Shown here piece after piece: positions 1-42,863 of a DNA stretch of 42,863 bases. Origin of the DNA: an uncultured bacterium (GTDB lineage Bacteria > Bacteroidota > Bacteroidia > Sphingobacteriales > Sphingobacteriaceae); NCBI GenBank assembly GCA_903838995.1, contig CAIMAP010000026.1, positions 1 through 42,863 of the forward strand, read 5' to 3'. The notes under the pieces were generated by a model. It saw only the letters and a program-made list of their open reading frames with translations, ran no database searches and had not been told where the DNA came from. Within the stretch, counting starts at the first letter, position 1. Each line of letters begins with the position of its first letter. Position numbers and translations under genes: made by a program.

Positions 1-171
1 GATATTGTTGATGAAATAATTTTCATCTGATTTATTTACATTGATGGTAATTTTCTTACACTTAAGCTCTTGCTGTTTGATTTCAGTGAAGGCCAAAGAA
101 AGTCCGATGGTAGCTATTCCTAGTATCCACAAAAGCGTTATGCCAATTTTTGTCCAAGGAATATTTTTCAT
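1..171 (-). CDS. ftsQ: FtsQ-like cell division protein, N-terminal part only (runs off window)
   Basis: Reverse translation gives MKNIPWTKIGITLLWILGIATIGLSLAFTEIKQQELKCKKITINVNKSDENYFINNI, a short N-terminus plus TM helix; position directly after murC; TAATG stop/start overlap at 169-173. Confidence 0.72.
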   Translation of the reverse strand, partial: MKNIPWTKIGITLLWILGIATIGLSLAFTEIKQQELKCKKITINVNKSDENYFINNI

Positions 172-1526
172 TAGCTTACTAATTCTTGAATTGGTTTAAC
201 CATTGTGTCTATATCTCCTGCTCCTACTGTTAATAATAATTCAATTTCCATATTGGCTAATTTTTCCATCAAATTTTCTTTAGATGCCAATTGTTTATTA
301 GCAATACTTACTTGATTTAAAATTAAATTAGCGTCTACCCCTTCAATAGGTAATTCTCTTGCTGGATAAATATCCATTACAATTAATTGATCTGCTAAAC
401 TCAATACTTCTGAAAATTCTTGTGCAAAGTCTTTTGTTCTCGAAAATAAGTGTGGCTGAAAAATAACAGTCAATTTTTTGCTTGGATACATTTGCCTTAC
501 GGAATTAATACAAGCTCTTAATTCTTCGGGGTGATGTGCGTAGTCATCGATGTAAACCATCTTTTCGTTTTGCACGATGTATTCAAATCTTCTTTTAACA
601 CCAGTAAAAGAAGCCAATGCCGCTCTAATTTTTTCTTCCGGTATTTCTAATAACATGCCCACAATAATGGCAGCGGTAGCATTCTCTACATTGTGTAAAC
701 CCGCTAGGCCTAAGCACATGTCTTTATATTCGAGTGCGCCGTTTTTAAAATCAAAAATATATTTACCATTTTGAATTCTAATATTGTGTGCAGTATAATC
801 TGCGCTTGTAGAATTTACACCATAGGTAATGCCATTTTTTTGAATGGGTAAATTGTATTTGAAAATTAATTTACCACCTCTTTTTACTTGACTTGCATAC
901 AATCTAAAAGATTCTTCGATGTGATTTTTATCACCGTAAATATCTAGATGATCGGCATCCATCGAAGTTACAATCGCAATATCTGGATGTAATGTTAAAA
1001 AAGAACGATCAAATTCATCGGCTTCTATTACCATCACATTATTTTTTCCAAATAAAATATTGCTTTGATAATTGGTAGAGATGCCTCCTAAAAATGCCGA
1101 GCAATCATAACCCGAATGTTTAAGTAAATGTGCAATAATGGTAGAGGTGGTTGTTTTGCCATGCGTACCCGCTACGCCAATGGTAAAAGAACTTTCTGAT
1201 ATAATACCCAATACTTGCGCTCTTTTCCTCAACATAAAATCTTGCTCTATAAAATAATTCAAGATTTCGCTGTCTTGGGGAATAGCTGGCGTGTATATAA
1301 TGAGGGTGCTTGGATCATGTACTAAAAAAGTTTCGGGTAGTAAAGAACTATCATCAAAATAAGTTACTGGAATTTCTTCTGCAATTAATTCTTTAGTTAA
1401 AATAGTTTCTGTTTTATCGTAACCCGCAACTTCACATCCTCTATTTTTAAAATAGCGCGCTAGTCCACTCATCCCGATTCCTCCGATGCCAACTAAATAA
1501 ACATTTTTAATGTGCGCTAATTTCAT
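171..1526 (-). CDS. murC: UDP-N-acetylmuramate--L-alanine ligase
   Basis: GIGGIGMSGLA N-terminus, GTHGKTTT P-loop, DDYAHHPEE motif; dcw context. Confidence 0.97.
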   Translation of the reverse strand: MKLAHIKNVYLVGIGGIGMSGLARYFKNRGCEVAGYDKTETILTKELIAEEIPVTYFDDSSLLPETFLVHDPSTLIIYTPAIPQDSEILNYFIEQDFMLRKRAQVLGIISESSFTIGVAGTHGKTTTSTIIAHLLKHSGYDCSAFLGGISTNYQSNILFGKNNVMVIEADEFDRSFLTLHPDIAIVTSMDADHLDIYGDKNHIEESFRLYASQVKRGGKLIFKYNLPIQKNGITYGVNSTSADYTAHNIRIQNGKYIFDFKNGALEYKDMCLGLAGLHNVENATAAIIVGMLLEIPEEKIRAALASFTGVKRRFEYIVQNEKMVYIDDYAHHPEELRACINSVRQMYPSKKLTVIFQPHLFSRTKDFAQEFSEVLSLADQLIVMDIYPARELPIEGVDANLILNQVSIANKQLASKENLMEKLANMEIELLLTVGAGDIDTMVKPIQELVS

Positions 1527-1531
1527 TTAAA

Positions 1532-2632
1532 TTATTTTATCAATTTAATTACTTCTGTTGCAATTTTTTCTGCCGCATCTGTAATAGCTAATTGCGAAAT
1601 ATTATTTCCTAAACTTTTTATTTGACTTTCATCGTTTAATAATTCGATGCAAGTTTTTATTAATGTTGTTGATGCATTTGCATCGGTAATTAAAATGGCA
1701 GCAGATTTTTTAACCAATGCCATCGCATTTTTTGTTTGATGATCTTCTGCAACATTTGGAGAGGGAACTAATATTACTGGTTTAGCCAATAAACATAATT
1801 CCGAAATGGTTCCAGCACCTGCTCTCGAAATGATTACATCGGCTGCAGCATAAGCCATCTCCATATTACTAATAAACTCAAATATCCTCACTCCTGACGG
1901 CAATTTCGACCCTACATTTTCAACAATTGTGGAATAGTACAACTTACCTGTTTGCCATATCACTTGAATATCCTGAGCGACCAGTAAATTCAAGTCTTTC
2001 AAGACGCTGGTATTGAGTGTACGAGCACCTAAACTTCCGCCAATTATCAGTACTGTTTTTTTATTTTCAGCTAGACCAAAATGTGCTAGTGCATCTGATC
2101 TTTTTACATCCATTTTTACAATCTGCGAACGAACAGGATTACCGGTCAATAAAAGCTTCGATTGCTCAAAATATTTTTCCATGCCATCATATGCCACACA
2201 GATTTTTTTAGCCGCAGAAGACAACATTTTGTTGGTAATTCCTGGGTACGAATTTTGCTCTTGGATAAGACAAGGGATATTAAGTTGTGCAGCCATAAAG
2301 AGCAATGGACCAGATGCATAACCTCCAACACCAACCGCCACATCGGGTTTAAATTTTTTGATAATTTGACGCGCTTTCCAACAGCTTTTGAGTAAGCGAA
2401 TTGGAAACTTCAAATTAGCTAAAGATAAATTTCTTTGTAAACCCCTGATATCTAATCCCACTATATCGTAGCCTGCAGCAGGCACCTTTTCCATTTCAAT
2501 TTTACCAATGGCACCTACAAATAAAAATTGCGCATCGGGATACATAGCTCGAATGGCACCGGCAATGGCAATAGCTGGGAAAACATGGCCACCTGTGCCA
2601 CCTCCACTAATAATAATTCTAGGCTGTTGCAA
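1532..2632 (-). CDS. murG: UDP-GlcNAc:lipid I GlcNAc transferase
   Basis: ISGGGTGGHVFPAIAIA, GVGGYASGP, SRAGAGTISEL motifs. Confidence 0.97.
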   Translation of the reverse strand: MQQPRIIISGGGTGGHVFPAIAIAGAIRAMYPDAQFLFVGAIGKIEMEKVPAAGYDIVGLDIRGLQRNLSLANLKFPIRLLKSCWKARQIIKKFKPDVAVGVGGYASGPLLFMAAQLNIPCLIQEQNSYPGITNKMLSSAAKKICVAYDGMEKYFEQSKLLLTGNPVRSQIVKMDVKRSDALAHFGLAENKKTVLIIGGSLGARTLNTSVLKDLNLLVAQDIQVIWQTGKLYYSTIVENVGSKLPSGVRIFEFISNMEMAYAAADVIISRAGAGTISELCLLAKPVILVPSPNVAEDHQTKNAMALVKKSAAILITDANASTTLIKTCIELLNDESQIKSLGNNISQLAITDAAEKIATEVIKLIK

Positions 2633-3767
2633 GTTCCGCTCCTTTCTCTATTTCTTCAATGTCTCTGCTCACACTCAGAATAATTCCGAAAGCCACACTG
2701 GTGAATAAGATAGAAGTTCCGCCCATGCTCACCAATGGCAAAGGCACACCGGTTACGGGCATCAAATTTACGGCCACGGCCATATTCGCAAAAGCTTGTA
2801 TGACCAAACTAAAGCTCAATCCACAAGCCAGTAATGCGCCAAATGCCTTTGGCGCTTTGGTAACAATTTTTATGGATCGATATAAAAATACGAGGTATGC
2901 AATGATGATCATCAAGGCACCAATCATTCCATATTCTTCGATTATAATGGAAAAAATAAAATCGGAATAAGGATGTGGTAAATAATTTTTTTGTGAACTG
3001 TTTCCAGGTCCTTTGCCGAATAATCCTCCGGTTGCAATGGCAATTTTAGATTGATCGGATTGAAAACTTTTGTCTTTATCAACGGTTTCGTTACTCGTAA
3101 AAGTTTTTATTCTAGAAAAATAGGTTTCCCTTCTTGGCCCAAAAAATACAACCAAAACTAGAATCATGACACCTGCAGCGCCAGTAGTTAAGATATGCTT
3201 TACGCTTATTCTACCAATCAACATAATTAGGCAACAAGTTGCAAAAAGCATTAAAGCTGTAGAGAAATTGGCTGGTGCAATTAAGGCAATGGTTAATACC
3301 ACTGCGCCAATAATTGGTAAAAAAGATTTTTTTAAATCTTTGATGTTTTCTTGCCGGCGAGATAGTTCTCGTGCCAAATACATGATGATCGCTAACTTAG
3401 CTAAATCGGATGTTTGAAAAGATTGATCAATAATTGGAATGGTAATCCATCGTGCTGCTTGATTAATTTTCTCGCCCATTAAAATGGTATAGGCCAACAA
3501 TGGAAAAGAAACAAACAATAAAATTTGCGCAATTTTTGAATAATACCTATAATCTAATTTATGTGCCCAATACATTAAGAAAAGGCCCGCTATCATTAAA
3601 GTGATATGCTTGTAAATATAATATTCGGTATTACCGTGTTGTTTTTTATAAGCCAATGTTCCGGTAGAACTATAAACTGCAAGTAAAGAAAAGAGCGATA
3701 GAAATATCACCACCAACCAAATATATCGGTCGCCTTTTGCGTTTTTAAATATCCAATTATAAGCCAT
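2619..3767 (-). CDS. ftsW: FtsW/RodA-family lipid II polymerase
   Basis: Multi-TM SEDS protein; GLLFGKGPGNSSQKNYLPHPYSDFIFSIIIEEYG motif; overlaps murG by 14 nt. Confidence 0.95.
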   Translation of the reverse strand: MAYNWIFKNAKGDRYIWLVVIFLSLFSLLAVYSSTGTLAYKKQHGNTEYYIYKHITLMIAGLFLMYWAHKLDYRYYSKIAQILLFVSFPLLAYTILMGEKINQAARWITIPIIDQSFQTSDLAKLAIIMYLARELSRRQENIKDLKKSFLPIIGAVVLTIALIAPANFSTALMLFATCCLIMLIGRISVKHILTTGAAGVMILVLVVFFGPRRETYFSRIKTFTSNETVDKDKSFQSDQSKIAIATGGLFGKGPGNSSQKNYLPHPYSDFIFSIIIEEYGMIGALMIIIAYLVFLYRSIKIVTKAPKAFGALLACGLSFSLVIQAFANMAVAVNLMPVTGVPLPLVSMGGTSILFTSVAFGIILSVSRDIEEIEKGAELATA

Positions 3768-3779
3768 TTGATTTAAATA

Positions 3780-5117
3780 TTAAAGTTCCTTCACTGCATC
3801 CATAAACTGTTGACCCCTATCTTCATAGTTCTTAAACAAATCGAAACTTGCACAAGCGGGTGACAATAAAACGGTATCTCCTTTTTTCCCTAAGTGATAA
3901 CTTACTTCGGCCGCTTCTGTAGCCGAAGCGGTATTCACAATAATATCTACCACATTGCCGAAAGCCTCATGTATTTTACTATTATCTGTTCCTAAACAAA
4001 CAATGGCACGCACCCTATCTTTCACTAATTGCGTAAGCATGCTATAATCATTTCCTTTATCTACCCCGCCAGCAATCCAAATAATTGGGGTGTTAATGCT
4101 TTCTAATGCAAACCAAGTAGCGTTCACATTTGTTGCCTTACTATCGTTTATAAATTCGATACCTTGAATGCGTGCCACATGCTCTAATCGATGCGGTGCA
4201 TTTTTAAAATCAGACATACTCTGTTTTAATGTTTCATTTCTAATGTCTAACAATTTTGCAGCAACGCCCGATGCCATTGAGTTATAGAGATTGTGTTTTC
4301 CTTGTAGCGCAAGTTCTTGGATAGTCATAGTAAATGTATTTTGTTTTAGTTTTATGTTTAAATGTTGGTTGCTAATAGAGGCACCATATGCCAAATCTTC
4401 TGCTATAGAAAATGGAATCATGGTCGAATCTATTTGTTGAGAGGCAAGCGCTGCTTGAATAACTTCGTCATCTTTACAGTAAATAAAATAATCACTTGCC
4501 GTTTGATTTTGTGTAATTCTGAATTTAGAATTCACATATTTTTGCATTTGGTAATCGTATCGATCTAAATGATCGGGAGTAATATTGGTTAATATGGCAA
4601 TGTCTGCTTTAAAATCGAACATATCGTCTAGCATAAAACTGCTCAACTCTAATACATAATAATCGAATTTTTTCGTAGCTACTTGCATCGCAAAACTATT
4701 GCCTACATTGCCTGCTAGGCCTACATTCAAACCTGCATTTTTCAATAAATGATAAGTCAATAAGGTGGTAGTCGTTTTTCCGTTAGTACCGGTAATGGCA
4801 ATCATTTTTGCATTGGTATACCTCGATGCAAATTCAATTTCCGAAATAATAGGAATTTGTAAAGCAATTATTTGTTGAATAATTGGCGCCTTGTTTGGAA
4901 TACCCGGACTCTTAATAATTTCGGTTGCATTACAAATTAAATCGGCCGTATGTTGACCTTGTTCAAATGCAATTCCATAATCATTTAAGGTATTCACAAA
5001 AGCAGGTGCGATATTGCTCATATCAGATAAGAACACATCGAAGCCCTGAAGCTTAGCCAATACAGCCGCTCCAGTTCCACTCTCTGCTCCACCTAATACA
5101 ACAATTCTTTTGCTCAT
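3780..5117 (-). CDS. murD: UDP-N-acetylmuramoylalanine--D-glutamate ligase
   Basis: VVLGGAESGTGAAVLA, GTNGKTTTT, HRLEHV, NDSKATN motifs. Confidence 0.97.
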   Translation of the reverse strand: MSKRIVVLGGAESGTGAAVLAKLQGFDVFLSDMSNIAPAFVNTLNDYGIAFEQGQHTADLICNATEIIKSPGIPNKAPIIQQIIALQIPIISEIEFASRYTNAKMIAITGTNGKTTTTLLTYHLLKNAGLNVGLAGNVGNSFAMQVATKKFDYYVLELSSFMLDDMFDFKADIAILTNITPDHLDRYDYQMQKYVNSKFRITQNQTASDYFIYCKDDEVIQAALASQQIDSTMIPFSIAEDLAYGASISNQHLNIKLKQNTFTMTIQELALQGKHNLYNSMASGVAAKLLDIRNETLKQSMSDFKNAPHRLEHVARIQGIEFINDSKATNVNATWFALESINTPIIWIAGGVDKGNDYSMLTQLVKDRVRAIVCLGTDNSKIHEAFGNVVDIIVNTASATEAAEVSYHLGKKGDTVLLSPACASFDLFKNYEDRGQQFMDAVKEL

Positions 5118-5120
5118 TTT

Positions 5121-6368
5121 TTATCTTAATTTTAAAGTAACAATAGTAATGACCGCTAACAATATTCCGATGATCCAAAAACGGGTCACAATTTTTGGCT
5201 CACTATAACCTAATTTTTGATAATGATGATGTAAAGGAGACATTTTAAAAACCCTTCTGCCTTCTCCATATTTTCTTTTAGTGTATTTGAAATAACTTAC
5301 TTGAATAATTACCGATAAGTTTTCTACTAAAAAGATGCCGCACAATAAGGGTATTAATAATTCTTTACGAATCATGATGGCGTAGGATGCAATAATACCG
5401 CCTATTGCAAGGCTTCCAGTATCTCCCATAAAAACTTGCGCAGGATAAGTGTTGTACCACAAAAATCCAATACATGCACCCAAGAATGCACCCGCAAATA
5501 CTACTAATTCGCCGGAATTTGGAATGTACATGATGTTCAAATAGTTTGCGAAGACAATATTACCCGATACATATGCGAGCACACCCAATGCCAAACCAAT
5601 AATTGCTGAGGTTCCAGTGGCAAGACCATCTATTCCATCTGTAATGTTTGCGCCATTAGAAACTGCCGTAATAATCAAAATCACAATTGGAATAAAAATC
5701 CAAAATGCATAGTCTTCATAACCTGGCCCAAAATATTTCAAAAGTTTTGCGTAATCGAATTCGTTATTTTTGTAGAAAGGCACATTTGTTTTGGTAGACT
5801 TTTGTGCATGCGCAACATAATAGCTACTGGCCGTACGCTTTGTGTTTTCGGAGGTTTTAACAGATGCCAATTGCGATGCTGGAATTTTTTCTTTCACTAC
5901 AATAGAAGGATGAAAAAACATGGTATAACCAATAATCAAACCCAATCCAACCTGTCCAACAATTTTAAATCTACCAGCTAAACCTTCTTTATTCTTTTTA
6001 AATACTTTAATGTAATCATCAATAAAACCAATGGTTCCCATCCACACAGTGGTAATTAACATGAGTATAATATATACGTTTGTTAATTTGGCAAATAATA
6101 AAGTAGGGATAATAATAGCCGATAAAATAATTAAGCCACCCATAGTTGGCGTACCTTTTTTCTCCGATTGACCTTCTAAACCTAAGTCTCTAATGGTTTC
6201 TCCTACTTGTTTTTTATGCAAGAAAGCAATCAATCTTTTACCCATCAATAAAGAAATAATTAGCGATACGATGATCGCCAAAGTAGTTCTAAAGGTGATA
6301 AACTGAAACAAACCTGCCCCAGGTAAATCAAAGTGTTTGTCTAAATAAGTAAAAAGATAATACAGCAT
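5121..6368 (-). CDS. mraY: Phospho-N-acetylmuramoyl-pentapeptide transferase
   Basis: [34 protein letters not shown] motifs. Confidence 0.97.
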
Positions 6369-6377
6369 CTTGTTTTA

Positions 6378-7835
6378 TTATTTTAATGATTCCATTATTT
6401 CTGAAAATATTTGTTTGTCGTCGAAAGGAAATTTTACGCCATTAATTTCTTGGTATTTTTCGTGACCTTTTCCGGCTAATAATATAATATCTCCACTCTT
6501 CGCTAAATGACAAGCCGTACGAATGGCTTCTTTTCTATCTTGAATGGTAATTGTTTTTTTCTTCAATGAAATGGGAACGCCTGCTTCCATTTCTTTTAAA
6601 ATGGCTGCGGGATCTTCAGTTCTAGGATTATCTGAAGTTAAAATGACTTTATCGCTCAGCTTACAAGCTACTTCGGCCATAATGGGTCTTTTAGTTTTAT
6701 CGCGATCGCCACCACAACCCACAATTGCAATTACCGTTTCATTGCCTTTTCTAATATTGGCAATGGTTTGCAATACATTTTTAATAGCATCTGGTGTATG
6801 CGCATAATCTACAATACCAATTACGCCGTTGGCTGCAATGGTATAATCAAATCTTCCTTCGGCACCACTTAGCGTAGATAAAATAGTTAAGACCCTGGTT
6901 TTATCTTGATCTAATAACATAGCGGTAGCATAAACAGCCAATAAATTATAGGCATTAAAACTACCGACCATTTTAAACCAAACTTCTTCTGCATCAATAT
7001 TTAAAAACAAACCCGAAAATTGATTTTCAATTATTTTTGCTTTGAAAGTAGCCATCGACTGCAAGGCATAGGTTTTAGCATGTGCCTTTGTATTTTGCAA
7101 CATCACTGCGCCACGCTTATCATCCGAATTGGTTAATGCAAAAGCCGAAGCAGGTAATTGATCAAAAAAGTATTTTTTTGCTTTGATATATTCCTCAAAT
7201 GTTTGATGGAAATCTAAATGATCGTGTGAGATGTTAGTGAATATACCCCCTGTAAAACTTAAGCCAGCAATGCGTTCTTGTACGGTTGCATGCGAACTAA
7301 CTTCCATAAAACAATAATCACAATTAGCGGCAATCATGTCTAATAAAAGTTCGTTAATGGTGATACTATCTGGTGTAGTATGAGTAGAAGGTATTACGGT
7401 ATTATTTATTTTATTTTCGACTGTAGATAGCAAACCTACTTTATAACCTAATGCTTGAAATAAATTACTAAGCAAAGTTGCAACGGTTGTTTTACCATTG
7501 GTACCCGTTACACCAACCAATTTTAATTTTTTAGAAGGATGTTGGTAATAGGCTGCCGCAATTAATCCCATGGCACGACTACTATTTTCTACTACCACAT
7601 AAGTTATTGTAGCATCCAATTGCTCAGGCAATTTTTCACAGACAATTACACTTGCCCCTTTTTCAATTGCGCTTGCAATAAATTGGTGTCCATCTGCCAC
7701 TGTACCAACGGTAGCAATGAACATAGAAGAGGCGCTTACCTTTCTTGAATCAAAACAAATGCCCGTGATGTCTTGTTCGGTGTTGCCTACCAACTCCAAA
7801 ATTTTACAAGAACTTAATAAGGCACTTAATTTCAT
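6378..7835 (-). CDS. murE: UDP-N-acetylmuramoyl-tripeptide synthetase
   Basis: GVTGTNGKTT, TTPDS, EVSSHA, DYAHTPDA, SDNPRTEDP motifs. Confidence 0.97.
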   Translation of the reverse strand: MKLSALLSSCKILELVGNTEQDITGICFDSRKVSASSMFIATVGTVADGHQFIASAIEKGASVIVCEKLPEQLDATITYVVVENSSRAMGLIAAAYYQHPSKKLKLVGVTGTNGKTTVATLLSNLFQALGYKVGLLSTVENKINNTVIPSTHTTPDSITINELLLDMIAANCDYCFMEVSSHATVQERIAGLSFTGGIFTNISHDHLDFHQTFEEYIKAKKYFFDQLPASAFALTNSDDKRGAVMLQNTKAHAKTYALQSMATFKAKIIENQFSGLFLNIDAEEVWFKMVGSFNAYNLLAVYATAMLLDQDKTRVLTILSTLSGAEGRFDYTIAANGVIGIVDYAHTPDAIKNVLQTIANIRKGNETVIAIVGCGGDRDKTKRPIMAEVACKLSDKVILTSDNPRTEDPAAILKEMEAGVPISLKKKTITIQDRKEAIRTACHLAKSGDIILLAGKGHEKYQEINGVKFPFDDKQIFSEIMESLK

Positions 7836-9937
7836 TATCTTAAATCTAATACGATTCTACTTCCTTTATTTACTTTTGCTCCTGCAGTAATTGATTGATT
7901 AGTAATCTTTCCACTACCATTTACCACCGCAATCATTCCTTCATTTTCTATTAAGTACACTGCATCCTGCAAGCCCATGCCTACTACATTTGGAACCAAT
8001 CCTGCAATCATTGCTTTAGGACTAAGGCTCACACCATTTTCATCTTTATCGATTGTAACATAAGCTGCTTCGAAATTTGCCGGTGCTTTGATACCCATTT
8101 TTTGATAAGCCAAAACAGTTTTTGTTTTATCTCCAGATTTTGCATCTGGATAAGTAGGTGCAATGGCAACTGCTAATGCATTTGCATTATCATTATGCAT
8201 GGTTAAACTTGTAGCATAAACTTTATCTGCAATCTCTTTAAATATTGGACCAGCAACCACATTTCCATAATAGCCCGACATAGATGGATCGGTTATCACT
8301 ACAATCATCGAATACTTTGGAAAATCGGCTGGGAAATAACCACAGAACGAAGCCAAATAACGCTTGTTCGCGTAACCTCCAGCACCACCGGCTATTACAG
8401 CTGTTCCGGTTTTACCTGCAATGGAATAAATAGTAGTGCTTAAGTTTTTTGCGGTTCCTTGTTTTACTACACCTTCCATTAATTTGCGCATTTTGCCAAG
8501 TGATGCATCAGAAGCAATTTTCTTTCTGATAATAATTGGCTCGTATGCTTTAACCAATTGACCACCGCTTCTTAATTCGCGAACAAATTTTGGAGAAACC
8601 ATAATACCATTATTTGCAACAGCATTATAAAGTGTTAAGGTTTTTAAAGGGGTCATTAAAATAGCATACCCCATTGCTAAGGTTGGCAAGGTAAGATCAT
8701 TCCATGCAGGAGTATTTGGTTCTATAATTCTGGTTTTAGGCGAACCGGCAATTTCAATGGGTAAATCTTCGCCTATGCCAAAGGCCTTTAATCGATTGAT
8801 AAAAAGTGAAGCCTTACCATTATAACGGTCATTAATTTGTTTAGAAATTGCCACATTCGAAGAGAGCTCAAAGGCCCTACGCATAGGAATGATGCCGTAA
8901 CCACCTTCGTGCGAATCTTTAATTTTATGCGAACCGAAAACAGCAATTCCTCCGGTCGTGTTTTGAACTGTAGAAGTATCAAACATACCATCTTCTAAAG
9001 CTGCTAAGTAAGAAGCTAATTTAAAAGTAGAGCCTGGTTCGGTTGCTTCACCAACTGCATAATTATAAGTTTCTTTATAAATACCTTTTTCTATACGCGT
9101 TAAATTTGCAATTGCTTTAATTTCGCCAGTGGCTACTTCCATTAATACCACACATCCATGGTGGGCATCATGTTTAATGAGTTGCTGATTCAATGCTTTT
9201 TGCGCAACGTCTTGGTAGTTTACATCTAAGGTGCTGATAATATCGACGCCATTTTTAGCCGCAATTTCATCTTCTTCGTTTAATGGCATCCATACACCGC
9301 CCGAAATTCTTTGCATTAATCTTTTTCCAGGTTCGCCGCCAAGCTCTTTATCGAATGCACCTTCCAAGCCAACCGGTTGAACGCCATCAATTTTATAACC
9401 TATTAATCGAGGAGCTAAAGATTTAAATGGTTGAATTCTTTTATTCTTTTGAATAAAAAGTAATCCCCCTTTATTTTTTCCTAATCTAAAAATTGGAAAT
9501 GTTCTAATTTCCTTTAATTCTAAATAAGTAACATTTCTTTTCAATAAATAATATCGTTCCTTATGATTACGCGCAGCGATCATTTTTCGCTCATAATCTG
9601 CGGCTGATTTATCTTTAAATAAAGCTGATAAACAATATGCTAAAGAATCTACTTTACTATTAAAAATTTCGTCTGTTACTTTTTCAGCCATTAAATCAAA
9701 ACGCAATTCGTATTCTGGCAATGAAGTGGCAAGTAAACTACCGTCGGAAGAATAAATATTTCCTCTGATGGCTGCCACATTGACTAATTTAGTAGTTAAG
9801 CTATCTGATAATTTTCTCCACTTTTCTCCTTGAATGTTTTGCAGCTGAAACACCCTGCCAATAATGCCTATAGCCACAATAGCTAGCAAGAAAAATGCTA
9901 GATAAACTCTTAAAATAATGTTTTTCCTTATGTTCAT
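7835..9937 (-). CDS. ftsI: Penicillin-binding protein (FtsI/PBP3 type) with C-terminal PASTA domain
   Basis: EPGSTFK (SxxK), SSN, KTGTA transpeptidase motifs; C-terminal PNVVGMGLQDAVYLIENEG PASTA repeat. Confidence 0.95.
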   Translation of the reverse strand: MNIRKNIILRVYLAFFLLAIVAIGIIGRVFQLQNIQGEKWRKLSDSLTTKLVNVAAIRGNIYSSDGSLLATSLPEYELRFDLMAEKVTDEIFNSKVDSLAYCLSALFKDKSAADYERKMIAARNHKERYYLLKRNVTYLELKEIRTFPIFRLGKNKGGLLFIQKNKRIQPFKSLAPRLIGYKIDGVQPVGLEGAFDKELGGEPGKRLMQRISGGVWMPLNEEDEIAAKNGVDIISTLDVNYQDVAQKALNQQLIKHDAHHGCVVLMEVATGEIKAIANLTRIEKGIYKETYNYAVGEATEPGSTFKLASYLAALEDGMFDTSTVQNTTGGIAVFGSHKIKDSHEGGYGIIPMRRAFELSSNVAISKQINDRYNGKASLFINRLKAFGIGEDLPIEIAGSPKTRIIEPNTPAWNDLTLPTLAMGYAILMTPLKTLTLYNAVANNGIMVSPKFVRELRSGGQLVKAYEPIIIRKKIASDASLGKMRKLMEGVVKQGTAKNLSTTIYSIAGKTGTAVIAGGAGGYANKRYLASFCGYFPADFPKYSMIVVITDPSMSGYYGNVVAGPIFKEIADKVYATSLTMHNDNANALAVAIAPTYPDAKSGDKTKTVLAYQKMGIKAPANFEAAYVTIDKDENGVSLSPKAMIAGLVPNVVGMGLQDAVYLIENEGMIAVVNGSGKITNQSITAGAKVNKGSRIVLDLR

Positions 9938-10347
9938 TATTCGTTTACTTCAAGCTTGGTTGGTGGAACAACAGATTCTTTTAAGCCAAAAACTTCGGTT
10001 AATTTGGCCACCTCGGTTTGCTTACTTTGTGTCATTAAATTAGAACTGATATTGAGGTGTTCCCAATACAATTCTTTTAATTCTTTTTTTATTTTTTCCG
10101 AATTCCTTACGCTCTTTTCGGCATAATGATGGTTTGCTATATATAACATACCTAGCATGGCTAGAAAAAAAATGAATGGCAATCCCTTAGTCACATTTTC
10201 TTTACTAAAAAATTCGGAAGAAAATAAAGAGTCGATTGGCGAAACCGCTGGCTCCTGTTTTTTTAATTCAATAATAGGCTCCTCTTCTAATACCGATTGC
10301 TCTTCTGCAACTGGATCATTTGTTCTTATTCTGTTTGGCCTTTTCAT
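9937..10347 (-). CDS. ftsL: FtsL-like cell division protein (Bacteroidetes type)
   Basis: 136 aa, single TM followed by short coiled region; syntenic between rsmH and ftsI. Confidence 0.8.
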   Translation of the reverse strand: MKRPNRIRTNDPVAEEQSVLEEEPIIELKKQEPAVSPIDSLFSSEFFSKENVTKGLPFIFFLAMLGMLYIANHHYAEKSVRNSEKIKKELKELYWEHLNISSNLMTQSKQTEVAKLTEVFGLKESVVPPTKLEVNE

Positions 10348-11250
10348 TTAGTTTTTTGCTGCTATTCTTAATTTTGCACTGCGTGCCCTATTGTTGATGC
10401 TTAACTCTGCTTCGCTAGCGATGATAGCTTTACGGCTAACCATGCTAAATGGCACCGTAGTATTACCATATAAATCTTTTTCTAACAAACCAGAAAATTT
10501 TCCTTTTTGTATATAATTTTTTACCAATCTATCTTCTAAAGAATGGTAAGACATGACCACTAATCTTCCCTCTGGTTTTAACACCTCTTCGGTTTGCATT
10601 AAAAAATCTTTTAATACATCGAGCTCTTGGTTAACTTCAATTCTTAAAGCTTGAAATACTTGCGCGAAATATTGATTTTCTTTTCCTCGTTTTGCAATTG
10701 GTTTTACAATATCTTTTAATTGTGCAACCGTGTTAATCTCATTGATCTGACGCGATTTGACAATTAAATTGGCCAATGTTTTTGCATTGTGTAATTCGCC
10801 ATACATGCCAAATATTTTATGCAAATCTGCCTCTGTATAAGTGGCAATAATTTTTTTTGCTGTTAAAGAACGACTTTGATCCATACGCATGTCTAAATCT
10901 GCGTCAAACCGAATAGAGAAGCCCCTTGCAGCATCATCAAACTGATGAGAGGAAACACCTAAATCGGCTAATATGCCATCTACTTTTCCAATTTGATGTA
11001 AGCGTAAATTGTTTTTTAAGAACTGAAAGTTTTGATCAATAAAAATAAATCGATCGTCGTCGATCACATTTTGCAAAGCATCTGGATCTTGATCGAATCC
11101 AATTAAAATTCCATTCGGGCCAAGCTTTGCTAAAATTGCACGGCTGTGTCCACCGCCGCCAAAAGTTACATCTACATAAATACCATCTGCTTTTATATTC
11201 ATGCCGTCTAAACATTCCGACAACATGACTGGTTGATGATACTTACTCAT
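10348..11250 (-). CDS. rsmH: 16S rRNA (cytosine1402-N4)-methyltransferase
   Basis: YHQPVMLSECLDGM, DVTFGGGGHSRAIL, DLGVSSHQ, MSYHSLEDR motifs. Confidence 0.97.
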   Translation of the reverse strand: MSKYHQPVMLSECLDGMNIKADGIYVDVTFGGGGHSRAILAKLGPNGILIGFDQDPDALQNVIDDDRFIFIDQNFQFLKNNLRLHQIGKVDGILADLGVSSHQFDDAARGFSIRFDADLDMRMDQSRSLTAKKIIATYTEADLHKIFGMYGELHNAKTLANLIVKSRQINEINTVAQLKDIVKPIAKRGKENQYFAQVFQALRIEVNQELDVLKDFLMQTEEVLKPEGRLVVMSYHSLEDRLVKNYIQKGKFSGLLEKDLYGNTTVPFSMVSRKAIIASEAELSINNRARSAKLRIAAKN

Positions 11251-11707
11251 GTAAGCCCTCCTTTGGCTTTCCCATTACCTCTTCGGCCAGTGATGCAAAA
11301 TCTGCTGGCTCATCGGTTAATAGGTTATCGTAATTTGCTTTAGACCAAACTTCAATGCGATTGGAATAGGCAAATAAGATTAAGTCTTTATCTATTGCGG
11401 CATATTCGGTTAAAGCTTTTGGCAATAACAATCTATTGGTGCCGTCTAACATTAATTCTGATGCTCCTCTAAAAAAGTACCTCGCAAAATCTCTGTTTTT
11501 CTTATTGTATAAGTTGAGCTTATTGACTTCGGCGCTGATGGTTTGCCATTCGTTTAATGGGTATAAAACCAAACATTTCTCGAAACCACGATTAATCACA
11601 AAGCGTCCTTCAGCTGCTGGCGACAGTTGCTTCTTTAGACCTGCCGGAAGCATGATTCTTCCTTTGGGGTCTACTTTGCACTCAAATTCTCCTAAAAACT
11701 GACTCAT
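11243..11707 (-). CDS. mraZ: Transcriptional regulator MraZ
   Basis: N-terminal FLGEFECKVDPKGRIMLPAGLKKQL and second AbrB-like repeat DGTNRLLLPKALTEYA; first gene of dcw cluster. Confidence 0.95.
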   Translation of the reverse strand: MSQFLGEFECKVDPKGRIMLPAGLKKQLSPAAEGRFVINRGFEKCLVLYPLNEWQTISAEVNKLNLYNKKNRDFARYFFRGASELMLDGTNRLLLPKALTEYAAIDKDLILFAYSNRIEVWSKANYDNLLTDEPADFASLAEEVMGKPKEGLHE

Positions 11708-11750
11708 ATTGTGATTTTATCGCTGATTGATGTAGTAAAATTAAATATTC

Positions 11751-11780
11751 TTACCACTTTTTACCACATCTTACCACTAA
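11751..11780 (-). promoter_or_regulatory. Putative MraZ operator: three tandem GTGGTAA boxes with 10-bp period
   Basis: + strand reads TTACCACTTT TTACCACATC TTACCACTAA, i.e. TTACCACNNN x3 exactly, 44 bp upstream of mraZ. Confidence 0.8.
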
Positions 11781-11922
11781 AAAGTTTTCAACATGCCTAT
11801 AACGATAGTAAAAACGAATAAATGCCCAAAAACATGAAAAAAGATGCTAAGCCAGATTTTTAGCTCAGAAGTAGAAAAAATGGCAATGGAAAGGGAAAAA
11901 TTAACCGAATGGCGGAAAAAAG

Positions 11923-11960
11923 ACAAAAAAAATGCGATGAAAAAACCCTCCATCGCATTT
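11923..11960 (-). terminator. Intrinsic terminator downstream of ompH-like gene
   Basis: AAATGCGATG / CATCGCATTT hairpin (11930-11960) followed on the minus strand by a T-run. Confidence 0.7.
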
Positions 11961-11980
11961 AAAAAATTTCTTTAAAAATT

Positions 11981-12556
11981 TTATTTTTTATAGGCTTTAT
12001 TTAAACCTTTTAAAACATCTTGCGTAATGTCTAAACTATCATTTGCAAATAAAATACCAGTGCCTTTTGCATAGTTCATAACAATTTTATATTTTTTATC
12101 TTTACTAAATTCTTTGAGGTAAGCGGCTACTTTATCAAATAATGCTTCGTTAAATTTAGCTTGTTCTTCTTGTAAATTTGCACTTGCATTTTCGCTGTAT
12201 TGCTTGAATGCTTCTTGCTTTTTCATCAAAGATTCTTCGACACTGGCACGCTGCTCTGTGCTCATGCCTGTGGCGCTTTGCTGATAGGCACCAATTTCTT
12301 TTTCTAATACCCCACGCTTAGCCATAATAACATTTTCTACCTGTTTTGTTTTGTCTTCAAAATCTTTTTTTGCATCAATAAAATAATCGTAATTATTTAA
12401 CAAGGTATCACCGTTTACATAAACAGTTGTTGGTGCATTCGCAGCAGTTAATGCAGGAGATGTGTTTTGATTAGATTGATCTTGCCATCTTAAAATATAT
12501 AAAACAACAACCGCAATAAATAAAACAATGTTTAAGTAAATTGATAAATTTTTCAT
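11981..12556 (-). CDS. OmpH/Skp-family periplasmic chaperone-like protein
   Basis: N-terminal TM/signal, VYVNGDTLLNNYDYF start of OmpH domain, central coiled coil, C-terminal GTGILFANDSLDITQDVLKGLNKAYKK. Confidence 0.85.
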   Translation of the reverse strand: MKNLSIYLNIVLFIAVVVLYILRWQDQSNQNTSPALTAANAPTTVYVNGDTLLNNYDYFIDAKKDFEDKTKQVENVIMAKRGVLEKEIGAYQQSATGMSTEQRASVEESLMKKQEAFKQYSENASANLQEEQAKFNEALFDKVAAYLKEFSKDKKYKIVMNYAKGTGILFANDSLDITQDVLKGLNKAYKK

Positions 12557-12583
12557 GTAGCAATTATTAGTAAATATTAAAAA

Positions 12584-13096
12584 TTAATGTTGGTGACCAT
12601 GTTCGCCATGCACATGTCCATGATCCATTTCTTCTGCTGTTGCTTCTCTTACATCATGAATCAAACCATCAAAAAACAAATCACGACCCGCTAATGGGTG
12701 ATTAAAATCCATTTTAATGGTTGCTTCGCCAACCTCTAACACTAGGCCTTGCATTTTATTGCCTTCGTTATCTGTCATTGGAATAAAATGACCAGACACA
12801 ATCATTTCATCGTCAAATTTACCATCTACCACAAAGATATCTTTAGGTAAATCTACAATAGCCGTTTCGTCAATTTCGCCATAACCAGATTCTTCTTTGC
12901 TCAATTTAAAGCTAAATGCTTCTCCTATAGCAAGGTTGTCTATTGACTCCTCAAATTTAGGGGGTAAACCACCCATTCCATGCAAGTAAACAAACAAGGT
13001 TTCTGGGGTTACTTTTTCTACCATTAGCATCTCTGTGCCATCTTCAATTTTTAATTCATAGGTCAAAGACACTACTTTGTTTGCTGATACTTTCAT
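12584..13096 (-). CDS. slyD: FKBP-type peptidyl-prolyl isomerase, SlyD type with His-rich tail
   Basis: VVSLTYELKIEDGTEM, GLPPKFEESIDNLAIGE, DFNHPLAGRDLFF; C-terminal HGHVHGEHGHQH. Confidence 0.9.
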   Translation of the reverse strand: MKVSANKVVSLTYELKIEDGTEMLMVEKVTPETLFVYLHGMGGLPPKFEESIDNLAIGEAFSFKLSKEESGYGEIDETAIVDLPKDIFVVDGKFDDEMIVSGHFIPMTDNEGNKMQGLVLEVGEATIKMDFNHPLAGRDLFFDGLIHDVREATAEEMDHGHVHGEHGHQH

Positions 13097-13282
13097 TTAT
13101 ACTTTTTTTTTAAAATTTAGAAACAGGAAAAACCCTTTCAAATAGGGCATTTTAAAGGATTTTGAGTGATAAATCAAAACATCAAAATTTCCAGCGTCAA
13201 AGGTAATTAAATACTTCACAAAATGTTGAAAAAAAGTTCGATTTATCGACAAAATTCATTCCCATTTGCGGGCAAAAAAAAG

Positions 13283-13290
13283 TATCTTTG
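13283..13290 (+). promoter_or_regulatory. Bacteroidetes-type -7 box (TATCTTTG) for gyrB
   Basis: Matches TAnnTTTG, 23 bp before the gyrB ATG. Confidence 0.55.
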
Positions 13291-13300
13291 AAACCATTGA

Positions 13301-15271
<1,971 letters not shown>

Positions 15272-15281
15272 TTGAATTTTT

Positions 15282-15329
15282 AATCAAAAAAAAAATCAGC
15301 TAATAAATTAGCTGATTTTTTTTTGATTA
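15282..15329. terminator. Bidirectional intrinsic terminator between convergent gyrB and mdh
   Basis: AATCA(A)n ATCAGCTAAT-AA-ATTAGCTGAT (T)nGATT, long A/T-flanked stem. Confidence 0.9.
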
Positions 15330-15348
15330 ATTTTTTAGAGAAATGCAA

Positions 15349-16287
15349 TTACACTAATTTCATGTCTACTAAAACTTGATTCATATTTCTTACCGCATCT
15401 GCACTTTTATTAAATGCCGCTTGTTCTGTTTCATTTAATTTATAATCAATAATTTTTTCCCATCCGTTTTTACCAATCACTACTGGTACACCTAAACAAA
15501 TATCTGATTGACCGTATTCGCCATCTAAGGCTACACAACATGGGAACACTTTTTTCTCATCGCGGATAATACTTTCAACCAATGCCGCTCCTGCTGCACC
15601 TGGTGCATACCAAGCCGAAGTACCTAATAAGCCAGTAAGCGTAGCACCACCAACCATAGTATCTGCTGCAATTTTTTCTAATTGCGCAGCATCTAATAAA
15701 TTACTAATTGCTAATCCATTTAAGGTTGCTAAACGAGTTAAAGGAATCATAGTGGTATCACCATGTCCACCAACCACTACTCCGTGTAAATCATTCGAAG
15801 AGCAATTTAATTCTTTGCTTAAATAATATTTGAATCTTGCACTGTCTAAAATTCCACCCATTCCAATAATTCTGTTTTTAGGAATACCGCTCGATTTTAA
15901 AGCAAGGTAAGTCATGGTATCCATTGGATTTGAAATAACCACAATGATGGCATTTGGAGAATGCTTTAAAATATTTTCGGTAACGCCTTTCACAATTCCT
16001 GCATTGATGCCGATTAATTCTTCGCGCGTCATTCCTGGTTTTCTAGGAATACCAGAAGTAATAACCGCAACATCTGTTCCAGCAGTTTTTGCATAATCGT
16101 TGGTACAACCAATAATATTGGTATCGAATCCAAGCAATGCTGCTGTTTGCATCATATCCATGGCTTTACCTTCGGCAAATCCTTCTTTGATGTCTAATAA
16201 AACCAATTCTTTTGCTAATTCTTTACGAGCTATGTTGTCTGCACAGGTTGCCCCTACTGCTCCAGCTCCAACTACCGTTATTTTCAT
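15349..16287 (-). CDS. mdh: Malate dehydrogenase
   Basis: VVGAGAVGATCADNIA, SGIPRKPGMTREELI, VSNPMDTMTYLA, VVGGHGDTTMIP motifs. Confidence 0.95.
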   Translation of the reverse strand: MKITVVGAGAVGATCADNIARKELAKELVLLDIKEGFAEGKAMDMMQTAALLGFDTNIIGCTNDYAKTAGTDVAVITSGIPRKPGMTREELIGINAGIVKGVTENILKHSPNAIIVVISNPMDTMTYLALKSSGIPKNRIIGMGGILDSARFKYYLSKELNCSSNDLHGVVVGGHGDTTMIPLTRLATLNGLAISNLLDAAQLEKIAADTMVGGATLTGLLGTSAWYAPGAAGAALVESIIRDEKKVFPCCVALDGEYGQSDICLGVPVVIGKNGWEKIIDYKLNETEQAAFNKSADAVRNMNQVLVDMKLV

Positions 16288-16372
16288 ATGATGATTTTTA
16301 TTTGTTCAGAAATTCTGATGCGAATATAGAGAAGATTCATAAGTTTATAAAACGAATTATTACTTTCGCATT

Positions 16373-17284
16373 ATGATAAAAATTTTGGTAACCGGGAGTA
16401 ACGGATTGTTGGGTCAAAAACTAAGTGACCAATTACGCCTGAACCCTGATATTCAATTAATTAATACTTCTAAAGGCGAAGATAGATACCCTCATACTAC
16501 GGGCTATACTTATTTTCCAATGGATATTTGCGACCGATCGGCCATCTTAACTTTATTGGCCAATACCAATCCTGATATAGTCATTCATACCGCGGCAATG
16601 ACTAATGTAGATACCTGCGAATCGGATAGAACGGGTTGTTGGGATTTAAATGTAAATGCAGTCGCTCATTTAATAGAGGCCAGCAAAATCAATCCTTTTC
16701 ATTTAGTGCATTTGTCTACCGATTTTATTTATGATGGAGAAGATGGGCCATACAACGAAACGGCTATTCCAAATCCATTGAGTTATTATGGCGAATCAAA
16801 ACTAGCAGCAGAAAAATTAATAGAAAATGCCGGTATTTCTTATAGTATTATCAGAACCATCATTGTATATGGTGTAGCATCACAAATGAGTAGGAATAAC
16901 ATTGTGCTTTGGGCAAAATCTGTTTTAGAAAAAGGAGAAAATATTTCGATTGTAGACGATCAATTTAGAATGCCCACTTTAGCAGAAGACCTTGCTACTG
17001 CATGTATTTCGGCTGGAATGAAAAAAGCGCAAGGCGCATACAATGTTTCGGGCAAAGACTATATGAGCATATTCGAACTGGTGAATCGAATTGCAGATTA
17101 CTATCAACTATCAAAAGAAAATATCAAAAGTATTTCTTCCAACACCTTAAATCAAGCAGCTAAAAGGCCGCCCAGAACAGGTTTTGTATTAGCAAAGGCT
17201 ATCAAAGAATTAGATTACAAACCCCATTCTTTTGAAGAAGGCTTAGCCCTGATTCAAAAACAATTGGACGAAAAAAGTGTTTAA
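16373..17284 (+). CDS. SDR-family sugar-nucleotide reductase (dTDP-4-dehydrorhamnose reductase-like)
   Basis: ILVTGSNGLLGQKL, HTAAMTNVDTCE, STDFIYDGEDGPYNE, YGESKLAAE motifs. Confidence 0.88.
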   Translation: MIKILVTGSNGLLGQKLSDQLRLNPDIQLINTSKGEDRYPHTTGYTYFPMDICDRSAILTLLANTNPDIVIHTAAMTNVDTCESDRTGCWDLNVNAVAHLIEASKINPFHLVHLSTDFIYDGEDGPYNETAIPNPLSYYGESKLAAEKLIENAGISYSIIRTIIVYGVASQMSRNNIVLWAKSVLEKGENISIVDDQFRMPTLAEDLATACISAGMKKAQGAYNVSGKDYMSIFELVNRIADYYQLSKENIKSISSNTLNQAAKRPPRTGFVLAKAIKELDYKPHSFEEGLALIQKQLDEKSV

Positions 17285-17307
17285 CTAAAAAATAATATAT
17301 ACAAATT

Positions 17308-17778
17308 ATGGCTTTAACAATTGGACAAGCAGCTCCTGCTTTTAAATTATTCAACTCAGAAAAAGAAGAAGTTGCATTAACAGATTTCTTAGGAAAAAAA
17401 GTAATCATTCACTTTTTCCCGCAAGCATTTACCGGTGTGTGTACAACACAACTTTGCACCATGCGCGACAACTTAAATTACTACACAGACTTAAACGCAG
17501 TAGTATTAGGTATTTCAGTCGATTCTGTATTTACTTTAGGTAAATTCAAAGAAGAGCAAAACTACAACTTCAGTTTATTGTCAGACTTCAACAAAGAAGT
17601 AGCTAAGGCATACGATGCTTTATACGAAAACTGGATTTTGAATATGAACGGTGTGGCTAAAAGAGCTGCTTTTGTAATTGATTCAAACGGAATTTTACAA
17701 TATGCAGAGGTTTTAGAAAGCGCTGGCGATTTGCCAAATTTCGAAGCCATTAAAGCTTGTGTTGCTCAAATAGCTTAA
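17308..17778 (+). CDS. Peroxiredoxin (AhpC/TSA family)
   Basis: IHFFPQAFTGVCTTQLCTMRDN peroxidatic-Cys motif; ISVDSVFTLGKFKE; ATG at 17308. Confidence 0.92.
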   Translation: MALTIGQAAPAFKLFNSEKEEVALTDFLGKKVIIHFFPQAFTGVCTTQLCTMRDNLNYYTDLNAVVLGISVDSVFTLGKFKEEQNYNFSLLSDFNKEVAKAYDALYENWILNMNGVAKRAAFVIDSNGILQYAEVLESAGDLPNFEAIKACVAQIA

Positions 17779-17827
17779 ATTTTAGGCTTTTTTGATAAAA
17801 ATTTCCTTGAAATTAGATTTGGTTGGT

Positions 17828-17835
17828 TATATTTG
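17828..17835 (+). promoter_or_regulatory. -7 box TATATTTG upstream of tRNA-Arg
   Basis: TAnnTTTG match; TTG at 17807-17809, 18 bp upstream. Confidence 0.6.
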
Positions 17836-17871
17836 CAGCCCAAAGGATAGGTTTAACCTACTGAAGGAAAT

Positions 17872-17945
17872 GCATTTGTAGCTCAATTGGATAGAGCATC
17901 TCACTACGGATGAGAAGGTTTGGGGTTCGAATCCCTACAAGTGCA
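17872..17945 (+). tRNA. tRNA-Arg (anticodon ACG)
   Basis: Cloverleaf: acceptor GCATTTG/CAAGTGC, anticodon stem TCTCA-CTACGGA-TGAGA, T-arm GGGGTTCGAATCCC. Confidence 0.95.
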
Positions 17946-17949
17946 CTTT

Positions 17950-17981
17950 AAAGCTCTTCTTCACAGAAGGGCTTTTTTTTT
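17950..17981 (+). terminator. Intrinsic terminator after tRNA-Arg
   Basis: AAGCTCTTCT-TCAC-AGAAGGGCTT followed by T-run. Confidence 0.85.
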
Positions 17982-18010
17982 GATTTAAATTGCAATTATA
18001 TTAATTGAAT

Positions 18011-18388
18011 ATGGTTCCTTCAAAAGAAGTTAGTTTATACATTGCTACGTTCCCTAAAGCAACACAGGCACTCTTAAAAGAATTAAGGGAATGTATAGCC
18101 AGAACAATTCCAAATGCAACAGAACTTATCAGCTATGGAATGCCAGCTTACAAACAACATGGGGTGTTAGTCTATTTTGCAGCTTACAAAAACCACATTG
18201 GCTTCTATCCTACTGCAAATGGAATTAAACAATTTGAAAGCGAATTTGGCCAATATAAATTCAGCAAAGGCGCCGTTCAATTTCCGTTAGATGAAAAATT
18301 ACCACTCAAATTGATTATTAAAATGGTTAAATTTAGAGCTAAAGAAGACCTAGCTAAATTTCAATTAAAGCAAAAAAGTGGAAAGTAA
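18011..18388 (+). CDS. DUF1801-family protein
   Basis: ELISYGMPAYKQHGVLVYFAAYKNHIGFYP...FSKGAVQFPLDEKLPLKLI; ATG at 18011 preferred over the TTG at 18005. Confidence 0.85.
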   Translation: MVPSKEVSLYIATFPKATQALLKELRECIARTIPNATELISYGMPAYKQHGVLVYFAAYKNHIGFYPTANGIKQFESEFGQYKFSKGAVQFPLDEKLPLKLIIKMVKFRAKEDLAKFQLKQKSGK

Positions 18389-18923
18389 TCAATACCAAAA
18401 CGTTTCAGAATTAGCCAGGGGAACTTACGAAAATTGCGATTTTAAAAATTGTAATTTCGAAAACAGTCCATTTAATCACCTTATTTTTATTGATTGCACA
18501 TTTAAAGATTGTAACTTAAGCAATGTCAGTTTAGCACAAACTTCTTTTAGAGAAGTCAGTTTTTCAAACTGCAAAATGATTGGATTGCATTTTGAAAATT
18601 GTATGCCATTTTTATTTGCTGTTTCGTTTGCTAAATGCCAGCTCAACTTAAGTTCTTTTTACAAAGTCAATTTAAAGAAAACTACTTTTACTAATTGCGA
18701 ACTCAAAGAAGTTGATTTTACCTCGGCAAATTTAGCAGAAGCATATTTAGCAGAATGCGACTGCCAACTTGCTGTTTTTGATGATACTAATTTAGAAAAA
18801 GCAAATTTAACCACAGCTTACCATTACCAAATTGACCCTAATAAAAATAAAATTAAAAAAGCTCAATTTTCGCTAGAAGGCTTAGCTGGATTGCTTTTGC
18901 ATCATCAAATTATTATTAAATAA
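18378..18923 (+). CDS. Pentapeptide-repeat protein (Qnr/MfpA-like)
   Basis: Repeating (A/C/S)(D/N/T)(L/F)xx units (CDFKNCNFENSPF, CTFKDCNLSNVSL, ANLAEAYLAECDC, TNLEKANL); GTG start overlapping upstream gene. Confidence 0.85.
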   Translation: MESNQYQNVSELARGTYENCDFKNCNFENSPFNHLIFIDCTFKDCNLSNVSLAQTSFREVSFSNCKMIGLHFENCMPFLFAVSFAKCQLNLSSFYKVNLKKTTFTNCELKEVDFTSANLAEAYLAECDCQLAVFDDTNLEKANLTTAYHYQIDPNKNKIKKAQFSLEGLAGLLLHHQIIIK

Positions 18924-18927
18924 AAAA

Positions 18928-19950
18928 ATGAAATTGAAATCATGCTTATTTAGTTTTTTATTTTTCTTTATCAGTTTTTCGTCATTTGCACAAAACTGGC
19001 AAATGATATGGGCGGAAGAATTTAACTATACTGGTTTACCCGATAGCACTAAATGGACCAACGAAATTGGATTGATTAGAAATAACGAGTTACAATATTA
19101 TACCAAAAATAGAATTGAAAACAATTGGGTGTCTAATGGGCAGCTTAAAATTATTGGGAGAAAAGAAGCCTACAATGGATCGGACTATACCTCTGCAAGT
19201 ATTACCACCGACCAGCAATTTACATGTACCTACGGTAAAATTGAAGCGAACATAAAAATTCCTATTGGACAAGGATTATGGCCTGCATTTTGGATGTTAG
19301 GACAAAATATTTGGCAAATTGGTTGGCCAAAATGCGGTGAGATTGATATTATGGAGCACATTAATTTGGATAACGTGAACCATGGCACCATGCATTGGGA
19401 CAACAATGGGCATACCAGTTTTGGAGGTACCACCATATGTGATTTTAATCAGTTTCATTTATTTGGCATTGAGTGGGACAACAGCATGATTCGATGGTAT
19501 GTAGATGGGGTAAAATATAAAGAAGGATATATTTATAACAATATCAACAATACAGAAGAATTTCATAAACCATTCTATCTTATTTTAAATTTAGCCATAG
19601 GCGGTAATTGGCCAGGTAGCCCTAATGCACAAACTAGTTTTCCAGATACGTTGTTGGTAGATTATGTGAGGGTGTATGAAAAAGTAACCGGAATCGAAAA
19701 TGTTATTTCTACTAATCATCTCTTAACAATATATCCAAACCCAATTGTGAATCATGCAACTGTTAAAACTACTGCTGAATTTGAAAACGGCATCATTAGC
19801 ATCACAGATATTAATGGAAAAGAAGTTTTTAGCTGTGTGGCTACTTACCCCGAAACACCTATACAAATTGACTTTCTACCCAAAGGAGTGTATTTAATAA
19901 ATTTAAGTACCGAAAAATTTATTACCAGAAATAAATTTATTAAAGAATAA
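18928..19950 (+). CDS. Secreted GH16-family beta-glucanase with C-terminal T9SS sorting domain
   Basis: Signal peptide; GEIDIMEHI catalytic motif; C-terminal LTIYPNPIVNHATV...GVYLINLSTEKFITRNKFIKE. Confidence 0.93.
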   Translation: MKLKSCLFSFLFFFISFSSFAQNWQMIWAEEFNYTGLPDSTKWTNEIGLIRNNELQYYTKNRIENNWVSNGQLKIIGRKEAYNGSDYTSASITTDQQFTCTYGKIEANIKIPIGQGLWPAFWMLGQNIWQIGWPKCGEIDIMEHINLDNVNHGTMHWDNNGHTSFGGTTICDFNQFHLFGIEWDNSMIRWYVDGVKYKEGYIYNNINNTEEFHKPFYLILNLAIGGNWPGSPNAQTSFPDTLLVDYVRVYEKVTGIENVISTNHLLTIYPNPIVNHATVKTTAEFENGIISITDINGKEVFSCVATYPETPIQIDFLPKGVYLINLSTEKFITRNKFIKE

Positions 19951-19952
19951 AA

Positions 19953-20564
19953 ATGGAAAATAACACCTTTCAACCATCTCCAAAAATGTTGACAAAACTA
20001 TTTGAATATGGTCAGCAAAAAAGTTTCAAAGAAGGTGAAGTTATTTTAAATGAAAACGCCTATATCAAATCTGTTCCGATAGTAATAAGTGGTAGCATGC
20101 GCGTGATGCGAACCGACGATGATGGCAGAGAATTATTATTGTATTATATTAAATCTGGCGAAAGTTGTATCATGTCTTTTTTAGGTGGCTTACACGATGA
20201 TACCAGCAAGGTAAAAGCTATTGCCGAAGAAGCAGCCGAAGTATTATTTGTTCCGGTTGATAAAGTTAGAGAAATGATCAAAGAATTTCCGGAATGGACC
20301 GAATATATTTTCAGATTATATCATAAAAAATTCGAAGAATTATTAGCGGTAATAAATGATGTTGCCTTTAAAAAAATGGACGAAAGATTACTGGATTTCT
20401 TAAAAAAGAAATGCGAGTTAAGTGGTGAAAAAACCATTCATATTACCCACGAACAAATTGCTATAGAACTAGGCTCCGCTAGGGTAGTGATTTCGAGGTT
20501 ATTAAAACACATGGAGGATTTAAACCTCATCGAACTGGGTAGAAATAAAATTACCCTTCTGTAA
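19953..20564 (+). CDS. Crp/Fnr-family transcriptional regulator
   Basis: N-terminal cNMP-binding-like domain (SGSMRVMRTDDDGRELLLYYIKSGESC), C-terminal HTH (ITHEQIAIELGSARVVISRLLKHME). Confidence 0.93.
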   Translation: MENNTFQPSPKMLTKLFEYGQQKSFKEGEVILNENAYIKSVPIVISGSMRVMRTDDDGRELLLYYIKSGESCIMSFLGGLHDDTSKVKAIAEEAAEVLFVPVDKVREMIKEFPEWTEYIFRLYHKKFEELLAVINDVAFKKMDERLLDFLKKKCELSGEKTIHITHEQIAIELGSARVVISRLLKHMEDLNLIELGRNKITLL

Positions 20565-20575
20565 CAAATGTTGCA
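20560..20575. promoter_or_regulatory. Putative Crp/Fnr-type operator TGTAACA-AA-TGTTGCA
   Basis: 7-bp arms, 6/7 complementary, overlapping the crp-like stop codon; centred about 43 bp before the predicted TSS. Confidence 0.55.
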
Positions 20576-20596
20576 ATATTCAGATTAAAGCATATT

Positions 20597-20604
20597 TAAC
20601 TTTG
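20597..20604 (+). promoter_or_regulatory. -7 box TAACTTTG for the DUF6132/rhodanese operon
   Basis: TAnnTTTG match, 21 bp before ATG at 20626. Confidence 0.55.
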
Positions 20605-20625
20605 TATAAGCAAAGCAACAAAAAC

Positions 20626-20817
20626 ATGCAGGTACTCAAGAAATATAAATTAGGCATTTTAGGCGCCGCATTTGGTGCCCTATTAGGTTTTCTATATTAC
20701 TATTTTATAGGATGTAGCACTGGCACTTGCGCCATTACTTCGAGTCCAACTAATAGTACAGCATATGGTGCCTTAATGGGCAGCCTTGCATTTAGCTCTT
20801 TAAAAAACGGAAAATGA
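20626..20817 (+). CDS. Small DUF6132-like membrane protein
   Basis: KLGILGAAFGALLGFLYYYFIGCSTGTCAITSSPTNSTAYGALMGSLAFS; ATG at 20626 preferred over TTG at 20602, which lies in the -7 box. Confidence 0.8.
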   Translation: MQVLKKYKLGILGAAFGALLGFLYYYFIGCSTGTCAITSSPTNSTAYGALMGSLAFSSLKNGK

Positions 20818-21083
20818 CAAACGAAAAAATTATTATCGCAAATTTAAAATGCAGTGGTTGTGCTGCTACAATTAATAAAGAATTAAGCGCAATTACTGGT
20901 GTAAGTGCAGTTAAGGTGGATGTTGATCACGATGAAATAGATATTACCTATGATCAAATAGAAAGAAAAGTAATCATCGATAAACTGCACAAACTCGGAT
21001 ACCCCGAAGCAACCGAAAAAAATGGTTTATTAATGCAATTGAAAAGTTATGGCAGTTGTATTGTTGGAAGAATGAGTAATTAA
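20814..21083 (+). CDS. Heavy-metal-associated (HMA) domain protein
   Basis: NLKCSGCAATINKELSAITGVSAVKVD; ATGA overlap with upstream gene. Confidence 0.88.
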   Translation: MTNEKIIIANLKCSGCAATINKELSAITGVSAVKVDVDHDEIDITYDQIERKVIIDKLHKLGYPEATEKNGLLMQLKSYGSCIVGRMSN

Positions 21084-21095
21084 ATTTTAATAAAT

Positions 21096-21380
21096 ATGAA
21101 CATAGAACAATTAATTTTAGCAAACGAAGGAACCATCGTAGATGTAAGAACTCCCGATGAATTTATGGGTGGATGTGTGCTTGGATCAGTTAATATTCCA
21201 TTACAAGAAATTGGATATAGAATGGAAGAATTACAAACCCTAGCCAAACCTCTAATTTTATGTTGCGCTTCTGGTGGCAGAAGCAGTGTAGCACATGCAA
21301 TGCTTTCGGCTCAAGGAGTTGATTGCCATAATGCTGGCTCTTGGTTAACGGTCAATCATATTCATTCTTTAAACCAATAA
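21096..21380 (+). CDS. Rhodanese-domain protein
   Basis: IVDVRTPDEFMGGCVLGSVNIPL...LILCCASGGRSSVA. Confidence 0.92.
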   Translation: MNIEQLILANEGTIVDVRTPDEFMGGCVLGSVNIPLQEIGYRMEELQTLAKPLILCCASGGRSSVAHAMLSAQGVDCHNAGSWLTVNHIHSLNQ

Positions 21381-21382
21381 TT

Positions 21383-21697
21383 ATGATCGAATTTATCAAG
21401 AAGATTTTAGGATTTGGACCATCGGTTAATTATAAAGAATTAATGGAAAATGGTGCAGTAATTATTGATGTAAGAACCAAAGGCGAATTTGCCGGAGGAC
21501 ACATTAAAGGATCTACCAATATTCCGGTAAATCAATTAGCTGCAAATTTAGGCAAATTTAAAAACAAAGAAAATACAATTATTACCTGTTGCGCATCGGG
21601 TGCAAGAAGTGGCGCTGCTAAAAGATTATTAATCTCTAGTGGTTATACAAATGTGCACAACGGCGGATCTTGGTATTCACTAAGAAATAAAATTTAA
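21383..21697 (+). CDS. Rhodanese-domain protein
   Basis: VIIDVRTKGEFAGGHIKGSTNIPV...TIITCCASGARSGAA; ATG at 21383 rather than the track start 21341. Confidence 0.92.
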   Translation: MIEFIKKILGFGPSVNYKELMENGAVIIDVRTKGEFAGGHIKGSTNIPVNQLAANLGKFKNKENTIITCCASGARSGAAKRLLISSGYTNVHNGGSWYSLRNKI

Positions 21698-21701
21698 AAT
21701 T

Positions 21702-22142
21702 ATGGACGCACATTTTTATGCAGTAAATGTAGAATGGATTGCAGATAAAAAAGGAATTTTAAGTTCTCCAGAATTAACCCAAAACGTGGAAGTTGCAACA
21801 CCTCCGCCCTTTCCAGGTGGGATAGAAAACACATGGTCGCCGGAGCATTTGTTTACTTCTGCAGTAGTAAGCTGTTTCATGACAACATTTTTGGCTGTTG
21901 CAAATAATTCAAAACTAAATTATAGTGAATTTAAATGCAATGCAAAAGGAAAGCTTGAACAAGTGGAGGGTAAATATTTAATGACAGAAGTGTTGTTAGA
22001 GGCTCATTTAACGATAGATAACGAAGAAAACAAAGAAAGAGCTATTCGTATATTAGAAAAATCGGAACAAGCATGTTTAATTTCGAATTCTATTAAATCT
22101 GCAGTAACTTTAACACCAATTATTAAAATTAGCAATGAGTAA
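21702..22142 (+). CDS. OsmC-family protein
   Basis: WSPEHLFTSAVVSCFMTTFLAVA and KSEQACLISNSIKSAV Cys motifs. Confidence 0.9.
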   Translation: MDAHFYAVNVEWIADKKGILSSPELTQNVEVATPPPFPGGIENTWSPEHLFTSAVVSCFMTTFLAVANNSKLNYSEFKCNAKGKLEQVEGKYLMTEVLLEAHLTIDNEENKERAIRILEKSEQACLISNSIKSAVTLTPIIKISNE

Positions 22143-22155
22143 AAAAATCGCATAA

Positions 22156-22863
22156 ATGAAAAAACTAAACATCGGAATTTTAGCACTATCGCTATTACTT
22201 TTTATCAACTGTAGCAATGGCCAAAATGCCAAAACAAATGTAGATGCCAATACATTTAATGAGCTTTTAAAAGCTACCCATCAAGCGCAATTAATAGATG
22301 TAAGAACGCCAGAAGAATTTGCAAAAGGACATTTAATTAATGCCCTTAACTTTGATTGGAATGGCAATGAATTCGATAAACAAGTAAGCAGTTTAAATAA
22401 AGAGGCAAATGTATTTGTGTACTGTTTAAGCGGAGGTAGAAGCGCCGGAGCTGCAGCACAACTTCGATCTGCTGGTTTTAAAAATGTAATTGAGCTAAAC
22501 GGCGGAATTATGAAATGGCGCGGTGCAAATCTACCAGAAACCACCGAGGCTACGATTCAAAATACCGGCATGAGTGTAGCAGATTTTCAGCATCTCACCC
22601 AATCAGATAAAATTGTTTTAGTAGATTTTTATGCAGATTGGTGTGCACCTTGTAAGAAAATGAAACCTTACCTTTTAGAAATTGAGAAAGAAATGAGCGC
22701 TGATGTTATTTTGGTAAGAATCAACGCAGACGATAACCAAGCGCTTTGTAAATCATTAAAAATAGATGCTTTACCCGTTTTGCAAGTTTATAAAGCTGGC
22801 CAATTAACATGGAATCAAATTGGATTTGTAGATAAGACAACTGTTTTAAAACAATTAAAATAA
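22156..22863 (+). CDS. Exported rhodanese-thioredoxin fusion, probable lipoprotein
   Basis: LLLFINCSNG lipobox-like; rhodanese loop VYCLSGGRSAGAA; thioredoxin VDFYADWCAPCKKMKP. Confidence 0.92.
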   Translation: MKKLNIGILALSLLLFINCSNGQNAKTNVDANTFNELLKATHQAQLIDVRTPEEFAKGHLINALNFDWNGNEFDKQVSSLNKEANVFVYCLSGGRSAGAAAQLRSAGFKNVIELNGGIMKWRGANLPETTEATIQNTGMSVADFQHLTQSDKIVLVDFYADWCAPCKKMKPYLLEIEKEMSADVILVRINADDNQALCKSLKIDALPVLQVYKAGQLTWNQIGFVDKTTVLKQLK

Positions 22864-22876
22864 AATATCCTCAGAT

Positions 22877-22911
22877 TAAAAAAGGCTTCGAATTTATCGA
22901 GGCCTTTTTTT
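22877..22911. terminator. Bidirectional terminator between convergent genes
   Basis: AAAAAAGGC..CGA-ATTTA-TCG..GGCCTTTTTTT. Confidence 0.75.
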
Positions 22912-23581
22912 ATGATAATGTTTTAAATAACATGTCTTCTAAAAAATTCGCTACAAATTCGGATTTGTTTTTTGTTTGCACATCGGTTAACCTAGGCAAA
23001 TAATCAATAAAAAACTTTTCGTGATGAGAAGCCTCAATGATAGTACTAGTAAGCGATTTAGGGTATTTATATTTAGGATTGTATAATTCAATAATTGCTG
23101 CAATGCTAGCGCATAATTCTTTATATGGCAGAAAAACTTCTGCATTATTTATCTCTTTTACTTCTTTTACCAAATAAACTTTACTGCTTTCGGAAATTAC
23201 AATTTGATTCAACCATTTGTTATTATAGACTAAATCGCCCGCACTATCGGGTAGCTCATGAGTTAATAAATGAATGACTGCTTTTAATTGCTGCTTTGGC
23301 TCTTTGATATTTTTTAATTGATAATCCACCAAGAAAGACATATAAGACCAATACCAATTTAAAATATAGAGCAATAAACGGTGTTTGTTTTCGAAATAAC
23401 GATAGATTGTTGCTTCGGTTGTGCCCATTTCTGTGGCTAACTTTTTGAAAGTAAAATGTTCAAAACCTAGCGTATAGATTAAATCAATGGCATTTTTTAC
23501 AATGGCTTTCCCAATTTCGGAGCTTTCTGGGTCTCTCAAATAAATATAATCATTTACCTTAAATCGTAGCTGGAAGTCCAT
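22910..23581 (-). CDS. TetR-family transcriptional regulator
   Basis: HTH GFEHFTFKKLATEMGTTEATIYRYFENKHRLLLYILNWYW. Confidence 0.92.
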   Translation of the reverse strand: MDFQLRFKVNDYIYLRDPESSEIGKAIVKNAIDLIYTLGFEHFTFKKLATEMGTTEATIYRYFENKHRLLLYILNWYWSYMSFLVDYQLKNIKEPKQQLKAVIHLLTHELPDSAGDLVYNNKWLNQIVISESSKVYLVKEVKEINNAEVFLPYKELCASIAAIIELYNPKYKYPKSLTSTIIEASHHEKFFIDYLPRLTDVQTKNKSEFVANFLEDMLFKTLS

Positions 23582-23609
23582 AAAAGCTTATTTCTTTCTT
23601 TAAATCAAT

Positions 23610-23617
23610 CAAATATA
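23610..23617 (-). promoter_or_regulatory. -7 box TATATTTG for the tetR gene
   Basis: CAAATATA on + strand, 29 bp upstream of the tetR start. Confidence 0.5.
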
Positions 23618-23653
23618 ACCAAATTAGTAACGACATCATTACAATTCTTTACA

Positions 23654-23687
23654 ATAGTAATACTATTATTTAATATAGTATTACTAT
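23654..23687. promoter_or_regulatory. Double palindromic operator: ATAGTAATACTAT-N8-ATAGTATTACTAT
   Basis: Two near-perfect 13-bp palindromes (23654-23666, 23675-23687), exact reverse complements, centres 21 bp apart, between tetR and bestrophin genes. Confidence 0.8.
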
Positions 23688-23692
23688 ATTTG
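23685..23692 (+). promoter_or_regulatory. -7 box TATATTTG for the bestrophin gene
   Basis: TAnnTTTG match overlapping the proximal palindrome, 20 bp before the ATG. Confidence 0.55.
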
Positions 23693-23711
23693 CAAATAAT
23701 CTATTGTTAAT

Positions 23712-24599
23712 ATGATCATCAATAAATCAATTCCATTAAAATACTTATTCAACAAAGTAAAGCTTGAGCTAATCTATGTATTGATTATAGCTGTTATCGT
23801 ATACTATATTACACATATTTTTCGAAATAGCATCCCAGAGATGCCTTTAACCATTCCTGCATTTATTGGTACCTCTATTTCAATTTTAATTTCATTTAAA
23901 CTCAACCAATCTTACGACCGCTGGTGGGAAGCTAGAAAAATTTGGGGAAGCATTGTGAATGACTCTCGTTCCTTAATTCTTCAATTTAAACAGTACTTAC
24001 CAGATAACGAAAACATCAACAAAATTGCTTACCGTCAAATTGCATGGTGTTATGCATTAGGCGAGAGTTTAAGAGGTTTAGATGCTAAGGAAAACTTAAA
24101 AAAATATTTAAACGAAATGGAATTGGAAGAAATAAATAAACAGAGCAATATACCTTTAGCCATTATTCAACATCACTATAAAGATTTAAAACAATTTAAA
24201 AATGGGGAAAAAATAAATCAATTTTCAGAAGTACAATTAGATAATACACTGGTAAGACTAGTAGATGCAATGGGGAAAGCAGAGCGAATTAAAAGCACGG
24301 TATTCCCCGTTACCTACCGTATATTCTTACACCTGATGATTTATTTATTTACCATCACCCTTTCTATTTCTCTTAAAAATATTGAAAGCTTTTTTGAAAT
24401 TCCATTATTACTGGTGTTGTCTGCCGCATTCTTTTTATTAGAAAAATCGGCCACACTCATACAAGATCCATTTGAAAACAGACCAACGGATACAGCTGTT
24501 ACCGCCATTGCAAGAACAATCGAAATCAATATTAAAAATATTATTGAAGATAAAAATATACCAGAAAAATTAAACGCAAACCATTTTTACCTTAACTAA
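23712..24599 (+). CDS. Bestrophin-family (UPF0187/YneE-like) anion channel
   Basis: Multi-TM; FKLNQSYDRWWEARKIWGSIVNDSRSL and DPFENRPTDTAVTAIARTIEINI motifs. Confidence 0.92.
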   Translation: MIINKSIPLKYLFNKVKLELIYVLIIAVIVYYITHIFRNSIPEMPLTIPAFIGTSISILISFKLNQSYDRWWEARKIWGSIVNDSRSLILQFKQYLPDNENINKIAYRQIAWCYALGESLRGLDAKENLKKYLNEMELEEINKQSNIPLAIIQHHYKDLKQFKNGEKINQFSEVQLDNTLVRLVDAMGKAERIKSTVFPVTYRIFLHLMIYLFTITLSISLKNIESFFEIPLLLVLSAAFFLLEKSATLIQDPFENRPTDTAVTAIARTIEINIKNIIEDKNIPEKLNANHFYLN

Positions 24600-24600
24600 C

Positions 24601-25221
24601 ATGAGAACACATTCAAAAGAAACACAAGCACAATTGAATCCGGACTTAGCTTTGGAAATTTTAAAAGAAGGTAACGACCGTTTTGTTAAAAATTTAAAAG
24701 CCAATCGAAATTTATTACAACAAGTAAACGAAACCGCAGAAGGACAATTTCCATTTGCCACCATTTTAAGTTGCATAGATTCTAGAACTTCTGCTGAATT
24801 AATTTTTGACCAAGGCTTAGGCGATGTTTTTAGCATTCGAATTGCCGGTAATATTTTAAATGAAGATATTTTAGGTAGTATGGAATTTGCGACCAAAGTA
24901 GTGGGCACAAAAATCATCATCGTATTAGGCCATACCAAATGTGGCGCCATTGTTGGTGCGTGTAACAATGTAGCATTAGGTAATTTAACTGCGTTACTTG
25001 ATAAAGTAAAACCAGCCATTGCCATTGAAAAAGAAACCACTGAAAACAGAACAGGAAGCAATGTGCGTTTTGTAGATAATGTAACAACCAATAATGTCAT
25101 TCATACCATCGAAAGAATTAGACGCGAAAGTCCAATTATTCTAGATTTAGAAAATACCGGGGCGATTAAAATTGTTGGAGCGATCTACAATGTAGATACG
25201 GGAAGTGTGAACTTTCTATAG
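24601..25221 (+). CDS. Beta-class carbonic anhydrase
   Basis: SCIDSRTSAELIFDQGLGDVFSIRIAGN and GHTKCGAIVGA zinc-binding motifs. Confidence 0.95.
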   Translation: MRTHSKETQAQLNPDLALEILKEGNDRFVKNLKANRNLLQQVNETAEGQFPFATILSCIDSRTSAELIFDQGLGDVFSIRIAGNILNEDILGSMEFATKVVGTKIIIVLGHTKCGAIVGACNNVALGNLTALLDKVKPAIAIEKETTENRTGSNVRFVDNVTTNNVIHTIERIRRESPIILDLENTGAIKIVGAIYNVDTGSVNFL

Positions 25222-25236
25222 ATTCCTTTTTTTTCT

Positions 25237-25244
25237 TACCTTTG
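25237..25244 (+). promoter_or_regulatory. -7 box TACCTTTG for adk
   Basis: TAnnTTTG match, 26 bp upstream of the adk ATG. Confidence 0.5.
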
Positions 25245-25269
25245 AAGGATTAAGATTAAAATTGAATTT

Positions 25270-25845
25270 ATGCTAAATATTGTACTTTTTGGCCCTCCAG
25301 GTGCTGGCAAAGGCACACAATCTGAAAAATTAATTGCTAAATACGCGCTTGTTCACCTTTCAACAGGCGATATTTTAAGAGCAGAAATCACGGCAGGCAC
25401 CGCTTTAGGTTTAGAAGCTAAAAAGCTGATGGACCAAGGCATATTGGTTCCAGACGAGGTGGTAATTGGTATGATTAGCAATAAATTGGATGCCAATAAA
25501 GATGCAAATGGTTTTATATTCGATGGATTTCCAAGAACAGTAGCACAAGCCAGCGCTTTAGATACCTTATTAGCGAGTAAAAATAGTACTATTTCCATGA
25601 TGATTTCTTTAGTCGTTGCCGACGAAGAATTAAAAAGCCGTTTACTTTTAAGAGGTAAAGATTCGGGCCGCGCAGACGATGCCAATCCTGTTATTATTGA
25701 AAAAAGAATTGAAGAGTACAATAGCAAAACAGCTGCTGTTGCTTCGTTCTACGAAACACAAAATAAATTAAAATCAATCAATGGGATTGGTTCTATTCCA
25801 GAAATTTTCACCCAAATCTGTCTAACAATAGACAGTAATAACTAA
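25270..25845 (+). CDS. adk: Adenylate kinase
   Basis: VLFGPPGAGKGTQSEKL, STGDILRAEI, DGFPRTVAQA. Confidence 0.96.
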   Translation: MLNIVLFGPPGAGKGTQSEKLIAKYALVHLSTGDILRAEITAGTALGLEAKKLMDQGILVPDEVVIGMISNKLDANKDANGFIFDGFPRTVAQASALDTLLASKNSTISMMISLVVADEELKSRLLLRGKDSGRADDANPVIIEKRIEEYNSKTAAVASFYETQNKLKSINGIGSIPEIFTQICLTIDSNN

Positions 25846-25851
25846 TATAAA

Positions 25852-26841
25852 ATGGCAGGTTCCAATTTCGTTGACTACGTAAAAATTTGTTGTCGTACTG
25901 GGGCCGGAGGTGCTGGATCGTTCAGTTTACACCGTGATAAAAAAACGGCTAAAGGTGGACCAGATGGTGGTGATGGTGGCAGAGGCGGACATATTATTTT
26001 ACGAGGCAACAGTCAATTTTGGACTTTACTTCATTTAAAATACCGTAAACATGTGATTGCCGAAAATGGCGCTTATGGCGAAGGTGATTGCCGAAGCGGC
26101 AAGCGTGGTAAAGATGAAATACTAGATGTACCACTCGGTACCATTGCTAAAGATGCCGAAACAGGCGAAGTACATTTTGAAATTACTGAAGAAGGACAAG
26201 AAGTTATTTTAGTACCAGGTGGTCGAGGTGGTTTAGGTAACTGGCACTTTAAAACACCCACTAACCAAACGCCACGATATGCGCAACCTGGCGAACCCGG
26301 TCAAGAATCTTGGAAAATTTTAGAATTAAAATTATTAGCAGATGTTGGATTGGTTGGATTTCCTAATGCAGGTAAATCTACTTTACTTGCTGCGGTGAGT
26401 GCGGCCAAACCAGAAATTGCAGATTATCCATTTACTACCTTAGTACCAAATTTAGGAATTGTAGCGCACAGAGATAGCCGTTCGTTTGTAATGGCAGATA
26501 TTCCTGGAATTATTGAAGGTGCATCGCAAGGCAAAGGTTTAGGGATTCGTTTTTTAAGACATATTGAAAGAAACAGTGTTTTATTATTTTTAGTTCCAGC
26601 CGATAGCAAAGACATTCACGAAGAGTATAAAATATTGTTGAACGAATTAAAACAATACAATCCCGAATTATTAGACAAACCCCGCATGTTGGGTATTTCT
26701 AAAGCCGATCTTTTAGACCAAGAACTCATAGACGAAATCAAGAAAGACCTTCCAAAAATTCCAGTACAATTCTTTTCATCCATTACGCAGCAAGGCATTA
26801 CAGCCCTAAAAGATGAGTTATGGAAAACCATCAATAGTTAA
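25852..26841 (+). CDS. obgE: Obg/CgtA GTPase
   Basis: Gly-rich Obg fold ([19 protein letters not shown]), [19 protein letters not shown]. Confidence 0.97.
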
Positions 26842-26880
26842 AAGGAATTTCTTTTTTGTTGTATTCTATACACTAATTTT

Positions 26881-26888
26881 TATATTTG
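26881..26888 (+). promoter_or_regulatory. -33/-7 promoter (TTG-N19-TATATTTG) for the KAS-III-like gene
   Basis: TTTTTTGTTG at 26852-26861, TATATTTG at 26881-26888. Confidence 0.6.
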
Positions 26889-26915
26889 GTTAAAGGCTTA
26901 TTAAAAAATAGCACC

Positions 26916-27983
26916 ATGACCAACGTAATTTTGAGTGGTATTGGAAGTTATATTCCAACGCAAACTGTCAAAAATAAAGACTTTCTTCAGACCTCTTTTT
27001 ATGAAGTAAATGGAGAAAAAATATCCCTTGATAACGAAACCATTATTCGAAAATTTAATGCCATAACTGGTATAGATGAACGAAGATATGCTGAGCCCAA
27101 TCAAGTATCTTCCGACCTTGCGCTTATTGCTGCGCAGCGTGCTATTGCCGATGCAGGTTGTGATAAAGAAAGTATCGATACTATAATTTACGCACACAAT
27201 TTTGGTGATGTTGCTTTAGCTAAAGTACAGTCCGATGTTTTACCTAGCTTAGCTTCGAGAGTAAAACATGCATTGGGTATTAAAAATAACAATTGCAATG
27301 CCTATGATTTATTAGCAGGCTGCCCCGGTTGGATACAAGGTGTAATTGTAGCAAGACAGGCATTACTCAGTGGCGATGCAAAAAGAGTTTTGGTAATAGG
27401 CGCCGAAACCCTATCTAGGGTTGTCGATCCGCACGATAGAGACCAAATGATTTATGCTGATGGTGCAGGTGCAGCAATTGTTGAAACCGAAGCATCCGAA
27501 ACTAAACGCGGCATACTCAGCGTAGCTTCTCAAACTTTTACCGAACACGAAGCTTTCTATTTATATTATGGTTGTTCTAATCAAAAAGATTTTTTACCAG
27601 AGAATAATTATATTAAAATGGATGGTCGAAAAATTTATGAATTTGCATTGACCAATGTTCCAAAAGCCATGCAGGTTTGTTTAGACAAAGGAAATATTTC
27701 GATTGATGAATTAGCAAAAGTTTTTTTGCATCAAGCAAACGAAAAAATGGACGAAGCCATTATCAATCGATTCTATAAATTATACGATAAAGCCACGCCA
27801 GAAAATATTATGCCCATGAGTATTCAATTGCTTGGAAATAGTTCTGTTGCAACGGTTCCAACATTATACGATATGGTTTTACAAGGCAAATTAGCGGGTC
27901 ATGAAGTAAAGGCCGGCCAAAAGGTTTTGTTTGCCTCGGTGGGTGCTGGCATGAATATCAACGCTTTTTCGTACCAAGTATAA
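26916..27983 (+). CDS. 3-oxoacyl-ACP synthase III (FabH)-like ketosynthase
   Basis: SGIGSYIPTQTV start, NAYDLLAGCPGWIQGV active-site Cys region, FLHQANEKMDEAI, LLGNSSVATVPTL; ATG 26916 preferred because the track start 26886 lies in the -7 box. Confidence 0.9.
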   Translation: MTNVILSGIGSYIPTQTVKNKDFLQTSFYEVNGEKISLDNETIIRKFNAITGIDERRYAEPNQVSSDLALIAAQRAIADAGCDKESIDTIIYAHNFGDVALAKVQSDVLPSLASRVKHALGIKNNNCNAYDLLAGCPGWIQGVIVARQALLSGDAKRVLVIGAETLSRVVDPHDRDQMIYADGAGAAIVETEASETKRGILSVASQTFTEHEAFYLYYGCSNQKDFLPENNYIKMDGRKIYEFALTNVPKAMQVCLDKGNISIDELAKVFLHQANEKMDEAIINRFYKLYDKATPENIMPMSIQLLGNSSVATVPTLYDMVLQGKLAGHEVKAGQKVLFASVGAGMNINAFSYQV

Positions 27984-28026
27984 GCTTCAAAAACAGCTAT
28001 TTAGCCCTAAAAAGGGCATAAAATAA

Positions 28027-29100
<1,074 letters not shown>

Positions 29101-29107
29101 ATTGGAA

Positions 29108-30304
29108 TTAGGAAAGTATAGCCGCAACACCTGGCAATACTTTTCCTTCCATATATTCTAACAATGCACCGCCACCGGTCGATACATAAGATACCTGATC
29201 GGATAAATTAAATTTAGCCACCGCTGCTGCAGAGTCTCCTCCTCCTATTAATGAAAAGGCACCCGCTTGTGTTGCTTTAACTACGGCTATTGCAACGGCT
29301 TTGGTTCCTGCTTCAAAATTACTCATTTCAAAAACACCCATCGGACCATTCCATAAAATAGTTTTTGATTGCGCTAAAATTTCTTCTATCACTTGAATAC
29401 TTTTTTCGCCAATATCTAATCCCATCCAACCATCTGGAATGGCATTGTTCATAGCCGTCGAAATATTTGCATCATTACTAAAGGCATCTGCAATAACAGA
29501 ATCTATGGGTAAACATAAATTCACGCCTTTATCTTTTGCTTGTTGAATTAAAGAAAGCGCCAAAGGAATTTTATCTTCTTCTACTAAAGACGATCCGATG
29601 TTTCCTCCCAATGCTTTGGCAAATGTATAAGCCATGCCTCCGCCAATAACTAAATGATCTACTCGGTCAATTAATTTTTCGATTAATAAAATTTTATCGG
29701 AAACTTTTGCACCACCCATAATGGCTGTGTATGGCTTAACGGCGGCGTGTAAAACTTTCTCGGCATTGGCTAGTTCACTAGCCATTACATAACCAAACAT
29801 TTTATTTTCAGAAAAAAATTGCGCAACAATAGTAGTAGATGCATGCGCACGGTGTGCAGTACCAAATGCATCATTCACATACACATCGCCTAATGCGGCT
29901 AATTTTTTAGCAAATTCGATATCGCCTTTTTCTTCTTCTTTATAAAACCTTAAATTTTCTAATAATAAAATTTCGCCAGCTTGTAAATGCCTCGCTAATT
30001 GATTCGCATTTTCTCCAATACAATCATCGGCAAATTTTACAGCAGCTTGGGTAATTTCGGCTAAGTGTTTTACTAAATGCACTAGCGAATATTTTGGCGT
30101 AGGACCTTCTTTTGGTCTACCTAAATGCGACATTAATACAATCGATCCGCCATCTTTTAAAATTTTCTGAATGGTTGGAATAGCAGCACGCATGCGCGTA
30201 TCATCGGTAATTTCAAAATCTGCATTAAGAGGAACATTAAAGTCGACACGAATTAATGCGCGCTTTTGATTAAAATTAAATTGATCGATTGTTGGAAATG
30301 ACAT
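29108..30304 (-). CDS. pgk: Phosphoglycerate kinase
   Basis: [48 protein letters not shown]. Confidence 0.97.
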
Positions 30305-30329
30305 AAATAAAAATTGAAAAAATTAAAAA

Positions 30330-31337
30330 TTAGTCGATTAACCTGATGCGTTCTACAACATCTGCCATTCGACTCGAGTAAGCCCATTCGTTATCGTACC
30401 ATCCTACTACTTTTACTAAACGCCCTACCACCGAGGTTAATTCGGAATCAAATACACAAGAATGTGTGTTTTCTTGAATATCAATAGAAACAATAGGATC
30501 AGAAGTATATTGTAAGATTCCTTTTAAACTATTTTGTGATGCATGTAAAAATGCTTCGTTGATTTGTGCAACGGTAACTTGCTTTTTTAAGATGCAGGTA
30601 AAATCTGTTAAAGATCCATTTGGCACCGGAACCCTAATACCTGCACCGCCTAACTTACCTGTTAAATGCGGGAAGATAGAAGTAATGGCTTTTGCTGCAC
30701 CAGTGCTGGTAGGTATCATCGATACCGCGGCAGCTCTTGCTCTTCTTAAATCGCGATGTGGTGCATCGTGTAAGTTTTGATCGCTGGTATAAGAATGTAC
30801 TGTTGTAATGTATCCATCTTCAATACCACCCAGCTCGTCTAATATTTTCACCATCGGTGCCACATTATTAGTGGTACAAGAAGCATTCGAAATTATTTTT
30901 GCATTCCAGTCTATCTGCGCATCGTTCACGCCTAAAACGATAGTAGGAATAAGTTTATCTGCTGCTGGTGCCGAAAGTATTACACGCGCAGCTCCAGCTT
31001 GTAAATGTTTAGCAGCTAATTCGCTTGTTAAAAATTTACCCGTCGATTCTATCACTACATGTACTGCTAATTCCTTCCAAGGCAGACTTTCTGGCTCTTT
31101 AAAGGCAAAACAAGGTATCACAAGTTCGTTGATACATAAATTATTGCCATCGGCCTTGATATCGGCTACTAAGCCCCTATGAATAGAGTCGTATTTTAAT
31201 AAATGAGCCAAAGTTGCGGCATCTGCCAAATCGTTAATAGCAACCACTTGGATGTGTGGATTTGCTAACAATCTTCTTAAGGTAATGCGGCCAATGCGGC
31301 CAAAACCATTAATTGCAACCCTTATGCTATTTTTCAT
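30330..31337 (-). CDS. Second GAPDH paralog (GapB/Gap2-like)
   Basis: [64 protein letters not shown]. Confidence 0.93.
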   Translation of the reverse strand: MKNSIRVAINGFGRIGRITLRRLLANPHIQVVAINDLADAATLAHLLKYDSIHRGLVADIKADGNNLCINELVIPCFAFKEPESLPWKELAVHVVIESTGKFLTSELAAKHLQAGAARVILSAPAADKLIPTIVLGVNDAQIDWNAKIISNASCTTNNVAPMVKILDELGGIEDGYITTVHSYTSDQNLHDAPHRDLRRARAAAVSMIPTSTGAAKAITSIFPHLTGKLGGAGIRVPVPNGSLTDFTCILKKQVTVAQINEAFLHASQNSLKGILQYTSDPIVSIDIQENTHSCVFDSELTSVVGRLVKVVGWYDNEWAYSSRMADVVERIRLID

Positions 31338-31462
31338 GCTTCAAAAATACAAATAAAGAATGAGGAGGTAAAATAGTGGAACTGAGGCATTCGGCTTATT
31401 TTTTCAAATAAATTTTGTTTGACTGATTCAAAAGTCTATTTTTGCATTCCATTCTAACAAAT

Positions 31463-31534
31463 GGCCCGTTCGTCTAGGGGTTAGGACAGGAGATTTTCAT
31501 TCTTCAAACAGGGGTTCGATTCCCCTACGGGCTA
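31463..31534 (+). tRNA. tRNA-Glu (anticodon TTC)
   Basis: Acceptor GGCCCGT/ACGGGCT, anticodon arm GGAGA-TTTTCAT-TCTTC, T-arm GGGGTTCGATTCCCC. Confidence 0.93.
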
Positions 31535-31539
31535 CAGAT

Positions 31540-31649
31540 GATCAAAGCGTGAAAACGCGAAATGAAGCGAGCAAATAAAAATGCTCGCTTTTTTTATTTG
31601 CTCGAAAATGAGCGCTGACTCGCGCATAGCGAGGCAGTACGCTTTGATC
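31540..31649. repeat. 110-bp imperfect palindrome inside the tRNA-Glu repeat pair
   Basis: Outer arms GATCAAAGCGT/ACGCTTTGATC and inner arms CGAGCAAATAAAAA/TTTTTATTTGCTCG, both exact. Confidence 0.8.
31565..31597 (+). terminator. Terminator-like hairpin AAGCGAGCA...TGCTCGCTT + T-run
   Basis: 9-bp exact arms (31565-31573, 31582-31590) followed by TTTTT. Confidence 0.7.
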
Positions 31650-31710
31650 CATTTCTGAGTTTAAGGGGAACTTTGTTGAAAACAAAAATCCCCTACGGGC
31701 TACCAAATAA

Positions 31711-31739
31711 AAGCTTCACATTCGTGAGGCTTTTTTTGT
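31711..31739 (+). terminator. Intrinsic terminator beyond displaced tRNA-Glu 3' end
   Basis: GCTTCAC-ATTC-GTGAGGC + TTTTTTTG. Confidence 0.8.
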
Positions 31740-31775
31740 TTGTATCGAAAAAAAAGGATAGTCGATGGCTCAAAA

Positions 31776-32768
31776 TTATTTTTTCTCCAATGCTTCGATA
31801 CGTTTCAGTAATTTCTCTATAATTACTTGTTGTTCTTGAACTGCTTTTACTAAAGGCACTACAAACTCCGCATAACGAATACCATATAAATCTGTTTCGT
31901 TTTGTGGAATACTTACCCCATCAAAATCATAGCCTATTTTTTTTGCTGCAGCTGCTACCTCTTGTGCAATGAAACCGGTGCGCACAATATTATTTGTTGA
32001 AGTGTTTTTATCATTCGATATCCTGTGTTTTGCTTTGATACTATCTGGCATAGCTTGCATAGTAATGGCTTCTTGTTTTTGGATATTCAATGTATAGGTT
32101 ACGGGTCTAAGCTCCGCAATAAAAGCTAAACCCGGTACGCTTTCTTTAATATTTTCTTTGATACGTCCATCACTAACAACTGTCAAAGGAACTTGCCCTT
32201 CTATCACAGCCACAGTTGAATTACCAATTCTAACCATATTGGATGCAGTGGCTATAGCCCCACTTCCAATGGCCGTTGCATTGTTTAAGGCACCAGTACT
32301 TACATTTGCTTGAAAGCCTAAGGCTGTGTTATCACTTCCGGTAATGTTTGATGCAAGGGATTGATTCCCGATTACAGTATTATCATTTCCATCGGTGTTG
32401 GAGTAAAGGGCTCCATAACCAATTGCAGTGTTGCCATAACCATCAACATTAGAAAAAAGAGTAGAAACTCCCAATACCGTATTATCATAATTTGAACCAT
32501 TTCCACTTCCCACAGTAAACCATTCGTTAGTGCCGCTGTTAAATGTCTCTATGGCTTTGTTGTTTGTATTATAAATTTGCAAGCCTGTAGCCGGAGAGGA
32601 AATGGCGTTTCGTTGAACAGTAGTCATTCTCGGAGGTAATAAACCTTTACTAGTTGAGCTTACATCTAATTTGGCAGATGCATTGGGGCTATTAGTTCCT
32701 ATGCCAACTTGCGCTTGAGAAATAGTTACCATTAATAGTAATGCCATTAACGTTATTGTTTGTTTCAT
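31776..32768 (-). CDS. Exported tail-fiber/YadA-head-like repeat protein with C-terminal S74 intramolecular chaperone domain
   Basis: Signal peptide MKQTITLMALLLMVTISQAQ; repeats LGVSTLFSNVDGYGNTAIGYGALYSNTDGNDNTVIGNQSL; C-terminal SDGRIKENIKE...TGFIAQEV...YAEFVVPLVKAVQEQ; start revised from 32822. Confidence 0.85.
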   Translation of the reverse strand: MKQTITLMALLLMVTISQAQVGIGTNSPNASAKLDVSSTSKGLLPPRMTTVQRNAISSPATGLQIYNTNNKAIETFNSGTNEWFTVGSGNGSNYDNTVLGVSTLFSNVDGYGNTAIGYGALYSNTDGNDNTVIGNQSLASNITGSDNTALGFQANVSTGALNNATAIGSGAIATASNMVRIGNSTVAVIEGQVPLTVVSDGRIKENIKESVPGLAFIAELRPVTYTLNIQKQEAITMQAMPDSIKAKHRISNDKNTSTNNIVRTGFIAQEVAAAAKKIGYDFDGVSIPQNETDLYGIRYAEFVVPLVKAVQEQQVIIEKLLKRIEALEKK

Positions 32769-32918
32769 GATTCGAATAAAGTTAGGAATAGGTGAATTGT
32801 ATAATGCTATAAACCTATTCATTATATATGACTATACTGGATTTATATTTTTTCAAAAAATTAAGCCCATTAAAATCACCCCCCAAACCCTTTGTTTAAA
32901 AGCCTTTGAGACCTAACA

Positions 32919-32952
32919 TGATATTAATCATATTAACAGGTGATTAATATCA
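32919..32952. promoter_or_regulatory. Two FNR-like boxes TGATATTAATCA and TGATTAATATCA
   Basis: TGAT-N4-ATCA cores at 32919-32930 and 32941-32952, mutual reverse complements, centres 22 bp apart. Confidence 0.65.
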
Positions 32953-33037
32953 TAACATCACGATTGTTACAGATGTAGTTTTATACTCGATAAAAGGAAT
33001 TCATTCTATTATCAATAAAACACAAATTCAAAACATT

Positions 33038-34366
33038 ATGAAAACAATGTCTCTAAAAGTAATAGCAGGGTCCTTGATAGGTGCTTCTGCTCTGATCATG
33101 ACCGGATGTGTGAGGGAAAACCAAATGTTGGATATCCCAAACAACAATCAATCAACAGAATTAATTTCTATGAAAACCACTACACAACCAGTCATTGATG
33201 GTGTAGTAGACCCTATTTGGGAAAATGCAACAAAATTAAGCACAACTACGCAAGTTCCTGATCCAGGAAATGGCTTGTTTTATGGTTACATCGGAAACCA
33301 ATATCCGGTTACTTTAAAATCAGTTTACGACGATACTTATATTTACTTTTTAGCTGAATATGCCGATGCTACTAAAAGTGTTCAAGTATCTCCTTGGTAC
33401 TTTAATCCAAGCACCCATTTGTGGGCACAAGAACCAAGTGCTAAAACTTTTGATGCGAATGGTAACATAACAAGAGATGGATGGGGAGAAGACAAGTTAG
33501 CCTTCTTATGGAACATCGATCATTCAACTACCAAATTTGCAGCACAAACTTGCTATGCAAGTTGTCACTTATTTTCTCCTTATTTAGACCCTACAACTAC
33601 CCCTGCAACAATGATTCCTAACCAAAGTGCGAACCATTATACCAATGGTGCCAATGAAAAAATTGACATGTGGTGGTTAAAAATTGGAAGAGATCCTATT
33701 TATGGTCAATTCTCAGATGAATACCAAGATTGGTCTGGTGGTTCATCAATTACTAGTTTAGTGGGTGGTAAAGGTAATGGTCGTCACCAAGATGATCAAG
33801 TGGTAAATGGCGCATCAACAACCTATCCTTTTGGCCCAACTTATTCTTCAAATGTTGGAGGAACTTCTAACAACACTCAAAAATTAAACATCACTGGTAA
33901 AACTCCTGCCCTTAGCGTGAGCGTACCAAAATACATCATCCCTAACAGAAATGATTACTACTATATTTTAGCCGATGAAGTTACTAATGGCGTTGCACAA
34001 CAAGTAATGGCGGTAGATTCATTCGGTGTATTAACATTAAAAGATGGTAGCACAATTGATCCAAATATTGGAACAGATTTCCAAAGAATTGGTGATGCAG
34101 TTTATGGTGGACATGGTGCAAAAATTATTCCTAGTTATGTATCTGCACCATTAACAAATGGCAGAGCAGACATCTCTTGTCAAGCAGTATATACAGGAAC
34201 TAGCTGGATTATTGAGTGGAAAAGATTATTGAAAACTGCTGATACTAAAAAACAAGATATTGATTTCTCTAGCTTAGAAGATCAACCATTTGGTGTGGCC
34301 ATTTTCAACAAATCAAATTACCAACATGGTATTAAACCAAATCTATTATTGAAGTTTCAAAAATAG
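33038..34366 (+). CDS. EB_dh-like heme-binding cytochrome lipoprotein
   Basis: Lipobox LIMTGC; PVIDGVVDPIWENATKL and DDTYIYFLAEYADATKS domain hallmarks; CYASCH (CXXCH) heme motif. Confidence 0.82.
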   Translation: MKTMSLKVIAGSLIGASALIMTGCVRENQMLDIPNNNQSTELISMKTTTQPVIDGVVDPIWENATKLSTTTQVPDPGNGLFYGYIGNQYPVTLKSVYDDTYIYFLAEYADATKSVQVSPWYFNPSTHLWAQEPSAKTFDANGNITRDGWGEDKLAFLWNIDHSTTKFAAQTCYASCHLFSPYLDPTTTPATMIPNQSANHYTNGANEKIDMWWLKIGRDPIYGQFSDEYQDWSGGSSITSLVGGKGNGRHQDDQVVNGASTTYPFGPTYSSNVGGTSNNTQKLNITGKTPALSVSVPKYIIPNRNDYYYILADEVTNGVAQQVMAVDSFGVLTLKDGSTIDPNIGTDFQRIGDAVYGGHGAKIIPSYVSAPLTNGRADISCQAVYTGTSWIIEWKRLLKTADTKKQDIDFSSLEDQPFGVAIFNKSNYQHGIKPNLLLKFQK

Positions 34367-34413
34367 TCTTGCTATTGAATAGCATCAGTTAAATGATTTA
34401 AAAAAATAAAATC

Positions 34414-34818
34414 ATGTCAATAAAAAAATTAACGATAGTATTAGCGGTTATAGCCGCCCCTATCATAGGCTTACAAAGTTGCTACGAAGTTGCTACAGTA
34501 ATGCCGGACAACGCAGGTTCGGAAGTAACTGGACCTGTTAGCTTCTCGAAAGATATTGTGCCCATTCTTAATGCAAATTGCAATGTAAGTGGCTGCCATT
34601 CATCGGGAGGAGTTAAACCAAATTTATCAGCAGATAACGCCTTTGGATCTTTAGACAATGGAGGTTATTTAGACAAAGGGAATGCTACAAATAGTTCGGT
34701 TTACTTATGGTTAACTGGCAAAAAAAGCACTACAATGCCTCCAAACGGACCTAACAACCCATCCAATATTAATCAATTAATGTTGGCTTGGATTAAACAA
34801 GGTGCTCAAAACAATTAA
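34414..34818 (+). CDS. Cytochrome c-like lipoprotein with CX4CH motif
   Basis: Lipobox GLQSC; FSKDIVPILNANCNVSGCHSSGG; distal TTMPPNGP Met-ligand region. Confidence 0.82.
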   Translation: MSIKKLTIVLAVIAAPIIGLQSCYEVATVMPDNAGSEVTGPVSFSKDIVPILNANCNVSGCHSSGGVKPNLSADNAFGSLDNGGYLDKGNATNSSVYLWLTGKKSTTMPPNGPNNPSNINQLMLAWIKQGAQNN

Positions 34819-34829
34819 ATAAAAAAAAG

Positions 34830-35732
34830 ATGAAAAATAGCTCGAAAAAATATGCAAAGTACCTTCAGGTTTTTGTACTAATCTTAGGCCTTGTTTTTAT
34901 AGGAAATAAATCCTGGGCACAAGATAATACCGAAGTAAAAGAGACCACGAAGCTTGAACCAATCAAGAAAACTTTTGCAGGCAATTTGATTATAGATAAT
35001 CAAACTGTAATGGTACCCGTAAAAGGTGTGTTTGAATTTGTTATTCAACATCGTTTCGGAGTTGTAAATAATGGCTACAAAGATTTCTTTGGACTTTATG
35101 CACCATCGAATATCAGACTAGGATTTAACTATACTCCAATTAATGATTTGCAGTTAGGATTTGGTTTTGCCAAAGAAAGGTTGCAATGGGATGTGAATTT
35201 AAAATATGCATTGATCAAACAATCTAAAGTTGGCGGAAACCCGGTAAGTATTACTTATTATGGTACTGCAGGCATAGACACTAGACCAAAAGCTGGAAAT
35301 TTTGTAAACAACACCGATCGTATTTCATTTTTCAATCAGTTAATTTTTGCAAGAAAAATGAGCAAAAAACTTTCTTTACAAATTGCGCCAAGTTTAACTT
35401 GGATGAATAATGTGGAAGGTTACATTAGTACAGATGGTAGTATTAAAGCAAAATCTAAAAACGCACATTTTGCAACTGCCTTTAGTGGAAGTTATGCGAT
35501 AGATGACAACTTCGCAATCATTGCAAATTACGATCAGCCATTTACACAACATCCAACAAATAACCCTTACCCTAATTTGAGCTTAGGTTTCCAAGTTGGA
35601 ACCGCTACCCATACTTTCCAAATGTTTGTTGGAAACTATCAAAGCATCGTGCCTCAATCAAATAATTTTTATAATAAAAATGATTATAGAGACGGTAAGT
35701 TTGTAATTGGATTTAACATTACTAAACGATAA
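34830..35732 (+). CDS. DUF5777-like outer-membrane beta-barrel protein
   Basis: Signal peptide; amphipathic strands; FVIQHRFGVVNNGYKDFFGLYAPSNIRLGFNYTPINDLQLGFGFAKE. Confidence 0.8.
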   Translation: MKNSSKKYAKYLQVFVLILGLVFIGNKSWAQDNTEVKETTKLEPIKKTFAGNLIIDNQTVMVPVKGVFEFVIQHRFGVVNNGYKDFFGLYAPSNIRLGFNYTPINDLQLGFGFAKERLQWDVNLKYALIKQSKVGGNPVSITYYGTAGIDTRPKAGNFVNNTDRISFFNQLIFARKMSKKLSLQIAPSLTWMNNVEGYISTDGSIKAKSKNAHFATAFSGSYAIDDNFAIIANYDQPFTQHPTNNPYPNLSLGFQVGTATHTFQMFVGNYQSIVPQSNNFYNKNDYRDGKFVIGFNITKR

Positions 35733-35737
35733 TATTT

Positions 35738-35787
35738 AATGAGCCCGATAAAGCTATAAGCTAGCGTTATTGGGCTCATTTTATTTA
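35738..35787 (+). terminator. Long hairpin AATGAGCCC...GGGCTCATT + T-rich tract inside the electron-transfer locus
   Basis: 9-bp exact arms at 35738-35746 and 35772-35780. Confidence 0.7.
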
Positions 35788-35799
35788 AAGCAAAAAACT

Positions 35800-36735
35800 A
35801 TGTCGAATAACAAAGAGGATTTAGAAAAAAAACAAGACAACGATGCTGGAAGAAGAGAATTTATTCGACTCGGCGTACTTGCAGCAGGACTAACCATTGC
35901 AGGTGGAGGCTTACAAAAAGTTTTTTCATCAGAGCCAAGCGAATCTGGTGAAAAAATAAATGTATTAACGCCAGATGGCAAAGTTGTTTCTGTTGATGCA
36001 TCTCATATGAAAGCGGCAGAAAATTGTTGTGCTGCTCCTTCATCAGAAGCAAGACAAGGAATTCCAGGAAAAAAATATGTGATGGTAATTGATCTTTCGC
36101 GATGTAAGGATGCGATGAAATGTCAGCATGCTTGCCAGAAACATCACCTATTACCTTCAAAAGATAAATACTTAAAAGTTTATAAAATGCAAGATTCGCC
36201 AGAAGCATCACCTTATTGGATGCCTAAGCCCTGCTTGCATTGCGACAAACCTCCTTGCGTAAAAGTTTGCCCAGTAGATGCCACCTTTAAAAGAAGTGAT
36301 GGTTTGGTTTTGATTGATAATGAAAGATGTATTGGTTGTCGTTTTTGTATGGCAGCTTGTCCTTATTCTACCAGAACATTTAATTGGGATGAACCTATTC
36401 AACCCGAAAATTATATGGACCTAAAATATTCACCGGAGTCGAGCACGCCAAGAAAAAAAGGAACCGTCGAAAAATGTGATTTCTGTCCGGATATGTTGAA
36501 ACAAGGTAAGTTGCCGCATTGTGTTTCGGCTTGCCCAAATGGAGTATATTATTTTGGCGATGCCAACGAAGACACGGTTTGTAATGGTGATGAAACTGTT
36601 CGATTTAGACAATTATTAAAAGACAAAGCGGGTTACAGGTATTTAGAAAGTTTAGGAACAGAACCCAGCGTTTACTATTTACCTGCTGTAAATCGTTTGT
36701 TTCCATTCGAAGAAAATAATACTAATCCATCTTAG
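35800..36735 (+). CDS. Tat-exported 4Fe-4S ferredoxin-like subunit (NrfC/HybA-like)
   Basis: RREFIRLGVLAAGLTIAGG; CLHCDKPPCVKVCP, CIGCRFCMAACP, CDFCPDMLKQGKLPHCVSACP; ATG at 35800 rather than 35770. Confidence 0.9.
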   Translation: MSNNKEDLEKKQDNDAGRREFIRLGVLAAGLTIAGGGLQKVFSSEPSESGEKINVLTPDGKVVSVDASHMKAAENCCAAPSSEARQGIPGKKYVMVIDLSRCKDAMKCQHACQKHHLLPSKDKYLKVYKMQDSPEASPYWMPKPCLHCDKPPCVKVCPVDATFKRSDGLVLIDNERCIGCRFCMAACPYSTRTFNWDEPIQPENYMDLKYSPESSTPRKKGTVEKCDFCPDMLKQGKLPHCVSACPNGVYYFGDANEDTVCNGDETVRFRQLLKDKAGYRYLESLGTEPSVYYLPAVNRLFPFEENNTNPS

Positions 36736-36737
36736 GT

Positions 36738-38105
36738 ATGAAAGATTTAATTAAACCAGCAAACGAACAAGAAGCAATTCAAATGCTTCATCGTTATAAC
36801 GAAGATGTTTTACCTCAAAAATTTGGTAAAGCCGGAAAAACTTGGGTGGTAATCTTATTAGTCATCATTGCCTTTGGTGTGTATAATTATATTCAACAAA
36901 TTAGATTTGGTTTGTCTGTTACAGGCCTTAGCGACACCGTATCTTGGGGAATTTACATTTCCAACTTTGTGTTTTTTGTTGCCGTAAGTTTGGTAGGCTC
37001 ATTAATTACTGCAGTGCTTTATTTGCTAAATGTAAAATGGCGCGCACCACTTACCAGAATTTCAGAAGTTATTGCGGTATCTGCTATTATGTTTGCAGGA
37101 CTCATCATCATTGTGGATATGGGCCGACCCGATAGGGTATTAAATATGTTTATGTATGGCAGAATACAATCGCCCATTGTTTGGGATGTAATTGTAGTCA
37201 TGACTTATATGACAATTAGTTTTTTATTGCTCTACTTTCCATTACTACCAAGTATTGCCTATTGCAGAGATTTTATGAAAAACATTCCAAAATGGCAACA
37301 TAAAATGTATCGCATTTTATCGCTTGGATGGAAAAACAGACCCGCACAATATAAAGTAGTAGAAAAAGCAATTACCATTTTATCGGTCATGATTATTCCG
37401 GTAGCGCTCAGCATTCACACCGTTACCTCTTGGTTATTTGCCACTACTTACCGTCCTGGATGGGATAGTACAAACTTTGGTGCCTACTTTGTTGCAGGCG
37501 CATTTATGGTTGGTGCAGCTGCTGTAATTGCAGCGATGTTTATTTTACGTAAATTCTATTTGAGATACGACGAATATTTTACCGATATACATTTTGACAG
37601 AATGGGCAGGTTATTGGTTTTGCTTTCTTTTATTTATTTATATTTTACCGTAAACGAATATTTTATTCCGGGTTATAAAATGAAAGGCGAAGAAGCCGCA
37701 CATTTAAGAGAATTATTTACCGGAATTTATGCCCCAATGTTTTGGTCTGTTCAAATATTAGGAATGATAGTACCGATCATTGTATTACTATTCAAAAAAG
37801 GCAGAAAACCAATACCTATTTTTATTATGTCTGTTTTAGTAATTATTGGTGCCTGGTTTAAAAGGTATTTGATAGTTATACCTACTATGTTACACCCATT
37901 TTTACCACTTCAACAAATAGCAGAATCGGCTAAACATTATTCGCCAACCCTAGCCGAATGGTCTATCACTTCTGCTTCTCTGGCGGGGGCCTTACTTTTG
38001 ATTACCCTTTTTGTAAGGTATTTTCCTATTATTTCTATTTGGGAATTAGCAGAAGAAAGAGACATTCCACATCATACTATTTACGAGCATTTAAATGACG
38101 AATAA
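36738..38105 (+). CDS. nrfD: NrfD/PsrC/HybB-family quinone-interacting membrane subunit
   Basis: About 10 TM segments; SWGIYISNFVFFVAVSLVGSLITAVLYLL; PDRVLNMF; follows Fe-S subunit. Confidence 0.9.
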   Translation: MKDLIKPANEQEAIQMLHRYNEDVLPQKFGKAGKTWVVILLVIIAFGVYNYIQQIRFGLSVTGLSDTVSWGIYISNFVFFVAVSLVGSLITAVLYLLNVKWRAPLTRISEVIAVSAIMFAGLIIIVDMGRPDRVLNMFMYGRIQSPIVWDVIVVMTYMTISFLLLYFPLLPSIAYCRDFMKNIPKWQHKMYRILSLGWKNRPAQYKVVEKAITILSVMIIPVALSIHTVTSWLFATTYRPGWDSTNFGAYFVAGAFMVGAAAVIAAMFILRKFYLRYDEYFTDIHFDRMGRLLVLLSFIYLYFTVNEYFIPGYKMKGEEAAHLRELFTGIYAPMFWSVQILGMIVPIIVLLFKKGRKPIPIFIMSVLVIIGAWFKRYLIVIPTMLHPFLPLQQIAESAKHYSPTLAEWSITSASLAGALLLITLFVRYFPIISIWELAEERDIPHHTIYEHLNDE

Positions 38106-39037
38106 TGAAAAAGCTAATTCAAAATTTATCAAGTAAAATCACCTTAATTGTACTATTTTTTTTAATTGTTAGCTCCTTCCAGTTTAGTTATGCGCAAAAT
38201 GCTATCGAAAAAGAAAATGCTTCTATAAACCTGAGCTATAAAATTAGCAATGGAATAAAGAGTATCAAAGCAATCGTAGAAAGAAAAATAAATGGCAAGT
38301 ATTTTGGAGTAGAAAATTTAAAATTAAATTTATACTTAACAGCGGTTAAAGCATACGATGCTACAAATGCAGAGGGTTTATTAGCAACTCTTTCTACAAA
38401 TGCAGATGGCGAAGTAAATTTTAATTTTAGTCCAGCATTCTACAAAGCGACTGCCAACAAGCATGATTTTAATTTTATTGTAAACTCAGTAGAGAATCCA
38501 TTGTTCGAAGATCTTTCAGCAGAAATTATTTTAAATGATTATGCCCTTGATTTGAAAATAGCTGCTGTAGATACCATTTCTAGTGCTACTGCTAAAATTA
38601 GTAAATATGAAAATGAAGTATTAATTCCTGCTGCAGAAATTGAATTAAAATTAGCAATCAAGAAAACCTTTGGGCTATTACCTTTTGGTGAAGAGGGTAC
38701 GGTAACCGACGAAAACGGAGAAGTTATGGCAGACATTCCTGCTGATGTTCCTGGTAATGCCAATCATACTATTACTATTGTGGCAAGATTTATAGATGAA
38801 GAAAATGCTGGGGTAATTGAAGTAAGCAAAGATACCCCATGGAAGATTCTTCCCAAAGCAAATGCCATACCAGAAAGAACTTTATGGTCTACAGGACACA
38901 ACGCCCCTATTCCTTTGGTTATCGTTACGATAAGTCTAATTGCTTTTATATGGGGCATTATTATTTACCTCGTTTCTTTATTAATAAAAATTAAAAAATT
39001 AGGCAATAAAAAAAATAATTCAAAACAATTAAATTAA
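38105..39037 (+). CDS. Exported hypothetical protein with C-terminal TM anchor
   Basis: Signal peptide ...SYAQ; beta-rich ectodomain; TM IPLVIVTISLIAFIWGIIIYLVSLL; stop/start overlap with nrfD. Confidence 0.75.
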   Translation: MKKLIQNLSSKITLIVLFFLIVSSFQFSYAQNAIEKENASINLSYKISNGIKSIKAIVERKINGKYFGVENLKLNLYLTAVKAYDATNAEGLLATLSTNADGEVNFNFSPAFYKATANKHDFNFIVNSVENPLFEDLSAEIILNDYALDLKIAAVDTISSATAKISKYENEVLIPAAEIELKLAIKKTFGLLPFGEEGTVTDENGEVMADIPADVPGNANHTITIVARFIDEENAGVIEVSKDTPWKILPKANAIPERTLWSTGHNAPIPLVIVTISLIAFIWGIIIYLVSLLIKIKKLGNKKNNSKQLN

Positions 39038-39042
39038 TAATT

Positions 39043-39471
39043 ATGAAAACTACTTCAAAAAGAAAATTTATTTCCGCATTTTTTATCGTGCTATTTTTAG
39101 CTTGGGTTAATTTAGCATTTACAGCTACAACACCCGACGAAGCTAAGCCATGGAATGCACCAGAAACTGCAAAAAAAATTAAAAACCCTTTAAAAGGTGA
39201 TGCCGCTGCTTTAGCAGATGGCAAAACACTTTTCATGAAGCATTGCAAATCTTGCCATGGTGCAAAAGGTTTGGGAGATGGTCCAAAATCTAAAGAACTA
39301 GATACTGAATGTGGAGATTTTAGCCAAAAATCGTTTCAATCTCAAACAGATGGAGAAATTATTTATAAAATAAAAGAGGGTAGAGATGACATGCCCTCTT
39401 TTAAAAAGAAAATTACAGATCAAGATGAATTATGGAGTATCATCAATTATGTGCGTTCATTAGCTAAATAA
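39043..39471 (+). CDS. Monoheme cytochrome c
   Basis: GKTLFMKHCKSCHGAKGLGDGPKS; DMPSFKKKITDQDELWSIINYVRSL. Confidence 0.92.
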   Translation: MKTTSKRKFISAFFIVLFLAWVNLAFTATTPDEAKPWNAPETAKKIKNPLKGDAAALADGKTLFMKHCKSCHGAKGLGDGPKSKELDTECGDFSQKSFQSQTDGEIIYKIKEGRDDMPSFKKKITDQDELWSIINYVRSLAK

Positions 39472-39509
39472 TTTTTTTGTACGGATAAAATATATCCTTA
39501 CTTTTCCGT

Positions 39510-40700
39510 ATGGAAAATAAAATGACTATAGGAACACCACTTAGCAACACAGCAAAAAAAGCCATGCTCTTGGGTTCTGGCGAATTAGGCAAAGAAGTAG
39601 CGATCGAATTTCAACGATTAGGCGTAGAAGTAATCGCGGTTGATCGCTACGCCAATGCACCCGCTATGCAAGTAGCACATCGTTCTTATGTAGTTTCGAT
39701 GTTAGATGGTGAAGCATTAGCCACTATTATCCGAAAGGAGAAGCCAGATTATATTGTGCCCGAAGTAGAAGCCATTGCTACCGACATTTTAATTGCATTA
39801 GAGGCCGAAGGCTTCACGGTTATTCCAACAGCAAAAGCCACTTGGTTAACCATGAATAGAGAAGGCATTCGTTCGCTAGCTGCAAAAGAATTACAAGTAA
39901 AAACTTCTCCTTTTGAATTTGCAGGAACATTCGAAGAATTTGAGAATGCTGTTGCTAAAATTGGTATACCTTGTGTAATTAAGCCAATCATGAGTTCTTC
40001 GGGAAAAGGACAAAGTGTAATAAAAAAACAAGAGGATATTTTGACCGCTTGGGAATATGCACAACAAGGTGGAAGGTCTGGAAAAGGACGCGTAATTATT
40101 GAGGGCTTTGTCGATTTTGATTATGAAATTACTTTACTCACCATCAAACATAAAGCCGGCATTTCTTTTTGTGCTCCTATAGGACATCGTCAAGAACATG
40201 GCGATTACCAAGAGTCCTGGCAACCACACCCCATGTCGGAAAATGCTTTAAAGGCAGCACAAGAAATAGCGAGTAAAGTAGTAAACGCTTTGGGAGGTAA
40301 AGGATTATTTGGCGTAGAATTCTTTGTTAATGGAGATGAAGTTTATTTTTCAGAATTATCACCACGACCACATGACACCGGAATGGTGACCATGATCTCT
40401 CAAGACCTTTCGGAATTTGCTTTACATGTGCGCGCTATTTTAGATTTACCCATTCCGAATATTGTGCAACATGGACCATCTGCCTCCAGTGTAATTTTAG
40501 TAAAAGGAAATTCCAATAAGGTCAGTTTTTCGGGTATCGAAAAAGCACTCGAAAATCCAAATACACAAATTAGACTATTTGGTAAACCAAATGTAGACGG
40601 CGAAAGAAGAATGGGTGTTTGCTTAGCCAGAGCAGAAAGCATCGAATCTGCAAGAAACAACGCAAATTCAGCTGCTGCAAATATAAAATCTACTTTATAA
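39510..40700 (+). CDS. purT: Formate-dependent phosphoribosylglycinamide formyltransferase
   Basis: ATP-grasp; [42 protein letters not shown]. Confidence 0.96.
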
Positions 40701-40751
40701 ACAGCTATTAAAAAATATTACTTACCTTGTCTTATATAAACAACTGAAATC

Positions 40752-40856
40752 ATGGCAAAAGAAAAATCACCAACCAAAGAAGCAAAAAAAGAACCTGCTA
40801 AATCTTTAAAAGAAAAACGTGCAGATAAAAAAGCAAAAAGAGATAGCAAAAAATAA
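40752..40856 (+). CDS. 34-aa Lys-rich small protein (absent from ORF track)
   Basis: MAKEKSPTKEAKKEPAKSLKEKRADKKAKRDSKK*, followed 10 nt later by a terminator. Confidence 0.7.
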   Translation: MAKEKSPTKEAKKEPAKSLKEKRADKKAKRDSKK

Positions 40857-40865
40857 TTCGAAAAT

Positions 40866-40897
40866 GGACTTTATTCAACAATAAAGTCCTTTTTTTT
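40866..40897 (+). terminator. Intrinsic terminator after 34-aa ORF
   Basis: GGACTTTATT-CAAC-AATAAAGTCC + T8. Confidence 0.92.
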
Positions 40898-41046
40898 CAG
40901 CATTTATAAGTGTTTCAAGACAAATCTACCGTTTTTTTAACCTATTTTTAAGCGTAAAAAATTGATTATCAAGACATTAAACATATTTTTAAATATATAC
41001 AAAATCATATTTTTTTATTAAATTAGAGAACACAAAAATCATTGTT

Positions 41047-41820
41047 ATGAAAAGATTACTATCTCTCATCTTGATTGTATGCCTTAGCTTTGTTGTAAAC
41101 AAAGGCTTTGCTCAATTTCAATCAAAACCACTTGGCAGTCCAAGTCCAGCAAATAAACAAGTAACAAAGCCAGTAACAACTACTACAACTGTTGCAGCTG
41201 GCCCAGCGACAGCAACTACAACAACAGTAGCAGGAAAATCTGTTCAAAAACTTCCTTCACCCTATTTATTGAAAAAAGATTTTGAAGATAGATTTGCTGG
41301 TGTGGAAAGCGCAGCTAATTCAGCAAAAAAAGCAACCAATAGTTTAAGAGCTGAAATAAATGGAAAATTTGAAGCTATTCAAGAATTAAATAATAAAATG
41401 ACTAGCGTAGAAGAAATTTTAAGCTCTGCTAATTTTAAAATTGCTACGACCAATGATTCTTTAAAACTAACGCAAACTTCTATCGAAGAATTTAGATTAG
41501 ATACAGAAGCAAAATTAAAGAAACTCGAAGTTGCGGATGAGCAATTCACCTATGCCTATGCTGGTATAGGTTTAGCAATTGTTTTATCATTGATAATTTT
41601 CTTTGTGATGAATAGCAAAATAAATGGAATGAAAGCGATTATAGCAGCACAAGAAGAAGTAATAACCAAGAAAATTCATGATGAAATGCATCATGCACAA
41701 ACTAAATTGGGTAGAGATATTAGTCATGCAAAATCTGATATGAATCAAAAATTCGATGCGGAAAAAGCAGCCGTTGCAGAACAAATCCAAAGCATACTTG
41801 ATCAAATTAATAAAGCATAA
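41047..41820 (+). CDS. Hypothetical exported coiled-coil protein with internal TM
   Basis: Signal peptide ..KGFAQ; Thr/Ala-rich linker TTTTTVAAGPATATTTTVAGK; heptad-like helices; TM YAGIGLAIVLSLIIFFVM. Confidence 0.75.
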   Translation: MKRLLSLILIVCLSFVVNKGFAQFQSKPLGSPSPANKQVTKPVTTTTTVAAGPATATTTTVAGKSVQKLPSPYLLKKDFEDRFAGVESAANSAKKATNSLRAEINGKFEAIQELNNKMTSVEEILSSANFKIATTNDSLKLTQTSIEEFRLDTEAKLKKLEVADEQFTYAYAGIGLAIVLSLIIFFVMNSKINGMKAIIAAQEEVITKKIHDEMHHAQTKLGRDISHAKSDMNQKFDAEKAAVAEQIQSILDQINKA

Positions 41821-41840
41821 ATTTTAAAAAATCATTATAC

Positions 41841-41875
41841 AAAAAAGCCATTGGTTCCATCAATGGCTTTTTTTT
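41841..41875 (+). terminator. Intrinsic terminator
   Basis: AAAAAGCCATTG-GTTCCAT-CAATGGCTTTTT. Confidence 0.92.
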
Positions 41876-41978
41876 GATTTAGATTGGCACGAAACGGCCA
41901 TTTCTGCTATTATAATTAAAAAAATATCCCTATTTTGTGCGAGCATATATAATCATATAAAACATAACCTTAACCGCT

Positions 41979-42731
41979 ATGGCATTACAAGAAGAATTTG
42001 AATCACAAGGTATTTGGCTATTTAGATACAGGGGAAGCCTTCCTATTATTATATTAATTATTGCGATATACTTTTATATTCAATCGCAATTAAACCCAAC
42101 ATTAAACTGTTTTCAAACAGCAGAGGCGGTGAGTTACTTTGAGTATTTCTGTTTAGTCATTAGCTTATTAGGCTTATATATTCGAAGCTATACCGTTGGA
42201 CATACACCAAACAATACTTCGGGTAGAAATGTAACGGAGCAAGTTGCAGATACGGTGAATACAACTGGTATTTATTCTATCCTTCGTCATCCTTTATATT
42301 TAGGAAATTTCTTTATGTGGTTAGGGCCTGCTTTGTTAACACAAAATTGGTGGTTCAATATTGCTTTTGGATTTTTCTACTGGGTATATTACGAACGCAT
42401 TATGTTTGCAGAAGAACAATTTTTAAGAAAAAAATTCGGCACCCTATACACCGACTGGGCAGCTAAAACACCTGCATTCATTCCTAGCTTCACCAAATTT
42501 GTTAAACCAAATTTACCTTTCAGTTGGAAAAAAGTAATCAAAAAAGAGAAGAACGGTTTGGCTGCTACTTTCTTAATTTTTGCTTTATTTAATATTGCGG
42601 GAAATTATGTACAACATAAAACAACCTATAATGGGTTTTTCATTACTGCTGCAGCTTTATCATCTTTATTATACATTATTTTAAAATATATTAAAAGTAA
42701 TACCAACATCTTAAACGAAGAAGGAAGATAA
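41979..42731 (+). CDS. Isoprenylcysteine carboxylmethyltransferase (ICMT)-like membrane methyltransferase
   Basis: VNTTGIYSILRHPLYLGNFFMWLGPAL and YYERIMFAEEQFLRKKFGTLYTDWAAKTPAFIP motifs. Confidence 0.85.
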   Translation: MALQEEFESQGIWLFRYRGSLPIIILIIAIYFYIQSQLNPTLNCFQTAEAVSYFEYFCLVISLLGLYIRSYTVGHTPNNTSGRNVTEQVADTVNTTGIYSILRHPLYLGNFFMWLGPALLTQNWWFNIAFGFFYWVYYERIMFAEEQFLRKKFGTLYTDWAAKTPAFIPSFTKFVKPNLPFSWKKVIKKEKNGLAATFLIFALFNIAGNYVQHKTTYNGFFITAAALSSLLYIILKYIKSNTNILNEEGR

Positions 42732-42770
42732 CGCTTATATCCTATTTACAATACCACAAAATATTTATCA

Positions 42771-42804
42771 AAAAAAATAGCGCTGAATAAGCGCTATTTT
42801 TTTT
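42771..42804. terminator. Bidirectional intrinsic terminator
   Basis: AAAAAAATAGCGCT-GAATA-AGCGCTATTTTTTTT. Confidence 0.92.
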
Positions 42805-42863
42805 ATCTAAATTCTTCGTTGAGTGCTTCGAGCGCTTGTGATCCCGGACACAACTGCGATTCA
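42803..42863 (-). CDS. C-terminal fragment of a minus-strand ORF (runs off window)
   Basis: Reverse frame reads ...ESQLCPGSQALEALNEEFR* next to a bidirectional terminator. Confidence 0.5.
   Translation of the reverse strand, partial: ESQLCPGSQALEALNEEFR

Follow-up and report, generated by a model that had tools for sequence, protein, structure and literature searches.

Respiratory complexes built around NrfD-like membrane subunits were surveyed in 2021, when about a dozen types were tabulated (PMC8076601). Alternative complex III (ACIII; ActABCDEF) is a quinol:cytochrome c oxidoreductase (PMC5928083). Every NrfD protein that reacts with quinone is reported to have a serine together with an acidic residue in TMH2, and both are missing in ActF (PMC8076601). 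Among barrels used for electron transfer at the outer membrane, MtrAB-type conduits have 26 strands and Cyc2 has 16 (PMC8406198). Here we analyze a locus from an uncultured bacterium of the Sphingobacteriaceae (GCA_903838995.1, contig CAIMAP010000026.1, positions 1 to 42,863 of the forward strand; this entire stretch of 42,863 nt is referred to as the window). Seven consecutive open reading frames are present on the plus strand between 33038 and 39471, as correctly described in a first-pass annotation, and they form two modules, the quartet P4-P7 (35800-39471) and the set P1-P3 (33038-35732). The composition of the quartet matches no type in the 2021 survey table (PMC8076601). That annotation had further noted the lack of a catalytic gene of the molybdopterin, NrfA or hydrogenase type, and indeed no gene for a molybdenum enzyme, NrfA or a hydrogenase is found among the open reading frames of the window. 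In the whole genome, which is 99.4% complete, the sole molybdopterin-type match is read as ActB of an ACIII because an ActC-like match lies directly downstream of it on contig C166.

The quartet opens with P4 (35800..36735, plus strand), a Tat-exported protein with the signal RREF and four Fe-S cluster motifs, identified by Fer4 families of Pfam and by alignment, where motif 1 is seen to hold three cysteines only. Its start is most likely the ATG at 35800, favoured over a TTG at 35770, and as the protein carries a Tat signal its redox side is placed in the periplasm. The following genes, all on the plus strand, are spaced by 2, -1 and 5 bp. P5 (36738..38105) is a membrane protein of the NrfD family (Pfam NrfD, 1.1e-34) with about ten TM helices, and P7 (39043..39471) is a Sec-exported monoheme cytochrome c with the motif CKSCH (Pfam Cytochrom_C, 4.5e-12). 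Between them, P6 (38105..39037) combines a signal peptide, a region modelled as an Ig-like beta-sandwich (pLDDT 79) and a single C-terminal TM helix as an anchor. It found no family match in Pfam and curated family searches, its profile retrieved nothing credible from the PDB sequences, and its model returned only generic Ig-like domains with a low TM-score in Foldseek. P6 is the marker subunit of the quartet.

With ACIII the quartet shares an ActC-related subunit of similar topology, an Fe-S partner, a monoheme cytochrome c and the periplasmic orientation, and P7 is the counterpart of ActE by type, a likeness that does not imply orthology. In contrast to ACIII, however, the pentaheme ActA, the molybdopterin-like domain that forms half of ActB, ActD and ActF are all absent from the locus and from its conserved neighbourhoods, P6 is unique to the quartet, and P5 falls into a clade separate from ActC. 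The best curated matches of P4 and P5 were DsrO, DsrP, QrcC and QrcD, but all remained below their cut-offs (bit scores of 187.7/200, 145.9/350, 145/400 and 63/570, respectively), and unlike in DsrMKJOP and QrcABCD no Dsr or Qrc partner genes are found in the locus. With subunits missing or scores below the cut-off, filing the quartet under ACIII, Dsr or Qrc was rejected. The reductases of the Nrf/Psr/Ttr type differ in possessing a catalytic subunit, which is encoded neither here nor in most carrier loci, the exception being Nap genes that adjoin the quartet in a single carrier, at locus L052. The earlier view that the locus, with an Fe-S/NrfD pair and cytochromes at its core, departs from the standard Psr, Nrf, Ttr and Hyb complexes is thus borne out: it is a conserved respiratory electron-transfer locus without a catalytic subunit of its own.

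As to the quinone site, ActC of ACIII is the only sequence relative of P5 in the PDB, and both proteins align from end to end with about 35% identity. P5 displays the sequence features of quinone-reactive NrfD proteins, namely the NrfD fold, a serine at the pocket entry (S145), an acidic residue or histidine in TMH2 (D127) and an Fe-S partner in P4, and conservation analysis finds S145, D127 and D150 to be conserved. Note that in P5 a leucine, Leu233, takes the place of the quinol-site residue Asp253 of ActC, and that P5 has an aspartate at the site where QrcD has an aspartate and ActC a histidine (alignment; PMC8076601).

The second module, also on the plus strand, starts with P1 (33038..34366), a lipoprotein of the EB_dh family (Pfam EB_dh, 5.9e-21; lipobox LIMTGC) with the heme-binding motif CX3CH (CYASCH), of which C172, C176 and H177 are invariant across nine homologues. 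A profile search with P1 matched NxrC (3.3e-9), while a single-sequence search of the PDB gave nothing credible; family and profile match thus relate it to NxrC and EbdC, but P1 is a stand-alone lipoprotein, its motif is CX3CH, and the locus holds no molybdenum partner. P2 (34414..34818), without a match in Pfam, is a monoheme cytochrome-like lipoprotein with a CX4CH motif (CNVSGCH), as evidenced by its lipobox and an alignment of 15 homologues, and its Met108 is likely an axial heme ligand. P3 (34830..35732) is an outer-membrane beta-barrel of the family DUF5777 (Pfam, 3.9e-69). Its AlphaFold2 model is of modest confidence (pLDDT 65, pTM 0.68), with about 12 strands, and was found to be porin-like by Foldseek; the DUF5777 profile retrieved nothing credible from PDB sequences, and a literature search yielded no paper naming the family. 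In one relative, a P2-type cytochrome and DUF5777 are naturally fused in a single open reading frame, and given this fusion the barrel and the cytochrome are likely to be physically paired.

Two FNR-type sites of the pattern TGAT-N4-ATCA, neither assigned to a strand, were located, TGATATTAATCA at 32919..32930 and TGATTAATATCA at 32941..32952, 22 bp downstream of the first. The start coordinate chosen in the first-pass annotation, 32919, coincides with the first base of site 1. In 39 upstream regions of these operons the pattern has 12 matches, all candidate sites, against 0.34 expected, and the same search found no matches to the regulator motifs TGAY-N6-RTCA and TAAC-N5-GTTA. Between P3 and P4, a terminator-like hairpin on the plus strand (35738..35780; -24.8 kcal/mol, z -5.95) is followed by UUUUAUUU, and owing to its strength the seven genes probably constitute two transcription segments.

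With a threshold of >50% identity, P5 orthologues were found in 7 of 297 sampled Bacteroidota genomes (about 2%), and P6 occurs in exactly the same seven. The genes for the Fe-S protein, NrfD, P6 and cytochrome c are kept together across divergent loci, so that the neighbourhood is conserved and not scattered; L052 has the Fe-S protein, NrfD and a longer cytochrome, with no recognised P6. An oxidase-like gene at another locus, L037, falls into the COX1 family, scores weakly as ccoN and is suspected to encode the large subunit of an NO reductase. DUF5777 is far more common, with 82 of 198 sampled Bacteroidota genomes (about 40%), mostly without the quartet; its gene neighbours are mainly redox proteins, usually a monoheme lipoprotein and often YceI. 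Such different frequencies make the two modules separable, and the single trans-envelope unit proposed at first was not retained as the main reading, as the modules distribute independently.

We conclude that P4-P7 constitute a membrane module of four proteins not described before, which probably carries electrons out of the quinone pool to envelope cytochromes in Bacteroidota that live at low oxygen. In the interpretation that we favour with moderate confidence, the quartet is a menaquinol:cytochrome c oxidoreductase that belongs to the NrfD superfamily, faces the periplasm, is induced at low oxygen and has interchangeable periplasmic acceptors. Gene content, co-conservation, motifs and candidate regulatory sites are observed directly, and we infer complex formation, the direction of flow, the step from P7 to P2 and the terminal acceptor. 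An FNR-type regulator would induce the quartet at low oxygen, P5 would oxidise quinol close to the periplasmic face at the S145/D127 site, the Fe-S clusters of P4 would wire the electrons onward, P6 may serve as anchor or scaffold for the periplasmic part, and P7 would be the cytochrome c exit that supplies whichever periplasmic acceptors the host possesses. In most carriers P7 might also pass electrons to the neighbouring P2, and to P1 or a YceI substitute, which would share the outer membrane with the DUF5777 barrel. The assignment as an oxidoreductase draws on the joint occurrence of P5 and P6, on the intact quartet in divergent loci and its close gene spacing, on the Tat signal of P4, and on the full-length alignment of P5 with ActC and its retention of the serine and the acidic TMH2 residue. 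Low-oxygen induction is suggested by the excess of FNR-type sites. Output to periplasmic reductases fits the Nap neighbour in one carrier and the presence of NosZ in 18 of 21 carriers, where it is encoded elsewhere in the genome; none of the catalytic subunits accompanies the quartet in every carrier. Against the menaquinol oxidoreductase stand the substitution of Asp253, the lack of an ActA counterpart, which leaves the step from P4 to P7 without explanation, the ACIII-type genes in the same genome, which raise the question why another complex of this kind would be needed, and the L052 locus with no recognised P6.

The trans-envelope pathway of the first-pass annotation, in which quinol electrons run through P5, P4, P7 and P1/P2 to an extracellular acceptor by way of the DUF5777 barrel, which would act as a conduit or, in the manner of Cyc2, hold a cytochrome as a plug, appears unlikely. 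It is favoured by the fact that 16 of 20 informative loci have P2-P3 beside the quartet, by the natural fusion and the redox neighbours of DUF5777, and by the precedent of Cyc2, where one heme and a porin can suffice (PMC8406198). The strong hairpin between the gene sets and the many DUF5777 genes without the quartet speak against it, and there is no sign of an extracellular acceptor. As in MtrCAB, barrel and cytochromes are encoded together, but with monoheme proteins only and a far smaller barrel, so that a classical outer-membrane conduit is weakened on the basis of the model. Cyc2 likewise combines one heme with an outer-membrane barrel, but here two genes are usual, the barrel is DUF5777 and not the 16-strand OprO/P-like type (PMC8406198), and the heme motif is CX4CH instead of CXXCH. 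The cytochrome/barrel pairing survives from the earlier proposal, and electrons might reach the outer membrane through this pair. It is improbable that the quartet and P2-P3 together make up a full, minimal path for electrons between quinol and the outer membrane. Such a path would end in a small porin of split, Cyc2-like design, plugged by a cytochrome, and the monoheme lipoprotein would reduce soluble acceptors that enter the DUF5777 pore; if true, the arrangement would found a new class of redox gate in the outer membrane, with a barrel part that is widespread in Bacteroidota.

That the quartet is a dedicated menaquinol dehydrogenase for clade II NosZ in a subset of Bacteroidota is likewise doubtful. 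In its favour, the 18 of 21 carriers with NosZ compare with 94 of the 290 remaining genomes of the sample (Fisher 1.8e-6) and, within the family and leaving out the own genome, the figures are 5/5 versus 17/55; P values ignore relatedness. NirK occurs in 5/22 only, so the tie concerns NosZ and not denitrification in general, a link that was dismissed as weak. The NosZ clusters inspected hold cytochromes and none of the quartet's genes, which also counts in favour. Against it, their make-up is alike with and without the quartet, and a comparison asking if carriers are short of another donor at these clusters revealed no difference. Moreover, no NosZ match exists in the nearly complete source genome, two further carriers also lack it, and genus-mates have NosZ without the quartet; a literature search on NrfD with nosZ found nothing relevant. 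Reverse flow, with a Qrc-like cytochrome c:menaquinone oxidoreductase feeding the quinone pool from a periplasmic or outer-membrane donor, would agree with the sub-threshold QrcC and QrcD matches and the QrcD-like aspartate of P5 (PMC8076601), but is very unlikely with no donor dehydrogenase recognised beside the annotated loci and with FNR-type sites and a Nap neighbour that fit electron output.

For DUF5777, the analysis provides a first functional lead as a partner of periplasmic redox proteins. If the menaquinol:cytochrome c oxidoreductase reading is right, it adds a small ACIII-like quinol-oxidising module that is marked by a protein of its own, P6, and indicates a way in which periplasmic reductases of some Bacteroidota may receive electrons when oxygen is low. 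It would also offer testable candidates for supplying electrons to the reduction of N2O, a sink for this greenhouse gas.

The first-pass annotation had described a series of seven consecutive plus-strand genes, and this was borne out by the ORFs, Pfam and inspection of the motifs. They encode a lipoprotein with an EB_dh domain, a lipobox and a CX3CH motif, CYASCH (P1, 33038-34366), a lipoprotein outside any Pfam family with a lipobox and CX4CH (P2, 34414-34818), a DUF5777 barrel (P3, 34830-35732), a 4Fe-4S protein with an RREF Tat signal (P4, 35800-36735), an NrfD protein (P5, 36738-38105), a protein without Pfam family that carries a signal peptide and a C-terminal TM helix (P6, 38105-39037) and a cytochrome c with a CKSCH motif (P7, 39043-39471). 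The CX3CH motif of P1 is invariant in nine aligned homologues and its profile matches NxrC, which makes a bound heme likely, though unproven. As had been noted before, a catalytic gene is missing: none was recognised among the ORFs of the window. The only molybdopterin-type match in the source genome, on contig C166, is read as a putative ActB of alternative complex III (ACIII), because an ActC-like match lies directly downstream. Elsewhere in the window (28045-31337) the translations read as a phosphoglycerate kinase-like gene between two opposite-strand glyceraldehyde-3-phosphate dehydrogenase-like genes.

The quartet P4-P7 is spaced by 2, -1 and 5 bp, and the gap of 67 bp between P3 and P4 holds a strong hairpin (-24.8 kcal/mol, z -5.95) that resembles a terminator, with UUUUAUUU after it. 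Of 297 Bacteroidota genomes, the source genome counted, 7 have P5 orthologues at more than 50% identity, well separated from the ActC-type matches of about 35% present in most genomes and from one match of 41%. Profile matches to P6 fall in exactly the same seven genomes and in none besides, which is the best indication that the four proteins function as one unit. A scan of genome contigs added 12 loci, all from Bacteroidota and mostly uncultured aquatic by title. Co-conservation of the seven families holds in part: the quartet genes are kept together in the compared neighbourhoods, with partial exceptions in loci L052 and L037, and P2-P3 adjoin them in 16 of 20 informative loci by hand count, two of the four exceptions ending at a contig edge downstream, but DUF5777 is spread far wider (82 of 198 genomes). 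Which gene opens the set differs between loci: the EB_dh lipoprotein, as in the window, a paralogue with an additional CXXCH, or YceI. Two loci (L039:8915-16089, L049:5149-12951) hold tandem quartets 50-70% alike, hinting at specialised versions. In several carriers of the quartet a small RR-containing protein of about 85-100 aa, absent from the window, is encoded just upstream of P4 or close by (L034:10966-11259, L036:7639-7902, L047:540-794 and others) and repeats its N-terminal LTxDGKLVEVD stretch.

NrfD proteins, as a family, exchange electrons with quinones. The PDB sequence relatives of P5 are four ActC sequences of ACIII only, and the alignment runs nearly end to end. The quinol pocket of ActC, with His139, Asp169 and Asp253, lies 10-12 Å from an Fe-S cluster of ActB (PMC5928083), and a survey found a pocket-entry Ser, together with a TMH2 residue that is acidic, His or Ser, in all quinone-reactive NrfD proteins but not in ActF (PMC8076601). 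P5 places S145 at the position of Ser164, D127 at His139 and D150 at Asp169, all invariant in 11 homologues, whereas Asp253 is replaced by L233. By this alignment P5 would be quinone-reactive. Of the four cluster motifs in P4, the first, C-x5-C-x3-C, offers three Cys in the aligned homologues, so that either a 3Fe-4S cluster or a different ligand is possible there. Note that P4 cannot simply be ActB cut short, as in ActB it is a different motif (CIGTRYC) that lacks a Cys. P6 was modelled as an Ig-like beta-sandwich region and a TM helix (pLDDT 79). P7 would be the obvious electron exit, and we infer the direction of electron flow, complex formation and transfer from P7 to P2. At L040:2695-11483 a molybdopterin oxidoreductase and multiheme cytochromes lie beside an NrfD protein that is related more distantly (about 40%), probably a separate respiratory complex.

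As to the acceptor, NosZ is present in 18 of the 21 carriers versus 94 of 290 other sampled genomes, and within the family in 5/5 versus 17/55, the source genome left out, both comparisons ignoring relatedness; NirK was found in 5/22. In spite of this enrichment NosZ is likely a frequent client of the quartet rather than a dedicated partner, because it is absent from the source genome (99.4% complete), three out of four genus-mates carry NosZ but lack the quartet, and NosZ clusters look alike whether the quartet is present or absent. In one Marinifilaceae genome (L052:2959-11554) quartet-type Fe-S and NrfD genes and a longer cytochrome are directly followed by NapA, NapG, NapH and NapB. Near another quartet (L037:14161-15907, genome G146) lie a small cytochrome c and a COX1-family protein, possibly an NO reductase pair.

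P2-like heme lipoproteins lie within about 1.5 kb of DUF5777 in 24 of the best 30 loci (hand count), and further neighbours are often YceI and sometimes Rieske-type or plastocyanin-type periplasmic redox proteins (L059:776-1351, L065:2351-2938, L055:2347-2781, L058:2421-2867). In genome G030 a single 421-aa ORF (L103:6072-7337, minus strand) carries both DUF5777 and a monoheme cytochrome of the P2 type (CAQAGCH, 35.6 bits with the P2 profile) as a fusion, natural evidence from sequence that the two work together. The barrel thus goes with redox proteins of the periplasm, whether the quartet is there or not. A second DUF5777 gene of the source genome, on contig C214 (L087:3695-5356), again has two P2-like lipoproteins upstream and no quartet. 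The outer-membrane conduit proposed earlier is unlikely with P3 as a heme-wire barrel: its porin-like model (Foldseek; pLDDT 65, pTM 0.68, from nine sequences) has 12 strands, versus 26 and a decaheme protein in MtrAB-type conduits and 16 with one heme in Cyc2 (PMC8406198). P3 could carry a cytochrome plug at its periplasmic mouth, a possibility to which the fusion lends plausibility.

The FNR-type motif TGAT-N4-ATCA, picked after sight of two sites upstream of P1 (32919-32952), gives 12 hits in 39 upstream regions (300 bp each) versus 0.34 expected from simulated sequence, 10 of the 12 in other genomes. Crp-family genes adjoin the locus in L043 and L045, and the window holds a candidate regulator for these sites, a Crp/Fnr-family gene at 19953 with rhodanese-like and OsmC-like genes after it (19953-22863 in all). 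The predicted sites and nearby Crp-family genes would fit low-oxygen induction.

The locus encodes a real, conserved electron-transfer module, apparently undescribed so far. It is a novelty within the NrfD/ACIII type rather than a new principle, and it accompanies a widespread cytochrome-lipoprotein/DUF5777 set.
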